Positions 1-64,000 of a stretch of DNA of 64,000 nucleotides are shown here, in pieces. The first letter of the stretch is position 1; the number at the start of each line of letters is the position of its first letter. The stretch is from Alkalinema sp. FACHB-956 (lineage in GTDB: Bacteria > Cyanobacteriota > Cyanobacteriia > Leptolyngbyales > Leptolyngbyaceae): contig NZ_JACJRC010000002.1 of assembly GCF_014697025.1 (NCBI RefSeq), positions 186,001-250,000 of the forward strand. Direction: 5' to 3'. Under the pieces are notes generated by a model. The model saw only the letters and a program-made list of their open reading frames with translations. It was not told the DNA's origin and ran no database searches. Made by a program: the position numbers and the translations under genes.

Positions 1-189
1 TTTTCCTTTGATGTTGAGCTCATCTACCTGGCCCATAAGTGGGGCTTCTCGATCGGGGAAATTCCTGCTACAGTGTCCAAGTCTCATCAGGCCAAAGTGT
101 CTAAGGTTAACCTGTTGCAGGACTCGCTAAAGATGCTAATCGACCTGCTGAAGATCCGTTGGAATGACCTGTTAGGACGATATTGCTAG
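1..189 (+). CDS. Glycosyltransferase family 2 (dolichyl-phosphate mannose synthase-like), C-terminal end
   Basis: The window opens inside this gene; 62 codons and the TAG stop are present. The reading FDVELIYLAHKWGF, then GEIPATV, then SKVNLLQDSLKM matches the C-terminal part of GT2 enzymes of the dolichyl-phosphate mannose/glucose synthase type, where a 'FDVE' helix is followed by a 'SKV' strand and a final amphipathic helix. Such enzymes move a sugar from a nucleotide donor to a lipid phosphate or glycan acceptor at the membrane. Donor-binding and catalytic residues lie upstream of the window, so substrate cannot be judged. The stop codon overlaps the start region of the next gene, suggesting co-transcription and translational coupling. 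Confidence 0.75.
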   Translation, partial: FSFDVELIYLAHKWGFSIGEIPATVSKSHQAKVSKVNLLQDSLKMLIDLLKIRWNDLLGRYC

Positions 190-1622
190 TGTCTGGGTTA
201 AATTTCCTGTCGTTTGTGGGCCTGTTTGCCCTCTGCGGCATTGCATGGTTGGGATCGGAAAATCGCCGCCAAATTCCCTGGAAGGTGATTTTGTGGGGGC
301 TGGGTTTGCAGCTCCTCTTAGGACTGTTGGTATTTCAGGTGGAAACCAGTCGGTTGGTGATTGAACTGGTGAGCCGCAATATTAATGCCGTTCTGGATGC
401 AACGGAAGCCGGGGCAAGGTTTCTGTTTGGCGATTTGCTGGTACCAGATTTCACGAAGCCCACCGGGCCGATCGCAGCGGGGCGTTGGATTGCTCGCACG
501 GTCACGCCTGCCTATGTGCCGGTTGCGGGCGATCGCCTTAGTCCGGAGAATTTAAATCTTGGCTACGTGCTGGCCTTCCGCGCCTTACCCTCAGTCATCT
601 TTTTCTCAGCATTGATGGCCTTGCTCTACAATTTGCGCCTGATTCAACCGATCGTGGCGCTCTTTGCCAAAATTTTCCGCCGCACCATGGGCCTGAGCGG
701 AGCCGAAGCGCTGAGCGGAGCCGCCAATATTTTTGTGGGCATTGAGTCGGCCTTGGTGGTGCGTCCGTTTTTGCTGGACATGACCCGCAGTGAACTCTGT
801 GCCATTCTCGCCTCCTGCTACGGCAGCATTGCTTCCACCGTGTTGGCGCTGTATGCCAGTCTGTTGCGGCCTGCCTTCCCGAATATTGTGGGGCACCTGG
901 TATCCGCCTCGTTCATGGCTATTCCCGCCTGTTTTGTCCTGGCTAAGATTCTCGTCCCAGAAACAGAGGTTCCCCGAACCCTGGGTGGCATGCCGGACAA
1001 AACCGACACCGAAGAGGAAGAAATCGAAACAATGAACCCGATGGAGGCGGTGATCACGGGTTCCCTAGACGGTGTGAAGTTAGCCGTGGCGATCGCGGCG
1101 TTACTGATTGCCATTCTGGGCTTGGTCGCGTTGGTCAATCTCTTCTTCGGGAATCTAGCAGCCCTGGCCCAAAGTCAGAATGCGGCTCTCGCCAAGGTCG
1201 GTAGCCTATTCAAAGTCATCACTGTACAAAATATTTTGGGGGCACTGTTTTTACCCTTAACCGCTCTCACAGGGGTTTCCAGCAGTTGGCCGGAACTGTG
1301 GAATGTGTCGGTTTTGGTGGGTCGCCGCTTGGTGGAAACGGAAATTCCGTCCTACTTGGAATTGGCGCGACTGTCCCAAGCTGGGGTGCTGAGCGATCGG
1401 GCCTTGGTGATCACGAGTTATATCCTCTGCGGCTTTGCCCATATTCCTTCGGTGGGAATTTTTGTGGGTGGCTTTGTCAGCCTGATTCCATCCCGCCGTA
1501 GGGATCTGAGCGAACTGGGTTGGAAGGCACTCTGGGCTGCAACCTTAGCCACGTTGATGATCGGGTGTATTGCTGGGGTGTTTTATACCAGTGGGGCAAC
1601 TCAGTCGATCGTGGGGCGTTAA
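183..1622 (+). CDS. Concentrative nucleoside transporter (CNT/NupC family)
   Basis: A 479-residue polytopic inner-membrane protein. The N-terminal LFALCGIAWLGSENRR segment, the central gate region GLSGAEALSGAANIFVG and the C-terminal GFAHIPSVGIFVGGF segment are typical of CNT transporters, which couple nucleoside uptake to a sodium or proton gradient. Length is a little above bacterial NupC (about 400) because of an extra loop near residues 80-120 and an acidic loop (EEEEIE) near 280. Two starts are possible: TTG at 183, or GTG at 189 that shares one base with the upstream TAG (TAGTG). The latter favours translational coupling with the glycosyltransferase. The likely role is nucleoside salvage; specificity cannot be read from sequence. 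Confidence 0.85.
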   Translation: MLVSGLNFLSFVGLFALCGIAWLGSENRRQIPWKVILWGLGLQLLLGLLVFQVETSRLVIELVSRNINAVLDATEAGARFLFGDLLVPDFTKPTGPIAAGRWIARTVTPAYVPVAGDRLSPENLNLGYVLAFRALPSVIFFSALMALLYNLRLIQPIVALFAKIFRRTMGLSGAEALSGAANIFVGIESALVVRPFLLDMTRSELCAILASCYGSIASTVLALYASLLRPAFPNIVGHLVSASFMAIPACFVLAKILVPETEVPRTLGGMPDKTDTEEEEIETMNPMEAVITGSLDGVKLAVAIAALLIAILGLVALVNLFFGNLAALAQSQNAALAKVGSLFKVITVQNILGALFLPLTALTGVSSSWPELWNVSVLVGRRLVETEIPSYLELARLSQAGVLSDRALVITSYILCGFAHIPSVGIFVGGFVSLIPSRRRDLSELGWKALWAATLATLMIGCIAGVFYTSGATQSIVGR

Positions 1623-1638
1623 GCGGATAGATCCAGGA

Positions 1639-1737
1639 GATCGACCCAGCATGATCGACCCAGCATGATCGACTAAGCATGATCAGCTGAGCGTGAACTA
1701 AACAGGCGTGATTAAACAAGCGTGATAGACAAGCGAG
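1639..1737. repeat. Degenerate 14-bp tandem repeat, about 6-7 copies
   Basis: Two exact copies of GATCGACCCAGCAT (1639-1652, 1653-1666) are followed by GATCGACTAAGCAT (1667), GATCAGCTGAGCGT (1681), and further decayed copies ending near 1737. The array fills the spacer between the transporter stop and the next gene. The gradient from exact to decayed copies suggests stepwise tandem duplication. Confidence 0.85.
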
Positions 1738-1748
1738 GTACGTGGGTG

Positions 1749-2537
1749 ATGGGTAGAAAGTTACGTTGGCTGGGCTGGAGTCTATTGACGGCGATCGTGC
1801 TTGTGGTAACCAGTTTCGGGGTCAACCGGTTCGATCGCTTGCTGGCTCAAGCGCCTGCTGCAACGCCTGCCCCTTCTCCGACCCAAGAAGCCCTCGTCAA
1901 CGCAGTGCCGATCTCGCCCTTGCCGGGTTCCCGCGTGGAGCCACCACCGCCTTCTCCCAGTCCCAGCCCCCTGCCCACAGCAGTGCCCATTACCATTCCC
2001 ACCGGCCAAGGGTCTCCCAGTCCAACGGCTTCTCCTACACCCTTACCGATTCCGACTGCGCCCCCGGTCATGATTCCCTCAGCGCCTGCGTTACCCGTGG
2101 CTGGGGAGTATAGGGATCCCACGGGGCGATTCCGGGTGGCCAAGCTGAAGGATTATCAATTTTCACCGCTGGGAGATAGCTTTTTAGCGGAAGCGATCGA
2201 GGGCAAGTTGTCCTATACCGTCCTGGCGCAATCCCTCGCGCAACTGAATTTGCCGCCCGTCGTGTCGATCGACCAGCTAGTTCAGGTGGCAAAGACGGCT
2301 TTTCAGCGGGGGGAAGGGTTTCAAGTCACGAACCAGCAACCGTTGCTCAATGGGGTGTTACTGGATTGGACGGGGGCTTTGACGATCGGGGGACAAACGC
2401 AGCCGGTTAGCGGCTCGATCGTGGCTAAGCAGGTGAATACCCATGTGTTGCTACTGCTGATTGCGGCAACGGAAGCTGGAAAAACCGATGTACCGGGTGC
2501 CTTGACGGCGCTGAACGACAGTTTGCAGGGGCTGTAA
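1749..2537 (+). CDS. Membrane-anchored protein with proline-rich linker, function unknown
   Basis: From ATG 1749 the product is about 262 residues; an in-frame GTG at 1722 lies inside the tandem repeat and is less likely. A basic start is followed by a hydrophobic segment (LGWSLLTAIVLVVTSFGV), which is a signal anchor or uncleaved signal. Next comes a linker of about 90 residues rich in Pro, Ser, Thr and Ala (PPPPSPSPSPLPT). A folded C-terminal domain of about 140 residues begins at GEYRDPTGRFRVAKL. The layout is of an exported, periplasm-facing domain on a flexible tether. No catalytic motif was recognised. AGCGAGG at 1731-1737 could act as ribosome binding site for ATG 1749. Confidence 0.7.
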   Translation: MGRKLRWLGWSLLTAIVLVVTSFGVNRFDRLLAQAPAATPAPSPTQEALVNAVPISPLPGSRVEPPPPSPSPSPLPTAVPITIPTGQGSPSPTASPTPLPIPTAPPVMIPSAPALPVAGEYRDPTGRFRVAKLKDYQFSPLGDSFLAEAIEGKLSYTVLAQSLAQLNLPPVVSIDQLVQVAKTAFQRGEGFQVTNQQPLLNGVLLDWTGALTIGGQTQPVSGSIVAKQVNTHVLLLLIAATEAGKTDVPGALTALNDSLQGL

Positions 2538-2594
2538 TGGCAGGGTTGTTCATTGAGGGTGCTGGCAACCCCCCATCTAGAACATCCAAACGTT

Positions 2595-2630
2595 GTTTCC
2601 CCGTTCTGCCTAGTTTTCCCGTTCTGCCTA
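2595..2630. repeat. 18-bp direct tandem repeat overlapping a stop codon
   Basis: GTTTCCCCGTTCTGCCTA (2595-2612) is repeated with one change at 2613-2630. The last three bases of the second copy (CTA, 2628-2630) are the complement of the TAG stop of the minus-strand YdcF-like gene, so the repeat reaches exactly into the gene end. Confidence 0.85.
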
Positions 2631-3410
2631 GATCCAGCCTTTGATCCAGTAGATCACCATCCCGACATATTCTTTGATGGCGCGAGTGGTCGATCGCAGG
2701 TTTTCGGCTTCTGGTAACAGATTCAGCAAGAAGCTTTGGACGCTGGGCGGCTGATTTGGCGTCGTGACAATAAAGTCCGTTGTCGCCGGAATAGGATTCA
2801 TGCCGAGCTTGCGGAAAATCATCAACGATCGCGGCATATGCATCGCCGAAGTTACCAACAACAGCTGAGAAATCTGGTTTTGCTCAGCAATTTTCTGGAC
2901 ATTAACCGCATTTTCGCGGGTGTTGAGGGAGTTGGGTTCCAACAGCATGGCCGATCGGGGCACGCCCATCGTTTCCATAAAAGTCGCCATATCCGCCGCT
3001 TCGGAAATGCCAGGGCCGCGCCAGCCAATGCGTCCGCCACTGAGAATTACTTTAGGCGCTTTACCTTCCCGGTACAGTTTGGCGGCATAGAGTACCCGAT
3101 CGCCCTCATCGGACATTTCCACCCAGGGGCGCGGTGGTAAGGCCGATTGGGTGGCTCCGCCTAACACCACGATCGCTTGGGCATTGGGCAACGGTTGGGG
3201 GAGATTTTGTTTCTCCAGCGATCGCACTAAGAAAGAACTAAAGGCTCCGCTACTACTGACCAGCAGGATTAAAGCCGATAGGGCGATCGGAATCAGAGCC
3301 AATCGCGATCGTTTACGCAAAATTAGCACGATCGCAGCCACTAACATCCATAGTGCGAGCCCCAATGGATAAATAAACAGTGGCAGTAGCTTAGAAAGAA
3401 ACAAAAACAT
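2628..3410 (-). CDS. YdcF/ElyC family protein (DUF218)
   Basis: A 260-residue protein with two N-terminal membrane helices (about residues 5-25 and 35-55), then a DUF218 domain. The family signatures are visible: AIVVLGGATQ near residue 80, AAKLYREGKAPKVILSGGR near 110, EPNSLNTRENA near 160, and LLLVTSAMHMPRS near 185. Family members such as ElyC and YdcF in Escherichia coli are linked to envelope biogenesis; the domain binds S-adenosylmethionine in YdcF, but the reaction is not settled. The gene stands alone on the minus strand between plus-strand and minus-strand neighbours of unrelated function. Confidence 0.85.
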   Translation of the reverse strand: MFLFLSKLLPLFIYPLGLALWMLVAAIVLILRKRSRLALIPIALSALILLVSSSGAFSSFLVRSLEKQNLPQPLPNAQAIVVLGGATQSALPPRPWVEMSDEGDRVLYAAKLYREGKAPKVILSGGRIGWRGPGISEAADMATFMETMGVPRSAMLLEPNSLNTRENAVNVQKIAEQNQISQLLLVTSAMHMPRSLMIFRKLGMNPIPATTDFIVTTPNQPPSVQSFLLNLLPEAENLRSTTRAIKEYVGMVIYWIKGWI

Positions 3411-3442
3411 GTAGGTTCATTGATCAAGAAGCAACGAACACT

Positions 3443-3470
3443 ATATTAAGCGCAATATATTAAGCGCAAT
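3443..3470. repeat. 14-bp direct tandem repeat, two copies
   Basis: ATATTAAGCGCAAT occurs exactly at 3443-3456 and 3457-3470, and a looser third copy (AGGCTAAACGTAAT) follows. It lies about 30 bases upstream of the minus-strand YdcF-like start, so it may sit in that gene's promoter region. Confidence 0.8.
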
Positions 3471-3544
3471 AGGCTAAACGTAATTTCAGCGCGCACCGTG
3501 CTAAACGCAACAGGGTTTCAGCGACGCCTACATCATCACGCCAC

Positions 3545-4468
3545 CTAAATTGCGTAAACTTGCCCATCCAGCAGTAAACGAGTAATCCCCTTCGCGCGGA
3601 GATGCAAGGCCGCTTTTTGGAAAACGCGACTGTCAGGCACTTTGATGACCCGTTGGGTGCGCGTATTGGAAAATCGCTTGGCTACCCGATGATTGTCAAA
3701 CACGGGAAGCGTCATTTCCGCAATTTCTTCACTGGGCATTTGGCCGAGTTCCCCAAATTCTTGCAGCGGACGCACAACTAAATCCGCAGTGCGATCGACC
3801 ACCAAGTAACAGACTCGTGGCATCTCAGCCGCCGCTAAAGGAATAATACTGACAACGCTTTGGACATGCAATTTCGGGAGTGGAGAGAGGTCATCCTCAT
3901 CGTCATCTCCCTCGTCGTCATCAAAGTCTCCATCGAGATCATCATCGAGATCATCGAGGTCATCTTCATCCTCATCGTCGAGGTCAGCTTCTCGGGAGAC
4001 GCTGGCTAGCTCATCGACAACAGAACCCACCATATCAGCATCGACAACGCTGTCTACCTGATTGCGTTTGATGGGTTTCGGTCGATCGGACGATAGTTTC
4101 TCAACGGGGGCTGGACTTTCAACCACGTCTTCCAGTGCGGGCTCCGGCTCCGAGACCACGGTAGAACGCCGACGGGCACGCCGTCCCGTAGAAGATTCCG
4201 CTTCTACCGTCGGCAATTCTACCGCCTCCAGCAAATTGCCTTGCACAGGGATAACTTCTACGGGCACGACCTCTACAGGACTGCGCGATCGCTTCTGCTG
4301 CACGAGGCTGTCGTACTCCTCAACGGACATTTCACCCTTAAGGATCCGTCCGATCGTGGTATTGCTCACACCATACCGTTCCGCGATCGTCAAAGCGTTC
4401 TCAGCGGGTTGGCGATAGAGTTCTACGATTTTACGTTTGTCTGCTGCGGTTAGTCGTCGAGCGCTCAT
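3545..4468 (-). CDS. HTH DNA-binding protein with long Asp/Glu-rich tract
   Basis: 307 residues. The N-terminal 45 residues (LTAADKRKIVELYRQ, then TIAERYGVSNTTIGRILKG) form a resolvase/transposase-type helix-turn-helix. A basic patch (GRRARRRS) follows near residue 95. Residues about 160-195 are almost entirely Asp/Glu (DLDDEDEDDLDDLDDD), and a C-terminal domain of about 100 residues ends with LLLDGQVYAI. Automated pipelines may call such proteins transposases because of the HTH, but no catalytic nuclease domain is present. A DNA-binding or nucleoid-associated regulator is the more likely role. The acidic tract is encoded by GAT/GAC-rich low-complexity DNA and may vary in length between strains. 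Partner and target genes are unknown. Confidence 0.75.
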   Translation of the reverse strand: MSARRLTAADKRKIVELYRQPAENALTIAERYGVSNTTIGRILKGEMSVEEYDSLVQQKRSRSPVEVVPVEVIPVQGNLLEAVELPTVEAESSTGRRARRRSTVVSEPEPALEDVVESPAPVEKLSSDRPKPIKRNQVDSVVDADMVGSVVDELASVSREADLDDEDEDDLDDLDDDLDGDFDDDEGDDDEDDLSPLPKLHVQSVVSIIPLAAAEMPRVCYLVVDRTADLVVRPLQEFGELGQMPSEEIAEMTLPVFDNHRVAKRFSNTRTQRVIKVPDSRVFQKAALHLRAKGITRLLLDGQVYAI

Positions 4469-4537
4469 GTAGCCACGGGATGGAATTTGCCTTACTTATT
4501 CTAAGGCTTTGGCTCCCAAAGCAGTCAGAAAATCCCA

Positions 4538-5542
4538 TCAAGAAACAGGAATTTCAACGACTTGCCCAATTTCCGCCGATCGTCGAGCCGCTTCTGCCAC
4601 CTTCAAGGTATACAAACTTTCCTGCACCGTGACATACAGCGGTTTGCCCTCCAGTAAGTGATCTAAAACGGCGGTTGTGTCCTTGGCAAATAAGCCTCGG
4701 CGGGCACTCACGGTTAAGGGTTGACTGCCTGCTGGGGTCGCTAAATAGCCCTCATCGCCATCAAAAATTAAACCGCCCTGACTGCCGTGGACTTCCAATT
4801 TGCGCTCCGCTTGCCACAGCGCTTCCCCCTTGCCGTAGATCACATCTAGAACTAATCCTTGCTGGAATTGGAGTTGCGCTGAACAGAGGCAACTGCTGTA
4901 GTAGGCGGGATCAACCCCATCGGTGTGCTGATAATTGACCCGACAACTGACCGACGCCACTTTGCCAAAGGCATGGGTAAATCGATGCAGCCGGGATAAG
5001 GCACCTGTTAAAGGAAATCCAAAGAGTTGATGATTAAACGTCCATTTCTGAGGGGCAGGCCGTTGGGGGTTCACCGTGGCGTAGCGGGCGTAGAAGGGAT
5101 TCCCAATCTTGGGCAAATTCTCCAGCAGCGACTGATGCACACCGCCCATCAGTTCAATATGCTCCACATGCAGCAGTCGTTGCCGATTTTCCGCTAGGGC
5201 AATCAAGGATTCCGCTTCCGAGACATCCAGGGCCAAGGGATATTCCACAACCACATGCTTCCCCGCAAACAGCGCAGCCCGAGCGATCGCCCCATGCTCG
5301 GCATTCAAGTTGGAAATGACGACTAGATCCACCGCCGATGAATTGATAACCCCTTGCCAGGAGTCAAAGGCTTGGGTTTGGCAGGCGTGGGCAAATGCCT
5401 CTAATTTGTCGCGGGTATGCCCTGCCACGCCGATTAATTGCGCGCGGGATTCTGCATTAATGGCATCTGCTCGCACTTTGGCCGCATAACCTGTGCCAAT
5501 GAGTCCCACCCCGATCGGGGATTTGCGCATTCCCTCTACCAT
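4538..5542 (-). CDS. Gfo/Idh/MocA family oxidoreductase
   Basis: 334 residues. The N-terminal Rossmann fold starts with GVGLIGTGYAAKVRA (GxGxxA/G nucleotide-binding loop) and carries the conserved VEYPLALDVSEAE near residue 95; this replaces the usual 'EKP' lysine motif with EYP, so the catalytic Lys usually found here appears to be Tyr-Pro. The C-terminal domain (from about 125) is the GFO/IDH/MocA alpha/beta domain. Family members are NAD(P)-dependent sugar, inositol or biliverdin dehydrogenases. The substrate cannot be assigned. Starts at ATG 5542 (or ATG 5530). A divergent catalytic site or a non-dehydrogenase role is possible. Confidence 0.8.
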   Translation of the reverse strand: MVEGMRKSPIGVGLIGTGYAAKVRADAINAESRAQLIGVAGHTRDKLEAFAHACQTQAFDSWQGVINSSAVDLVVISNLNAEHGAIARAALFAGKHVVVEYPLALDVSEAESLIALAENRQRLLHVEHIELMGGVHQSLLENLPKIGNPFYARYATVNPQRPAPQKWTFNHQLFGFPLTGALSRLHRFTHAFGKVASVSCRVNYQHTDGVDPAYYSSCLCSAQLQFQQGLVLDVIYGKGEALWQAERKLEVHGSQGGLIFDGDEGYLATPAGSQPLTVSARRGLFAKDTTAVLDHLLEGKPLYVTVQESLYTLKVAEAARRSAEIGQVVEIPVS

Positions 5543-5684
5543 CTTTCGCCCTCACCATCACCATGGTTGTCCAGTCTTAAGGTTACTAGGATTCGACCCA
5601 AGACTGGCGAGGGGCCGCGTTTTTTTGAGGGAGACTAAGCAATTTTTGAGCCGTGATCAGCAGGATGGTGAGCAGCCCCAAACC

Positions 5685-5780
5685 CTAGCCTTTGGATGTC
5701 GGAAACAGATAGCGAATGGTTGCAACTCCGCCAAATACCACCAGGAAAATAATGAGAACCATCAGTGCGATCGGTGACAT
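5685..5780 (-). CDS. Possible 31-residue single-span membrane protein
   Basis: A short reading frame from ATG 5780 to TAG 5685. It starts MSPIALMVLIIFLVV, has one uninterrupted hydrophobic segment (about residues 4-21), and ends with a short positive tail (TIRYLFPTSKG). This is the shape of small photosynthetic or transporter accessory subunits, but it does not match PetG, PetL, PetN, PsaI, PsaM, PsbX or Psb30 as I know them. There is a faint likeness to the small subunits of NSS amino-acid importers. No clear ribosome binding site is seen. It occupies an otherwise empty 470-base spacer. The coding call rests on the ordered hydrophobic profile only. Confidence 0.4.
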   Translation of the reverse strand: MSPIALMVLIIFLVVFGGVATIRYLFPTSKG

Positions 5781-6011
5781 ATTTCTGATCAAAACGTCTG
5801 GAACAACAAGCAGATCTGAGCAATCGTTTCTGAGCAATCGCTTTTACCGTAGCAACCTGAGTTGACGGTGCTATGACTGGAATATCACAGAGACGTGACC
5901 GTGATATGGCCGTGGCATGGCTTGCCCTGAGATCGCTGCTATTGCATTCTGCCAGAAGGCTGACCGTCTGGCCTCAACCCTGCGAGGCATCCCCTTTCCT
6001 GGGAAATCACG

Positions 6012-7130
6012 CTACGCATTACCCTTTTTCGCGATCGGTAGAGAAAAGGCAAAGGTGCTGCCTTTCCCCAATTCGCTTTGGACGGTAATGGTACCCTTTT
6101 GCAACTCGACCAAGCGCCGTGAGATCGCCAGCCCAATTCCCGTGCCGCCAGAATTACGATTCCGCGATCGATCCGATCGCCAAAACCGCTCGAATACGTG
6201 GGGTAAATCCTCTTGGGCAATACCTTTGCCGGTATCTTCCACGGCAACCCAGAGCATGCCTGATTGCGCCCAAGCCCGAACGATCACATAGCCGGCGGGG
6301 GTGTACCGGAGGGCGTTCCCGATCAAATTGACCAAGACTTGCTCCACCCGTTCTGGATCAGCATAGACATTCGGTAAATCTTGAGAACCATCCAATTGAA
6401 GATCTATTTCACCTTCAATTAGCTGGTCGGAAAAGCGCTGCACGAGGGCATTGAGCAACGGCCAAATCTCAAAGGAACGGGGATTGGTGGGTAAATAGCC
6501 GGCTTCTGCTTTAGAAAGTTCTTGTAAATCGTTGACTAATCGTTTCAGGCGTCCAGTTTCCCGCGCTAGCCGATCGTAGATTTCCGGGGTGGGGTCGATC
6601 GTGCCATCGGCCATGCCTTCTAGGTAGCCTTCCACGATCGTTAAGGGGGTGCGTAACTCGTGGGTCAGATCACTCACGAGATCCCGGCGGCGCTGCTCCA
6701 CATCTTCCAACGCCAAGGCCATCCGGTTAAAGCTGTCGGCGAAGCGGTTCAGTTCCGGAATATCGCTGGCGGGCATACGTTCTTCCAGGTTTCCGGCGGC
6801 AAACTTCTGGGTAATCCGCTGCATTTGGATCAACGGCTGCACAATGCGTTTGGACACCAGGTAGCTCAAAAAGCCCGAGGCACTGCCGCCCAAAATCATC
6901 GACCAAAAGGCCCCCCGGCTCCAGGCGGATTCAAACCCATCCACCAACCGCCGTTTGACGGCATAGAGCGTAAACCCCTGAAACTCCATGGTTTGCAGGT
7001 GTTCGACAAATAACTGTGGAGAATAGTACTTCCCGATCGCCAAAAGGGTTCCAATGCCCACCACCATGACCACAATGTGGGACAAAAAGAGTCTGGCCCG
7101 AAGTCCAAGTGCTGGCATTACTTTCTCCAC
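6012..7130 (-). CDS. Two-component sensor histidine kinase
   Basis: 372 residues from ATG 7130 (ATG 7118 is an alternative). Two membrane helices (about residues 12-30 and 75-95) flank a short periplasmic loop of some 45 residues. A HAMP linker follows (VSKRIVQPLIQM), then the HisKA phosphoacceptor segment DLTHELRTPLTIVEGYLEG (His near residue 160). The ATPase domain has the N box (LVNLIGNALRYTPAG), G1 (DTGKGI) and G2 (GGTGIGLA). All residues needed for autophosphorylation are present. It lies 76 bases downstream of the response regulator on the same strand, so the two form a cognate pair. The signal is not evident; the small sensor loop is of BaeS-like type. Confidence 0.9.
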   Translation of the reverse strand: MEKVMPALGLRARLFLSHIVVMVVGIGTLLAIGKYYSPQLFVEHLQTMEFQGFTLYAVKRRLVDGFESAWSRGAFWSMILGGSASGFLSYLVSKRIVQPLIQMQRITQKFAAGNLEERMPASDIPELNRFADSFNRMALALEDVEQRRRDLVSDLTHELRTPLTIVEGYLEGMADGTIDPTPEIYDRLARETGRLKRLVNDLQELSKAEAGYLPTNPRSFEIWPLLNALVQRFSDQLIEGEIDLQLDGSQDLPNVYADPERVEQVLVNLIGNALRYTPAGYVIVRAWAQSGMLWVAVEDTGKGIAQEDLPHVFERFWRSDRSRNRNSGGTGIGLAISRRLVELQKGTITVQSELGKGSTFAFSLPIAKKGNA

Positions 7131-7148
7131 GAACGGCTCTTTCCAACT

Positions 7149-7187
7149 AGTCTGTCACCCCAGTCTGTCATCCTAGTCTCTCACCCC
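7149..7187. repeat. 13-bp tandem repeat, three copies, between regulator and kinase genes
   Basis: AGTCTGTCACCCC (7149-7161), AGTCTGTCATCCT (7162-7174) and AGTCTCTCACCCC (7175-7187). The array occupies most of the 76-base spacer between the response regulator stop and the kinase start, so its copy number sets the intergenic distance in the operon. Confidence 0.85.
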
Positions 7188-7206
7188 AGAAATCCTCCCC
7201 CCGGAT

Positions 7207-7911
7207 CTAGCTGGCATCTTCAAATTTGTATCCGACCCCAATCACCGTTTTGACAAAGGTGGGGCTGGAGGGATCGGGTTCAATCTTTTTCCGCAGGCGG
7301 GCAATGTGGGTATCCACTACCCGCTCATCACCAAAGAAATCGCTGCCCCACAATTTATCAATCAGTTGGCTACGGTTCCAAACCCGACCGGGATAGCTGA
7401 GGAACGTGGCCAACAGATCAAATTCTAGCGTGGTCAGATCTAGGGATTCCGGCGGCTGCTCTGGTAAATGGCGAGTGGCCGATCGTTGATCCACGTCGAT
7501 TGTAAAGCTAGCGGTTTGGTAGGTCTGGGTTTGTCCCCCTTGGCGCAGCGATCGCCGCAGTAAGGCCCGTACCCGTGCGACTAATTCCTTGGGACTGAAG
7601 GGCTTCACCATATAGTCATCGGCTCCGGTGGATAGCCCGATGATGCGATCGATTTCTTCGCCCTTCGCGGTCAACATCAGAATGTAGGGATCCTTGGCTC
7701 CTGGTTTTTGCCGAATCCGCGCACAGACTTCTAACCCATCTAATTCCGGAATCATCAAGTCCAGAATGATCAAATCGGGCTGCATGTCCTGAAACACCTG
7801 GAGCGCCGATCGGCCATCCCGGCAGGAACGACAGATAAAACCTTCCTTTTCTAGGTAAAGCTGAATCAGTTGGGCAATTTCGGCTTCGTCTTCCACGATC
7901 AGGATTTTCAT
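7207..7911 (-). CDS. OmpR-family response regulator
   Basis: About 234 residues from ATG 7911; a GTG at 7938 would add nine residues, but MKILIVEDEAE is the usual family start and a GAAGGA lies upstream. Receiver domain: acidic pair in VEDEAE, phosphoacceptor Asp in LIILDLMIPELDG, Thr in MLTAKG, Lys in VKPFSPKEL. The C-terminal winged-helix domain has the FDLLATFLSYPGRVWNRSQL and VDTHIARLRKKIE segments typical of OmpR/PhoB. It probably controls transcription after phosphorylation by the downstream histidine kinase and is transcribed first in the pair. Confidence 0.92.
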   Translation of the reverse strand: MKILIVEDEAEIAQLIQLYLEKEGFICRSCRDGRSALQVFQDMQPDLIILDLMIPELDGLEVCARIRQKPGAKDPYILMLTAKGEEIDRIIGLSTGADDYMVKPFSPKELVARVRALLRRSLRQGGQTQTYQTASFTIDVDQRSATRHLPEQPPESLDLTTLEFDLLATFLSYPGRVWNRSQLIDKLWGSDFFGDERVVDTHIARLRKKIEPDPSSPTFVKTVIGVGYKFEDAS

Positions 7912-7986
7912 GACTGGAAAGCATCCTTCACTCTTCACTTCAGTTTAGCTTCCCCACCTTTCCCTGGAATTACCGAAACGTTCGTT

Positions 7987-8040
7987 GCAATTTGTTGGCG
8001 CTGTGCAATTTGTTGGCGCTGTGCAATTTGTTGGCGCTGT
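7987..8040. repeat. 18-bp perfect tandem repeat, three copies
   Basis: GCAATTTGTTGGCGCTGT occurs three times without change (7987-8004, 8005-8022, 8023-8040) in the spacer upstream of the minus-strand response regulator and upstream of the plus-strand tRNA. Perfect identity suggests a recent expansion. Confidence 0.95.
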
Positions 8041-8107
8041 AAAGTCCCAGTTCCCTAGGCCCCATCCCCCAAAATCATGGCCTTTTCAAAATAATGAAAA
8101 ATAGGGG

Positions 8108-8137
8108 TTGCCAAATTCTAGAGGTTCCGGTTATATT
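8108..8137 (+). promoter_or_regulatory. Sigma-70-type promoter for the initiator tRNA
   Basis: TTGCCA (8108-8113) and TATATT (8132-8137) are separated by 18 bases. Transcription would begin near 8144, about five bases before the mature tRNA 5' end, a typical distance for a tRNA gene. Confidence 0.6.
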
Positions 8138-8148
8138 AATAGAGGCGA

Positions 8149-8222
<74 letters not shown>

Positions 8223-8255
8223 CTTCATAAGGCTCCACCGAGCAATAGAATCCTG

Positions 8256-8286
8256 AAAACCCCAGCAATCAACCGCTGGGGTTTTT
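8256..8286 (+). terminator. Intrinsic terminator after the initiator tRNA
   Basis: AAAACCCCAGC pairs with GCTGGGGTTTT across an 8-base loop (AATCAACC) and is followed by a T run. It lies 34 bases after the tRNA end and would stop transcription before uppS. Confidence 0.85.
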
Positions 8287-8655
8287 GGTTTTAGGATTTC
8301 TAGGGTCATCCTATTCGCTTGATAGATTTTTAGGTTTTGTTGGGTGACTCATCGCAGTAATTGATCGAAGCGGTTGATCCAAGCGATCGATCAAAGCAAT
8401 TCGAAGCAATTTGCAGCCAGCCTTGTAACCGGTCTGCAATGATTCCCCTGCAAGAGTTGGGTAAACTGATGTATCGTTTGCCATTTTCGGAATTTCAGAG
8501 CATTGTTCTGTAGTTTTGCTGGCACGATCGGGGTAAGTTGAGCCGTAGAATCTGACTTACCTGAGTTAACCTTCAATGAAATTGCTGAAAAATTTGATCC
8601 GATCGCCGCTTTTTCGCCCATCCTAAGTATGTGATTTTTCACGGTTGGTAAAACC
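8287..8655. other. Intergenic region upstream of uppS
   Basis: About 370 bases with no credible coding sequence. It contains several short related words (CAAGCGATCGATCAAAGCAATTCGAAGCAATTTGC at about 8380-8413, read as overlapping short repeats) and presumably the uppS promoter, but no clear -35/-10 pair stands out. Confidence 0.5.
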
Positions 8656-9414
8656 ATGACAGCGAAGCAACTTCTTCAGGAACTGCCGTCCGACCTTTTA
8701 CGTGAACGCCTGCCTCGCCATGTGGCGGTCATTATGGATGGCAATGGACGGTGGGCAAAGCGTCGGGGGCTCCCACGCATCATGGGCCACCGCCGGGGGG
8801 TGGATGCCTTGAAAAATCTGCTTCGGTGTTCGCGGGATTGGGGGATCGAAGCCCTAACGGCCTATGCCTTTTCTACGGAGAACTGGGGGAGACCGATCGA
8901 AGAAGTGGAATTTCTCATGACGCTGTTTGAGCGGATCCTACGGCGGGAACTCCAGGAAATGATGGAAGAAAACGTGCGGATTCGGTTTGTGGGCAATCTA
9001 TCCCGCTTGCCGGAGTCGTTGCAGGCGGAAATCGATCGGGCCATGACGCTCACCCGCGATAACAGCGGCATTCAGTTCACCGTCGCGACAAATTACGGTG
9101 GACGACAGGAAGTCGTGCAAGTCTGCAAATCGATCGCGGCTCAAATTCAGCAGGGAACGCTCCAGCTAGAGGATATTGATGAATCCACGATCGAGCGCCA
9201 TCTCTACACGTCGGGCATTTGCGATCCTGACTTGCTAATTCGCACCAGTGGAGAAATGCGGATCAGTAATTTTCTGCTGTGGCAGTTGGCCTATGCTGAG
9301 ATCTACGTGACGGATGCCATGTGGCCCGACTTCGATCGCAAACAATTCCACACCGCCTTGCTAGATTACCAAAGTCGAGAACGACGCTTTGGCAAAGTTG
9401 GCACTCGATTGTAG
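8656..9414 (+). CDS. uppS: Isoprenyl transferase (undecaprenyl diphosphate synthase)
   Basis: 252 residues. It makes long cis-polyprenyl diphosphate from farnesyl diphosphate and isopentenyl diphosphate, the lipid carrier for peptidoglycan and other wall polymers. The family motifs are in place: [17 protein letters not shown] (catalytic Asp and substrate-binding residues), [23 protein letters not shown], the [19 protein letters not shown] block near residue 195, and the final [14 protein letters not shown] stretch whose carboxylates bind magnesium. Length is normal. Starts at ATG 8656. It is monocistronic here; the next gene converges on it with only 29 bases between. Confidence 0.96.
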
Positions 9415-9443
9415 TGAAATCCCCCTTTTCTTTCTTGCAAGTA

Positions 9444-10316
9444 TCACCGAATATTCCAACGGCGTCGCCAACTAGATGTGGATTCTAGCTTTGAGGCCGT
9501 TTGTTCTTCTTGGTGTCTTTGCAAAATTGCCGCCGCAGAATCGGATAACAGAGGATCGCGGTAGGGAATGGCTGCTCGTGTGTTCAGATGCTCCTGCTCC
9601 ATGGGTGAGAGGGGCTGTAAGGGAGTGGGTGGCCAAGCGGCGATCGTGCCCTGTGACCATTCATGGGGCAAATGGGTCTCGCCTAGGGGAATGCTGCCGA
9701 TCTGTAATCCCGCTGCGAGTAAGGCCGATCGCACAGAAGCCGATCGGGAATAGGTTGAAAGAATGCCATCCGGTGCTAGGCATTGGGCCACCTGGGCAAA
9801 AAACTCCACCGTCCAGAGTTGGGGACAGCGGCGGGGCGAAAAGGGATCAAAAAAGATGGCATCGGCCTGGAATCCCTGGGCCATGATTGGTTGGATGGTT
9901 TGCCGTGCATCGCCAATCAGCAGATGGGCTGTGAGGGGAGGCTGGAAATATTCATGGCGTTCTGCCAAGCGTTGGAGAACCTGCTGGACGGGATCGGTCC
10001 AAGTGGTGATGAGGTCAGGGGCGATCGCGCCGAGGGGGACAGTGGGATCAAGTTCTAATCCGTAAATTTCAACCTGACAGTCTGGATTGACCTGCAAAAC
10101 AGTTTCCAAGGCTGCGGCTGTGTTGTATCCCAAGCCGTAGCAAACGTCTAATAGTTTGAGCTTGGGCCGTTGGGCTTTTGCCCGCAATTGGGTCACTTCT
10201 GCAAACTTTTGAAAGGCTTCAGCCTTGGCTCCTTGGCGACTGTGGAACGATTCCCCAAACTCCTCCGAAAAAAAGGTGTAGGAACCATCGTTAGTCGTTT
10301 GGGGAATCCAGATCAT
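9444..10316 (-). CDS. MnmD-like SAM-dependent methyltransferase (tRNA U34 modification type)
   Basis: About 290 residues from ATG 10316; an upstream GTG at 10325 is less likely. The N terminus (IPQTTNDGSYTFFSEEFGE, then FHSRQGAKAEAF) and the SAM-binding motif LLDVCYGLGYNTAAAL match the MnmD methyltransferase domain (formerly DUF752). The catalytic-site block is IFFDPFSPRRCPQLWT, followed by LSTYSRSASVRSALLAAGL. In bacteria this domain carries out the last methylation of 5-methylaminomethyl-2-thiouridine at the wobble base of tRNA, often fused to the MnmC oxidase; here it stands alone, as in plants and many bacteria. A tRNA role is expected from the family but not proven by context. Confidence 0.82.
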   Translation of the reverse strand: MIWIPQTTNDGSYTFFSEEFGESFHSRQGAKAEAFQKFAEVTQLRAKAQRPKLKLLDVCYGLGYNTAAALETVLQVNPDCQVEIYGLELDPTVPLGAIAPDLITTWTDPVQQVLQRLAERHEYFQPPLTAHLLIGDARQTIQPIMAQGFQADAIFFDPFSPRRCPQLWTVEFFAQVAQCLAPDGILSTYSRSASVRSALLAAGLQIGSIPLGETHLPHEWSQGTIAAWPPTPLQPLSPMEQEHLNTRAAIPYRDPLLSDSAAAILQRHQEEQTASKLESTSSWRRRWNIR

Positions 10317-10477
10317 AGAAAGCACGAACTCGTTTGGGCGATTGCTTCCATTGATGTTAGATGACCTCCGTTCTGTTCACAAGCCTGAAGGGCTGCGAAC
10401 ATCACGACGAAAACATCACGACAATTGCCGTACGTTGGCGCGAGGAAATTGCTTGGGGCAAGGACCCGCATCCCATA

Positions 10478-10500
10478 GAATGAGAATGATTCCTATTCTA
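10478..10500 (+). promoter_or_regulatory. Fur-box-like operator directly before the flavoprotein gene
   Basis: TGAGAAT-G-ATTCCTA (10481-10495) follows the 7-1-7 Fur pattern (TGATAATnATTATCA) with 10 of 14 positions matching, and it overlaps further GAATGA/TATTC words on both sides. It ends within 8 bases of ATG 10508, so iron-loaded Fur could block transcription or initiation. Confidence 0.55.
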
Positions 10501-10507
10501 CTCTTCT

Positions 10508-11740
10508 ATGGCTGGTTCAGACACCTCGATCGATATTGCAGTCATTGGCGCAGGGCCTCACGCCCTCACCCTGGTCACCCACCTCCTGCAGAAACGCAAA
10601 CATTGGCATTCTCGTATTTGCATCTTCGATCGCAGCGGACAATGGATGCAGCGCTGGCACCAACAATTTTCGCGGCTCGAAATTCCCCACCTGCGATCGC
10701 CCGCTGTGCACCATCCTGATCCGAACCCCTTCGCCCTGCGCCGCTTTGCCGAAAACCGTGCCCCAGAACTCCACCCCCCCTACGATCTACCCGGCACGCA
10801 ATTATTCCAGGAATTCTGCGATCGCGTCATCCAGTATTGGCAACTCCACAATCACGTTGTCGCGGCTGATGTGGTTAGCCTAGAACCCTTAAACCCTGGA
10901 TTTCGGCTCTGGCTCAGCAATGGGCAAACCCAAACGGCCCGACGAGTCGTTTTAGCCCACGGTGGCAGCAGCAAATTCCTCCCCCCCTGGGTGCAACAGA
11001 TCACCCCCCCCTATCCACCCGATCGGTTACAACATTCCCAAGACATTGACTTGCAACAAGTGCGCTGCAAGGGCGAACGGATTTTAATCATCGGTAGCGG
11101 ACTCACCAGCGGCCACTTAGCGATCGGCGCGATACAGCGCGGAGCCACCGTCACCATGATGGCGCGACGACAATTCTACGAAAAGCTGTTTGATGCCGAT
11201 CCCGGTTGGCTTGGCCCTAAATATCTCAAGGGGTTCTCCCAGGAAAGTTGTTGGGAAAAACGCTGGACTTCGGTTATGACCGCACGTAATGGAGGATCCC
11301 TGACCCCTGCCGTCATGACCCAATTACGGCGCTTTAAAGCGGATGGCAAAGTGACATTTCGCGAATTTTGCCAAGTACAAACCGCTGCATGGATGCCCCA
11401 ATCCGATGGGCCTCCTGACTCCCAACCATCTTCCCATTGGCAGATCACTTGCCTAGAAGCCGATCGAACCCTCGAAGCAGCTCACTGCGATCGAATCTGG
11501 CTGGCCACAGGCTCAACCCTGCATGTACAACAGCAGCCGTTACTCCAGGAAATGCTGACTACCCACCCCATTCCCCAGATCCATGGGTTACCTGTCCTAA
11601 CACCCAATCTCTCTTGGGGTAAACAGGCGCTCTATCTCATGGGAGGACTGGCAGCACTCCAAGTAGGCCCCACGGCCCGGAACCTATCTGGAGCCAGAAT
11701 GGCCAGCGATCGGATCGTCGATGGATTACTCCAGCCGTAG
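10508..11740 (+). CDS. FAD/NAD(P)-binding flavoprotein, lysine/ornithine N-monooxygenase-like, probably iron-regulated
   Basis: 410 residues. An N-terminal FAD-binding Rossmann motif (IAVIGAGPHALTLVTHLL, residues about 9-26) is followed by the block WHQQFSRLEIPHLRSPAVHH, which resembles the flavin-proximal loop of siderophore N-hydroxylases and related monooxygenases. A second dinucleotide loop, ILIIGSGLTSGHLA, sits near residue 195 and would bind NADPH. The C-terminal part returns to the FAD fold (RIWLATGS, then LYLMGGLAALQVGP). The Fur-box-like site just upstream supports a role under iron limitation. No siderophore synthesis genes are adjacent, so a hydroxylated siderophore precursor is only one possibility; flavin-dependent iron reduction is another. 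Confidence 0.75.
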   Translation: MAGSDTSIDIAVIGAGPHALTLVTHLLQKRKHWHSRICIFDRSGQWMQRWHQQFSRLEIPHLRSPAVHHPDPNPFALRRFAENRAPELHPPYDLPGTQLFQEFCDRVIQYWQLHNHVVAADVVSLEPLNPGFRLWLSNGQTQTARRVVLAHGGSSKFLPPWVQQITPPYPPDRLQHSQDIDLQQVRCKGERILIIGSGLTSGHLAIGAIQRGATVTMMARRQFYEKLFDADPGWLGPKYLKGFSQESCWEKRWTSVMTARNGGSLTPAVMTQLRRFKADGKVTFREFCQVQTAAWMPQSDGPPDSQPSSHWQITCLEADRTLEAAHCDRIWLATGSTLHVQQQPLLQEMLTTHPIPQIHGLPVLTPNLSWGKQALYLMGGLAALQVGPTARNLSGARMASDRIVDGLLQP

Positions 11741-11773
11741 AACCCAGCCTAGAACCCAGCCTAGAACCCAGCC
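11738..11773. repeat. 12-bp perfect tandem repeat starting at a stop codon
   Basis: TAGAACCCAGCC is present three times (11738-11749, 11750-11761, 11762-11773). The first TAG is the stop codon of the flavoprotein gene, so each unit carries a copy of the stop. Confidence 0.93.
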
Positions 11774-11938
11774 CATTGCGCTCAATTTCACGTTCCTTCC
11801 TGTTGCCCCTGAAGCGGACAGAACTCGATGAGGGTGAAAATTTGACGACTTTTTGCATAGCCTTCTAGTCGATGGAGTTACATAGATTCGGTCAAGCCTA
11901 GGGTGCTTGACGCTTCACCTGTATCCACGAGAAATCCG

Positions 11939-12367
11939 ATGAATAGCCCCCATACCGTACTGTTAGAAATCAGTGGCCAAGCTGCCAACAGCTACTACAA
12001 CTTTCTCTCCCCAGCCTTCATGGGAAAAACAACGCTGCAACTGAGTGAAACCCGCTTAATTGAACGGACGCGCAAAATGGTTGCTACCCGCTACTGCGAA
12101 GTGCTGCTCTCAGAAGTTGATTCCGCAGAAATTACCGAAGATGGGATGTCTTGGTTGCTTGCGCTCGGTCTTATCACCCTTTGGGTCTTTGGCATAGGAC
12201 TCATTTTTATCGTTCTCTATTTCATTTTTAAGTACAAATATTTGATTATTCGGAGTGGCAGCAATGTCCAAGTTGTGTGCATTGCCAATGCAACTGCGAT
12301 GGAGCGCGCCAGAACCTTCATGGTTGAAGTGCTCAGCAAATCTGAACAAGCCAAACTTCCGAAGTAA
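11939..12367 (+). CDS. Small membrane protein, function unknown
   Basis: About 142 residues from ATG 11939; a GTG at 11903 would add 12 residues unlike a protein start. The N-terminal half is soluble (LEISGQAANSYYNFL, then LQLSETRLIERTRKMVATRY). One long hydrophobic hairpin follows (LLALGLITLWVFGIGLIFIV then LYFIFKY) near residues 75-100, and the C-terminal part (LIIRSGSNVQVVCIANATAM) looks like a small beta-rich PH-like domain. The overall shape recalls membrane proteins with a bacterial PH-like domain, but I do not recognise the family. An intrinsic terminator follows, so it is probably transcribed alone. Confidence 0.65.
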   Translation: MNSPHTVLLEISGQAANSYYNFLSPAFMGKTTLQLSETRLIERTRKMVATRYCEVLLSEVDSAEITEDGMSWLLALGLITLWVFGIGLIFIVLYFIFKYKYLIIRSGSNVQVVCIANATAMERARTFMVEVLSKSEQAKLPK

Positions 12368-12410
12368 ATAACCGTAATCAATAACCGTAGTGTGAACCTG
12401 TATAACCCAC

Positions 12411-12447
12411 AAAAAATCCCCAGAAGAATCAAGATTCTGGGGATTTT
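12411..12447 (+). terminator. Intrinsic terminator (probably bidirectional)
   Basis: AAAATCCCCAGAA pairs with TTCTGGGGATTTT around a short loop (GAATCAAGA). The flanking A and T runs mean it could serve both the plus-strand membrane protein gene and the converging minus-strand metalloprotease gene. Confidence 0.85.
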
Positions 12448-12476
12448 GCCTTGAGATCAGCTGTCTTAAGCAATCG

Positions 12477-12512
12477 ATCTGACTATCAATCTGACTATCA
12501 ATCTGACTGTTA
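12477..12512. repeat. 12-bp tandem repeat, three copies
   Basis: ATCTGACTATCA occurs at 12477-12488 and 12489-12500, with a diverged copy at 12501-12512. It abuts a second array with a different unit. Confidence 0.88.
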
Positions 12513-12571
12513 AGTCTTATCGTGACAAGTCTTATCGTGACAAGTCTTATCGTGACAAGTCTTATCGTGAT
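12512..12571. repeat. 15-bp tandem repeat, four copies
   Basis: AAGTCTTATCGTGAC is present three times unchanged and a fourth time with one final change (12512-12526, 12527-12541, 12542-12556, 12557-12571). It ends five bases before the stop of the minus-strand metalloprotease gene. Confidence 0.95.
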
Positions 12572-12576
12572 TGACC

Positions 12577-15462
12577 CTACTGGCCTTGCAATTGTGCCTC
12601 TAGTGTTTTTGTAATTCGATCGCGGGCTTCCTCCAAATGCGCCAATGTATAGACATCTTTCTCATCCACCCGCTTCAAGCCTCGGCTAATGCCATCCCGT
12701 AGTTGTTTGAGCTCATACCGCGCAACGGTGCGGGCATCCTCCGGCACATCCACCTGCCGCAGCACAATTCCCACCATTGCATTTAGGTATTCCCGTTGCA
12801 GGGCTCGCCGCAGACCCGACAGCTTCAGGGTATCCCCCGCTTGTACCACATCGCCCCAAATTCCCGCCTGAACGGTATCAAACAGTTCGGGAATCGTCAG
12901 CGTTTGTTCTGGATTTTTCAACTCCCCATCCCGTAGGCGTGACAAGCGATCGTAGGACATCAAGTCATACATCACGATCATCTGTAAGAACAACACATTA
13001 TCGAGAATGGGATAATCCAACTTGAAAATAGCCGGATTTGCGCCCCAGTGGGACCATCGCGATGGTGCTAACTTATTCAGCAACATGGGCGAGAATTGAA
13101 ATGCCTTCTCGTTGAACACATTGGTTCGAATTAATTCCAACGCCTTGCGTTGATCCGCTAACGTCACCGCTTCAAACGGTAAACGCCCATTCGCATCCCC
13201 GTAGCGCGATCGGTTGAAATATTGCCCCCCCACATAATTCGTTAAAAACGAAGCATATTGGAAGTAATAGCCAAACACCGCATTAAACGCCACCCGCACA
13301 TCATTAAAACTACCACCCTGCAAGGGATAGCGTTTATCAATGCGCTGCCACATGGCGCGGGCATTATCCATTTGCCACTGGGAATAGGTCAGCAAATCGC
13401 TACTCATATCAAAGACATTCACCTTCGGATTGAGGCCCGAAAAGACATCTTCATCGGTCGAGAAGGCTAAATCCGGTTCCGCCGATCGCACCGCAATTTT
13501 ATTCAGAAAATCCCGTTCCCCGATCGTCGTCGTAGCATCACTGGTTTTATAGCCGTATTCGATCGCCCATTCGTCATAAGGCCCAATGCGATGGGTGTAG
13601 TAATCCCCCTGGGGCGTTCCCTGGGGCGCTAAATTGACGGCGTTGTAATCCATCACAGAACCCACGAGTCCGCGTTTACGGGTGATTTCCGGATTATTCA
13701 ATTCCTCCGGCTTCAGCATGGCACTCGCCTGGAAATTATGGCGCAAGCCCAAGGTATGGCCCACTTCATGGGCAATCAATTCCCGCAAAAAGTCATTGAC
13801 ATACTTCGTCATTTCCGGGCTGCTCGGTAGCATATTTTGCATCAGCGCCAGGGACATATGCCCCACCGCAAACTGCTGGGCTCCTTCCAGGCCATAGCAG
13901 AGATCTTGATAGGCAATTTGGTGGGAACTAAAGCGTAGTCGCGGCAATTTCTTAGTTTGCAACTCCTTTTGGTTGCGTTGCTTGAGCGATCGACCGCGAG
14001 GCCCATAGTTGCACAGGTTGGCATTTCCCGTCAGTTGGGCTGCAAAGGGTAAATTGCTTTCCTGGTTCTGTTCCACCAGGGTGCGGAACTCATTTTTCAG
14101 AAAGCGAACGAAATTCGCATCCACCAACACATCCGCATCCAAAATTTCGCCCGTCACCGGATTCACCCGCGATGGCCCGAGGGCAAAGCCACCATCCGTA
14201 GAGGCAAACCAACGAATCGTGTTATAGCGAACATCCGCCGGATCCCAGTCGGCATTGTCTGGCATTTGTTTGGCTTCGATCGCATCTTTGAAGCCGATTT
14301 TCTCAAACGCCTGATTCCACATCAGAATTCCGTCCCGAATCGCCTCCCGGTACTCCTTCGGCACCGTATTTTCAATCCAAAACGTAATGGGCTTCTTGGG
14401 GGGAGATAGCTCGGCTTTGGGATCGGCTTTTTCCAAGTGCCAACGGTTGATATAACGCACAAAGGGCAGACGCGGCGTATCGTCGGAAAAATCCTGGAAC
14501 GCTGTGATGAAATAGCCCACCCGATCGTCGGCAAGGCGCGGACGGTAGGCTGGATTGGCAGGCAGGCTAGACAGGCTATAGCGCACCTTGAGGTCAAAGG
14601 CACGGCTATCCGGCACATTGTTGATAAAGGCGGGCATATCCATGCCCCCTATCCCGCCGCTGTAGCCATAGACGGACTCAATTTCCAGATTTTGCGGAAA
14701 GGGTTTGATGCTGCCAAAGTAAGTCCGACTCTGATCGATCGTGTAGGGACTGCCCAAAAAGGCAATCAGCATTGGCGTAATGCCCGGTAAATCCGTCAGC
14801 AGTAGGGGATTGAGTTCCACCACCACCGCTTGATTGGTTTTGTTCAAGCTGCGAATGGGCAAGGCTTCCAAGACAGAATCGCTGAACGATCGCTGCACCA
14901 CGCCTTGAATCGGTGTTCCCGCCGTCGCCCGGAAGTAGGTGTTGGGAATCACGAACTGCACAGTATTATTCACCCGCCGCAGGGTGAACATAAAATCCCC
15001 CAAGGGCATACCGCTGTAAAGGGCGCTCTCCCCGATCCCAGAGGCCAGGGTCATGGCCGCCAAATAATTCTGATTGAACTGTTCCGGGCGCACTTCCATG
15101 AACAGCTTGCCCGTCCTTTCGTTGCGATAGAGGGTAAACAGTCCCTCTAGTTTCTTCGTATCTTTGGTTAATTGCTCTAAGGGCATCAAGGGCGGCCCTT
15201 CGCTGCTGTCTCCCGGCGGCTTCCGGGGTTGCTCTCCCTCCGAGGGACCCTTGGGCAGGGAATGGCCTTGGGCGGCAGTCCGGGATGCCTTCGGGACAGG
15301 TTTGGAGAGTGGCTTTTGCAATCCAGCGGAGATCAGTGGCGTAGTCGCACTGGCCCTATCTGACCCAAACGGGTGTAACCCAGGAATCGATTGCCAAGCC
15401 ACAGGAATCATCACAATCAGGATTCCCAGCAAGAAGCTCAAAACAAAGGAAAGGCGTTTCAT
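12577..15462 (-). CDS. Zinc-dependent metalloprotease (DUF5117/DUF4953 type), exported
   Basis: About 961 residues from ATG 15462, which gives a normal signal peptide (MKRLSFVLSFLLGILIVMI); ATG 15510 would place 16 residues before it. A low-complexity Pro/Lys/Ser-rich stretch follows (about residues 40-90). The zinc site HEVGHTLGLRHNF lies near residue 560 and gives the HExxHxxGxxH pattern of metzincins. The segment GLVGSVMDYNAVNLAP further on carries the Met-turn (SVMDYN). The flanking regions match the DUF5117/DUF4953 architecture of large bacterial metalloproteases. It probably works in the periplasm or outside the cell; the substrate is unknown. No partner gene is adjacent. Confidence 0.88.
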   Translation of the reverse strand: MKRLSFVLSFLLGILIVMIPVAWQSIPGLHPFGSDRASATTPLISAGLQKPLSKPVPKASRTAAQGHSLPKGPSEGEQPRKPPGDSSEGPPLMPLEQLTKDTKKLEGLFTLYRNERTGKLFMEVRPEQFNQNYLAAMTLASGIGESALYSGMPLGDFMFTLRRVNNTVQFVIPNTYFRATAGTPIQGVVQRSFSDSVLEALPIRSLNKTNQAVVVELNPLLLTDLPGITPMLIAFLGSPYTIDQSRTYFGSIKPFPQNLEIESVYGYSGGIGGMDMPAFINNVPDSRAFDLKVRYSLSSLPANPAYRPRLADDRVGYFITAFQDFSDDTPRLPFVRYINRWHLEKADPKAELSPPKKPITFWIENTVPKEYREAIRDGILMWNQAFEKIGFKDAIEAKQMPDNADWDPADVRYNTIRWFASTDGGFALGPSRVNPVTGEILDADVLVDANFVRFLKNEFRTLVEQNQESNLPFAAQLTGNANLCNYGPRGRSLKQRNQKELQTKKLPRLRFSSHQIAYQDLCYGLEGAQQFAVGHMSLALMQNMLPSSPEMTKYVNDFLRELIAHEVGHTLGLRHNFQASAMLKPEELNNPEITRKRGLVGSVMDYNAVNLAPQGTPQGDYYTHRIGPYDEWAIEYGYKTSDATTTIGERDFLNKIAVRSAEPDLAFSTDEDVFSGLNPKVNVFDMSSDLLTYSQWQMDNARAMWQRIDKRYPLQGGSFNDVRVAFNAVFGYYFQYASFLTNYVGGQYFNRSRYGDANGRLPFEAVTLADQRKALELIRTNVFNEKAFQFSPMLLNKLAPSRWSHWGANPAIFKLDYPILDNVLFLQMIVMYDLMSYDRLSRLRDGELKNPEQTLTIPELFDTVQAGIWGDVVQAGDTLKLSGLRRALQREYLNAMVGIVLRQVDVPEDARTVARYELKQLRDGISRGLKRVDEKDVYTLAHLEEARDRITKTLEAQLQGQ

Positions 15463-15687
15463 GGAGGTGGAGAGAGGAGAACGGAATAGCGATCCCACAA
15501 AATCTCCCATTTAAAGGAAGATTTGCCAAGAATTGGCTTACATTCCCCCAGTTGCTTGGCGTGGCCTCTCCGGAGGAGAGCGGGGGATGCAGGGGATCGC
15601 ATCTGGTACTGCGATCGCTCAATTGGGTGACAGAGCGATCGCAGCGTCACAGAGATATCTCATTTTCCCACCCCCAACGGGTTCCGT

Positions 15688-18207
15688 CTAACGATCGCCC
15701 TCGGAGAACCCGGTCATGACCCCGTAAATGGCCCAAATGGCCATGGCTCGCAGGTAGTGACTGGCGCGGAAGGTGGCGTTGGCGGTGATGGCTTCCGGCG
15801 TGCGGAATTGCAAACCATGATTGTAAATTTGCTTGACAACGGCCTCGGTGATTGTCCAGCACTCTCGCCGGAAGTCCATTTGGTAGAGGAATGCCGCCAA
15901 GCCAAAGTTAATCCCCGTCCAAACTTCTAGGGGATGGGTGGAGTTGGGATTTTCGGGGTGGCCGTTGGGTTTGACGCCGTTGGCAGCGCCGATCGGGAGG
16001 CTGGATTTGCCCAAGGCGCGATCGCCTTCGGAAATGCGACCATCACTGCCGCTGGCTCCCCCGGCCTCCAGGTAATGGTTAAATTTCACGAAGCAGGCGT
16101 CATAGATGGTTTGCAAGGCGGTTTTTGCGCAGTCGGGGGGAACGACATCGGGCAATTGCAACAGGCGGGCGTAGAACTGGCCGCAGAGCTGGTCAGCCAT
16201 CACCACATCGGAACCGGATGCCCGATCGATGCGGTAGTAGGCTCCGTTCCACAGTTGGTCATGGTAGACCGATCGGGCAGCGGTAAGCCAGTCTTGGAAC
16301 GTCGCGATCGCAGGCTCGATGGCGGTGGTGTAGGGCGTTTCCGTCTGCGATTGCAAAAGAACTTGGCCGACGGCGATCGCCGCTTCCAAGGCCGCAATCC
16401 ACAACCCACCACAGTAGGCACTGACGCCCTGGAGTTTCCAATCGTCAAAGGTCTGATCCGGCGCGCCGCCATTTTCGGGAATGCCATCGTTGTCACGATC
16501 GAATTGCTTCAGGTAGTGCAACGTTTCCACGATCGCGTCCCAACACTCCGCTAGAAATTCCCGATCGCTTGCGCCGGTGAGTAAATAATCCCGATAGACT
16601 TGCAGCACAAAATCCGACCCCAGATCCTTCCACAGGTTACAGTCCTGGTAGCTGGTGTAGTTGGTCTTTTCCCAGACATGTTCGTTGGGGGCCCCGAGGT
16701 CGTGGGGCGTTGCGCCTTTCACCTTGCGGAGGGCCTCGGGACTTTCGACCCCGATCGTGGCGTAGTAGCCAATTTTGCGACGGCGATCGTCCTGTTGGGG
16801 AATCGCGCGGGCAAAGGCGGAGATCACGGCTTTTTCTAACTTCGGCCACAGCATCAACAATGCAAAGGAGCCATAGAGCCGAACATCTAAGCTTTCGTAC
16901 CAGCGATAGTCAATACATTCCAAAACTGCATACTGACCAACGGGATCGAGTTCACTGGCAGCAGTCCAGAGCGCTCCGCCCTGGGTCAGATCGTACAATT
17001 CATTAAACAACGCCATTTTGAACCAGTCGGGGAAATCCGGTTGATCGACGATCGGCTGTTGCCAAGCTTCAATGCGATCGCGCCAGGTTGCGTAGTGTTT
17101 CAGTCCCGTTTTGGCGATCGACCAAGCATTGCTACCCGTGCGGCCAAAGAAATCGGTGTAGCGTTTGAAGTAGGTCACACCCTCCGCAAATTCCATCACT
17201 GGAAAATCCCAGGCCAAAATAAATGGAATTTGTCGTGTTTTGCCAGGGCGGACAGTGATTTTCACCGCGATCGCGCTACCGATGCGTTCTCCGGCGATCG
17301 CAGGGGTTTCATCCTCGATTTGCGCTAGTGTGCCATCCGCCGCAAAGCTCTGCCATAATTCCGACCCATCCCCCGCCGGATTCCAGCGTGTATGGTACGT
17401 CACTTCAGCTAAGGGATTGAGCAGCGTCGCGATCGACCATTCGCCATCGCCTTCGGTGGGATGGGTCGGATCATGGCGATTGCCCATAACGATGCCAATG
17501 CGGTGTTCGTCGCCGATGAGCTGATTGCAATTTCCAGCACTTTCTCCCAAACGCGGCACGTATTCATAAACCGGGCTACCGTCGTCCCGCACCTTCACAT
17601 CGGGGGATTTGGCCGCATTGGTAAACCAGCCCGCGAGGTTCTCCCAACTCAGCAGAATGCTAACGGTAATCGGCTCATCGGTGGGATTGTGAATCGTCCA
17701 GAGAAAGGCTGCGATCGGGTAGCTGGTTTCCTGGTAGTTCTGGGCCAGGATGGGGGAAAATTGCTCGCAGGTGATTTCGGCCTGAAACGGCTGACGGTAC
17801 TCGAACCAACTGCGGGGATAGAGGGCGGAATAGCAGTTGCCAGGGTCGGGCGTTTCAGGGGTGAGTCGATCGGTTGCAGCCGGGTACCATTGCCAGGTGG
17901 AGAGGCTCCCATCGTCCGGGGCAGCGGTGGCGAGGGCGTAGGCTTGGGTACCGTTCTGGGTCGCTTCAAAAATGCTGAACTGACAGCCCGCGAAGTTCTG
18001 AAAAACGTGTTCGCCGCCGTCGATGTGCCAGAGGTTAAATTGCCCGTTGGAGCCGCGCCCAATGCAACCGGCTCCAAAGCCGCCCAGCGGTGCCCCATGC
18101 CATGGCCCATCGTCGAGGTTGCTGGGATAGCGGACGGTGTAGGGGGTGTCCCAGCCTTGACCGATCGATCGACGCCAAGCACAGGATGGAATGTTCACAG
18201 CAGCCAT
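15688..18207 (-). CDS. Family GH116 glycoside hydrolase (GBA2-type beta-glucosidase)
   Basis: 839 residues without a signal peptide. The N-terminal domain starts YPSNLDDGPWHGAPLGGFG then GCIGRGSNGQFNLWHIDGG, the mark of GH116 enzymes (non-lysosomal glucosylceramidase/bile acid beta-glucosidase type). The (alpha/alpha)6 catalytic domain has FNELYDLTQGGALW, likely holding the nucleophile Glu, and PDQTFDDWKLQGVSAYCGG, likely holding the acid/base Asp. The C-terminal DPLE-like segment reads HPLEVWTGINFGLAAF. Bacterial and archaeal members act on beta-glucosides or beta-xylosides; a cytoplasmic role on glucosides or glucolipids is likely. It stands 226 bases from the metalloprotease gene and shows no functional link with it. 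Confidence 0.9.
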   Translation of the reverse strand: MAAVNIPSCAWRRSIGQGWDTPYTVRYPSNLDDGPWHGAPLGGFGAGCIGRGSNGQFNLWHIDGGEHVFQNFAGCQFSIFEATQNGTQAYALATAAPDDGSLSTWQWYPAATDRLTPETPDPGNCYSALYPRSWFEYRQPFQAEITCEQFSPILAQNYQETSYPIAAFLWTIHNPTDEPITVSILLSWENLAGWFTNAAKSPDVKVRDDGSPVYEYVPRLGESAGNCNQLIGDEHRIGIVMGNRHDPTHPTEGDGEWSIATLLNPLAEVTYHTRWNPAGDGSELWQSFAADGTLAQIEDETPAIAGERIGSAIAVKITVRPGKTRQIPFILAWDFPVMEFAEGVTYFKRYTDFFGRTGSNAWSIAKTGLKHYATWRDRIEAWQQPIVDQPDFPDWFKMALFNELYDLTQGGALWTAASELDPVGQYAVLECIDYRWYESLDVRLYGSFALLMLWPKLEKAVISAFARAIPQQDDRRRKIGYYATIGVESPEALRKVKGATPHDLGAPNEHVWEKTNYTSYQDCNLWKDLGSDFVLQVYRDYLLTGASDREFLAECWDAIVETLHYLKQFDRDNDGIPENGGAPDQTFDDWKLQGVSAYCGGLWIAALEAAIAVGQVLLQSQTETPYTTAIEPAIATFQDWLTAARSVYHDQLWNGAYYRIDRASGSDVVMADQLCGQFYARLLQLPDVVPPDCAKTALQTIYDACFVKFNHYLEAGGASGSDGRISEGDRALGKSSLPIGAANGVKPNGHPENPNSTHPLEVWTGINFGLAAFLYQMDFRRECWTITEAVVKQIYNHGLQFRTPEAITANATFRASHYLRAMAIWAIYGVMTGFSEGDR

Positions 18208-18654
18208 GGTTACGGGGTTCAGTACAGAGTTAAGTGACAGGATGACGGATAAACCGCCTTCAGCATACTGCGAATTGGCGATCCTGGGCAGGGCAACGGC
18301 TGACCCGCCCGTCGGCTCCTGAAAACTGGATCGATCAGCAGCTGAATCCTTTTAAAAAGCAAGAATAGAACAGTAATTGAGAGTTTTAATACTCAATGTG
18401 GTCGGTATTTTCTAACAACTTTTCCAGCATTATTCATGACATTTGGGGGCATCGAGAAATCTGCTCTTCCCCAGCATTCGCTCGAAAGTCCAAAATTTTT
18501 CAGCATTATTTCGTTGAATTCGATACGAATCCTATTTAATTTTTCTGATAAGTGAAAAATTATGCAAAAGAGACTCGATCGCCGACCTAACCACGCTCCG
18601 TAACGATTCCCGCTATGATAGAAAGACTTTCCTGAATGTTAATCTTTTTTAAGA
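18208..18654. other. Divergent promoter region between GH116 and S9 peptidase genes
   Basis: About 450 bases between divergently transcribed genes, AT-rich from 18350 on. It must hold both promoters. No confident -35/-10 pair, operator or small gene was seen. Confidence 0.5.
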
Positions 18655-21045
18655 ATGACCGAAACCGCAAATGCGCCCCTAACTTGGCAACGCCCCCCCG
18701 CGCCGATCGACCAAATCCTCAATGCACCTGCCTCTCCGACGGTGGCCATTTCCCCTAATAATCGCTGGTTATTGGAATTGGAATACACGGATTTGTTACC
18801 GATCGCGGAACTTGCCGAGCCAGAAATTGCAGTTGCCGGATTTCGCCTCAATCCCCAAACCAATGGCCCCGCCCGCCCCAACCCCTACCGCAAAATTAAA
18901 CTCCACGAACTGAAAACCGATGGTTCGCCGTTGTCCGAGGCCATCCCGATCGATCTGCCGGACAATGCCCGCATCAGTTTTCTCTACTGGTCACCCTGTG
19001 GCGATCGCCTTGCCTTTACCCTGACGCGCAACCACCACCTGGAAGCTTGGTTGCTGGATTTGCCAACGGCTACTGCTAAACAGTTGACCGACAGTCCCCT
19101 GAACGGCACCTACGGCACGCCCCTGCGCTGGTTATCCGAAGACACGCTGCTGTGCAAGGTAGTCGATCGCGATCGGGGGCAACCGCCCGTCGCCAAGCCC
19201 GTTCCCTTTGGGCCGATCGTCCAGGAAAACCTCGGCGGCAAAAAGCCCAACCGCACCTACACGAAACTGCTGCATAATCCCCACGACGAAGCACTGTTTG
19301 AGTATTACGTCAGCTCCACCTTGGAAATCGTTAATCTCGATGGCGAACACCATGGCATTTGGCCTGCCAGCCTGATTGACGAAGCGATTCCGTCTCCCGA
19401 TGGGCAATACATTCTGCTCACCACGCTGCACCGGCCCTACTCCTACCAATTGCCCGCCGACTATTTTCCCCGCAAGATCCAAGTCATCGATCGCCAGGGC
19501 AATTTAGTCTATACCGTCGCCGATGTGCCGTTGATTGATAGTCTATCGACCAAGTTTGACGCAGTGCGTACAGGCAGACGCCATGTGTCTTGGCGCAGCG
19601 ATCGACCCTCTACCCTCTACTGGGTAGAAGCGCTGGACGGTGGCGAACCGACCCAAGCAGCGACCGATCGGGATGCGGTGTTTCAACTGCCAGCCCCCTT
19701 TACGGCAGAACCCCAGGAAGTATGGCGCTGTGGCTATCGCTTTCGGCGACTGCTCTGGGGGCGGGAAGATGTGGCATTGGCCTGGGATCGTTGGTATGAC
19801 ACGCGACAAATTCGTATGTGGCGGATTAATCCATCGCAACCGGAACAAGCCCCAGTGTTGTTACTGGAACGCAGCTTTGAAGATAACTACAGCGATCCAG
19901 GATTGCCCTTGCTGCGTCGGGGAGACCATAACTGGAACGTGATGTATTTCACGCCCGATGGCGAAGGGATTTACTTTACGGGGCGGGGGGCATCGCCCAA
20001 AGGCGTGTATCCTTTCTTCGATCGGCTGAATTGGCAAACGGGCGAAACGGAACGGATTTGGCAATGCGAGGATCCCTATTTTGAAGGGGTAGTCGATTTG
20101 CTGGATGATCACGCCAACGCCTTTATTACCAACCGTCAATCTCAAACGGAACCCCCGAATTACTGGCTGTACTACGATCGGGCGAAACCACCTATTCCCC
20201 TAACGCGCTATCCTGACCCTGCTCCAGAACTGGCGGGGATTTCCGAAGAATTGGTACAGTATGAGCGCCAGGATGGAGTGGCTCTATCTGCCAAGCTGTA
20301 TTTGCCCGCTGGTTATAACCCCGAGACCGATGGGCCTCTGCCGACCATGTTTTGGGTTTACCCAGAAGAATACAAAGATGCAAAGTTAGCTGGACAAATT
20401 ACCACGTCTACGAATCGCTTTAGCCGTCCCTATCGCACGTCGATTTTATTTCTACTCACCCAGGGTTATGCGGTCTTAGACAATCCCAGTATGCCAATCA
20501 TTGGCGAAGGTGATGCGGAACCCAATGATACCTATGTTGATCAGTTAATTTCCGGAGCGAAGGCCGCGATCGATTACTTGGTTGATAGAGGTATTGCCGA
20601 TCGCGATCGCATTGGCATTGGAGGCCATTCCTACGGAGCATTTACTACCGTGAATCTCCTAGCGCATACTAATTTCTTTAAAATCGGTATTGCCCGCAGC
20701 GGAGCCTACAACCGCACCCTGACGCCCTTCGGGTTCCAAGGGGAGCAGCGCAATTTCTGGGAAGCATCCGAGACCTATATTCAAATGTCGCCCTTTACCC
20801 ATGTGCCCCAGGTAAAATCGCCCTTACTGTTGATCCATGGGGGAGACGACAGTAACCCCGGCACCTATCCGATTCAAACGGAGCGGCTATACGAAGCGCT
20901 GAAAGGCTTAGGAGGCATTGTCCGCTGGGTGGTGTTGCCCTTGGAGGATCACAGCTATCGCTCCCAGGAGGCCGTGGCCCATGTGCTGTGGGAAATGGTG
21001 AATTGGTGCGATACCTACCTCAAGCCCGTGCGATTGGAGTCTTAG
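18655..21045 (+). CDS. S9 family serine peptidase, glutamyl endopeptidase-like
   Basis: 796 residues. An N-terminal beta-propeller-like region (about 1-530) is followed by an alpha/beta-hydrolase domain. The catalytic triad is clear: Ser in IGIGGHSYGAFTTVNLLAH, Asp in LLIHGGDDSNPGT, His in LPLEDHSYRSQEAV. Overall it resembles the chloroplast glutamyl endopeptidase (CGEP, S9D) family, including FWVYPEEYKDAKLAGQ and the ASETYIQMSPFTHVPQVKSP block. The plant enzyme cleaves after Glu in stromal proteins; a cytoplasmic protein or peptide turnover role is likely here. The start is ATG 18655; no ribosome binding site is obvious. Confidence 0.88.
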   Translation: MTETANAPLTWQRPPAPIDQILNAPASPTVAISPNNRWLLELEYTDLLPIAELAEPEIAVAGFRLNPQTNGPARPNPYRKIKLHELKTDGSPLSEAIPIDLPDNARISFLYWSPCGDRLAFTLTRNHHLEAWLLDLPTATAKQLTDSPLNGTYGTPLRWLSEDTLLCKVVDRDRGQPPVAKPVPFGPIVQENLGGKKPNRTYTKLLHNPHDEALFEYYVSSTLEIVNLDGEHHGIWPASLIDEAIPSPDGQYILLTTLHRPYSYQLPADYFPRKIQVIDRQGNLVYTVADVPLIDSLSTKFDAVRTGRRHVSWRSDRPSTLYWVEALDGGEPTQAATDRDAVFQLPAPFTAEPQEVWRCGYRFRRLLWGREDVALAWDRWYDTRQIRMWRINPSQPEQAPVLLLERSFEDNYSDPGLPLLRRGDHNWNVMYFTPDGEGIYFTGRGASPKGVYPFFDRLNWQTGETERIWQCEDPYFEGVVDLLDDHANAFITNRQSQTEPPNYWLYYDRAKPPIPLTRYPDPAPELAGISEELVQYERQDGVALSAKLYLPAGYNPETDGPLPTMFWVYPEEYKDAKLAGQITTSTNRFSRPYRTSILFLLTQGYAVLDNPSMPIIGEGDAEPNDTYVDQLISGAKAAIDYLVDRGIADRDRIGIGGHSYGAFTTVNLLAHTNFFKIGIARSGAYNRTLTPFGFQGEQRNFWEASETYIQMSPFTHVPQVKSPLLLIHGGDDSNPGTYPIQTERLYEALKGLGGIVRWVVLPLEDHSYRSQEAVAHVLWEMVNWCDTYLKPVRLES

Positions 21046-21067
21046 CTTGCGATCGCAGTCTTAGCTT
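21038..21067. repeat. 11-bp direct repeat spanning a stop codon, 19-bp period
   Basis: AGTCTTAGCTT at 21038-21048 includes the TAG stop of the S9 peptidase gene and recurs at 21057-21067, separated by a HIP1-like GCGATCGC. Confidence 0.75.
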
Positions 21068-21223
21068 AGGGCATAGCGGCAAATGACAATCCTGGGAAAA
21101 ATTGAGGGGTAGATTCAGCACGGATCCGAGAATTATGTCTGGGGATCGTAACGTTCTATCAAGAAAGTGGGAGAGCACCCCTGATATTTTGTATCATTAA
21201 CTACAGAATATCGAGGGTTTGCC

Positions 21224-21445
21224 ATGGCCGTTATCACTTCAGGTCGTACACCTCTGCCGTCGTTCCAGACTGCGAGTCCAGTGCCAGCACCATCTTGCAG
21301 TAATCGCTGGGTGAAGCTGAAGGCTCAGTTGTCGGAATACAGCTTTGACGAAGCACTCTTGTTGTGCGAATGTCCTGACGGGCGCTGGATTGCTTGGGTG
21401 CCCGATTTTGGTGAAGCTTGTCTCAGCCCTGAACAATTCGAATAG
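21224..21445 (+). CDS. Small conserved-looking protein, function unknown
   Basis: 73 residues. A Ser/Pro-rich N-terminal third is followed by a compact segment, VKLKAQLSEYSFDEALLLCE then PDGRWIAWVPDFGEACLS, that reads like a small beta-rich domain. It starts at ATG 21224 and a strong terminator hairpin follows 100 bases after the stop, which supports an expressed short gene. The family is not recognised; no residue pattern suggests catalysis. Confidence 0.65.
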   Translation: MAVITSGRTPLPSFQTASPVPAPSCSNRWVKLKAQLSEYSFDEALLLCECPDGRWIAWVPDFGEACLSPEQFE

Positions 21446-21542
21446 AAGAACTGTTCATCGTGGGTTCTGGTCAGGAACACACGATCGGTAAACCGTCGGC
21501 GCGACCCATCGTCCTCTTCCAAATCACACTCATTGATACCAG

Positions 21543-21568
21543 AAAAGCACGGCAATGCCGTGCTTTTT
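21543..21568. terminator. Symmetrical intrinsic terminator between converging genes
   Basis: AAAAGCACGG pairs perfectly with CCGTGCTTTT around CAATG and is followed by a T run. The A run on the other side makes it usable for both the plus-strand 73-residue gene and the minus-strand gene ending at 21602. Confidence 0.88.
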
Positions 21569-21601
21569 CATGACTAGCCTTTTAATTGGCGATTGATCGT
21601 G

Positions 21602-21976
21602 TTAGATACCAACCAGTTCACGAGTTTCCAGCCCAACTAACTTTTGGGCAATCTCTAGCTGCGTTTCCAGTTTCGCGACGCCAAACTCGTTGCGCAGATG
21701 TTCCAGTCGCGCGGTGGCATTGGCCTTGTCCATGGTGAGGCGATTAAGGGTTTGCAGGGCTTGGGTGTATTCCAAGTTTGCCTGTAGAACTTCAAAGCGA
21801 CGGGCTTTGCGCTGATTGTCGTTTTTCAATCCCGTTTCAAAGGCTACAATCATTTCAGCGTTGCCTTCCAGTTTGGCCAGGTGTTGACGAACTTCATTCA
21901 GTTGGTATTCAACTTCGTTCATCGCTTGCATTGCTTGAGCGATCGCGGTGGGATATTGAGCTAGATTTAAACGCAT
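21602..21976 (-). CDS. Coiled-coil protein, function unknown (accessory cluster)
   Basis: 124 residues, almost all predicted helix, with heptad-like spacing (MNEVEYQLNEVRQHLAKLEG) and a basic patch LKNDNQRKARRFEVLQ near residue 50. A similar 'LKNxxQRKA' pattern occurs in some small phage- or plasmid-borne proteins; this is only a resemblance. AAGG six bases before ATG 21976 serves as ribosome binding site. It is the last gene of a minus-strand run starting at 23962 and may share its promoter, although 130 bases separate it from the gene before. Confidence 0.65.
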   Translation of the reverse strand: MRLNLAQYPTAIAQAMQAMNEVEYQLNEVRQHLAKLEGNAEMIVAFETGLKNDNQRKARRFEVLQANLEYTQALQTLNRLTMDKANATARLEHLRNEFGVAKLETQLEIAQKLVGLETRELVGI

Positions 21977-22108
21977 AGGACACCTTGGGTTGAAGAATGA
22001 TGGGTTGAATGGTTAATGGGGTTGAATGGTGATAGCGCTGAGATCCCCCTACCCCCTACCCTGTGGGAAGCAAAGCTACAAACGGGGGGAATTTAAATAG
22101 CAGGGATA

Positions 22109-22420
22109 TTAGGCTGCAATCTCGGCAAGCGTTTCTGCGGTTACAGGGTTGGCGAGTTCTTCAGAAGAATTGATTGTGGGTTCGATCGACCGTTCGATCG
22201 CTCGGCGGGACAAGCTGCGAACAGGTTCGATCGGAACTTGTTCTAGCACCGTCACTTCTAGGTTGACAGCCACTAGGTAGGAACCGGGTTGCTCACCGAC
22301 GAGTTGCGCCACCAAACCCGCGATCGTCGGTTGTTCCCCCGTAATGGGATTCTGTAACGTGCAACGCTCCCAGTCAAATTTGGCATTGGGATTGAGGTTA
22401 AGAACAAAGTGTTTCAGCAT
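22109..22420 (-). CDS. Small protein of unknown function (accessory cluster)
   Basis: 103 residues. The N-terminal half (LKHFVLNLNPNAKFDWERCT, then NPITGEQPTIAGLVAQLV, then YLVAVNLEVTVLEQV) looks like a small folded beta/alpha domain. The C-terminal 40 residues are acidic and low in order (SEELANPVTAETLAEIAA). No family is recognised. The start ATG 22420 has no strong ribosome binding site. It sits between two other unknown genes on the same strand. Confidence 0.6.
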   Translation of the reverse strand: MLKHFVLNLNPNAKFDWERCTLQNPITGEQPTIAGLVAQLVGEQPGSYLVAVNLEVTVLEQVPIEPVRSLSRRAIERSIEPTINSSEELANPVTAETLAEIAA

Positions 22421-22492
22421 GGTAGGGATGATGGGTAAAAGGACAGGTTAGATAGCAAAATGGGATGAGAAGGTAGAACAAATTTGTGATTG

Positions 22493-22741
22493 CTAGCAAG
22501 CTTGCTGAGCGACTTGGGAGAGAGAGGGGCGCGATCGCTGTTTTGCTTGATCTTTGCGATCCCAATAGGCCAAAGTTTTCGCCAGTTGGCAATTGCCAAA
22601 CAGTTCAATTTCATAGCGTTGGGGAAGCAGTTGGTGGGAACGGAGTTGGAAGGAATAGCCTTGGCTGGCGAGGTATTGGGCAAAGCGTTGGGCTTGATTC
22701 AGTTCATCAAAGCCAAAATAACAACGATCGGGATTAGCCAT
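22493..22741 (-). CDS. Small protein of unknown function (accessory cluster)
   Basis: About 82 residues from ATG 22741; the open frame extends to 22879, but the extra residues look like translated spacer. The product has an alpha/beta pattern, CYFGFDELNQAQRFAQYLAS followed by YSFQLRSHQLLPQRYEIELF, with alternating hydrophobic residues. The tail is polar. Such small 'ferredoxin-like fold' profiles give no function. Start choice is uncertain. Confidence 0.5.
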   Translation of the reverse strand: MANPDRCYFGFDELNQAQRFAQYLASQGYSFQLRSHQLLPQRYEIELFGNCQLAKTLAYWDRKDQAKQRSRPSLSQVAQQAC

Positions 22742-22885
22742 TTGAAACGGTTGACGAACCAAGAGGACGCGGGACGAGAGATATTGCCCGACCTGTCCGT
22801 GATTGAGCGAGAAGAATTGTCCAATGCGCATAGGACAGTCCGTGGGGTGGGATACAAGGGAACAATCAGACTGACGCAACTTGGC

Positions 22886-23707
22886 TCAAGAGGCTTGCCA
22901 CAATTCCGGCGGACGGATGCTGAAAAATGCTGGCAAACTTGCGCCTTCATGGGCAAACACCTGAAAGCCGTCACGGTAGACTACGGCGGGTGCACCGACA
23001 GCATGGAGGCGATCGTAGGCATCAAAGCGCAGTTGGCAAGGTCGATCGCAAACAATACAGAGCTTTTCAAAGGGAAGCACCCAATCACACTGTTGCAACA
23101 TATTTTTCATCACCTTCCATAATTGAAGATCACAGGGAACTTGCATCACAGAAATTACAAAATCAAAGTGTAGAGCCGATTGCATCCAGGAGGTTAATAG
23201 TAAGCAATTGTGAATGCTAGCGTCAAACTGAGGTAGCGCTAATAACGTTTCTTGCACCGGCACATCGTAAACAGCCCAAGGGCGAGTAAGCGGTAGGGTG
23301 CGCTGCCATGGAAGGTGGGTATTGACCGATCGGGATAGCGCGTGGTGAATCTGGAATAACTTGCTTTCCCAAATCCCTTCGATCGACTTTTGGCGCAGGG
23401 GTGAGCCGATGATTTGCTGAAGCAGATCGCGCTTGGCGGCTTTGGGGTAGCGATCGATCAGCCAGCTAAGGTTATCACCGATGGACTGTTTCAACCGATC
23501 GTTGAGCAATTGGGGAATGGCGGCGGGGCTAGGCGAGAAGATAACCTCCGGGGGTGCGTGGTGAATGGCTTGGTAGGCGGCTTTGACGGCAGCCATCGCA
23601 GAGAGCAGATCGATCGGATCAGTGCTGAGGGCCAGCGATCGCCAAGTGTGTACAAAGTGGGGGAGTTGGGCAGCTTGTTCAGGCGTCAGTCGGTAGGTCG
23701 TTTGCAT
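22886..23707 (-). CDS. DUF6745-like protein, function unknown (accessory cluster)
   Basis: 273 residues. The C-terminal part, LCIVCDRPCQLRFDAYDRLH followed by GAPAVVYRDGFQVFAHEG, resembles the DUF6745 pattern in which a CxxC-like 'vCxRP' segment precedes 'DGPAixYxDGwxvyawHG'. That assignment is from memory of the pattern, not a search. The N-terminal region has helical PEQAAQLPHFVHTWRSLALS. No enzymatic motif is clear. In other bacteria such proteins occur in variable regions and are uncharacterised. It is the largest gene of the minus-strand run controlled from the region opposite the XRE gene. Confidence 0.65.
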   Translation of the reverse strand: MQTTYRLTPEQAAQLPHFVHTWRSLALSTDPIDLLSAMAAVKAAYQAIHHAPPEVIFSPSPAAIPQLLNDRLKQSIGDNLSWLIDRYPKAAKRDLLQQIIGSPLRQKSIEGIWESKLFQIHHALSRSVNTHLPWQRTLPLTRPWAVYDVPVQETLLALPQFDASIHNCLLLTSWMQSALHFDFVISVMQVPCDLQLWKVMKNMLQQCDWVLPFEKLCIVCDRPCQLRFDAYDRLHAVGAPAVVYRDGFQVFAHEGASLPAFFSIRPPELWQAS

Positions 23708-23725
23708 AAGGAGTCCCCAGAATCG

Positions 23726-23962
23726 TTATTGCAAGGGTTTGAGCCATTTGACCGAAATCCGTTTCCAGTGTTTTCGAGGACGTTTTTTCCAGTGAATGTG
23801 TTGCTGTTGCAGCTCTCGATCGAGGCTGTTCCAGTAGAGGCGCATCCGTCGCCAGGATTTACCGATGTTTTTTCCGCGTTTGCGCTTCGGTTTCCGCCAG
23901 GTTTGTCCCAGTGCTCCTAAGGGAACTGTCAAAGAACCATCGGCGGGGGCGATCGTTTTCAT
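23726..23962 (-). CDS. Very basic, Trp-rich small protein (first gene of accessory cluster)
   Basis: 78 residues, with roughly a quarter Lys/Arg plus seven Trp: for example RKPKRKRGKNIGKSWRRMRL and IHWKKRPRKHWKRISVKWLK. A good ribosome binding site (AAGGA, six bases before ATG 23962) supports translation. The composition suggests nucleic-acid or ribosome binding, or membrane activity. It is the first gene behind the divergent promoter region and 18 bases before the DUF6745-like gene, so the two are likely co-transcribed. No family is recognised. Confidence 0.6.
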   Translation of the reverse strand: MKTIAPADGSLTVPLGALGQTWRKPKRKRGKNIGKSWRRMRLYWNSLDRELQQQHIHWKKRPRKHWKRISVKWLKPLQ

Positions 23963-24000
23963 GGCAATCCTTGATTTTCCTGGTATACTTGAGGCAAGAT

Positions 24001-24029
24001 GTAAACTGTAGTTGTCATCTCTTGTTTAC
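24001..24029. promoter_or_regulatory. Candidate operator dyad between the accessory cluster and the XRE regulator
   Basis: GTAAAC (24001-24006) and GTTTAC (24024-24029) form an inverted repeat with a 17-base spacer. It lies 39 bases upstream of the first minus-strand gene, where an XRE repressor would be expected to bind. Confidence 0.35.
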
Positions 24030-24100
24030 TACTATAGCTGCTCAGTCTCAAAATGGCAACCCAGAAAAACATTTTTTGCAAACTTTGGTTGTCGAAGTCA

Positions 24101-24106
24101 TATAAT
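24101..24106 (+). promoter_or_regulatory. Candidate -10 box for the XRE regulator gene
   Basis: A perfect TATAAT, 60 bases before ATG 24167. A TTGCAA at 24076-24081 could be the -35 but with a long 19-base spacer. Confidence 0.4.
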
Positions 24107-24166
24107 TAAGGCGTAAGGGCTATCTCGTTGGAGTTCTCGCAGGAGTTCTCTCCTAAGGACAGATCT

Positions 24167-24535
24167 ATGGAAGACTTTGGACAATTGGTGCGCGATCGTC
24201 GTCGCCAGGAAAAACTCAGCCAGGAGGAACTGGCCCAGCAGGTTGGCATTTCTCGCAATTACCTGTCCCAGATTGAGCGGGGTCAGGCGACCAATTTGTC
24301 TTGGCAACTGCGTGAAAAAATATCCGCAATTTTAGGTCTGAAGGAAGCTCCCCCCCCAACGGCTGCAACGGAACCGGATTGGCCAGCGAGTTTGGTGGAG
24401 TTTGCCCAGGCTGCGAATTTGCCGCCAGATGATGTGCAAATGTTGGCTAATTTAAAGTACCGAGGTCAGCAACCGACAACGCCGGAAAAGTGGGAGTTTC
24501 TCTACAATGTGATCAAAATGACGGTGGGAAAATAA
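24167..24535 (+). CDS. XRE (Cro/CI)-family transcriptional regulator
   Basis: 122 residues from ATG 24167, chosen because AAGGA lies eight bases upstream. Residues about 3-60 are a classic XRE helix-turn-helix: LVRDRRRQEKLSQEELAQQV, then GISRNYLSQIERGQ. The C-terminal half (PDDVQMLANLKYRGQQPTTP then WEFLYNVIKMTVG) resembles the dimerisation tails of regulators in toxin-antitoxin or phage loci, but no peptidase or toxin domain is attached. It is divergent from the five-gene minus-strand run and probably controls both that run and itself. Confidence 0.9.
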   Translation: MEDFGQLVRDRRRQEKLSQEELAQQVGISRNYLSQIERGQATNLSWQLREKISAILGLKEAPPPTAATEPDWPASLVEFAQAANLPPDDVQMLANLKYRGQQPTTPEKWEFLYNVIKMTVGK

Positions 24536-24872
24536 TGGAGAAGTGGGTGTGGGACTTAGATGCGTCTTACCCTGGATGCTTTTTACCCTAAATGTTCCTC
24601 ACACTCAATGCTGCTCATACTCGCCCCTCATACTCAATGCTGCTTACCTTAAATTCTGTGCTCTGAAACAGTAGAATGCAGTCTTGTTCGACTGGGCAGG
24701 CTGAGATCGAAATCCCCAAATAGATAGGTAGCAATTTCTACAAAAAGAGATAGATCGGGAGCAAGCGAAGTCGTAGATAATTTATGCCTAGGTAGCATCG
24801 CAATTACACATCGACTACACGATTATCCATCAACTATCTATCACTTGTTATCGATCGCTTAAGAGGGGAAAT
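24536..24872. other. Intergenic region with short imperfect repeats
   Basis: About 340 bases. CTCAATGCTGCT occurs twice (about 24607 and 24635) and AGATAG words recur near 24720-24755. No gene or terminator hairpin was seen. Confidence 0.5.
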
Positions 24873-25400
24873 ATGGTTAGCCACAAGGTGAATGTACCTG
24901 ATCATGTGATTAAAAATGTCGAATCTATTGTGAAGCTCCAGAGCCAGCAGGAGCAGCATGATACTCTACATTTAAAGTTCCTCGATCGCTTAGCGATGAT
25001 GAGTAGCAAGCCAGCGTTTCTCTATGGCTTAATCACCTTTTTTTTCCTGTGGTGGTTATCGAGTAAGCTGCATCGCATTGGGGTGCTGGATTTAGGAATT
25101 CCGGATTATCATTTGCATGAACAGTTGTTGGATACGGTTGCTTTACTGTTATCAACAACCCTTTTGATTCGGCAAAATCGCCAAGATAATCTAGCCAATC
25201 AACAGTCCCATTTAATGTTGCAGCTAGATTTATTAACAGAGCAAAAAATTGCAAAAATTATCGCGCTGCTTGAAGAATTGCGTGCTGATTTACCGAATGT
25301 GATCGATCGTCGGGATCACGAAGCAGAGACGATGAAGGAAATGACCGATCCAGAACTTGTGATTACAATTTTGCAGGAAAATCTTCAACCCCTTCAATAG
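24873..25400 (+). CDS. DUF1003-like membrane protein
   Basis: 175 residues. A soluble N terminus (residues 1-45), a membrane hairpin with helices near 48-65 (FLYGLITFFFLWWLS) and 85-105 (LLDTVALLLSTTLLI), and a cytoplasmic helical tail containing IRQNRQDNLANQQSHLML then LLEELRADLP. The 'liSQNRq' motif directly after the second helix is typical of DUF1003 proteins, whose role is unknown. It starts at ATG 24873 with GAGGGG about eight bases upstream. No partner gene; the IS remnant begins just downstream. Confidence 0.75.
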   Translation: MVSHKVNVPDHVIKNVESIVKLQSQQEQHDTLHLKFLDRLAMMSSKPAFLYGLITFFFLWWLSSKLHRIGVLDLGIPDYHLHEQLLDTVALLLSTTLLIRQNRQDNLANQQSHLMLQLDLLTEQKIAKIIALLEELRADLPNVIDRRDHEAETMKEMTDPELVITILQENLQPLQ

Positions 25401-25429
25401 CTGCGTTGGTATTTGCAGTGAACCCCACA

Positions 25430-25461
25430 AAGTGGACAGGTAATTAAGTGGACAGGTAATT
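25430..25461. repeat. 16-bp perfect tandem repeat at the border of the IS remnant
   Basis: AAGTGGACAGGTAATT occurs at 25430-25445 and 25446-25461. 'AAGTGGACA' resembles terminal sequences of IS3-type elements, so this may be a duplicated element end. Confidence 0.8.
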
Positions 25462-25497
25462 AAGTTCTGAAAACTCAAACCATGATAGGAGTCTTTC

Positions 25498-25800
25498 ATG
25501 GGCAATAAACGCAAACAATACAGCGCCGATTTCACAGCCTAATGCTTGCATTTGGCTACTCAGTCAATCGTAAGCGAGTGCAACGACTGATACGAGACAT
25601 GGCCTTATTCGTGCTCTATCCCAAACCGAAGGTGAGCCCAGCCCATTTAGAGCATCAGATCTATTCCTATCTCCTCCGGGGGTGACAATCACCTAGGTAA
25701 ATCAAGCTTGGTCAATGGACATCGCGTATTTACCGGTTGGAGGAGGTTATTTCTACCTAGTTGCGCATGGATTGGTTCAGCCGAAAAGTGCTGTTTTGGG
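25498..25800 (+). pseudogene. IS3-family transposase remnant (orfA start joined to orfB interior)
   Basis: ATG 25498 begins MGNKRKQYSADFTA and stops at once, which is the start of an IS3-group OrfA cut short. After a deletion, OrfB sequence appears in another frame: NRKRVQRLIRDMALFVLYPK, then EHQIYSYLLRG and a stop. After a further frame change come MDIAYLPVGGGYFYLVA and MDWFSRKVLFW, which cover the first catalytic Asp of the DDE core. The second Asp and the Glu are missing. Several stops, two or more frame changes and the large deletions make it non-functional. The region after 25800 (to about 26000) may include more decayed element sequence, for example TAGTCTGGAGGTGTCC near 25818. Confidence 0.85.
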
Positions 25801-26050
25801 GGGGGGCTCTAATCTAATAGTCTGGAGGTGTCCTTTTAAATAACGACCTTGCACTGGACACCAACCCGACGATCACCATCCTGCAATGAGAACTCAGTAC
25901 GGTGGGGCACACCGCAAACACTTGGGTCTACCGCAAACGACACCTTTGCCAGAGCACTTTCAACATTTGCCGATTTCGCTCTGGTTGCATCGCTTGCTGC
26001 GGCTACCTATCATACAATAGCCCCCCTTCCTGCATTCGATCGAACATGGG

Positions 26051-26078
26051 CTTACGGCTTACGGCTTACGGCTTACGG
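26051..26078. repeat. 7-bp perfect tandem repeat, four copies
   Basis: CTTACGG is present four times in a row (26051-26078) between the IS remnant and the 3' end of dnaE. Heptamer arrays of this kind are the classic short tandemly repeated sequences of cyanobacteria. Confidence 0.93.
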
Positions 26079-26119
26079 GTTTTAACCACTGCCCCCTCCA
26101 TGAGATTTGTTTTTCAGCT

Positions 26120-29100
26120 CTAAGCCCCCAAGAGCGTCGTAGCTCTGGCCATAAATCCCGCTTGGTTCAGAGCCGCGACCGTTGCCGCACTATCTTTGAC
26201 ACGGAATTGCTGGCCAAAACGAACAAATTGGCGGCGATCGTTGGCAGACACGATCGCGACGACCGGAACTTTAGCACTACGATCTTCGCTGGTTTGCGAT
26301 CGCAAAATTGTGCGTAGATTATGCTGGGCTTCCACATCACTAGCCTTTTTCAGATCGAGTTCCACCATCACTAGTCGAACCTGATCGATCGGTTCCGCGT
26401 CATCAATGATGAACTGCACTTGCTCATCCCGGCGATCGACCGTGCCCCACACCATCAAGCGGGCATCCGGTTGCATTAAATAGCCAACTTTTTCAAAGGA
26501 CTTCGGAAAGACTACCGCTTCCGTTTGGCCCGTCAGATCTTCCATCTGCACGATGCACATTGGATCGCCTTTTTTCGTGGTGACCTGCTTCACGCCGATC
26601 AGCATCACGACGGCACTGACACTTTGTTTATCGGGCATGTCCTTCAGGTCACCCAAACTGATGGGAGCGAGGACTTTGGCCGATTTCCCGATCGTTTTCA
26701 GCGGATGGTCGGAAATATAGAAGCCCAAAACTTCCTTTTCTAACCGCAGCCGTTCCTGCTGGGGATAGTCCGCTACTGGGGTCGCTTTCGGAGCCGATTC
26801 CGTCGTCGATCGGGGCGTGGCGGAAACTGTGGCCATGTAGTCGAACAAATTGCCCTGACCAATTTCCCGATCCTTAGCCCGCGACTGCGCCCAGTCCAAC
26901 ACCACTTCCAAATCCTTAATCAATTGGTGGCGGTTGGGATCAATACTGTCGAAGGCTCCACAGTAAATCAGCGATTCTAAAGCCCGTTTGTTCAGCGTGC
27001 GGCTATCGACCCGATCGCACAAATCCGCCAAGGACTGGAACGGGCCACCCTCTTCCCGCGCTTGCAAAATCGCTGACACGGGGCCAAATCCGACATTGCG
27101 CACCGCTGACAGGCCAAACAAAATATCTCGACCATAGGGGGTAAAGTCCACCCCCGATCGATTGATATCCGGCGGCAGCACCTCAATGCCCATGGATTGC
27201 GTGGAGGCAATATAGCGCTGCACCTTATCCTGATCGCCACTGTTGGCCGTCAGCAGCGCCGCCATGTATTCCACGGGATAATGCGCTTTCAGGTAAGCCG
27301 TTTGATAGGTGACGTACCCGTAGGCCGTGGAGTGGGACTTGTTAAAGCAATATTCCGCAAACAGAACCATTTGGGCAAACAGATCCGCCGCCACCTTTTC
27401 ATCAATGCCGTTTTTCTTGGCCCCAGCGACAAAGATTTCCTGGTGCTTTTCCATTTCGGCTTTCTTTTTCTTACCCATGGCGCGGCGCAGCAAATCCGCT
27501 TCTCCCAGGGTGTAGCCGCCCATATCCTGGGCAATTTTCATGATCTGCTCCTGGTAGACCATGATGCCGTAGGTTTCCTTAAGGATCGGCTCTAAAACCT
27601 TGTGTTCGTAGGAAATTTGTTCCCGTCCGTGTTTCCGGTTGATGAACTTGGGAATCAGCCCCGCATCCAGCGGTCCCGGTCGATACAGCGCTAGGACGGA
27701 TGAAATATCTTCAATCCCAGAGGGTTTGAGATCCCGCACAATCTGTCGCATCCCAGAAGATTCCAACTGGAACACCCCTTCCAAATCGCCTCGGGCTAGA
27801 AGTTTGTAAACCTCCGGATCTTCCAAGGACAGCCGATCGAGGTCAATTTCTTTTTGGTAATTCTGCCGCACCAAGTCCACGGTTTTTTGGATCATGGTCA
27901 AGTTCTTCAGACCTAGGAAGTCCATTTTCAGTAGACCCAGAGACTCAATGTCTTCCATGAAGTATTGAGTAAAGACCGCGCCATCATCGTTTTTCTGGAG
28001 CGGCACAATTTCATCCAGCGGTTCCGCAGAAATCACCACTCCTGCTGCGTGGATGCCTACACTCTTGTTGGTACCTTCGATGCGAATGGCGGTGTCAATC
28101 CAATCTTTATAAGTAATCGTTGTTCCAGGCACGATCGCGCCACTGTCGTATTTCTCTTTGAATTCCTTCGTGGGGGTGTCACTGGAGATCATTACCTTGA
28201 GCTTAGTTGGCTTACCCCGCATTACCGGAATCATTTTCGCCATTTTGTCCGATTCGCTGTAGGGCACGTTCAGCACCCGCGCCACATCCTTCAGCACCGC
28301 CTTGGAGGTCATGCGGTTGTAGGTAATAATCTGCGCGACCTTTTCTTCGCCGTACTTTTGCGTCACATAGTCGATGACTTCTTCCCGCCGATCGATGCAA
28401 AAGTCCGTATCAATATCCGGCATCGATCGCCGTTCTGGATTGAGGAAACGCTCAAACAGCAAGCCGTGGTGCACCGGATCGATGTTGGTAATGCCTAGGG
28501 CGTAAGCAACCAGGGACCCCGCCGCCGAACCGCGCCCCGGCCCTACGGGAATGTTGTTATCACGGGCGTATTTGATGTAATCCCAAACCACGAGGAAGTA
28601 GGCATCAAAGCCCATTTGTTGCATCAGTTGCAACTCGTATTCCAAGCGATCGCGATAGTCCTGGGAAATTTCTGCATAGCTGGAGACTTGGAACCGATCG
28701 ATCAAGCCTTTGCGGGTCACTTCTTCAAAGTAACTCGCCAGGGTATAGCCTGCGGGCACGGGATAGTCTGGAATGCGCGGTTCTCCCAGAATGTTGTAAT
28801 CTTCAATCTTCGCAGCGACTTCTAAGGTATTCGCGATCGCGACTTGCACCACATCTTCCGGCAAGTGATCGCGGAATAACCAACTCATTTCCTCGGCGGA
28901 TTTCAAATATTCCGTTCCGGTATACCGTAGGCGTTTCTCTTCGCTGATCAACTTACCCGTTTGGATGCAGAGCAACGCATCGTGGGCCTCAACGTCATAG
29001 CAGGAAATAAAGTGGGAATCATTAGTCGCCACCAGCTTGATATCCAATTCCTGGGCAATCCGCACAATTTCGGGATTGACGACCCGCTCTTCCGGCAAAC

Positions 29101-29635
29101 CGTGGTCTTGGATTTCTAAGTAATAATCATCCCCGAAACGATCCTTATACCACTGGGCCACTCGCCGCGCCACGTCCCCCCGTCCTTGCAAAATCGCCTG
29201 GGGAATTTCGCCCCCTAGGCAAGCGCTAGTGACAATCAGCCCTTCTCGATATTGTTCTAAGTAGTCTTTGTTGATGCAAGGCCGACCAAATAGACCTTTC
29301 CCCTGTTGGCCCTTCAGGTTAGAAATCGTGGTCAGCTTTACGAGGTTCTTGTAGCCAATTTTATTTTTTGCCAGAACAATTTGGTGGTAGCGGGGTCGGC
29401 GCTCCTGTTTCGCAATGTCACCATTGATGATGTACATTTCGTTGCCCAGAATCGGGCGGATGGGCTTGCCTTTGCAGACCTTCAGCATTTCGATCGCCCC
29501 GTACATGACGCCATGGTCTGTCAGTGCGATCGCGGGCATTTCCAGTGCGATCGCGCGATCGATCAAATCCGGTAACTGGCTAGCACCATCGAGAAGGCTG
29601 TAGTCGCTATGGATATGCAAACCAACAAAAGACAT
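26120..29635 (-). CDS. dnaE: DNA polymerase III alpha subunit, uninterrupted (no intein)
   Basis: 1171 residues, full length for DnaE. The PHP domain opens with [19 protein letters not shown] and [11 protein letters not shown]. The polymerase core has [18 protein letters not shown] and the catalytic pair in [14 protein letters not shown] (near residue 405), with the region [12 protein letters not shown] further on. The C-terminal OB fold ([20 protein letters not shown]) and tail follow. In many cyanobacteria the gene is split by an intein between Tyr and Cys-Phe-Asn; here [20 protein letters not shown] reads straight through at 27349/27350. It is the replicative polymerase and stands alone on the minus strand. 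Confidence 0.97.
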
Positions 29636-30289
29636 GGCGTTTCTCTGGACGTTTTTTAAGGCTGGGACAGGTTGAAACCGTTAATGTATTGCGAACTAAG
29701 GGCTGCTCAACAGGCTTCCCTTAACTCACAATGTACTTAACTCATAGTGCTAGAGGAGCCTCGCTAGAGGGACTCTGCAAAGGGTAATCAGATTATAGTC
29801 ACTATATGTAGTAGGTCAATAGTTTTACACAACTATTAGTAGTGCTACCAGTTGTGCTACCCATCGTAGTCCTCCTAGTCGTCGTGCTACTAGTCTTAGT
29901 GTTACTAGGTGTTACTAGGAGAAATAGTGCAGGCCATCTCGGGTTCTTGCCATGCGCTAGAAATTTTGCTGTAGTGGATCCCTAGAGCGCCAATCCCCCC
30001 AGAAAGTGCACCGACCTAACTCCTTCTTAGATGGTACTTTCGTATTAAAATGGAGTCAAGAAAACCTGAATATTAAAGAAAGCAGGACTAGTTTACTGCA
30101 AAACCGTTACTACAAAACTGTTACTGCAAAACTGTTACTGCAAAACCGTGGGTCTAGGTACTTGGTGCATTGCCAGCCTGGGCGATCGCGGGATGCAAGA
30201 CCAACTTCTTGTAGGATTGGGAAGGACGCAAGCTGTGATTGCTCTCACTTGCTGGCTCAATCCTTGGAATTTTGACTGGAATATAGACC
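29636..30289. other. Intergenic region upstream of dnaE with many short repeats
   Basis: About 650 bases without a credible gene. From 29830 to 29925 the words GTGCTAC, CTAGT and TTACTAGG recur in direct and inverted orientation. A 14-bp array lies at 30093. The dnaE promoter should be near 29640-29800 on the minus strand, but no clear boxes stand out. Confidence 0.5.
30093..30148. repeat. 14-bp tandem repeat, four copies
   Basis: TTACTGCAAAACCG (30093), TTACTACAAAACTG (30107), TTACTGCAAAACTG (30121), TTACTGCAAAACCG (30135). First and last copies are identical, the inner two differ at one or two bases. Confidence 0.93.
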
Positions 30290-30577
30290 ATGAATCCTGC
30301 GATCGCGCTTATTCAGACCGTCTTTCAAGCCCCCCCTAAGCCCTTCGATCCCATTAATCAAACCCTCAAGGGATGGGCCGTTTACTGCCTGCGCGATCGG
30401 GGGTTTAAAGTGGTTACATTTTCACCCAAAGCGGATTTTGTCGTCGAAAGTAAATCCGGCGATCTTCTGTTTAAAGTGACACAGGATCCTGAGTCAGTGG
30501 ACCCTGCGCAAGTCAACTGGATTGTGGTGGCCCGATCGGGGCAGGACGCCCAAGTCATTCCTGCAACAAATGCTTAG
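30290..30577 (+). CDS. Small protein of unknown function
   Basis: 95 residues from ATG 30290. The core, GWAVYCLRDRGFKVVTFSPK then ADFVVESKSGDLLFKVTQ, has an alternating strand-helix pattern with an acidic-x(n)-ExK element (VVESKSG) that could be read as a minimal restriction-endonuclease-like fold. However, the sequence is too short for a confident nuclease call. The final segment NWIVVARSGQDAQVIPA is a buried strand plus tail. No neighbour suggests a role. A cyanobacterial conserved hypothetical is the safest description. Confidence 0.65.
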   Translation: MNPAIALIQTVFQAPPKPFDPINQTLKGWAVYCLRDRGFKVVTFSPKADFVVESKSGDLLFKVTQDPESVDPAQVNWIVVARSGQDAQVIPATNA

Positions 30578-30720
30578 AATCGAAACGTTGTCTAGATATG
30601 CAATATATTCATCAAGCAATGTAGATAACGCATCAAGCTAATCCAGGTGATGACTTCGATCAGCGCTAATCAAGCGCTAATCAATCACGCTTAATCGTTG
30701 TTGATTTCCCCAACCCCCCT

Positions 30721-32061
30721 TCAAAGACTTTGAAAGACCTGGGAAAAATACTGCTGATACAACTCACAACTGGGAACAATCCGATGGGATTGGACTTGGA
30801 TGAGTCCTTTGCTTTGAAGTTTAAACGCGAGAATTGGCTCCAAAGAAATGGGAGTTTCCGACAAGACCACTTGCCGAAAGGCTGCCAAAAGCTCAGGATA
30901 CTGCTGTAGTTCAGATAGTTGTTGGCGCAGGTAAGAACTATAAATCCCATCGGGGGCTAGGGCCGAGAGGGTGAGTTGCTCCAGACTGACTCGTTCGGTG
31001 CTGAGGTAGTAGATGGCTAAATGGGCTAAGTGCGTATTTGCACCGACCAATTTGAGAACCTGCCGAGCGACATCCGCCGCATTGGCTAAGTGGTAACGCT
31101 GCGCCAGATCTTGAACTTGGGATTCGGTTAAGCCTGGTAAATCCACCATCAACCCTGCGTTAAACGGAGACTGAGCAATGCTGAGGGGCACATATACTTC
31201 CGTGGAATGAATCAGGATGAGCCGCAGCTTCTGCCAGAGTTCGCTGCGATCGTCGCCATAGCGCGCTTTTTCATACCAAGCTCGCAAAATTCCAAAAAAG
31301 TCTGATGCTACTTCAGGATATTCAAATACTGCATCGATCTCATCGAGTGCTAGCACCAATGGACGATCTAATGCTGGCAGCAAATAGGTTTCAAAGTAAT
31401 GGGTGCAGTTATAACTTGCCCCAAACAGGTCATCCCAGCATTCTCCCAAGCGATTGGGTAATTCCAAATCCCGCGTCACTACTGCACAGAACCATTGCAA
31501 AAAGCGAGATAAATCCCTAAAAATGCTGGCATCGGCAAGGCGTAGATTCAACATCACCGTGGCAAACTGATTTTCCCGTGCTTGCATTAAGGTGCGGGCG
31601 ACTAGGGAGGTTTTCCCCATTTGCCGAGGAGCCTTGAGCCGTACTAGCCCGCCCGGTTGCAGAATGGCTTCATAGCAGAGTCCCTCCGCAGGCGATCGAG
31701 CAATGTAGAAAGGTGAGTCTACAGCCAGTTGTCCATTGGGGGGGAGCAGTGGGCGTTGGGCTGTGATGGTGCTTTCAGAATCGGTGTAGTCGTCCGGATT
31801 CAGCACCAGTTCAAAGGCTCGGAAATAGCAATCCAAGGTTTGATGATCGACGGGCACCTTGCGGCCTCTGACTCTGGCTAAGGTGTTGGAGCTTAACCCG
31901 GTTCGATCGCTCAGATCCTGAAGCGTATAGGGTTTCCCTGCATTGTCTTGCTGACTTAAGCGCATTTCTGCCGACTGCAAACGTTGCCAACCTTTGGCAC
32001 TGAGCAGGATACCTCGTTTACGCTTTGCGGGTTGATTGGACTGGGACATGTTGGTCAGCAT
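30721..32061 (-). CDS. AAA-like ATPase with N-terminal HTH-like domain (cyanobacterial signalling NTPase)
   Basis: 446 residues. The N terminus (GILLSAKGWQRLQSAE, then YTLQDLSDRTGLSSNTLARV, then LDCYFRAFELVL) is the helical DNA-binding-like domain often found in front of NTPases and WD40 proteins in cyanobacteria. The ATPase core begins with the substrate-gating segment FYIARSPAEGLCYEAILQPG. Walker A is the variant APRQMGKTSL, Walker B is LVLALDEIDAVF, and sensor 1 is LILIHSTEVYVP. The C-terminal winged-helix portion ends LQSKGLIQVQSHRIVPSCEL. Such AAA-like proteins are thought to act in signalling or conflict systems; the effector is not attached here and no partner gene is next to it. Upstream lies a 3-kb gene-free stretch. 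Confidence 0.85.
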   Translation of the reverse strand: MLTNMSQSNQPAKRKRGILLSAKGWQRLQSAEMRLSQQDNAGKPYTLQDLSDRTGLSSNTLARVRGRKVPVDHQTLDCYFRAFELVLNPDDYTDSESTITAQRPLLPPNGQLAVDSPFYIARSPAEGLCYEAILQPGGLVRLKAPRQMGKTSLVARTLMQARENQFATVMLNLRLADASIFRDLSRFLQWFCAVVTRDLELPNRLGECWDDLFGASYNCTHYFETYLLPALDRPLVLALDEIDAVFEYPEVASDFFGILRAWYEKARYGDDRSELWQKLRLILIHSTEVYVPLSIAQSPFNAGLMVDLPGLTESQVQDLAQRYHLANAADVARQVLKLVGANTHLAHLAIYYLSTERVSLEQLTLSALAPDGIYSSYLRQQLSELQQYPELLAAFRQVVLSETPISLEPILAFKLQSKGLIQVQSHRIVPSCELYQQYFSQVFQSL

Positions 32062-33164
32062 GAGAAAGCTTTTATTGGAGCATAGTTATGGACAAAGACG
32101 GTTGAACTGTTCTTAAATGAACAAATTCTTATCTAGAGAAGAAATTTTAGTAATGGTGATTCCGTAGGTGTCTTGATCCATAACGATGACTCACCCGAAA
32201 CACTTATAGATTACAGACTACTCTGTCAAGGAACTCTACGGATCAAAGAATAAACAGGAATTGGGAAGGGAGGTAAGTATCGGTAGACATAAGTGTTAGT
32301 TTCGATCGACTTGGAGTAGCTTGCCTTGGGCACTCCCCTTGGCATCAGTGTCGTCTTGCTTGGCTAAACGCCTTGAATAAACAGTTATGAGGGGCAGAGA
32401 GAACTATCGTCCATAGGATTTCCTCGAATATTCTCAAACATTTAGGTAACATTCAGGTAATTACTGTGTTTGCTGATACTGCGATGCCCTGAATCGAAGG
32501 ATACAAGGCTGTCTGGAGCTTAACTTCAAGTCTCGCACCACTGAATCATCGCGCAGATCAACAGCCTTTCTTGCACCGACCAACTGCCTCAATCTGACTC
32601 AATCACTGAAATGAGGTATGCATGATCCCTGATGGCCGATCGCAGGGATTGCCTTCCATGGAGTTGCTAGAGCACTCAGGTCTTTGGAGCAGGATAACGC
32701 AGTTTTCATCTTTACATTAAGTTACGTCTAAGGGGAGTCTCTTTGCTACTTCTAAAGTCTGATCCTCTATGAATTGGAAATTATGAGTGAGTATGATATC
32801 GGAGCATAGTTTTGAATCATGGTGATTCAAGGAATAATTTTTAAGATTTTATCGGTTGGAGCATTGCTCGCTACAGCCTGATGGAAGCCTTGATCTGAAT
32901 CAATTGCACTATGAACTCAATTCACCATGCGTCAAGCGCACTACGTGGGACAGATTTTCTAAGTAGCAACCCCAGAAACCAAGTATGGCTAAATATATCT
33001 GTGTAGCCTTCTATACTGATGTGATTCTTGTCAACTTCAGGCGTGATAGCAATTCATACTAGGAATGTTGCTAAGTGGAATACTAACTAGGGTGAGTCAA
33101 CATATTGGTGAGCCTGATTGTCACCATTGTTATTGCAAACGGAATCTAGCTATCAACTGGTGAC

Positions 33165-33215
33165 AATTTGACTACAGTGATAATTTAGCCACGGTGATAA
33201 CTTGGCTACGGTGAT
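33165..33215. repeat. 17-bp imperfect tandem repeat, three copies
   Basis: AATTTGACTACAGTGAT (33165), AATTTAGCCACGGTGAT (33182), AACTTGGCTACGGTGAT (33199). It lies in the gene-free region; the copies have drifted. Confidence 0.75.
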
Positions 33216-34089
33216 TGGGATAGAGTAATTTAGCTTTCTCTATCCAATGAAGTCACTTTAAGCTGATGAGAGAAATTATGGGTTAGTGTAATGACTGCAA
33301 AAATGGTGATGCTTTCTATTAGGGAGTCGGTGAACTATCTAGGGAGTTTGTGATTGGATCCATCACTGCTTCGTGTAGGAATTCCATAACTTGGAGAGTA
33401 CTGCTTTGATCGGTTGCTCGATCGCAAGCCGAGTTCGATCGAAAGCAAGGCGATCGAATTGACCTGATTTATGAAGATACTCTCACTCAACACCTTGGAA
33501 TTTCTGGGTGGTTTGCTCAAGATTTATATTGAATTGCTATGTTGAATTGCTCTAGAGTGAGATTCACAAGTTGTGATATCTTGCACAGATACATCAGGCT
33601 TGGACTAAATGAGTTTACCAATAGGAAGTCGTTGCACTGGATTGGGACATAAAATCAATAGCAATTCTGATTCGTTTTGATCTGAAGTGTGCCTAGGCTA
33701 CTGCCTCAATGGCTGGTACGAGCCTCATTCAGGTCTTTAACGTTAGACGTTGATTGAAATAGCAGTGTTGTTCTGCTGTGATTTGTGTAAATGGGAGCAC
33801 CTTTCAATATATCTGGCTTGAATAAAATACCAGGAACACTGATTTTACAATCATTTTGTTGATTGATTAACGCTCTTATTCTAACTAAAAATCCTAATCT
33901 GTCGTACGTTATTAAACTAAAAAAATCAGTAATTGCAAATTAATAATTTTCACGATCTATCAAGGTTAAAAAGATTGTAAACGTAGTCTAATAAAATCAA
34001 ATATATAGCGATCGATGAAGCAAAACAGGGTAGAGACAAGTTGATTTTTTGAACTATTCACCCTAGTTCTATGCTCTCTAATTATCTAA

Positions 34090-34120
34090 TTAGTAGTAGC
34101 ATCATTTAGTAGTAGCATCA
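34090..34120. repeat. 15-bp direct repeat, two copies
   Basis: TTAGTAGTAGCATCA at 34090-34104 and again at 34106-34120, a 16-base period, inside the gene-free region. Confidence 0.8.
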
Positions 34121-35073
34121 TCCGTGGAAAAGAGTGATATTGTGAACTGGTGACATTGTGAACTAATGGCAGAGAAATGATATTTGGTGAACAAACGATA
34201 TTTGGTAAGCAAACATTCGATCGTGGTTGATTTTAGACTGATTATAAGTGTTCGGAATCATAGATGAGTGGCAGATCCATGTTTTAGGTTGATGCTTCTG
34301 TTGCTACAGGCAAAAATGAATGTATCGTCTGCTACGAAAATATAGCAACCTATTATCAGCCCATCTGATTTATAGCTTGACTAAACTTGTAGGCTGACTA
34401 AAGGATTTATAAGTTGACTACAGGTGGATTAGAGTCTATTTGCCTTAGACCCAAATTACCCTGGAATCAAAAATACTTAATGTATGCAACATGTATGCAA
34501 CATTTTAGAAGACTGGCTTGGAACGACTTCACTACGAACGAGTTAATCACCCTAATATTTTGAGTTCACTGCCTTACTGAGCATACTTGATTCATGCTTG
34601 ATAATCATCATTGAAATTTTAATTAAGTATTCGGTTGAGGGGAGTAAAACTTCCAGAATCAGTCTAAAATAAAGGCTAGCCTAAAACAAAGACTTAGTCT
34701 AGAATGGAAGTATTTGCTGGAATTGTTTTTTGAGGCTTTCCCTATGCTTCTGGCAAGTAATGTAGCGAGAATTTCAATTGAGATAAATCTACAAAAAGAT
34801 AGGTTCACAAGATTAGGTTTGCGGTGAGATGGATCTAAATGATGATGAGCTTGAGCTGGGTGGAATATGTGGCATTAAAATGATTGATAAAATGATTGAT
34901 TTGCGAGGATAATTTGGGGTGATTGATTTTAGAAAATTAAGATTATATGCAAAATTCAGAAAATATTTCCTGGTCGAATCAATATTGAATCAAGGTTAAA
35001 TTAATCAGGCTTAATCAGGTTCTTAGCGTTAGTCGGAATATTCACGTAGTTTGATTATCTGGACAATTCATCA

Positions 35074-36465
35074 ATGAAAACAATTTTGGTGGTTGAGATA
35101 CAGCAGACACGGTGCGATCGAATTGTCCAGATCCTCGATCGAGCAGGCTTCCAGGTTCACGTTGCGACTGAAGCTTTCAGTGGGTTAGCCTGCGCTCAAG
35201 CGTATCAGCCAAATCTGATTCTATGTACCCATGACCTGCCCCATTTAGATGGACTGAGTTTTCTGCAATCCTTGCGTGCAATACCGAGTATCGCACACCT
35301 TGCTTGTATTCTCCTATGTTCCCATGTGGTACCTGGCTTGCAGCGACGGGCAATGGCTGGCGGTGCCGATGATGTGTTGCTGTATGACACTAGGATGGAG
35401 CAGGACTTGTTAGACGCCATTCATAGTCGCCTTCGTCGCCAGATGGCAATTGTGCAATCATCCAGCCATTCCACCCAATGGATGTCAGGGAAGCCGGAAA
35501 GTTCTCCATCGTTTCCTTCTGTCACGGCTTCCGCCCCTGCCATCCCCTCAGACGGCGTAATGGGCTCATCGATTGGTGCACCAACCCTTGCGAGGCTAGG
35601 GAGGGGGGAAGCTGGACGGCCTAGCGAAGCAAGCTGGGACGCCGTGGCTATGCCCTCAATGTCGAGAATGCCGATGTCGTCGCTCCATAGTCAATTGAGG
35701 CGCGCGATCGACCAGCAAGAACTTGAGCTTTACTACCAACCTCAAATGGATTGCCACACGGCTCAGGTGAAGGGACTGGAAGCGCTAGTGCGCTGGCACC
35801 ATCCAATTCTGGGAACGCTGTCGCCGGATGTGTTTATTCCGCTGGCAGAAGCAACGGGTTTGATTGTGCCCTTGGGAGACTGGGTCTTGCGGCAGGCTTG
35901 TCAACAAGTCCAAGCTTGTCAGCGATCGAGTGCGTCTCCTATTAAACTATCGGTCAATGTCTCAACCCATCAACTAGGACTGGGCGTCCCCTGGGTGCAG
36001 CGACTGATTGGGGTGTTACGTGAGACGCAATTCGATCCCCGCAACCTGACCTTAGAACTCACAGAAACTACGCTCATGCAAGAGATTGCGCGGGTCAAAT
36101 CTTGTTTGCAGTTAGTGCAGGAGTTGGGTATCCAAATTGCTTTGGATGATTTTGGGACGGGCTATTCTTCCCTCAACTACCTCAATTGGCTGCCGATTAA
36201 TGTGTTGAAGATCGATCGTACTTTTATTCAGAAAGTCACCTTTAATCAAACCTCTGCGGCGATCGCAGAGACGATTCTTCGGCTGGCGCAGCAATTACGC
36301 TTAGAAACGGTGGCGGAAGGGGTAGAAACGATCGAACAACTGTTTTTCTTGCGTCGCTATCAATGTCAAATAGTACAGGGATATTTCTACAGTCCTGCTT
36401 TACCTTTTTCTGAAACGCAAGCTTTCTTAAGCCAGCATCAGTTGGCTAGAAAGGCAATCGTTTAA
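35074..36465 (+). CDS. Degenerate receiver domain fused to an EAL cyclic-di-GMP phosphodiesterase
   Basis: 463 residues. Residues 1-125 follow a CheY-like receiver (MKTILVVEIQQ, then LILCTHDLPHLDG, then GGADDVLLYD), but the position of the phosphoacceptor Asp is Thr, the second acidic residue after VVE is Ile, and the usual Lys-Pro is replaced by Tyr-Asp. A low-complexity linker follows (about 130-205). The EAL domain keeps all key residues: EALVRWH, LSVNVS, ELTETTL, LDDFGTGYSSL, LKIDRTF, VAEGVET, VQGYFYSP. It should break down c-di-GMP and so influence motility or biofilm state. Control is probably not by phosphorylation of this receiver. It precedes the FecR-kinase pair but is separated by 190 bases. 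Confidence 0.9.
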   Translation: MKTILVVEIQQTRCDRIVQILDRAGFQVHVATEAFSGLACAQAYQPNLILCTHDLPHLDGLSFLQSLRAIPSIAHLACILLCSHVVPGLQRRAMAGGADDVLLYDTRMEQDLLDAIHSRLRRQMAIVQSSSHSTQWMSGKPESSPSFPSVTASAPAIPSDGVMGSSIGAPTLARLGRGEAGRPSEASWDAVAMPSMSRMPMSSLHSQLRRAIDQQELELYYQPQMDCHTAQVKGLEALVRWHHPILGTLSPDVFIPLAEATGLIVPLGDWVLRQACQQVQACQRSSASPIKLSVNVSTHQLGLGVPWVQRLIGVLRETQFDPRNLTLELTETTLMQEIARVKSCLQLVQELGIQIALDDFGTGYSSLNYLNWLPINVLKIDRTFIQKVTFNQTSAAIAETILRLAQQLRLETVAEGVETIEQLFFLRRYQCQIVQGYFYSPALPFSETQAFLSQHQLARKAIV

Positions 36466-36505
36466 GCAGAATTGCTCAAGATTTTAGCCAGACCTACCTA
36501 TCACT

Positions 36506-36548
36506 TAACGGTTCATAACCTGCTGCCCACAACTTATACGAACCGTTA
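36506..36548. promoter_or_regulatory. 9-bp perfect inverted repeat upstream of the FecR gene
   Basis: TAACGGTTC (36506-36514) and GAACCGTTA (36540-36548) are exact reverse complements with a 25-base spacer, in the 190-base region between the EAL gene and the FecR gene. It could be an operator or a transcript hairpin; no T run follows, so it is not a typical terminator. Confidence 0.4.
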
Positions 36549-36655
36549 GTTATTAAGTTTACATAAGGCTCTACAAAAATACTTGCCATGGCCGTGAGAT
36601 CCCTCACTAGAATGCAGAGGTAAGAGCTGCAACAGTTTTAGAAGGAATAGGGAAA

Positions 36656-37501
36656 ATGGGGGCACGCGCCGGGATATGGGCAATAGCAGGATTGATGATG
36701 GTGACTATCTTAGGCTCGTCCAGCACTAGTCTTAGTCAGTCTTCCCTCTCTGTACGGGTTCAGAAGTGGCTCCAAATCCAAGAGATTGCAGGCACAGTCA
36801 CCATTACGACCCCCCAAGGCAAACGTTCCGCTAAACTAGGGGATCGCTTGCAAGCAGTGGGTGACAGCATTACAACAGGCAGCAAATCGCGAGCCAAACT
36901 ACTGGTAGATACCGCCATTGGGACGATCGAAGTTTCGGAAAATACTAAGCTCCAAATTCAAACGCTCAGTGCAGTCACGGATCAGGGGCGGATCACTCGA
37001 TTGTCCATGCCCTACGGACGCGCCAGACTGAAGTTACGAAAGTTTACTTCTCCTAACTCCCGCTTGGAAATCCAAACCCCTGCAGGTGTCAACGGGGTTA
37101 GAGGGACAGAGTTCGGGGTGGCCATTCAACCGAACGGGAAAACTGGGTTGGCGGTCTTAGAGGGGGCTGTAGCCAGTGAAGCCCTCCGTCAAGAAGTCCA
37201 AGTTCCGGCTCAGTTCCAAAATTTTACGGTGCCAGGAGAGACCCCAAGCACCGTAGTCCCACTTAGGGAAGATACCAATTTGAACTATCAACTGCAAAAA
37301 TTGGTGAATAGAGGAATTCGGCGCATTAAGTTTGTAGGCCAAGTTGATCCGGTTAATCTGGTAACTGTCAATGGTACCCCCCTAAACACCAATGCAGCCG
37401 GTCAATTTAGTGTGTTATTCCCTGCCCCCTCCCATCTAAACATTCAGGTTGTGGTTACAACACCACTGGGTACAGAAAAACGATATGACATCGCGCTTTA
37501 G
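36656..37501 (+). CDS. FecR-domain exported protein
   Basis: 281 residues with a signal peptide (MGARAGIWAIAGLMMVTILG). The FecR domain starts near residue 45: IAGTVTITTPQGKRSAKLGD, then VGDSITTGSKSRAKLLVD, and has the conserved RLEIQTPAGVNGVRGTEFGV. The C-terminal 70 residues form an Ig-like segment (KFVGQVDPVNLVTVNGTPLN). Unlike FecR of iron-citrate systems it has no anti-sigma N-terminal domain, so a periplasmic scaffold or sensing role is likely. Its last 17 bases overlap the next gene, a CHASE2 kinase, and the two proteins could form one sensory unit across the membrane. Confidence 0.85.
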   Translation: MGARAGIWAIAGLMMVTILGSSSTSLSQSSLSVRVQKWLQIQEIAGTVTITTPQGKRSAKLGDRLQAVGDSITTGSKSRAKLLVDTAIGTIEVSENTKLQIQTLSAVTDQGRITRLSMPYGRARLKLRKFTSPNSRLEIQTPAGVNGVRGTEFGVAIQPNGKTGLAVLEGAVASEALRQEVQVPAQFQNFTVPGETPSTVVPLREDTNLNYQLQKLVNRGIRRIKFVGQVDPVNLVTVNGTPLNTNAAGQFSVLFPAPSHLNIQVVVTTPLGTEKRYDIAL

Positions 37502-39794
37502 GGAGTATATATGGCGGCTACTGCCAGGAGGACTCACGGCAGTGACCATGGGTCTTCTCCTGGTGATGGGTGCACTCAAACCTCTGGAATTGCTCAGCTA
37601 CAACACCTTATTTTGGCTACGCGGACAACGATCGTGGGACGATCGCGTCGTTTTGGTCGCGATCGATGATGACAGTATCCGTCGGTTAGAGCGATTTCCC
37701 TGGCGTCGCAAATACTATGCCCAGGTTATCGACGTATTAACCAAGGCCAGCCCCAGTGTGATTGCCTTCGACTTAATTTTTTCAGAATCCAGTGCGGATG
37801 ATGCCCAATTAGCGGAAGCAATGTTGCGCAATGGGCGAGTGGTGATGGCCCAAGCCATGGATGCCACAGGGTTACCCCTCCAGCCAGTACCCATTCTCCA
37901 AGAATCGGCCGTTGCGACGGGCCATTTGTTTGGGCAACCGGATTTGGATGGGATTACCCGCAAAATTCCGCTGCAAGGGAAGGATGATTTGGCCTTAGGG
38001 GCAGTGGCCACCCAGGTTTACAGTTTGGTCAAGCAGCCCATTGCACTCCCGGATCTCACCCAACCGTTTTGGATTAATTGGCCTGGATCAACTCGGCGAT
38101 TGCAGCAATATTCCTTTGTGGATGTTTTGGAAGGACGGGTACCCGCTAACGCCTTCCAAGACAAGGTGGTGTTGATTGGGGTGACGGGAACGGGCTTTGA
38201 TACGATGCTAACGCCCTTTGATCAGGCCCCTGCCACGACGGGCGTCTATCTCCATGCAGCGGTTGCCTCGAACTTACTCCAAGGGAATTCGCTCCGGGTC
38301 TATTTTGATCCTGTCTGGACTGCGGTTTTGTTGCTCTTGATGCCGGGATTGAGTGTACTGCTGAGTGTATGGCGTACCGAAATTCAATTAGCGATCGGGG
38401 CAACGTGCGGTGCAGTATGGATTATCACAGCATTGATTTTATTACATTCCAACATTTGGATTCCTGTTGCGCTACCAGTGGGTCTTCTAGTTTGCACGAC
38501 CATTGCCGTTGCATTGTGTGAACGACTACGGATGAATTGGCTATTGCAGCGACAGGTTAGATATTTGTGGGAAGCCTATGTGCCAGATTTAATGCAGCAA
38601 CGACCAGACTGGCAACCCGATCGCCTCCTGTTGCCCTCGACCCATCCCAAATCCATTCGAGCCGTGGTGCATCTAGCCAATCTCGCCGAAGAACTGGGCC
38701 GGTCACAATCTACTCAAAGTGCTATTTCTCGTAGTTTATCGGTGGCTCTGGTGGCTTTGGATGTCAAAGGTCATGTTTGGTTTTGTAATGCCTTGGCAGG
38801 GGAATGGCTTGGCGTTGAAGTGGGCCAGAACTTGGAGGGTGTTTTAGTGCCCCATTGGTACCCCGCGGATCAGTGGCACCAGGATATCTGGTTGCTTTGT
38901 CGAGGGCAGGAGATTGAAGTGAGAGAAGTGGAGGCCCACGATCACTCCTATAGTTTGACCCTACAGTTGCTGGAGTATAAAGAAGCCCAAAAAGTCACTG
39001 ACTTTTCATTTATGAATCAGCAGGGATTGTTGCTGGTCATTGAAGATATCAGCGATCGTAAACAGGTTGAACGCAATTTGGAAAAACAAGTTCAAGAATT
39101 AGAACGGATTAGCCAACTCAAGGATGACTTTCTGAGTACGGTTTCCCACGAATTGCGAACCCCCATTACCAACATGCGCTTGGCGATTCAGATGCTGAAA
39201 ATAGCCCAATCTGATAAGCAACGGCAGCAATATTTGGGCATCTTAGAGCAGGAATGTCATCGTGAGCGGGACTTAATTAACGATCTACTCGATCTTCAGC
39301 GGTTGGAATTGGGCCAAAATGTTTTGGAGCTGGCTTCGCTGAATTTGACAATTTGGCTGCCTGAAATTGTAGATTCCTTTGAAACCCGTGCTCGCACCCG
39401 ACAGCAGCAATTATCTTGCTATGTTGAATCGAATCTGCCTGAAGTGTTTACAGAAGCTAGAAGCTTAGAACGCATCCTCACTGAACTGATTAATAATGCC
39501 TGCAAATATACCCCCCCCTTAGGGGAAATTCGGGTTTTTGCTCGGCGACTGACTGGCGATCGGGTACTGATTTCAGTCCGTAATACCGGCGTCGAAATCT
39601 CGCCTGAGGATCAGGTACAAATTTTTGAGAAGTTTTACCGAATTCCTAAGAGCGATCGTTGGCAACAGGGAGGAACTGGGTTGGGGTTGGCCTTAGTCAA
39701 ACGCTTAACTAGTCATCTTCAAGGCACCATCCAAGTGAAGAGTGAAGATTTAGCTGCTGAATTTATTATTGAACTTCCCATCAGTTATACCTAG
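37485..39794 (+). CDS. CHASE2-domain sensor histidine kinase
   Basis: 769 residues from ATG 37485, which overlaps the FecR gene by 17 bases. After one membrane helix (about 14-32) comes the extracytoplasmic CHASE2 domain: WDDRVVLVAIDDDSIRRLER, then VIAFDLIFSE, then TGVYLHAAVASNLLQG. Three membrane helices follow near 280-345. A PAS-like region (about 410-530, ALDVKGHVWFCNALAGEWLG) and a short coiled coil lead to HisKA (LSTVSHELRTPITNMRLAI, His near 555) and the ATPase domain with INNACKYTPPLGEI (N box) and GGTGLGLALVKRL (G2). G1 is weaker (VRNTGVEISPED), with Asn-Thr-Gly replacing the usual Asp-xGly, so ATP binding may be altered. No response regulator is adjacent. Confidence 0.9.
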   Translation: MTSRFREYIWRLLPGGLTAVTMGLLLVMGALKPLELLSYNTLFWLRGQRSWDDRVVLVAIDDDSIRRLERFPWRRKYYAQVIDVLTKASPSVIAFDLIFSESSADDAQLAEAMLRNGRVVMAQAMDATGLPLQPVPILQESAVATGHLFGQPDLDGITRKIPLQGKDDLALGAVATQVYSLVKQPIALPDLTQPFWINWPGSTRRLQQYSFVDVLEGRVPANAFQDKVVLIGVTGTGFDTMLTPFDQAPATTGVYLHAAVASNLLQGNSLRVYFDPVWTAVLLLLMPGLSVLLSVWRTEIQLAIGATCGAVWIITALILLHSNIWIPVALPVGLLVCTTIAVALCERLRMNWLLQRQVRYLWEAYVPDLMQQRPDWQPDRLLLPSTHPKSIRAVVHLANLAEELGRSQSTQSAISRSLSVALVALDVKGHVWFCNALAGEWLGVEVGQNLEGVLVPHWYPADQWHQDIWLLCRGQEIEVREVEAHDHSYSLTLQLLEYKEAQKVTDFSFMNQQGLLLVIEDISDRKQVERNLEKQVQELERISQLKDDFLSTVSHELRTPITNMRLAIQMLKIAQSDKQRQQYLGILEQECHRERDLINDLLDLQRLELGQNVLELASLNLTIWLPEIVDSFETRARTRQQQLSCYVESNLPEVFTEARSLERILTELINNACKYTPPLGEIRVFARRLTGDRVLISVRNTGVEISPEDQVQIFEKFYRIPKSDRWQQGGTGLGLALVKRLTSHLQGTIQVKSEDLAAEFIIELPISYT

Positions 39795-39904
39795 AATAAT
39801 ACCTATTCCTAAAGTGAGACTGAAGAACGGGGAATCGTGGGGTTTAATAGATAGACTCGTGCAATTTTGTTGTAAGTTGGCCACAGAAAATCGGGGGATG
39901 CGTT

Positions 39905-40387
39905 ATGGCTGAAAGCTCAATGGTAGCAACTTCAATGGATCGAATCGTGTGGAGTCAGGCTTGGTTAAATACAATCCGCAGTCAGCGACTGGAACGGAAG
40001 CACCTGCGCCCAAAACCTTTTTATCCATTGACACCAGCTTCCCCATTGAATCCCGTCTCCTGGGTTCCCTTGGACTCGATCGAGGCGATGCAGCCCCACC
40101 CCGTCAATCTCCAAATTAGTGAGTTTGACCTGGTGAATGAATTTGTGCTTTGGGATGCCCATCAAGGGCTGGAAGATATCAAGCAGGAAATTAAGCAAAT
40201 CAACATGCTGCTGGCCTTCCAGATTCAAGATTTGCAGGCCCAACCGATGTGGGAAATGCATCTTCTGTTTGAGCGCATCCTAAGGCAGTTGTGTGAATGT
40301 TTGCGGGACTTAGCGATCGATTTACTCCGGTTCGTGGATCATTTAGCCGCTCAAGCCTCCAGCCATCCTACCCCCTGTTCCCTTTGA
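39905..40387 (+). CDS. Protein of unknown function
   Basis: 160 residues from ATG 39905. The N-terminal half is Pro-rich and irregular (PKPFYPLTPASPLNPVSW). The C-terminal half is helical with regular hydrophobic spacing (EDIKQEIKQINMLLAFQIQD, then FERILRQLCECLRDLAIDLL), like a small helical bundle or coiled coil. It follows the CHASE2 kinase by 110 bases on the same strand and could be the last gene of that unit, but no family link was found. It converges with the lactate dehydrogenase gene. Confidence 0.55.
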   Translation: MAESSMVATSMDRIVWSQAWLNTIRSQRLERKHLRPKPFYPLTPASPLNPVSWVPLDSIEAMQPHPVNLQISEFDLVNEFVLWDAHQGLEDIKQEIKQINMLLAFQIQDLQAQPMWEMHLLFERILRQLCECLRDLAIDLLRFVDHLAAQASSHPTPCSL

Positions 40388-40436
40388 TTCCCCTTTGATC
40401 CCCTCCAGTGATCTCTTCCAGCGTTCTGCGCCTCCC

Positions 40437-41438
40437 CTAATCGAGTTTAGGGTGGACTTGATTCGGGAGCGGTTGTCCCTGCTCGAATTGTGTGATGTTC
40501 AAGAGTGTGGTATCTGCAATATTCTCGAGGGCATTGCGGGTAAAAAATGCTTGGTGGGCTGTGATGAGAACATTCGGAAAACTTTGCAGCAATTGGAAAG
40601 TATCGTCTTGAATAATTTCATCGGAGAGATCCTGAAAGAAGAGATTTTCCTCTTGCTCATAGACATCAATTCCCAGGTAGCCAATGCGGCCAGCTTTGAT
40701 GTGATTAATCACGGCCTGGGTATCCATCAAGCCGCCCCGACTGGTATTGATGAGCATGGCTCCGGGCTTGAGGCATTGTAGGGACGCCTCATTGATCAAA
40801 TGGTGGGTATCGGGCGTCAGCGGGCAATGGAGGGAAATGATGTCAGACTCTGCTAGGAGCGTCGATAGGGAGACGTAACGAGTGCCCAATTCCAGACAGG
40901 CGGGACTTTGATACAAATCGTAGGCCAAGAGGTTGCAACCGAAGCCATGCACAATTTTGGCAAAGCATTGGCCAATTTTGCCTGTGCCAACGATACCCAC
41001 AGTACTGCCATGGAGATCAAAGCCGAGTAAGCCCTCCAAGGCAAAGTTATCATCCCGGACGCGGTTATAAGCTCGATAAATTTTACGATTGAGGGCCATG
41101 ATTAAGGCCACGGCATGTTCTGCAACGGCATAGGGAGAGTAGGCCGGAACCCGTGCTACCGTTAGACCCAGTTGGTGAGCCCGATCGATATCGACATGGT
41201 TGAATCCCGCCGATCTCAGGGCAAGCAATTCTGTCCCCTGGGCTGCCAGAATCTCTAGTACAGAGGCATTGAGCGTATCGTTAATGAAGGCACAAACTGC
41301 CGGAAATCCCGCCGCTAGGGGAGCTGTTTCTGGGGTTAACCGAGGCTCAAAAAAAACAAGCTCATGGGAGTGGGCTTGATTTGCTGCGGTCAAAAACTGG
41401 CGATCGTAGGAATGGCTACTGAAGACAGCGACTTTCAT
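40437..41438 (-). CDS. D-lactate dehydrogenase / D-2-hydroxyacid dehydrogenase
   Basis: 333 residues from ATG 41438, chosen because AAGAGG lies nine bases upstream. It reduces a 2-oxoacid, most likely pyruvate, to the D-hydroxy acid with NADH. The catalytic Arg is in LLALRSAGFNHVD, the NAD loop is VGIVGTGKIGQCFAKI, and the substrate domain has LINTSRGGLMD. The catalytic Glu is in IDVYEQEENLFF and the His in VLITAHQAFFT. VYEQEENLFFQD is the typical signature of the LdhA/Ddh subgroup, which also includes cyanobacterial fermentative D-LDH. It is probably used in dark anoxic fermentation. Monocistronic. Confidence 0.9.
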   Translation of the reverse strand: MKVAVFSSHSYDRQFLTAANQAHSHELVFFEPRLTPETAPLAAGFPAVCAFINDTLNASVLEILAAQGTELLALRSAGFNHVDIDRAHQLGLTVARVPAYSPYAVAEHAVALIMALNRKIYRAYNRVRDDNFALEGLLGFDLHGSTVGIVGTGKIGQCFAKIVHGFGCNLLAYDLYQSPACLELGTRYVSLSTLLAESDIISLHCPLTPDTHHLINEASLQCLKPGAMLINTSRGGLMDTQAVINHIKAGRIGYLGIDVYEQEENLFFQDLSDEIIQDDTFQLLQSFPNVLITAHQAFFTRNALENIADTTLLNITQFEQGQPLPNQVHPKLD

Positions 41439-41708
41439 AAAGATGCCTCTTATCAACCGATGCTTAATTTATTTAGGATAACGAAGGATAGCCAGAATTT
41501 TTGCTGACATTAAACATTTTGGCGTATGGAAGCCGTGTTTCTGAGGAAAGGGAGATCTTGTGATGCTTGCGACAGTCCCTCTGGCAAGAAACCTGGTATG
41601 AGTCCAATAATGATCCTCTTGTCAGACAGCGGTGTTTGGGGCACTGTGTGATCGCAACAAACCTGTTCAAAACTTAAACGATCAATTAAGCAAAATTCAG
41701 CGACAAGT

Positions 41709-42773
41709 TCACACAACAGCATTTTCATTCACAATCAGTTTTTTTTGACTTGCATTTAACGTTGCATTAATTCCGATCGGCAAGACAGCATTCTCTCTTA
41801 CATGACCAAACATTAGGTTATAGAGGGTCGGTTTACCCAAGGAACTGAATCGATCGCGCAATACATTTTCCAAGCTCAAGGTTTGTACAAAAGAGGGTTG
41901 AAATTCCTTAGGATAACAATCCACAAAATGCCCTAGGGCAATTCCAGCGGCATCTTGCAGTTTGCCCGCCAGCCACAATTGGGTCAACATGCGATCGACC
42001 CGGTAGGGTTCTTCCCCAATTTCTTCGATGAATAAAATTTTGCCCCTGGTATCCGGTTCGTAGGGGGTGCCCAGCAAGTTCGTCAGCAGGGTCAGATTTC
42101 CCCCAATCAACGGGCCTGTAGCTTCCCCTCGAACGATCGTCACGAGGCGGTTATTCCGCTCTATGCCCTCGGCGGCAGGTGGTTTGGCAATCTCTCCGAT
42201 CGGCGCAGTGTCCATGATGGTGCGCTTGAAGTGGGCGATCGCGTAGTCCCCCACGCCGGTTAAACCGGAAGACCCGTGGAAGGTCACCACCCCGGTTTTT
42301 TGATAGATGGCAAGGAGCAAGCTGGTGATATCGCTATGACCCACGATGACTTTGGGATTCCGACGAATCAGATCATAGTCCAGATAGGGCAGCAGGCGGC
42401 AGCAGCCATAGCCACCGGAAAAGGTAACAAGACCGCGAATATCGGCGCGGCGAAACATCGCATTAATATCCGCAGCCCGATCGCGATCCTGACCGGCCAA
42501 ATAGCCATACTGATCGTTAATATGCTCCCCTAGAACCACTTGGAAACCGTACTGCTCCATGGTTTCCTTGGCCAGTTGAATGTCTTCTGGCTCGTAGGCA
42601 TTACTGGCAGGGGCAACCATGCCCACCCGATCGCCGGGTTTGAGGACGGGCGGTTTGAGGACTGAGGCCGTTTTAGCCTGAGTGTTTGCCGACCCCAAAC
42701 TGGTGGCCACCAGGGTAGAACCGAGCCCCAGCAAGGCTCTGCGCGACAGAGAAAAAGGGGGGAAGAAGGGCAT
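41709..42773 (-). CDS. LD-carboxypeptidase (peptidase family S66), Tat-exported
   Basis: 354 residues. A twin-arginine signal is visible: SRRALLGLGSTLVATSLGSA at residues about 9-28. The mature enzyme starts at LKPGDRVGMVAPAS. Family motifs: GLVTFSGGYGCCRLLPYLD, the nucleophile Ser in VIVGHSDITSLL, Glu in ILFIEEIGEEPYRVDRML, and the His region GIALGHFVDC. It removes the terminal D-Ala from tetrapeptide stems of peptidoglycan or turns over muropeptides. The Tat signal places it in the periplasm, whereas E. coli LdcA is cytoplasmic. A 270-base spacer separates it from the dehydrogenase on the same strand. Confidence 0.88.
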   Translation of the reverse strand: MPFFPPFSLSRRALLGLGSTLVATSLGSANTQAKTASVLKPPVLKPGDRVGMVAPASNAYEPEDIQLAKETMEQYGFQVVLGEHINDQYGYLAGQDRDRAADINAMFRRADIRGLVTFSGGYGCCRLLPYLDYDLIRRNPKVIVGHSDITSLLLAIYQKTGVVTFHGSSGLTGVGDYAIAHFKRTIMDTAPIGEIAKPPAAEGIERNNRLVTIVRGEATGPLIGGNLTLLTNLLGTPYEPDTRGKILFIEEIGEEPYRVDRMLTQLWLAGKLQDAAGIALGHFVDCYPKEFQPSFVQTLSLENVLRDRFSSLGKPTLYNLMFGHVRENAVLPIGINATLNASQKKLIVNENAVV

Positions 42774-42932
42774 ACAGGGTCATGTAAGCGATGCTTCCAA
42801 TTGTATGGGTTCCATAGTCTACTACACTAGTTACTTTAGAAGTTACTTGAGAGTTTCCTGTAGAGTTTCTCCTGCTCGAGGGGGTTTCGACGGTCTTGTT
42901 ATTCACGCTCTTATTCCTTTCCTGCTTCTCCT

Positions 42933-43901
42933 ATGCTGTCCTCTGAGTTATTTGCTGATCCTTTAGAGGTGATTGAACTCCAAGTCGAGTCTCCAGGACA
43001 GCGCTTAGACGTTTATCTGGCCGATCGGATCTCTGATCTGTCTCGATCGCGGTTCCAGAAGTTAATTGCAGAAGGGTGTGTGCAGGTGAATGGACAAACT
43101 TGTACGGCTAAAAAAGTAACGGTGCAGCTAGGCGATTGTCTGACAATCACGATTCCTCCCAGTGAACCCTTAGATTTACAACCAGAAGCGATCCCGCTGG
43201 ATATTCTTTACGAAGACAGTTCATTGATCGTGATTAATAAGCCAGCCGGAATGGTAGTTCACCCTTCGATCGGTCATCTCAGTGGCACTTTAGTCAATGC
43301 CATGTTGGCCCATTGTGCAGCACGAGGAGAAACATTACCAGGAATCAATGGAATTCAACGCCCCGGAATTGTGCATCGTTTGGATAAGGACACCACTGGC
43401 GCGATCGTTGTTGCCAAAACTGAACAAGCCCTCCAACATTTGCAAGACCAGTTTCGTGAAAAAACAGCCCGTAGAAGCTATGTTGCAGTAGTTTATGGAG
43501 CCCCGAGCCAGGATTCAGGAACCGTGGATGAACCGATCGGACGCCATCCCAGCGATCGACAAAAAATGGGGATTGTGCCCGAAGAACGGGGCGGTCGCCG
43601 ATCGATCACGCATTGGGCAGTTAAGGAACGGCTGGGCAATTTTACGCTGATGGAATTTGAACTCGAAACGGGCAGAACCCACCAAATTCGAGTCCATACA
43701 GCCCACATCGGCTATCCGATCGTTGGCGATCCGGTCTATGCCTCTGGCCGTAAATCGATCGGGGTGAACCTGCCGGGACAGGCTCTCCATGCATGGCGCT
43801 TACGGTTACAGCACCCCGTGACTGCCGACTGGATTGAAACGATCGCCCCACCACCAGAATCATTAACCAAGTTGCTGGATGTTCTACGGCGACGGTGTTG
43901 A
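42933..43901 (+). CDS. RluA/RluD-family 23S rRNA pseudouridine synthase
   Basis: 322 residues. An S4 RNA-binding domain (residues about 20-85; RLDVYLADRISDLSRSRFQK, then VQVNGQ) precedes the synthase domain. The catalytic Asp is in GIVHRLDKDTTGAIVV, the family signature. Other signatures are INKPAGMVVHPS, YVAVVYG, GRTHQIRVH and AHIGYPIVGDPVY. The S4 domain and residue patterns point to the RluD subgroup, which modifies helix 69 of 23S rRNA, but RluC-type targets cannot be ruled out. Starts at ATG 42933. Monocistronic and divergent from the S66 peptidase gene. Confidence 0.92.
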   Translation: MLSSELFADPLEVIELQVESPGQRLDVYLADRISDLSRSRFQKLIAEGCVQVNGQTCTAKKVTVQLGDCLTITIPPSEPLDLQPEAIPLDILYEDSSLIVINKPAGMVVHPSIGHLSGTLVNAMLAHCAARGETLPGINGIQRPGIVHRLDKDTTGAIVVAKTEQALQHLQDQFREKTARRSYVAVVYGAPSQDSGTVDEPIGRHPSDRQKMGIVPEERGGRRSITHWAVKERLGNFTLMEFELETGRTHQIRVHTAHIGYPIVGDPVYASGRKSIGVNLPGQALHAWRLRLQHPVTADWIETIAPPPESLTKLLDVLRRRC

Positions 43902-44000
43902 GGAGTAGGACGCTGCTTCCAGGTTGTCAAGGGCCATGGGCTGTAGCGCTTGCACGGGCTGCTGGGATTCCTTGGATGGAGCAGCGCTGTCGTTCTTTGC

Positions 44001-44783
44001 TTACTCTTCCCACCACTGTTGTAGCGTGGATTCACTCCCCCCCGTGACGACGACTAGTTTGCGATCGCCTGACCCCGTAAATTCAAATCGGCAAAAGCCC
44101 ATTCCCGTACCAGAGCAGGAACTGACTTCGTCATAGCCCCGATCTCGCCAGGGTTTTGTTCCATCTTGGGGATTATCAGTAGTGGTCACAAGGGGTTGCC
44201 AACCCGCGTCCAGAATTAATTGACGGGCTTGCTCGTAGGTCATTTCTTTTTCTAGGGCCGGAATTTTCAGGGAGGTGGACTCCGGAGTGGACGGTTGATA
44301 AATCACCCAACCCTCTTTAGAACAGCTACCCACTTGTTCCCTAGATTTCATTGTGTTCAGGCACCAATGGCTATTCCCGTCATAAATCACGCCTTTCTTA
44401 ATGGCCGTTAATTCAGTAATCGATCGCCAAGGTTGCTCGCCTTCTTCATCGGTATAACGGTAGCGATCGCCCTCCACTTCTAGCCCTTGCCCGGTATGAC
44501 CAACGAGATAACGCCCGTCCAGAATCGCAGTAGATTGAGATTGTTCTGCTTGCTTGCCTTGGACGGTATTGGCCTGGGTAGTATTGCTCTGAGCAATGTT
44601 GTTTGCCTGGGATGAATTGTTCGGATTGTCGCTGGATGGGGACAATGGTTTGGCGACTGTCGTGCGATCGTTCGAGGGGGTCGATCGGTGATTTTCCAAA
44701 GCTGTATTGCTGTTGGCTGATTGATTGCAGCCCACCATAACGATGGCGATGGCAAAGCTAGTAGCTGTAATGAGGAGACGCAT
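44001..44783 (-). CDS. Lipoprotein of unknown function
   Basis: About 260 residues from ATG 44783. The start (MRLLITATSFAIAIVMVGCN) is a lipoprotein signal with lipobox VMVGC. Residues 20-85 are an Asn/Ser/Gln/Thr-rich tether. The folded part opens with GRYLVGHTGQGLEVEGDRYR and includes NSHWCLNTMKSREQVGSC and SSCSGTGMGFCRFEFTGSG, with five Cys that could form disulfides. The segment MTYEQARQLILDAGWQPLV resembles a PASTA-like or small helix-strand unit. It should be anchored to a membrane facing the periplasm. No family is recognised beyond that; ATG 44804 is an alternative start. Confidence 0.75.
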   Translation of the reverse strand: MRLLITATSFAIAIVMVGCNQSANSNTALENHRSTPSNDRTTVAKPLSPSSDNPNNSSQANNIAQSNTTQANTVQGKQAEQSQSTAILDGRYLVGHTGQGLEVEGDRYRYTDEEGEQPWRSITELTAIKKGVIYDGNSHWCLNTMKSREQVGSCSKEGWVIYQPSTPESTSLKIPALEKEMTYEQARQLILDAGWQPLVTTTDNPQDGTKPWRDRGYDEVSSCSGTGMGFCRFEFTGSGDRKLVVVTGGSESTLQQWWEE

Positions 44784-45050
44784 GGGAGGCAGGTTGATCA
44801 GCATCGGTTTACAGGGGAATCGGTGGGGAGTCTGGCGGGGATGAGGTTTCTGCGTTGATGAAGTTACTTCCCCTAGGTAAATTCCAACCCAATGAACTTA
44901 TGCGTGACTACCGAGGCTTCTCAGGTTTTCTGTCCTGCGGTAAGGCATTAGCTTGAGTCGCTGGGGATATAGGCTTGAGGCTGGGGATATAGTCAGTATG
45001 AACAATCTATTATGAATAATCTCCGTCCACGATACAGAATTCTTCGAGAA

Positions 45051-45509
45051 ATGCGATATTTACTGTTAACGGGAGCTTACGCGATCGCCTGTCTCTTCAG
45101 CCCATTCCCCGCGATCGCTCAATATGATGATGAGATTGATTGTGAAAAAACGCAGACCGATTTGGAAATCGTGATTTGTGCTGGACGATCGGAACAGCAA
45201 AGCTATCAAGCAATGCAGGCCGCCTATCAGAAGGTACAACAACAGTATCAGTCTCAAAACTACCAGTCTCAAAACTACCAGTCTCAAAACCACCAGTCTC
45301 AAAACGATCTGGCAGAAGGGTACCGCGAAAAGCGACTCAACTCTCTCATAGCATCTCAGAAGGCTTGGTTCGAATATCGCCAAGCGCACTGCAAATGGAT
45401 TGCTAGCAAACTGGGTGGCGGCTCCATGCAGCCAACTGCAGAAGTGACCTGTCAAGCGGAGTTAAATCAGCAACGCATGGCAGAACTCTTGCAAGATTTA
45501 GAAGACTAG
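45051..45509 (+). CDS. LprI/DUF1311-like exported protein with internal QSQN repeats
   Basis: About 152 residues from ATG 45051, giving a signal peptide (MRYLLLTGAYAIACLFSPFP); ATG 45012 would add 13 residues. The mature protein shows the DUF1311 pattern: IDCEKTQTDLEIVICAG at the start, QKAWFEYRQAHCKW later, and a final Cys. Four Cys should form two disulfides. DUF1311 includes the lysozyme inhibitor LprI of Mycobacterium, but many members have no known role. Between the conserved blocks lies an insertion of four [YH]QSQN units encoded by a 15-bp tandem repeat, which is not part of the domain and may vary among strains. Confidence 0.82.
   Translation: MRYLLLTGAYAIACLFSPFPAIAQYDDEIDCEKTQTDLEIVICAGRSEQQSYQAMQAAYQKVQQQYQSQNYQSQNYQSQNHQSQNDLAEGYREKRLNSLIASQKAWFEYRQAHCKWIASKLGGGSMQPTAEVTCQAELNQQRMAELLQDLED
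45246..45305 (+). repeat. In-frame 15-bp tandem repeat, four copies, inside the LprI-like gene
   Basis: TATCAGTCTCAAAAC (45246), TACCAGTCTCAAAAC (45261 and 45276), CACCAGTCTCAAAAC (45291). Units are multiples of three bases, so copy number changes keep the reading frame and add or remove [YH]QSQN. Confidence 0.95.
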
Positions 45510-45651
45510 AGCAGCGGCGTTTGCAACCGCTACGACAGCAGTATTCAGGTTAGTGACACAAGCTGACGATGGCAAAAACGACAACACTGTAGTAATACCC
45601 GAAGCAACATCCAGCATTGCACGGAAAGTGCTGGGAGGTAACATGGTATAG

Positions 45652-45696
45652 CCGATCGACGTACAGTACATCGACGTACAGCCGATCGACGTACAG
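45652..45696. repeat. 15-bp tandem repeat, three copies
   Basis: CCGATCGACGTACAG (45652), TACATCGACGTACAG (45667), CCGATCGACGTACAG (45682), followed by a partial copy. It lies 30 bases from the 3' end of hisA, between converging genes. Confidence 0.9.
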
Positions 45697-45727
45697 CACA
45701 TCGTAATCACTGTCCTAAATCACTGTT

Positions 45728-46501
45728 CTAAGCCAACGCAGAATTGCCGAAGTCTGGTGGAACATCCTGCCAGCGGCCATTTCCCACCGCTCGAATCGCT
45801 TCCTTCAGATCCACATCTCCGGTGTAGATGGCCCGACCCACGATCGCGCCAGTCACGCCCAAGGATTCCAGTCCCAGCAAATTTAATAGGTCCGTTACTG
45901 AACTCACGCCACCGGATGCAATGACCGGAATATTAATATTCGTCGCCAATTCCCGCAATGCGTCCAAGTTTGGGCCTTGTAGCGTCCCGTCGCGATGGAT
46001 GTCCGTGTAGATAATCGCCGCTGCACCCAATTTCGCCATCCGTTGCGCCAGGTCGATCGCCTCCACCTCCGACGTTTCTAGCCAACCCTTGGTTGCAACT
46101 TTGCCATTGCGTGCATCGATTCCCACAATGATTTGACCCGGAAATTCACCACACAAATCGCCCACCAGTTCCGGCTGTTCCACGGCCACAGTGCCCAGGA
46201 TTGCACTGCGTACCCCTAGGCCCAGCAAATCTGTGACCCGTGCCCGATCGCGCAAGCCGCCCCCCACCTGAACAGGGATTTCTAACGCCTGCACCACTTT
46301 TTCAATCACCGGCAAGTTAACCGGTTCCCCCGTTTTTGCGCCATCCAGATCCACCAGGTGTAATCGGGTTGCCCCTTGGTCTTGCCATTGCCGCGCCACC
46401 GCCACTGGATCTTCCCCAAACACCTGGGATTGGGCATAGTCCCCTTGGTACAACCGCACACAGTTACCACCCAACAGATCGATCGCGGGAATGACTTCCA
46501 T
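45728..46501 (-). CDS. hisA: HisA, phosphoribosylformimino-AICAR ribonucleotide isomerase
   Basis: 257 residues. It performs the Amadori isomerisation of ProFAR to PRFAR in histidine synthesis. The TIM-barrel start [20 protein letters not shown] holds the first catalytic Asp, and [17 protein letters not shown] the second. Phosphate-binding loops are [10 protein letters not shown] and [13 protein letters not shown], and the C-terminal [17 protein letters not shown] is typical. Normal length; ATG 46501. It is not in a his operon, as is common in cyanobacteria where his genes are scattered. Confidence 0.96.
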
Positions 46502-46513
46502 AGCCTCAGTTCA

Positions 46514-46543
46514 AATAGGGTACAGGGTAATAGGGTACAGGGT
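46514..46543. repeat. 15-bp perfect tandem repeat, two copies, just upstream of hisA
   Basis: AATAGGGTACAGGGT at 46514-46528 and 46529-46543. The nearer copy begins 13 bases before the minus-strand hisA start, so it lies in the hisA leader. Confidence 0.88.
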
Positions 46544-46669
46544 TTGGGAACCGAGAGGTAGAGGTGAGTTTCTCAGCGATCTGTCGTGAGCGCGCGCACC
46601 GAAAATGGATACATGCATGGATACATACGATTTCCCCCAGAAATGCAGATTGCAGAGGAGTGCCGCCGC

Positions 46670-47332
46670 ATGGACAAAACCCTAATTGCTAACTTTGCCG
46701 CCGCACTACTGGCCATTGTGAACCCGATCGGGAACTTGCCGATTTTCATCAGTTACACCGCTGGGGAACGCCAAGGGGTACAACGGTGGCTAGCACTGTT
46801 TATTTCCGTAACCATCTTGGGTTTTCTACTCCTGTTTTTGCTGACAGGTACGACGATTCTGAAGTTCTTTGGCATTTCGATCGCGGCCTTTCGTATCGCA
46901 GGAGGAATCTTGTTGCTGCTGACGGGGATCGGGATGGTGCGTGGCCAGCAAATGCAACGTACCCACGAAATTGCGAATCAAGCTCAGTACGATGATTTAG
47001 TGGAAGCAGAGTCCGTCTATCGCAAAATTTTGATCCCACTGGGAATCCCCATTTTTGTTGGCCCCGGTTCCATCAGTACCGTTATTCTCTACGGTAGCCA
47101 AGCCCGCGATCGGCTCACGTTTTTGGCACTGATGGGCATCATTGTGGCCGTTGCCCTCTTTACACTGCTTGTGCTGATGGGCAGTCTCTGGACGCGCAGG
47201 GTGCTGGGTAAGTTTGGCTTAGACATCGCAACTCGGATACTCGGCTTATTTCTTGCTGCGATCGGGGTGCAGTTCATCCTCAGCGGGCTCGCCGACGCCA
47301 CCGTAAACTTCATCAGTCCCGATATTCAATAG
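46670..47332 (+). CDS. MarC-family integral membrane protein
   Basis: About 220 residues from ATG 46670, chosen for the GAGGAG nine bases upstream; earlier in-frame starts at 46586 onward lack support. Six membrane helices are visible, beginning LIANFAAALLAIVNPIGNLP, the family hallmark (NPIGNxP), mirrored later by KILIPLGIPIFVGPGSISTV. The hydrophilic middle loop (RTHEIANQAQYDDLVEAES) is cytoplasmic or periplasmic. Members include MarC and E. coli YhgN/YchE; transport is suspected but the substrate is unknown. It is divergent from hisA. Confidence 0.88.
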   Translation: MDKTLIANFAAALLAIVNPIGNLPIFISYTAGERQGVQRWLALFISVTILGFLLLFLLTGTTILKFFGISIAAFRIAGGILLLLTGIGMVRGQQMQRTHEIANQAQYDDLVEAESVYRKILIPLGIPIFVGPGSISTVILYGSQARDRLTFLALMGIIVAVALFTLLVLMGSLWTRRVLGKFGLDIATRILGLFLAAIGVQFILSGLADATVNFISPDIQ

Positions 47333-47658
47333 AAGATCCCTGACCGTTACATCCCTGACTAGAGATCCAACAAATTCGCAGATCCAACAAATCCGCGAGG
47401 TCACCGATCTGCCCCTATAATTTTCTTTATAAACTTGAACAATTGCTGACATTAATTAAATTAATCAAAAGTTTTTAAGGTCTCTTGGCAAAGGGCGTCA
47501 AGATGAACCAGGCGTAACCATTGCAGGAATTTGGGCAAAATCCACTTCAGGCTTGCCATCGGTTTTGTGCTGCCCAAATGATCTCCACGCTACGCTTTTA
47601 CAGGGATTTATGACATACAATTGCAGGCAACTCGTGTTCTGCCGCTTAGGGGTTTTCT
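47333..47658. other. Intergenic region upstream of the GH57 gene
   Basis: About 325 bases. GATCCAACAAAT occurs twice near 47362 and 47380. A TATAAT at 47416-47421 could be a -10 box but lacks a good -35. No gene was seen. Confidence 0.45.
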
Positions 47659-49248
47659 ATGAGCATCGGATATGTCGCGCTCGTCCTCCACGCCCATTTA
47701 CCATTTGTGCGGCACCCTGAGAGTGACTTTGTTCTTGAGGAAGAATGGCTCTACGAAGCCATTACCGAAACCTACATTCCTCTGATTCAAGCATTTGAGG
47801 GGCTGAAACGGGATGGGGTGGAGTTTAAGCTGACCATGAGTATGACACCGCCCCTGGTGTCGATGCTATTGGATCCGTTGTTGCAGGAGCGCTACGACGA
47901 GCATTTAGCGACGCTGGAAGAATTAGCGGAACTAGAGATCGATCGCCACAAGCACAACGGCCACATGAAATATTTGGCGGAGTACTACGCCAACGAATTC
48001 CATCAAGTTCGGTTGATTTGGGAAAAATACGATCGCAATCTCGTTCAAGCATTTAAGCAATTCCAAGACTCCAATAACCTGGAAATCATCACCTGCGGAG
48101 CTACCCACGGCTATCTCCCGCTGATGAAAATGTATCCCCAAGCCGTTTGGGCCCAGCTCAATGTGGCCTGTGAGCACTATGAAGAAACCTTTGGTCGGGC
48201 ACCGAAGGGGATCTGGTTGCCGGAATGCGCCTACTACGAAGGTCTGGAGCGGATGCTCGCGGATACGGGTTTGCGCTACTTCCTCACCGATGGCCATGGC
48301 ATTCTCTACGGACGACCCCGGCCTCGCTTTGGCACCTATGCGCCTATCTTCACGGAAACTGGAGTGGCAGCCTTTGGGCGCGACCATGAGTCGTCCCAAC
48401 AGGTATGGTCGTCGGAGGTGGGGTATCCCGGTGCTGTGGAGTACCGCGAGTTCTACCGTGACCTGGGCTGGGATGCGGAGTACGAATACATCAAGCCCTA
48501 CATCATGCCCAACGGTCAACGTAAGAATGTGGGGATCAAGTACCACAAGATTACGGGTAAGGGCCTGGGACTGAGCGATAAAGCGCTATACGATCCCTAC
48601 TGGGCCCGGGAAAAGGCAGCGGAACATGCGGGTAACTTCATGCAAAACCGTCAGCAGCAGCTCTCTCACCTGCATGGCATGATGCACCGTAAGCCGATCG
48701 TGGTTTCCCCCTACGATGCGGAACTGTTTGGCCACTGGTGGTATGAAGGCCCCTGGTTTATTGACTACTTCATGCGCAAATCTTGGTTTGACCAAAATAC
48801 CTATGAAGTGACCCACCTAGCTGACTATCTGCGGAGCAACCCCACCCAACAGGTGGTGCGTCCCTCCCAGTCCAGTTGGGGGTACAAGGGCTTCCACGAA
48901 TATTGGTTAAATGAAACCAACGCTTGGATCTATCCCCACTTGCACAAGGCGGCTGAGCGCATGATCGATATCTCCCGGATGGAGCCGATCGATGAATTGC
49001 AATGGCGAGCGTTGAACCAAGCAGCCCGGGAGTTGCTCTTGGCACAATCCTCTGACTGGGCCTTCATTATGCGGACGGGAACGATGGTGCCCTATGCTGT
49101 GCGTCGCACGAAGTCCCACCTCCAGCGCTTCCATAAGCTGTACGACGATCTCCGGGAAGATAAGGTCGATTCGGGTTGGTTGGAAAAAGTTGAAGCGATC
49201 GATAATATTTTCCCCAACATTAACTATCGGGTCTATCGTCCGCTCTAG
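47659..49248 (+). CDS. Family GH57 1,4-alpha-glucan branching enzyme
   Basis: 529 residues, the usual length for GH57 branching enzymes. It cuts an alpha-1,4 chain and re-attaches it as an alpha-1,6 branch in glycogen-type polymers. Motifs: ALVLHAHLPFVRHPE at the N terminus, ITCGATHGYLPL, the nucleophile Glu in KGIWLPECAYYEGLERM, and the acid/base Asp in VSPYDAELFGHWWYEGP. The final helical domain (DUF1957 C-terminal type) ends ERMIDISRMEPIDELQWRAL and onward. Cyanobacteria usually also have a GH13 GlgB, which is not in this window. It is transcribed alone and followed by a strong terminator. Confidence 0.93.
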   Translation: MSIGYVALVLHAHLPFVRHPESDFVLEEEWLYEAITETYIPLIQAFEGLKRDGVEFKLTMSMTPPLVSMLLDPLLQERYDEHLATLEELAELEIDRHKHNGHMKYLAEYYANEFHQVRLIWEKYDRNLVQAFKQFQDSNNLEIITCGATHGYLPLMKMYPQAVWAQLNVACEHYEETFGRAPKGIWLPECAYYEGLERMLADTGLRYFLTDGHGILYGRPRPRFGTYAPIFTETGVAAFGRDHESSQQVWSSEVGYPGAVEYREFYRDLGWDAEYEYIKPYIMPNGQRKNVGIKYHKITGKGLGLSDKALYDPYWAREKAAEHAGNFMQNRQQQLSHLHGMMHRKPIVVSPYDAELFGHWWYEGPWFIDYFMRKSWFDQNTYEVTHLADYLRSNPTQQVVRPSQSSWGYKGFHEYWLNETNAWIYPHLHKAAERMIDISRMEPIDELQWRALNQAARELLLAQSSDWAFIMRTGTMVPYAVRRTKSHLQRFHKLYDDLREDKVDSGWLEKVEAIDNIFPNINYRVYRPL

Positions 49249-49383
49249 GGTTGCTAGGGCACAGGAGCAACTGAGCGATTTAGCGCCAGAGCGATTTTAG
49301 CCAGCTTCAGAGCGTTTAAGCTTCAGGTTCCCTGGATACCCTTTCCCGTTGGACTGCCCAAAGATTCTCCAATAGGTGTGCTC

Positions 49384-49420
49384 TTCCTGTCGATCGTTGA
49401 TGATCGACAGGAATTTTTTT
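49384..49420 (+). terminator. Intrinsic terminator after the GH57 gene
   Basis: TTCCTGTCGATC pairs perfectly with GATCGACAGGAA across a 6-base loop (GTTGAT) and is followed by seven T. It lies 136 bases after the stop codon. Confidence 0.92.
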
Positions 49421-49495
49421 CTCAGGTTGAGGGATCGAACTCTCGTGCCTAGTCTGTGCTTAGCCTGGATGACCTAGTGATTTCAGATCGATGAC

Positions 49496-50131
49496 TTAGC
49501 TGGGCTGCCAAATTAGCTTTAGTTTTTTGAGCTTGCCCAACACTTGTTTAACAGGAGAACGCTTCTGGCGGTTTTTAATGACCCGCGCCGGATTCCCCAC
49601 CGCAACGGAATAGGGCGGAATATTGCGTGTCACGATCGCCCCGGCTCCAATCACACTATGGGAGCCAATTTCCACGCCATCAACAATGGTGACACCCGAT
49701 CCAATCCACACATCATCCCCGATCGTGATGCCCTTAAAGGTCAGCGGTTGTTGATGGATGGGGGTATCGAGTTGGCCAAAACTATGGTTAAAGCCCAAAA
49801 TCGACGTGTGGCCGCCAATCCGCACACCATTTCCCAGGGTGACTTTCCCTCGCACTACGGCCGCAACATTAATTGAGCAATGGTTGCCCATTTTGACCGT
49901 ATGGCTGATGTGGGCATGGGCTGCAATGTAACATCCTTCCCCCATTTCTAGGGAATCCGGAAAAACCCCTGCTAGCTGGGAGACAAAACACTGGGAACCC
50001 AATTTGATGCGGCCTTGGGCTGCAAGCTGTGCTTGCCATTCAAGCTGCTCACTTTTTTCCGCAGGGGTTGCCTGGGGCCAAAATGACCAAGGTTCAAAAT
50101 CAAAACGATAGGTCTCTGGGGAAATTGCCAT
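49496..50131 (-). CDS. Hexapeptide-repeat (left-handed beta-helix) acyltransferase
   Basis: About 211 residues from ATG 50131 (ATG 50149 is an alternative). Hexapeptide repeats run from about residue 55 to 185, including YIAAHAHISHTVKMGNHCSI and ITIGDDVWIGSGVTIVDGVE then IGAGAIVTRNIPPYSVAVGN. The catalytic His of the acetyltransferase class is likely in ILGFNHSFG. The end PARVIKNR is the common tail of maltose/galactoside O-acetyltransferases and related sugar or xenobiotic acetyltransferases. It works as a trimer in the family. The acceptor is unknown; no polysaccharide gene is adjacent. Confidence 0.88.
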   Translation of the reverse strand: MAISPETYRFDFEPWSFWPQATPAEKSEQLEWQAQLAAQGRIKLGSQCFVSQLAGVFPDSLEMGEGCYIAAHAHISHTVKMGNHCSINVAAVVRGKVTLGNGVRIGGHTSILGFNHSFGQLDTPIHQQPLTFKGITIGDDVWIGSGVTIVDGVEIGSHSVIGAGAIVTRNIPPYSVAVGNPARVIKNRQKRSPVKQVLGKLKKLKLIWQPS

Positions 50132-50280
50132 GAACTTGCCTGAAATCAAAGGGCATTGATGGCAGTGTTCCCGCAGAGATCGGTAGACTAACGCTGCGAG
50201 AAGCCCCTGGGTTTAGCTTGACTGGCTCTAGCTCAGCAAAGCTAACTCAGAAAAAGCTGAAAAATTACAAACTTAAAAAA

Positions 50281-50352
50281 TGGGTGACCTGGGATTCGAA
50301 CCCAGAACCAGCGGATTAAGAGTCCGATGCGCTACCATTGCGCCAGTCACCC
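50281..50352 (-). tRNA. tRNA-Lys (CTT anticodon)
   Basis: On the minus strand: acceptor GGGTGAC/GTCACCC, D arm GCGC-AATGGTA-GCGC, anticodon loop CTCTTAA (CTT), T arm CTGGG-TTCGAAT-CCCAG and discriminator A. CCA is not encoded. The first anticodon-stem pair is a T-C mismatch; all other stems are complete. Confidence 0.95.
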
Positions 50353-50683
50353 TTGCACGTATTCTACTGTAGCAGATCTTATCAACCCTGCAAATGGTTT
50401 TTCTGAGACAGGTTGTAATCAACACGGTATCTGCACCATATCCCTACCATATCCGTAGATTTCCAGGCTTGAATGATCCACAGATAGATTATCCCGCAGC
50501 CGTTTTGAGGGCAGAGTTCACGAAATACCCCGATCGAGGGGGCGATCAAGTGCAAAGAATTCTATCAGGATCCTGGTAATATCCGTGAAATTACGGTGAA
50601 CCATGATATTTTTTAGATTCAGTAGATTCCTGGTTATCCAGGTTAAACTGATTGTGTAGAGATGCAATGACTCCCTACAACTT
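50353..50683. other. Intergenic region upstream of a small plus-strand gene
   Basis: About 330 bases. CCATATCC occurs twice near 50437 and 50448. It should hold the tRNA-Lys promoter (minus strand) but clear boxes were not found. Nothing coding was seen. Confidence 0.4.
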
Positions 50684-50989
50684 ATGAGTTTTTTGCCGAA
50701 TCGTTCCGCGACCGTTGCCAGTCCCCAGAATCCCTCCTGCTCTGTGACTTCAGTGGCTCCCTTAGAAGTTGGCGGTGCTTTTGATTCATTGGTCAATTTG
50801 GAAGAACTCCTTCCCGATGTGGATTGGCCAGAGGTTCTGACAGCAACCTGGGGGTTACCCCATGAAGAATTGCCCCAACCACTGCATTCGTCACCTTTGC
50901 ACTCCTCCCCTACGCCTTCATCCATTGCCCAACCTTGGTTCCATCGGGTGCGATCGGTGTTACGGTCTTTTCGCATAGGCACCCCCTAG
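50684..50989 (+). CDS. Small protein of unknown function (coding status uncertain)
   Basis: 101 residues from ATG 50684. The middle part, EVGGAFDSLVNLEELLPDVD then WPEVLTATWGLPHEELP, reads like a short acidic helical segment. The rest is Ser/Pro-rich, and the tail is basic (PWFHRVRSVLRSFRIGTP). A longer open frame on the opposite strand (50518-50982) is compositionally odd and is not favoured. No family is recognised. Confidence 0.4.
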   Translation: MSFLPNRSATVASPQNPSCSVTSVAPLEVGGAFDSLVNLEELLPDVDWPEVLTATWGLPHEELPQPLHSSPLHSSPTPSSIAQPWFHRVRSVLRSFRIGTP

Positions 50990-51155
50990 CAGAGAAATCA
51001 CCCAGTCAGTCGTGTCCCCTCGGCTATTTTTCAGGTTTTTTCTCAAGTTCTTTGAGCGCGTTTCTCAGATTCCCCCTGGCAACTCAGGCTTCTCTGGCAA
51101 TTTAGATTTCCTGGGCAGTCTTGTTCTTTGGCAACTAGGGCGAGGCAATTGACTG

Positions 51156-51188
51156 AATCACCCTGGAATCACCCTGGCATCACCCTAG
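51156..51188. repeat. 11-bp tandem repeat, three copies
   Basis: AATCACCCTGG (51156, 51167) and CATCACCCTAG (51178). It ends eight bases before the stop of the minus-strand HAD gene. Confidence 0.88.
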
Positions 51189-51196
51189 TTGCTGCT

Positions 51197-51904
51197 CTAT
51201 GGTTCGGTTGTTCCGTGATCCCCCTCCAACCAAAACCATAGGTTCCTCGCAGTAAAATCGTTAATCACTAAGCTAGCGCCCAACTGGGTCAACTGTTGCG
51301 AACTGTGGGTTGAAGTGATTCCGATCGTGCCCAGTCCAGCCGCAACGGCGGAGCGAATCCCAGAAGGGGAGTCTTCAAAGGCGATCGCTTGCTGCGGTCG
51401 TAATCCCAATTGATACAGTGCCTCTTTGTAAGGCGTCGGATCGGGTTTGCCAATTCCAATCTCCTCCGAAAGAATAACAGGTTGAAAGCTACGGTCAAGC
51501 TGCAAGACTTGCAAAATATAATCTACGTTCTCGCGTGGTGCATTAGTCACCAGGGCCTGTGCTAACCCTTGCGTTTCTGCCCATTGGATGAGCGATCGCA
51601 CTCCTGCTAAGGGTTCTAAAGCCACCGCCCGCTCCCGGAATTTTGCTTCTTTGCGATCGGCGAATTGTTGGCCCTCTACAACGGAGAACTGGGGCAATAG
51701 ATCAGCAACGATGTCGGGATTGAGTCGCCCACTAATACGACGCTGATAAAACGCTTCATCAATTTCAATGCCGAATTCCTGCAAACAGTCCTGCCAAGCA
51801 AGGAAATGTAAGGGATCGGTATTGGCTAAGGTGCCATCGAGATCGTAGAGAATAGCGGCGAGATGGGTACGATCGGGCAGTGAGGGATGGGGAGTGGGCA
51901 TCAT
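51197..51904 (-). CDS. HAD-superfamily phosphatase / beta-phosphoglucomutase-like
   Basis: 235 residues. HAD motif I is LYDLDGTLANTDP (nucleophile and acid Asp), motif II is ALVTNAPRENV, motif III Lys is in GIGKPDPTPY, and motif IV is AIAFEDSPSGIRSA. The cap domain (about residues 25-95) is of the subfamily IA type, like beta-phosphoglucomutase and phosphoglycolate phosphatase. The substrate is likely a sugar phosphate or glycolate phosphate. It lies 44 bases downstream of the RNase D-like gene on the same strand, so the two are probably co-transcribed. Confidence 0.88.
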   Translation of the reverse strand: MMPTPHPSLPDRTHLAAILYDLDGTLANTDPLHFLAWQDCLQEFGIEIDEAFYQRRISGRLNPDIVADLLPQFSVVEGQQFADRKEAKFRERAVALEPLAGVRSLIQWAETQGLAQALVTNAPRENVDYILQVLQLDRSFQPVILSEEIGIGKPDPTPYKEALYQLGLRPQQAIAFEDSPSGIRSAVAAGLGTIGITSTHSSQQLTQLGASLVINDFTARNLWFWLEGDHGTTEP

Positions 51905-51948
51905 GGGAACGTTGGGGGGAGTAGGAGTTGGGCGGATTAGTGCTCAAA

Positions 51949-52578
51949 TTAGTGCTCAAATAGGTTTTGATATTGCAACAAGTCCAACTTTGTAAAGGTT
52001 GGTAGGCACCCAAAACATTCTTCTGCTAGGGCGAGGCGATCTTCGCGGGTCAGCATTTCGATTAGTTTTTCCCGCGCTGGAATCAGGAACCGTACATCAT
52101 TTGCGGCGTAGCGGAGTTGGGTTTCGCTCAGGTTGGCTGCATTGCCCCAGTCGGAACTTTGGGCGGTTTTATCCAATTCCACACCCACCACTTCTTGCAG
52201 TAGATCCTTAAGGCCATGTTTGGGGGAGTAGGTGCGGGCCAGTTTGCTGGCAATTTTGGTGCAAAAAATGGGATTGACCTCGATCGCTAAATGGTGCCAG
52301 AGGGTTGTGATGTCAAAGCGAGCAAAGTGGAAAATTTTGGTAATCCCTGGATTTTCTAGCAATTGTTTCAGGTTGGGAGCAGCGGTTTGGCCCTTGGCAA
52401 TGCGGATCACGGTCACCCGATCGTGGCTGTCACAGAGTTGGACAAGACAGAGGCGATCGCGCAGGGGCAGCAATCCCATCGTTTCGGTATCAATCGCAAG
52501 GGCCGCTTCCTGAAGATATTCATTCAGGCGATCGGTGGACAAATCTTCGTCAAAAATCTGAAAGTCTAAGGCATCCAT
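51949..52578 (-). CDS. RNase D-like 3'-5' exonuclease (DEDDy)
   Basis: 209 residues, the exonuclease domain only, with no HRDC domain. DEDD motifs: Exo I AIDTETMGLLPLRDRLC, Exo II KIFHFARFDITTLWHHL, Exo III TQLRYAANDVRFLIPA (with the Tyr of the DEDDy class). It should trim RNA 3' ends, for example of tRNA precursors; short forms of this kind are widespread in cyanobacteria. Starts at ATG 52578 and is followed by the HAD gene. Confidence 0.9.
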   Translation of the reverse strand: MDALDFQIFDEDLSTDRLNEYLQEAALAIDTETMGLLPLRDRLCLVQLCDSHDRVTVIRIAKGQTAAPNLKQLLENPGITKIFHFARFDITTLWHHLAIEVNPIFCTKIASKLARTYSPKHGLKDLLQEVVGVELDKTAQSSDWGNAANLSETQLRYAANDVRFLIPAREKLIEMLTREDRLALAEECFGCLPTFTKLDLLQYQNLFEH

Positions 52579-52971
52579 GGATATCCGTTCCCATTTAATC
52601 GCTGGTCGTCAGTGTATCAAGCGTTTCCCCCAATTTCTACAGGAGTCCAATTTCTACCAACAGAGTTGAATCTCTCCGTAGCTTCACGGAACGTGGATTT
52701 GTGTAAAGCTTGGGTTAAAAAGAATACCTAGAAAATGACGTTGCCAATAGGGGCGATTAATATAGGGAATATACGGAACGAGCTATACTGAAACTCTATT
52801 GAAACACTCCTACTTCAGTGTTCCTTCCCAGGTTAGCTGAGGTTTATCGGATTTCTCCAGAAACTCTATGGTGAGATGGTCAGATGTGATCCTCTCTCAG
52901 GACATCAAACATAAGGTGCAATCGGGGGCTAGGAACTTATCCATAGCCCTTATTTTTTTGCTTCTGTTGCC
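52579..52971. other. Intergenic region between RNase D-like and FTR1 genes
   Basis: About 390 bases, both flanking genes on the minus strand. The RNase D promoter should be at its left end. A TTATCCATA (52943) resembles a DnaA box but is alone. No gene or clear terminator was seen. Confidence 0.45.
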
Positions 52972-53916
52972 CTAGGGCTGACTGGATTCTGAAGTCGAAG
53001 ACCTGGAGGCATTTGTCTCAGAAATTGTACGTAGATAATAGCTGCCCACAGTACTCCAAAATACTAAGTAAGCCACCATTTCCCCTAGGTAGAGGCGATC
53101 GCGATAGCCCAACAGCGTTTTGAGCACGATACCCGGAAACTGCCGATCGGGTAACACCTGTTGCCCATTCCACACCTGAGGGCCTAGTAAACAAGATCCC
53201 AATTGACTTGGATCCGGTGTCAAACAAAGGTTATTGGGATCAGGGAGGAGCGCATTCAGTAGCCCCATCCCCCGATCGAGATGGGCCAAGGCTCCGATGA
53301 CCAAGCCCCCGACGATTAGCAGCAAAAAAACGCCCATCACCTGAAAAAATTGCTTGAGATTAATTTGAATCCCCCACTTAAATAGCAAAATCCCGATCAA
53401 CGTTGCGCCCAGTAAGCCTAAAACAGCTCCGCCCACCGGGAGCCAGCCCTGCTGAAATTGAGCTGCGATGAAGACGACGGTCTCAAAGCCCTCCCGCAGC
53501 ACCGCCAAAAAGATAATGCCAAAGATTCCTAGACCGGCTCCATCGGCGGTTTGCAAAGCGGAGGAGAGATCTCCTTCAATTCCTTTTTTGAGAGATTTGG
53601 CCTGCTGGGTCATCCAAACCAACATCCAACTCAAAAGCCCGATCGCGACTAGCCCCAACCCTGCTTCCAAAAATTGTTTAGCAATCGGGGCATAGACTTG
53701 GTTCGATTGAGACAACGCCCACAGGGTGCCATTAAAAACAACCCCGATCGCCCCACTGGCGAGGATTCCCAGCCCAATTCCGAGGTAAACCCAGCGATTT
53801 AACTGAGACTTTCCCGCTTTGTTGAGGTAAGCCATAACAATCCCGACCACAAGGGCCGCCTCAACGCCCTCACGCAAGGTAATCAAAAAGGTCGGTAACA
53901 AAGCTGTGAAATTCAT
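52972..53916 (-). CDS. FTR1-family iron permease
   Basis: 314 residues, seven membrane helices. Two REGxE motifs bind iron: LITLREGVEAALVV (near residue 17) and FLAVLREGFETVVFIAA (near 143). The conserved loops SWMLVWMTQQAKSLKKGIEG and ALLPDPNNLCLTPDPSQLGS, the latter with a lumen-side Cys pair, are also present. It moves ferric iron across the inner membrane, usually together with an oxidase or periplasmic partner; none is adjacent here. No Fur-box-like site was found in its leader, which is taken up by tandem repeats. Confidence 0.9.
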   Translation of the reverse strand: MNFTALLPTFLITLREGVEAALVVGIVMAYLNKAGKSQLNRWVYLGIGLGILASGAIGVVFNGTLWALSQSNQVYAPIAKQFLEAGLGLVAIGLLSWMLVWMTQQAKSLKKGIEGDLSSALQTADGAGLGIFGIIFLAVLREGFETVVFIAAQFQQGWLPVGGAVLGLLGATLIGILLFKWGIQINLKQFFQVMGVFLLLIVGGLVIGALAHLDRGMGLLNALLPDPNNLCLTPDPSQLGSCLLGPQVWNGQQVLPDRQFPGIVLKTLLGYRDRLYLGEMVAYLVFWSTVGSYYLRTISETNASRSSTSESSQP

Positions 53917-53922
53917 AGGCAG

Positions 53923-53973
53923 GTGGGTGAATCAGTCAAGTTTGTGAATCAGTCAGGTGGGTAAGTCAGGCAG
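53923..53973. repeat. 17-bp tandem repeat, three copies, in the FTR1 leader
   Basis: GTGGGTGAATCAGTCAA (53923), GTTTGTGAATCAGTCAG (53940), GTGGGTAAGTCAGGCAG (53957). It begins seven bases upstream of the minus-strand FTR1 start codon. Confidence 0.85.
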
Positions 53974-54009
53974 ATCAAGCAGATCATTGCGGTTTTCGGC
54001 GAGGCTCAC

Positions 54010-54054
54010 AATGAACTCAATGAACTCAATGAACTCAATGAACTCAATGAACTA
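54010..54054. repeat. 9-bp tandem repeat, five copies, between FTR1 and clpR
   Basis: AATGAACTC is present four times unchanged from 54010, and a fifth copy ends with A (54046-54054). It lies in the 415-base divergent promoter region between the FTR1 and clpR genes. Confidence 0.95.
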
Positions 54055-54331
54055 TCAGCGTTAACCCTCAATAACCATTACGGTTCCCACTCTGTTTTGT
54101 CTAGTGTGAACGGAGACTTTGGGCGACATTCCCTCCGAAATCGGTTCCCTCGATGTTGCAACGATCGCCCCTGGAATCACCCCGGTGATCCCGTTCGGAT
54201 CTCCCCACCCCAAAACCGCCCCCGACTAGTCTTTGCAGGTTACTATAGAAAAACGCGACACAGGGTTAAGGCAAACCGGTGTGTTCGTGTGAATTGATTT
54301 AGGCAACAGGTTCAGGCACCGGATAATTGCG

Positions 54332-55024
54332 ATGAGTTCACCGATTCAGGCTGTTCAAGCGCCCTACTATGGTGGCGATGCGGTTTATCGCACCCCACCG
54401 CCAGATATGCCGTCTTTGCTGCTGAAGGAGCGGATTGTTTATCTGGGCATGCCGTTGTTTTCTTCGGATGATGTCAAACGCCGTGTGGGCATTGATGTCA
54501 CTGAGTTGATCATTGCTCAGTTGCTGTACTTGCAGTTTGATGATCCCGAGAAGCCGATTTACTTCTACATCAACTCAACGGGGACTTCCTGGTACGACGG
54601 CGATGCGATCGGTTATGAAACGGAAGCATTTGCTATCTGCGACACGATTCAATACATCAAACCCCCCGTCCACACCATTTGTTTGGGACAGGCTATGGGA
54701 ACGGCTGCAATGATCCTGTCATCGGGAACTAAGGGTTTCCGAGCCAGCCTCCCCCACGCAACGATCGTGCTGAACCAGGCACGGACGGGTGCCCAAGGCC
54801 AAGCAACGGATATTCAAATCCGGGCGCAGGAAGTGTTGGCCAACAAAATGGCAATGCTAGATATCTTTGCGAAAAATACTGGACAACCGATCGAAAAACT
54901 TTCCAAGGACACCGATCGTATGTTCTATATGACCCCCTACGATGCGAAAGAGTATGGGTTAATCGATCGTGTGTTGGACAGCCCTAAAGACTTACCGAAA
55001 CCCGTCGCTTCAGTATTGACCTAA
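54332..55024 (+). CDS. clpR: ClpR, catalytically inactive ClpP paralogue
   Basis: 230 residues. The ClpP fold is clear (IDVTELIIAQLLYLQF, FYINSTGTSWYDGDAI, MLDIFAKNTGQPIEKLSKDT), but all three catalytic positions are changed: the Ser site reads GQAMGTAAM with Gly in place of Ser, the His site reads VLNQA with Asn, and the Asp site reads TDRMFYM with Met. The extra YDGDAIGYETEAFA segment is normal for ClpR. Together with the active ClpP encoded 58 bases downstream it builds the mixed ClpP/ClpR ring of cyanobacteria that works with ClpC. An operon arrangement is evident. Confidence 0.93.
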   Translation: MSSPIQAVQAPYYGGDAVYRTPPPDMPSLLLKERIVYLGMPLFSSDDVKRRVGIDVTELIIAQLLYLQFDDPEKPIYFYINSTGTSWYDGDAIGYETEAFAICDTIQYIKPPVHTICLGQAMGTAAMILSSGTKGFRASLPHATIVLNQARTGAQGQATDIQIRAQEVLANKMAMLDIFAKNTGQPIEKLSKDTDRMFYMTPYDAKEYGLIDRVLDSPKDLPKPVASVLT

Positions 55025-55082
55025 CGAATGGGGCCGAACCCATACTGAGCTGAACTCATACTGACTGAAAGGAGCAAGACCT

Positions 55083-55679
55083 ATGCCTATCGGCGTTCCC
55101 AGCGTTCCCTATCGCTTACCAGGTAGTACCTACGAGCGCTGGATTGATATTTACACCCGCCTAAACCAAGAGCGCATTATCTTCCTGGGGCAAGAGGTCA
55201 CCGATTCGCTGGCCAATTCCATCATTGCGGCCATGCTGTACCTAGACTCCGAGGACTCCACCAAGCCGATCTACCTCTACATCAACTCCCCAGGGGGATC
55301 GGTCACGGCTGGGATGGCCATCTACGACACGATGCAGTACATCAAGTCGGAAGTGGTCACGATCTGCGTTGGACTGGCTGCATCCATGGGAGCTTTTCTG
55401 TTGGCAGCGGGCTCTAAAGGTAAGCGTTTAGCCTTGCCCCATGCGCGCATCATGATTCACCAACCTCTGGGCGGAACCGGTCGCCGTCAAGCCTCGGATA
55501 TTGAAATTGAAGCCAAGGAAATTCTGCGGATCCGTTCCTTGTTGAACGATATTCTCGCCGATCGCACTGGACAGCCCGTTGACAAGATCAACAAGGATAC
55601 CGATCGCGACTACTTCATGTCAGCCCAGGAAGCGAAGGACTACGGCTTAATTGATCAAGTGATTGAAACCTTAAAGTAA
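55083..55679 (+). CDS. clpP: ATP-dependent Clp protease proteolytic subunit (partner of ClpR)
   Basis: 198 residues with an intact triad: Ser in [15 protein letters not shown], His in [10 protein letters not shown], Asp in [12 protein letters not shown]. Other signatures are [19 protein letters not shown] and the handle helix [12 protein letters not shown]. It is the active half of the ClpP/ClpR pair, equivalent by gene order to clpP3 of Synechococcus. AAAGGAGCAAGACCT upstream of ATG 55083 contains a strong ribosome binding site. A terminator follows the gene. Confidence 0.95.
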
Positions 55680-55754
55680 GGTGAGTTTGATCCATGGGTG
55701 GAGTCAGTCTTGTCCCCAGTCCGAAATTGTAATTTTTTGATTTCGGAGTAAACG

Positions 55755-55787
55755 ATGGCAGAATTCTGAGGAGTTCTGCCATTTTTA
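55755..55787 (+). terminator. Intrinsic terminator after clpR-clpP
   Basis: ATGGCAGAA pairs with TTCTGCCAT across about 10 bases and runs into ATTTTTA. It is 75 bases after the clpP stop. The rest of the spacer to 56053 is AT-rich with repeated ATAGAGAT words and no gene. Confidence 0.8.
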
Positions 55788-56053
55788 TAGAGATAATTTT
55801 TTAATAGAGATTATGGCGATCGGCTTCACAGATTGAAGCTTAGGGACTTGCTAAGTAATAACATTCCTGATTCAGTCACTCACCGCCCCGTCCACCCACC
55901 CTACCCATCTACTCTAACCATCGACCCACTGCGGATTTTCTTTGTCCGCTGTTCCCTTAGCTGGCGGATCAGGCTTGGCTCAGGACAGCGACCTACTAAT
56001 CCTGACCCATGACTAATGGCCCATCACGGGAAATTGGATCCTAGTCAAAAACC

Positions 56054-56590
56054 ATGAACTTGGATAACTGCTACCGAGTACTGGGGCTAAAACCAGGGGC
56101 TTCCTATGAAGAGATCAAGGGAGCTTACCGTCGTTTGGCGCGTCAGTTGCATCCCGATACCGGCTTAGAGCAGGATGCGACGAGGCAAGCTCGTTTTATC
56201 CAAGTCACCACGGCCTACAAACACCTCTTGGCTCAGGCCCAATTTCCAACCTCGCAGCCAGCCCCCATGCCCCTTTCTCCGGAGGCACAATTGAAGCAGG
56301 ATGCCTACCAGCGTCTTCAAGTGTTGTTTAAAGCCCAGAAGTTTCCAAATGCGATCGCGCTGGTGGAAGGACTTGCCCAACGATTACCCCAAGACCAAGA
56401 AGTGCGGCAGTGGCAAGCCCTCACCTACCATCAATGGGGAAATCGGTTAATTGCCCAACAACAATGGGATCAAGGTCAACGCTACCTGCAAAAAGCTCTC
56501 CGCACAGATCCCCACAATCGATCGCTCCAATCCGCCATTTACCGGGATCTCGATCGTCTACAAAAGCAGCAGTCTCATCCAAATCTCTAG
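56054..56590 (+). CDS. J-domain protein with C-terminal TPR-like helices
   Basis: 178 residues. The J domain fills residues 1-65: NCYRVLGLKPGASYEEIKGA, then YRRLARQLHPDT with the essential HPD tripeptide. After a Pro-rich linker, residues 85-175 form helical pairs resembling tetratricopeptide repeats (EAQLKQDAYQRLQVLFKAQK, then WQALTYHQWGNRLIAQQQ). It should stimulate a DnaK partner and may bring in a client through the helical part. No GF or zinc-finger region, so it is not a canonical DnaJ. Transcribed alone. Confidence 0.88.
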   Translation: MNLDNCYRVLGLKPGASYEEIKGAYRRLARQLHPDTGLEQDATRQARFIQVTTAYKHLLAQAQFPTSQPAPMPLSPEAQLKQDAYQRLQVLFKAQKFPNAIALVEGLAQRLPQDQEVRQWQALTYHQWGNRLIAQQQWDQGQRYLQKALRTDPHNRSLQSAIYRDLDRLQKQQSHPNL

Positions 56591-56681
56591 GCTCAACAGG
56601 ATCCGTTACCCAACCCTCAGCGCTTCTCCAAACGACCCCCTAGTCCCAGGTTGTGTCATCGCAGGGAATCGCAACCATAAA

Positions 56682-56735
56682 ACGGCTCGTCACAATACGC
56701 CGACTCGTCACAATACGTCGGCTCGTCACAATGCG
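56682..56735. repeat. 18-bp tandem repeat, three copies
   Basis: ACGGCTCGTCACAATACG (56682), CCGACTCGTCACAATACG (56700), TCGGCTCGTCACAATGCG (56718), in the spacer after the J-domain gene. Confidence 0.9.
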
Positions 56736-56739
56736 CCAT

Positions 56740-56784
56740 CGTAATAACCTGCAACGTAATAACCTGCAACGTAATAACCTGTAA
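56740..56784. repeat. 15-bp tandem repeat, three copies
   Basis: CGTAATAACCTGCAA at 56740 and 56755, and CGTAATAACCTGTAA at 56770. It starts four bases after the preceding 18-bp array, but the unit is unrelated. Confidence 0.92.
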
Positions 56785-56911
56785 CACAGCGATATCTGAA
56801 CAATTCGTAAAAACCAATATTTAATATTAATGATTCCTATCAATCGATCGGTGATGCGCCTCAAAGTCTTGTAGAGCCTATCCTAGCCCCGTCTATCACC
56901 CTCGCCAAGGG

Positions 56912-56941
56912 CTGACGGTTCTCTAAAAACTTTGGTATAAT
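56912..56941 (+). promoter_or_regulatory. Candidate sigma-70 promoter for the anti-sigma-type kinase gene
   Basis: CTGACG (56912-56917) and TATAAT (56936-56941) with an 18-base spacer. It would give a leader of about 180 bases before ATG 57129, AT-rich and without a gene. Confidence 0.35.
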
Positions 56942-57128
56942 TGATGTACATAAGAGTGCTAAAAAATCGCAATTTTGAAAAAATCATAAAAATCTTGCTC
57001 CCGTCTGCGATCGTGCTGCTTTCCTGTGATGGTCTTTCTTCTATTGCTGTGGAGCCTACGATGGATAGGGTGTGTGGTTTTTGACGGTATGACGTCCCAC
57101 TCAAAGTGCGAGGTTGATTGTGTTCTCG

Positions 57129-57566
57129 ATGTTACCTCGTTTAGCTGAACGGAATTGGATGACTCTCAGCTTCCCCTCAACCTTGTATCTCGTTCCAGTC
57201 CTAGACCTGCTATTAGATCATGTCCCCCATGCCTGGAAAATGGAAATTCGGCTAGGGTTGCAAGAGGCATTGGTTAATGCAGCAAAACATGGCAATCAAC
57301 TCGATCCAGATAAGACCATTCAAGTTCACTTTTCTGCAAGTTCCGAGCGCTGTGAATGGGTAATTTGTGACCAAGGATGTGGCTTTACCCCTCCCTGCTC
57401 TTGCCACGAAGTCTACGAAGAAGACCTGTGCGACGAGCAGGAATGTGGACGCGGATTATTTATTTTGCATCAGATTTTTGACCAAGTGCAGTGGAACTCT
57501 CAAGGAACCGAATTGCGTCTTTCTAAGAAACTGCGAGATAGTCGGCGCAAGCCTATTTTTTCCTAG
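57129..57566 (+). CDS. RsbW-like anti-sigma regulatory factor (HATPase_c serine kinase)
   Basis: About 145 residues from ATG 57129; TTG 57114 would add five residues. A single GHKL ATPase domain: the N box is IRLGLQEALVNAAKHGNQLD, the G1 box is VICDQGCGFTPP, and the G2 region is CGRGLFILHQIFDQV. No phosphoacceptor His domain is present, which is the build of RsbW/SpoIIAB-type kinases that bind sigma factors or phosphorylate STAS antagonists. A Cys-rich insertion (CSCHEVYEEDLCDEQEC) between G1 and G2 is unusual and could bind a metal. No STAS partner or sigma gene is adjacent. Confidence 0.88.
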   Translation: MLPRLAERNWMTLSFPSTLYLVPVLDLLLDHVPHAWKMEIRLGLQEALVNAAKHGNQLDPDKTIQVHFSASSERCEWVICDQGCGFTPPCSCHEVYEEDLCDEQECGRGLFILHQIFDQVQWNSQGTELRLSKKLRDSRRKPIFS

Positions 57567-57765
57567 CCTTGTCGATTTATTTGCCCAGGTCCCTCGAATT
57601 CTGTCTGTTCTAGCTTTGTCAATGGGTATTCTGGACTAGTGGAACATCCTAGTTACTGAACATCCTATGTACGGATACCCTGACTTGAAGCCGTAGGTTC
57701 AAATCTTGGCAAACTGGGCTATCTTAGCGTAGGTCCCATTGGAATCTTTTTGGAATCCGTAATCG

Positions 57766-58071
57766 ATGCGTCAACAATCCCCCCGTATGAAGTCTCAATC
57801 TATTCATCGTGCAACCGCTTCCCGTCGTGCCATGGCTACACGGCAACCGAATTGGGTGATTAATACCCGGCAGTTGGATTTGGTGCTGTTGGCGGGTTGC
57901 TCCTGTTTGTTGACGCTAATGGTGCAGCCCATGGCCACCGCGATGACGAGTTCTAGCACGCCCCATCCTTCGTTGATGGCCTACCCCACCCAGGTCAATG
58001 GGTTGTCTTGCATTGTGGCTTACCATGCGAAGCAGATTCAGCAGGCCGATTTCTTCAAGCTGCAAAAGTAA
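57766..58071 (+). CDS. Small protein with one membrane segment, function unknown
   Basis: 101 residues from ATG 57766, or 94 from ATG 57787. A basic N terminus (about 40 residues) precedes a hydrophobic stretch QLDLVLLAGCSCLLTLMV. The tail (VNGLSCIVAYHAKQIQQADF) is short. The arrangement could be a long signal peptide with a small exported part, or a signal-anchored peptide. The family is not recognised. It converges with the next gene with only two bases between the stops. Confidence 0.5.
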   Translation: MRQQSPRMKSQSIHRATASRRAMATRQPNWVINTRQLDLVLLAGCSCLLTLMVQPMATAMTSSSTPHPSLMAYPTQVNGLSCIVAYHAKQIQQADFFKLQK

Positions 58072-58073
58072 AA

Positions 58074-58430
58074 TTAAGCTTCAGAAATTGGGCTAGCCTG
58101 CGTCGGCTTGGCTTGAACCTGACGATCGCCATGGCTGGGACAGGGGGGTGCAGAGATGGATTTATCCAACCAACCGACGGCCTGTTGCAGTCTAGGTAAT
58201 GCCTCTTCCGGCTGTTGTTTGAGCAGATAGACCAAGGCGACGGCGGCCTGCTCTTGGGCACGGGCCGATCGATTGCCCTTAAGGCGATGCCAATCCCGTT
58301 CCCGAATAGCTAGATGATCGGCTAGGGCTTGGGCCAGTTCCAAGGAACTGAAGCCACTTAAGTCGATTGCGCTGGAATCGATCGGTGTGGTCGGGCTAGC
58401 AGTCTTGGAGAGACTGGATAGGTCAGTCAT
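58074..58430 (-). CDS. Conserved cyanobacterial small protein, probably DUF6439
   Basis: 118 residues. The central block ELAQALADHLAIRERDWHRL then ARAQEQAAVALVYLLKQQ and LPRLQQAVGWLDKS is what I remember of the short DUF6439 family of cyanobacteria: two or three helices, no known function. The N-terminal 25 residues and the C-terminal tail are disordered. The assignment to DUF6439 is from memory, without a search. Starts at ATG 58430. Confidence 0.7.
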   Translation of the reverse strand: MTDLSSLSKTASPTTPIDSSAIDLSGFSSLELAQALADHLAIRERDWHRLKGNRSARAQEQAAVALVYLLKQQPEEALPRLQQAVGWLDKSISAPPCPSHGDRQVQAKPTQASPISEA

Positions 58431-58572
58431 GGTCAGATCCTTAAAGCACGCAGGGTTTGCATCAACTCTTCTCCAGCCTAGCGCAAACCTTCAGCCTCAT
58501 ACCCCTAAACCGCTAGTCCCAAACGCTCATCTCTAAGCTCATCTCCAATACGTTGTTGCTGCAAGAAGTGCT

Positions 58573-59046
58573 ATGTCATCATTGCCCCCCTCCTCTTCGG
58601 ATGTCTCTCTAAATCCTGATGGCGATCGGCCTGCTGGAGCAATGGCGGCTGAGGCGATGAATTCCGAAAGCAGGGAGACAGAGGTGGATTTTGAGCAGGA
58701 ATTGCAAGCGATCGAAACCTCCCTCCAGGCGCTCAAAACCCGTCACGCCGAAGTCCAAGCAGCTCAGCAACAGAAAACGCAGCTCTTGGAACAGCGCGAT
58801 CGGCTCGACTCCCAGTCCTCCACCTTCAAGGCAGAACTCCAGGCGATAGATCGGCAATTGAGCGAATTAGAATTTACCCTAGAAAGCCGTCTCTTTTCCT
58901 GGGCGGGGGTGCGGGAGTATTTCTGGCAGGCGGTACGGTTTGGCGGCTTGGGGCTGGTGATTGGCTGGACGTTGGCCTATGGGGTGCTGAAACAACCCGC
59001 GCAAACGCCGAATGCACCTTTGGAACGGCAGGAAATCCCCCAATAA
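58573..59046 (+). CDS. Coiled-coil protein with C-terminal membrane helix
   Basis: 157 residues. A disordered acidic N terminus (1-40) is followed by a coiled coil of about 70 residues (FEQELQAIETSLQALKTRHA, then QLLEQRDRLDSQSS, then IDRQLSELEFTLES). After SRLFSWAGVREYFWQAVRFG one membrane helix follows (LGLVIGWTLAYGVL) and a short polar tail. The C-terminal placement of the helix makes it a tail-anchored protein with the coil in the cytoplasm. No known family; it is 150 bases upstream of asnS on the same strand, without a functional link. Confidence 0.75.
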   Translation: MSSLPPSSSDVSLNPDGDRPAGAMAAEAMNSESRETEVDFEQELQAIETSLQALKTRHAEVQAAQQQKTQLLEQRDRLDSQSSTFKAELQAIDRQLSELEFTLESRLFSWAGVREYFWQAVRFGGLGLVIGWTLAYGVLKQPAQTPNAPLERQEIPQ

Positions 59047-59197
59047 CGACTCCTAAACCCAGCTAAAAATTAAAAGTGCGAGAATAGAAGGCAAATGAAT
59101 CTTCAAAAATGATTGTTCCATCATGAAAATGTTCAATCACGGTTGAATATTCAACAAGCGTGTTCAATATAGAGTGTTCAACAAGTTTGCCTTTGCC

Positions 59198-60583
59198 ATG
59201 ACTAAACGGATTGCTGAAATTCTCCGCAACGGCCAACCGGATCAACGGGTCACGATTCAAGGTTGGGTACGGACTAAACGAGAGCAGAAAACCTTCACGT
59301 TTCTAGAAGTGAATGATGGCTCCTCCATGGCAGGGCTGCAAGCGGTGGTCAACGCCGAGCTACCGGACTACGAAGCGACGATGAAACGCATCAATACGGG
59401 GGCTTCGGTGGCGATCGCAGGGGTGCTAGTGCCCTCCCAGGGCAAAGGGCAACGGATTGAAATCCAGGCGGAATCCGTCACGGTCTACGGGGAAGCCGAT
59501 CCGGAGACCTATCCCCTGCAAAAGAAACGCCATTCCTTTGAATTTTTGCGGGACATCGGGCATCTACGATCGCGCACCAATACCCTCGGAGCTGTGTTTC
59601 GGGTGCGGAATGCCTGCGCGACCGCTATTCACCAATTTTTCCAAGAGCGGGGTTTCCTGTGGGTGCATACGCCCATTCTGACCGCGAGTGACTGCGAAGG
59701 GGCGGGGGAAATGTTTACCGTAACCCGCTTCAACTTGGACAAGCTGCCGGTGCAAAACGGCAAAGTGGACTACAGCCAGGATTTCTTTGGCAAGCCGACC
59801 TATTTAACCGTCAGTGGGCAGTTGGAAGCGGAAATCATGGCCATGGCCTTTTCCGATGTTTACACCTTTGGCCCCACGTTCCGCGCGGAAAATTCCAATA
59901 CCTCCCGGCACTTGGCGGAATTTTGGATGGTAGAGCCGGAAATGGCGTTCTGTGACCTGCAAGGGGATATGGAACTGGCGGAAGCATTTCTCAAACACAT
60001 CTTCCAGTATGTGATGAACCATTGTCAGGACGATATGGAGTTCTTTAACCAACGGATTGACAACAGTGTTCTCGCCACGGCGGAGAATATTATCAACAAC
60101 GAATTTGCGCGGGTGACCTATACCGAAGCGATCGACTTGCTCGAAAAGGCCGATCGATCGTTTGAATATCCCGTCAGTTGGGGATTGGATCTGCAATCGG
60201 AGCACGAACGGTATTTGGCGGAGGACTTGTTTAAAAAGCCCGTGATCGTGACGAACTATCCCACGGAAATTAAGGCATTCTACATGCGTTTAGATGAAGG
60301 GGAAAAAACCGTCTCTGCCATGGATATCCTGGCTCCCAAGATTGGGGAAATCATTGGCGGTTCCCAGCGGGAAGAGCGCCTAGATGTGTTGGAGCGGCGG
60401 ATTGTGGCCCAGGGCCTAGATCCAGCGACCTATTGGTGGTACCTCGATCTGCGACGGTTTGGCACTGTGCCCCACGCGGGTTTTGGCCTCGGTTTTGAGC
60501 GGTTGGTGCAGTTCATGACCGGGATGCAAAACATTCGTGATGTGATTCCCTTCCCGCGCACGCCTTTAAGTGTTGAGTTTTAG
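59198..60583 (+). CDS. asnS: Asparaginyl-tRNA synthetase
   Basis: 461 residues from ATG 59198 ([12 protein letters not shown]); ATG 59174 would add eight residues. It charges tRNA-Asn with asparagine. The N-terminal OB fold ([20 protein letters not shown]) binds the anticodon. The class II core has motif 2, [20 protein letters not shown] with the conserved Arg, and motif 3, [19 protein letters not shown]. The end VIPFPRTPL is the AsnRS form. No CAAD domain is attached, unlike the downstream valS. The two synthetase genes are in line, 150 bases apart. Confidence 0.96.
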
Positions 60584-60733
60584 GCTGATTGTTAGGTCGC
60601 TTGTTAGGTTGATTAGCGTTCGAGATCGATCGGGTGTGATGAGAGTTCCAGACACAGAGCCACACGCCGATCGCCACTTGCCGCTATCATGGGCAGATAG
60701 CAATTTTTGTAATGTGAAATTCTATCTGTCCCA

Positions 60734-63700
60734 ATGACTGCATCCATTCCAACCCTCGCCAGCCAATACGAATCCAAAACCACCGAAGCCAAGTGGCAAG
60801 CCTTTTGGGAGGAACATGCAGTCTTTCAGGCCGATCCGTCCCAGCCCGGAGAGATGTACTCCGTGGTGATTCCGCCACCTAACGTGACGGGAAGCCTGCA
60901 CATGGGCCATGCCTTCAACACCGCGTTGATCGATACGATCGTGCGCTACCAGCGGATGTTGGGCAAAAATACCCTCTGTTTGCCGGGAACTGACCACGCC
61001 AGCATCGCTGTGCAAACGATCTTAGAAAAGCAACTGAAGGCCGAAGGCAAAACGCGGGATGACCTAGGTCGTGACGCATTCCTAGCCCGTGCTTGGGAGT
61101 GGAAAGCTGAATCCGGCGGCACTATTACCAACCAAATGCGGCGACTGGGCTTTTCCGTGGATTGGTCGCGGGAACGCTTCACCCTGGATGAGGGACTCTC
61201 GAAGGCTGTGTTGGAAGCCTTTGTCAAACTCTACCAAGAAGGCTTGATCTATCGCGGTAATTACCTGGTCAACTGGTGCCCCGCTAGCCAATCTGCCGTG
61301 TCGGACTTGGAAGTGGAGAACCAGGAAGTTAACGGCAACCTCTGGCATTTCCGCTATCCCCTCACCGAAAGCGATGGCTACATTGAAGTCGCCACCACCC
61401 GCCCGGAAACGATGCTGGGGGATACTGCTGTGGCCGTCAACCCCAACGACGATCGCTACAAACACCTCATCGGTCAAACGGTACTGCTGCCGCTACAACT
61501 GCGGGAAATTCCCATCATTGCCGATGAGTACGTCGATGCGAGCTTTGGGACCGGCTGCGTCAAGATCACCCCGGCCCATGACCCCAACGACTTTGAGATG
61601 GGCAAGCGCCACAACCTGCCGTTCATCAACGTCATGAATAAAGACGGCACGATGAATGAGAATGCCGGTGACTTCCAAGGACTCGATCGCTTTGAAGCCC
61701 GCAAGCAAGTCGTGGAAGCCATGGAGCGGGAAGGCTGCCTGGTGAAGGTGGAAGATTACAAAACCACGATTCCCTACAGCGATCGGGGTAAGGTGCCCGT
61801 GGAGCCGATGATTTCAACCCAGTGGTTCGTCAAAATCGATCCGCTGGCTCAGACGGCCTTGAAAGCGCTGGATGAACAAAATTCACCGGAGTTTGTCCCC
61901 GATCGTTGGAAAAAGGTCTACCGCGATTGGCTGACGAGCCTGCGCGATTGGTGTATTTCCCGTCAGTTGTGGTGGGGCCACCAGATTCCCGCATGGTATG
62001 CCGTCAGCGAAACCGGCGGCGTGATTACTGACAGTACTCCCTTCTTTGTGGCCTACAGCGAGGCCGAGGCTCGCCAGCAGGCGATCGAGAAATTCGGGGA
62101 AGGAGTGCAGTTGGAACAGGATCCGGATGTGTTGGATACCTGGTTCTCGTCGGGTCTCTGGCCGTTTTCCACCCTGGGTTGGCCTAGTCCCGATGCAGAA
62201 GATTTCCAGCGCTACTATCCCACCAGCACCCTGGTGACGGGCTTTGACATCATCTTTTTCTGGGTGGCGCGGATGACCCTGATGGCGGGCCACTTCACCG
62301 GACAGATGCCGTTTAAGCATGTTTACATCCATGGTCTGGTACGGGACGAAAAAGGCCAGAAGATGTCCAAGTCGAAAAATAACGGCATTGACCCGCTGGT
62401 GCTGATTGAGAAATACGGTACCGATGCCCTGCGCTACACCTTAATTAAGGAAGTGACGGGGGCAGGCCAGGACATTCGCTTGGAATACGATCGCAAAACC
62501 GATGAGTCTCCCTCGGTGGAGGCCTCCCGCAACTTCACCAACAAGCTGTGGAACGCTTCACGCTTTGTGTTGATGAACCTGGATGGGCAAACGTCGGAGC
62601 AATTGGGCGCACCGGATCCCGCTAGTCTGGAACTGAGCGATCGCTGGATTCTCTCCCGCTACAACCAAGTCACCCAAGCGGTGCGGCAATCCCTGGACAA
62701 CTTCGGGTTAGGGGAAGCAGCTAAGTTGATCTATGAATTTTTCTGGGGTGATTTCTGCGACTGGTACATCGAACTGGTCAAGTCCCGCCTCCAGGGGGAA
62801 AAGAATGATTCCCGCAGCGTGGCCCAGCAAACCCTGGCGCTAGTCCTGGAGGGCACCCTGAAGCTACTCCATCCCTTCATGCCTCACATCACCGAGGAAA
62901 TTTGGCACACCGTTGTCCAGAAAGACCCGGCGACCGGGATCAGTCTGGCGTTGCAAGCCTATCCCACCGTTAACGCGACTTTGATTGATGCGGATTTGGA
63001 AGCGCAGTTCGAGTTAATCATTGGGGCGATTCGGACGGTGCGCAACCTGCGGGCTGAGGCAGGGATCAAACCCGGTGAAAAGATCGAAGCCATCCTGCAA
63101 TCGGAAAGCGATCGGGAACGGAAAATCCTCATTGCTGGTCAGAAGTACATCCGTGACTTGGCCAAGGTCAAGCAATTAACGATCGTAGATCCCCAGGCCG
63201 CCCCGGCGATCGCGGCAACGGAAGCCCCCAGCCCAGCACCAGCACCTAGCCCCCCCCCCCAGCCCACCGCTGCCCCCACCGCCCCCACCCTGCGAATCAC
63301 CAACCGCAAACCCTGGAGCGAAAAGACCTGGCAGGAAAAACTGGAAATCCGAGATGCCGTGGCCACCGTGACCGACTTCCTGGGTCAGCACCGTAAGTTC
63401 CTGTTGACGATCGGTTCTTTTGGATTGATTTACTTCACCCTCAGCGTCACCCTTGCCTCTATCCGGACGGTGTATCAGGTACCTTTACTGTCGGATCTTC
63501 TGGAAGTGCTGGGACTGGGCTATGCCGTGTTCTATACCAAGGACAACCTGCTGACCCGCGCCGATCGCCAACGCACCTTCGGTAAACTGCGGCAACTCAA
63601 GGATGATGTGTTGGGCAATGGTCTACTGTTACCCCAATCGGCGGTGGTGGAGACCGCTCCCGCAGCCCTAGCCCCAGAAGTTGCGCCGGAAGCCGCCCCA

Positions 63701-64000
63701 GCGACTGAAGCCACTGATCCCGCACCGGAATCCACCGAGCAATCCAGCGATCGGCTAACGTCTGATCGACAAATGTTCGCGGGCGTTGTGGGTACTGTGC
63801 AAGTTCTGATCCCCCTAGCGGGCCTCGTAGATATTGCAGCGCTCACTGCCAAACTGGAGAAGGATCTCAAAAAAGTAGAAGCGGAAATTCAGTCCCTTTC
63901 CGGGCGCTTGCAGAATCCCAAGTTTGTGGACAAAGCCCCGATCGAGGTGGTGCAGGGGGCAAAAGAGGCCCTCGCAGAGGCGGAGAAGCAAGCAGAACTC
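60734..64000 (+). CDS. valS: Valyl-tRNA synthetase with inserted membrane CAAD domain (3' end beyond window)
   Basis: 1,089 codons are present and the frame is open at the window end. Class I motifs: the HIGH form in [13 protein letters not shown] (residues about 46-58), [11 protein letters not shown] (about 543), editing-domain [16 protein letters not shown]. After the anticodon-binding domain (to about 825) comes a Pro/Ala-rich linker (830-855). A CAAD module (about 856-965) follows, with two hydrophobic helices, [20 protein letters not shown] and [13 protein letters not shown], and then a second Ala/Pro/Glu-rich linker. The normal ValRS C-terminal coiled coil resumes at [20 protein letters not shown]. 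The enzyme charges tRNA-Val; the CAAD helices should place it on a membrane, probably the thylakoid. Only a short tail is missing. Confidence 0.96.

Follow-up and report, generated by a model that had tools for sequence, protein, structure and literature searches.

A valyl-tRNA synthetase with a CAAD domain inserted ahead of its C-terminal arm in Alkalinema sp. FACHB-956

Alkalinema sp. FACHB-956 encodes a valyl-tRNA synthetase (ValRS) with an internal CAAD domain. We confidently assign it to the CAAD-bearing ValRS enzymes (ValRS-C) with an insertion near position 820, and expect it to be anchored to a membrane by the predicted CAAD hairpin. The gene lies at the end of the window, the whole stretch of 64,000 nucleotides that was analysed. 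The identity of the domain, its position, the intact reading frame, the single gene copy and the relatives of the enzyme are established. Insertion into the membrane and a hairpin topology are expected, and a thylakoid location is suggested by analogy with Anabaena. The initial annotation of this ValRS was confirmed and its interpretation was correct; the enzyme is a further example of a kind that is already known.

The open reading frame starting at position 60734 on the forward strand (assembly coordinates L003:2735-6028) encodes a complete ValRS of 1097 residues with its own stop codon. The frame is open to the window edge and the stop lies 27 bases past the window end, at window-equivalent 64025-64027. 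NCBIfam names the product valine--tRNA ligase (NF004349/TIGR00422, well above the cut-off). Pfam finds, in order, tRNA-synt_1 (residues 20-583), Anticodon_1 (636-787), CAAD (878-961) and Val_tRNA-synt_C (1033-1095), so that the host of the CAAD is a whole class I synthetase with the domain in the same frame. The features of the gene are as follows.

60734..64000, + strand: valS, valyl-tRNA synthetase with internal CAAD, 1097 residues (ORF, Pfam, NF004349/TIGR00422)
62639..63094, + strand: Anticodon_1, anticodon-binding domain, residues 636-787 (Pfam)
63188..63301, + strand: first linker, Pro/Ala-rich, residues 819-856 (alignment; model pLDDT ~50)
63250..63260, + strand: run of 11 C (C11) within the first linker (homopolymer count in the assembly)
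63302..63361, + strand: Trp-rich stretch of 20 residues, 857-876 (pattern common to the window gene and three MAGs of genus g146)
63365..63616, + strand: CAAD domain PF14159, residues 878-961 (Pfam)
63392..63475, + strand: first hydrophobic helix, residues 887-914 (hydropathy and AlphaFold model)
63488..63550, + strand: second hydrophobic helix, residues 919-939 (AlphaFold model)
63557..63616, + strand: C-terminal CAAD helix, residues 942-961 (AlphaFold model)
63617..63766, + strand: second linker, Ala/Glu/Pro-rich, residues 962-1011 (alignment, AlphaFold model)
63830..64000, + strand: tRNA-binding arm Val_tRNA-synt_C, residues 1033-1095, the last residues lying beyond the window (Pfam)

The initial annotation had placed an insert of about 180 residues between the anticodon-binding domain and the C-terminal coil. 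The insert is found there, at residues ~819-1011 (~190 residues), and consists of a Pro/Ala linker, the CAAD and an Ala/Glu/Pro linker. The described composition of Pro/Ala linker, two hydrophobic helices and Ala/Glu linker is borne out, the second helix by profile and model only. Assignment of the insert to CAAD was upheld by Pfam, where PF14159 matches with E 6.9e-15 and 55.1 bits against a cut-off of 30.7 and covers profile positions 2-85 of 85; the same domain scored 60.4 bits in a genome-wide profile search. Since the profile match is above cut-off and the same insert occurs at the same place in 19/42 genomes of family f1, to which the window genome belongs, the CAAD insert is not a chance resemblance. 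The domain does stand ahead of the C-terminal coil and not at an end of the protein, yet this is not unusual: internal CAADs at ~750 or ~820 of ValRS are already published (PMC4893482, which credits the site data to a 2011 JBC paper).

The C11 run in the first linker was examined because a frame error near 63250 would break the insert. No such error is present, as the flanks of the run share one frame and are conserved in relatives, and body, CAAD and arm are read in a single frame. With conserved sequence on both sides of the run in the same frame, a slip of one or two bases cannot have created the insert; an error in run length by a multiple of three may exist. A frame error or assembly artefact as the source of the insert was rejected with near certainty. 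All that favors it is a homopolymer adjoining the insert, while the frame is intact on both sides, the architecture recurs in 18 other f1 genomes, and shifts that are not a multiple of three are refuted.

We also considered whether C11 could act as a slippage switch, yielding a soluble short ValRS of 878 or 887 residues beside the anchored form. The run lies in the linker, and it is one of only 9 runs of at least 10 C on either strand of the 6.16-Mb assembly. Both other frames stop early, and the shifted frames after C11 would end at 878-879 or 886-887 residues, before the CAAD and the arm. However, a run of at least 7 C or G occurs in 0/18 of the other ValRS-CAAD loci of family f1, and the switch is therefore given little credit. 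Runs of at least 9 occur in only 2/80 named relative loci (L186 and L191), both of which encode CAAD-less ValRS. The short forms would also drop the tRNA-binding arm, in an enzyme that is essential and encoded by a single gene, and CCC proline codons in a Pro-rich linker could by themselves produce such a run. Slippage at C11 is very improbable. Longer C runs than that of valS were seen elsewhere in the assembly, namely 13 C at G000:C2:185429-185441, ~560 bases before the window, and 21 C at G000:C21:11470-11490.

Residues 780-1089 were modelled with AlphaFold from 32 alignment rows (mean pLDDT 71, pTM 0.26). The model contains helices at 866-885, 887-914, 919-939 and 942-961; the linkers are low-confidence or disordered and the arm is confident. 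The order of helices in the insert (helix, two hydrophobic helices, helix) is presumably that of CURT1. Within the insert only the first hydrophobic helix reaches the threshold of 1.6 in a 19-residue hydropathy window, and the second is predicted from the CAAD profile and the AlphaFold model, not from plain hydropathy. A sequence search of solved structures with the CAAD part gave no usable relative (best E 7.9), and a fold search with the whole C-terminal model gave none at E 0.001 or better, the best being 1gax, a ValRS. The hydrophobic moment of the first helix was not above that of shuffled sequences, 0.37 of which reached it, and amphipathicity of this helix was not indicated.

Immediately before the CAAD is a Trp-rich stretch described by the pattern W-[ASG]-[DE]-[KR]-[STA]-W-x(1,4)-E-[KR]-L. 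Among all ORFs fetched by that point the pattern was found in the window gene and three g146 genes only, and a related, longer form is present in G414. Because the stretch is conserved in a small clade while the surrounding linker is not, it probably has a function, perhaps at the membrane surface. The amphipathicity of its helix was not significant in a shuffle test.

These features suggest how the enzyme may be held. A Curt1-related CAAD, comprising a pre-helix, a two-helix hairpin and a C-terminal helix, would have been spliced through two flexible linkers before the C-terminal arm. The hairpin would enter the membrane and return, leaving both the catalytic body and the arm in the cytoplasm. 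Return to the cytoplasmic side seems obligatory because the arm that follows the hairpin has to meet tRNA. The benefit could lie in charging tRNA close to where membrane-bound translation takes place, or in a coupling to ATP synthase.

The genome was searched for other enzymes that might be anchored in the same way. CAAD occurs at two places (E 0.001 or better): this ValRS, and a stand-alone protein of Curt1 type with 144 residues on contig C21, which matches PF14159 alone with ~101 bits. CAAD was not found in other synthetases of the genome at E 0.001 or better. The gene for ValRS is single, with one PF10458 (arm) place and one TIGR00422 place over the cut-off; matches to TIGR00422 below the cut-off are ileS and leuS (NCBIfam names), a 561-residue frame and the ValRS arm itself. 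By analogy with Anabaena, the cell would keep its whole ValRS pool at a membrane, most probably that of the thylakoid. The initial annotation had proposed that tethering is enzyme-specific, with ValRS on a membrane and the neighboring AsnRS soluble. This is a fair inference from the domain content, since no other synthetase has CAAD and Pfam finds only an OB fold and the class II core in the adjacent AsnRS. Two other proteins are encoded nearby. Upstream of asnS, window positions 58573-59046 encode a member of the sll0565 family (NF052612), whose 157 residues seem by eye to form a coiled coil and to include one hydrophobic stretch. Past the window, 325 bases after valS (L003:6353-6832), a 159-residue ORF has a sub-threshold match (90 bits, cut-off 200) to the N-terminal part of HmpF.

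Family f1 comprises 42 genomes, 19 with CAAD in a ValRS frame of 1025-1125 residues and 21 without CAAD in ValRS; the ValRS of G392 and G394 is fragmentary and these two were left out of the split. The insertion site is identical in 19/19 ValRS-CAAD genes. A tree of ValRS bodies was built from 106 rows with the insert columns masked (quick search, LG+G4), excluding duplicate loci and rows scoring <900 or <600 residues long. The three g146 loci (L092-L094) were labelled by hand as site-820, as our own Curt profile missed two while Pfam matches all three. In this tree 18/19 of the f1 ValRS-CAAD bodies form one group (SH-aLRT 99), within which the window ValRS belongs to a group of five with the three g146 MAGs and G414 (support 99). 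The remaining one, G060, falls among CAAD-less rows. A tree of CAAD alone (145 rows, 83 columns, FastTree) was not used for origins, being short of columns and drawing long branches together. Close relatives with and without the insert inside one family provide natural tests of what the anchor does. Two further loci were noted. Family member G411 has a 757-residue ArgRS frame with CAAD at 547-619 (L091, G411:C66) and a ValRS without CAAD. At L254 (G443:C71) a ValRS-CAAD frame is broken by one in-frame stop between CAAD and arm, beyond which the arm continues in the same frame; the stop may be a sequencing error or may mark a truncated enzyme.

The CAAD of the window enzyme is divergent. It is 32-45% identical to the CAADs of its relatives, against 76-78% for the ValRS bodies (three pairs), and the g146 relatives have matches that are weaker still (Pfam E 1e-8 to 1e-11, partial in 2/3). 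Given a score of 55-60 bits vs ~101 for the stand-alone protein, the low hydropathy of helix 2 and the weak g146 matches, weakened or altered membrane binding is possible. We asked whether the CAAD might be a decaying remnant that is still read in frame but has stopped serving as an anchor, leaving the enzyme partly or fully soluble. The divergent score and low hydropathy, the weak matches in the nearest relatives and the absence of the insert from half of f1 ValRS (21/42) would fit decay. But the frame is open and the match spans nearly the whole profile, and members of the small clade have retained the pre-hairpin stretch but not the linker around it. Moreover, CAAD outpaces the body in 2/4 f1 pairs with normal CAAD scores (body vs CAAD identity of 81 vs 50% for L078/L079 and 94 vs 81% for L083/L085); L079/L087 is in between (92 vs 82%) and L078/L076 hardly differs (88 vs 84%). 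Decay is an unlikely account, and a membrane-anchored ValRS-C is preferred.

A hydrophobic insert without CAAD was found at the 820 site in the ValRS of Oscillatoriophycideae cyanobacterium NC_groundwater_1537 (L180:4629-5255). It gave no Pfam match up to E 10 in a search where the HMMER filters remove most matches above ~0.1. A class-wide search found relatives of this insert in 4/388 genomes, all in family f5. A ValRS match was obtained in 35/36 f5 genomes, and 30 loci, one a genome, were inspected. With our own profile 25/30 have a clear Curt/CAAD match in the insert and 4/30 have none, and one locus is a 79-residue fragment. The CAAD-less inserts of these three or four species (G466, which is L180, G474, G545 and G594) are hydrophobic and ~30-35 residues long. 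They are also listed as loci L207/L211, L209/L210 and L212, and L222, which is broken. Pfam CAAD is absent from the inserts of G466, G545 and G474 and from the fragment of G594, a 68%-complete assembly with its ValRS gene in pieces that counts for little.

In the 106-row tree the ValRS body of L180 groups with CAAD-bearing L138 and L147 (support 97). In the first f5 tree (44 rows) L222, which has a long branch, stood with L211 and L212 apart from the 41 remaining rows (95), and L210 was placed elsewhere. This result speaks against nesting, as three of the four CAAD-less rows are not nested. When long or poorly filled rows were removed (27/44 kept), L211/L212 and L210 were nested among the CAAD-bearing f5 rows, at two separate positions (82 to 93); a single clade of the three was not rejected (p-AU 0.398). 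Because the resolving trees place CAAD-less ValRS bodies among CAAD-bearing ones, CAAD in f5 would have been eroded to a minimal hydrophobic element or else exchanged for one. The L180 insert is modelled as one 34-residue helix. It may form a re-entrant loop; with a single membrane crossing the arm would end up on the wrong side.

These inserts and the divergent CAAD of the window clade could be remodelled anchors, with selection on ValRS keeping the anchor and not the CAAD sequence. We lean against this idea and offer it tentatively. If it is true, tethering would be independent of the CAAD surface for which binding to ATP synthase has been reported. Relatives with another hydrophobic insert in place of CAAD would allow membrane location to be told apart from possession of CAAD. 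No mention of a CAAD-less hydrophobic insert in ValRS was found among the entries listed by literature searches. These inserts (4/30) and the Trp-rich pre-hairpin stretch of the window clade are small new details, and anchor remodelling is the only lead beyond the known kind.

Insertion sites were compared in the numbering of the CAAD-less ValRS L197. The window CAAD is inserted at ~820, one of the two published sites. Among ValRS-CAAD rows of the tree set, 48/57 have the insert at ~816-831 and 9/57 at ~746-750; no third site was seen in the aligned rows. In an even sample of 68 genomes of the class with a full CAAD listing, CAAD lies within a frame of >900 residues in 25, comprising 22 ValRS and three IleRS (ileS named by NCBIfam). 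One of the IleRS, in G005, is a borderline CAAD match (31.7 bits, 26.5 in a second scan). The next longest CAAD frames are 356, 293 and 220 residues, too short for such synthetases or, by eye (356 and 293), Curt proteins with a long N-terminal part. The full listing of the 68 genomes showed no CAAD in class II or oligomeric synthetases or in those of other kinds. These counts agree with a 2016 survey, which reported at least one CAAD synthetase in 102/279 species, with ValRS in 79 and IleRS in 11, and CAAD borne by class I monomeric enzymes only (PMC4893482). With the window ValRS, the known group of cyanobacteria in which a single synthetase, most commonly ValRS, is tethered to a membrane gains a divergent member.

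Other hosts met among the examined genomes were GluRS-C (L034), ArgRS-C (L091), a known rare type, and IleRS-C in 3/68. In family f11 (L034-L038 and L040-L042), genus g15 has a GluRS-CAAD fusion (GluRS named by NCBIfam for L034); in genus g49 a curt1-like gene lies close to gltX within one fetched stretch (NCBIfam name of gltX for L040). The fused and neighboring states fit the origin by gene fusion that PMC4893482 proposes. A protein of 301 residues at L095 (G402:C1:1331149-1331403) joins CAAD/Curt1 to Polyketide_cyc (cyclase/lipid transport).

In Anabaena, CAAD puts ValRS on thylakoids, and the remaining 19 synthetases were soluble (PMC4893482). According to the same paper, deletion of CAAD makes ValRS soluble with little change in kinetics, and CAAD also carries ValRS to E. 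coli membranes. ATP synthase (FoF1) subunits co-purify with Anabaena CAAD, and no change in the ATP level was seen (PMC4893482). The membrane location of ValRS is restated for heterocysts in PMC11500504. In our alignments Nostocaceae and Calotrichaceae rows (L141, L145, L153, L154, L159 and L165) stand in for the Anabaena PCC 7120 ValRS.

Like the ValRS-C of Anabaena sp. PCC 7120 and others (PMC4893482), the window enzyme has its CAAD inside the chain, on the C-terminal side of the catalytic core, at ~820, one of the two sites. As with ValRS-C of other cyanobacteria, the window genome has a single ValRS gene, with a stand-alone Curt1-type protein encoded elsewhere. The window enzyme differs in that its CAAD has diverged, its linkers are long (insert ~190 residues) and the hairpin is preceded by a Trp-rich stretch confined among fetched ORFs to a small clade. 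IleRS-C, GluRS-C, ArgRS-C, LeuRS-C, CysRS-C and MetRS-C (listed in PMC4893482) carry the same module but differ from ValRS-C in host and insertion point. The curvature proteins Curt1/CURT1 (CurT) share PF14159 with the window ValRS, but they are small free-standing proteins and not part of a synthetase.
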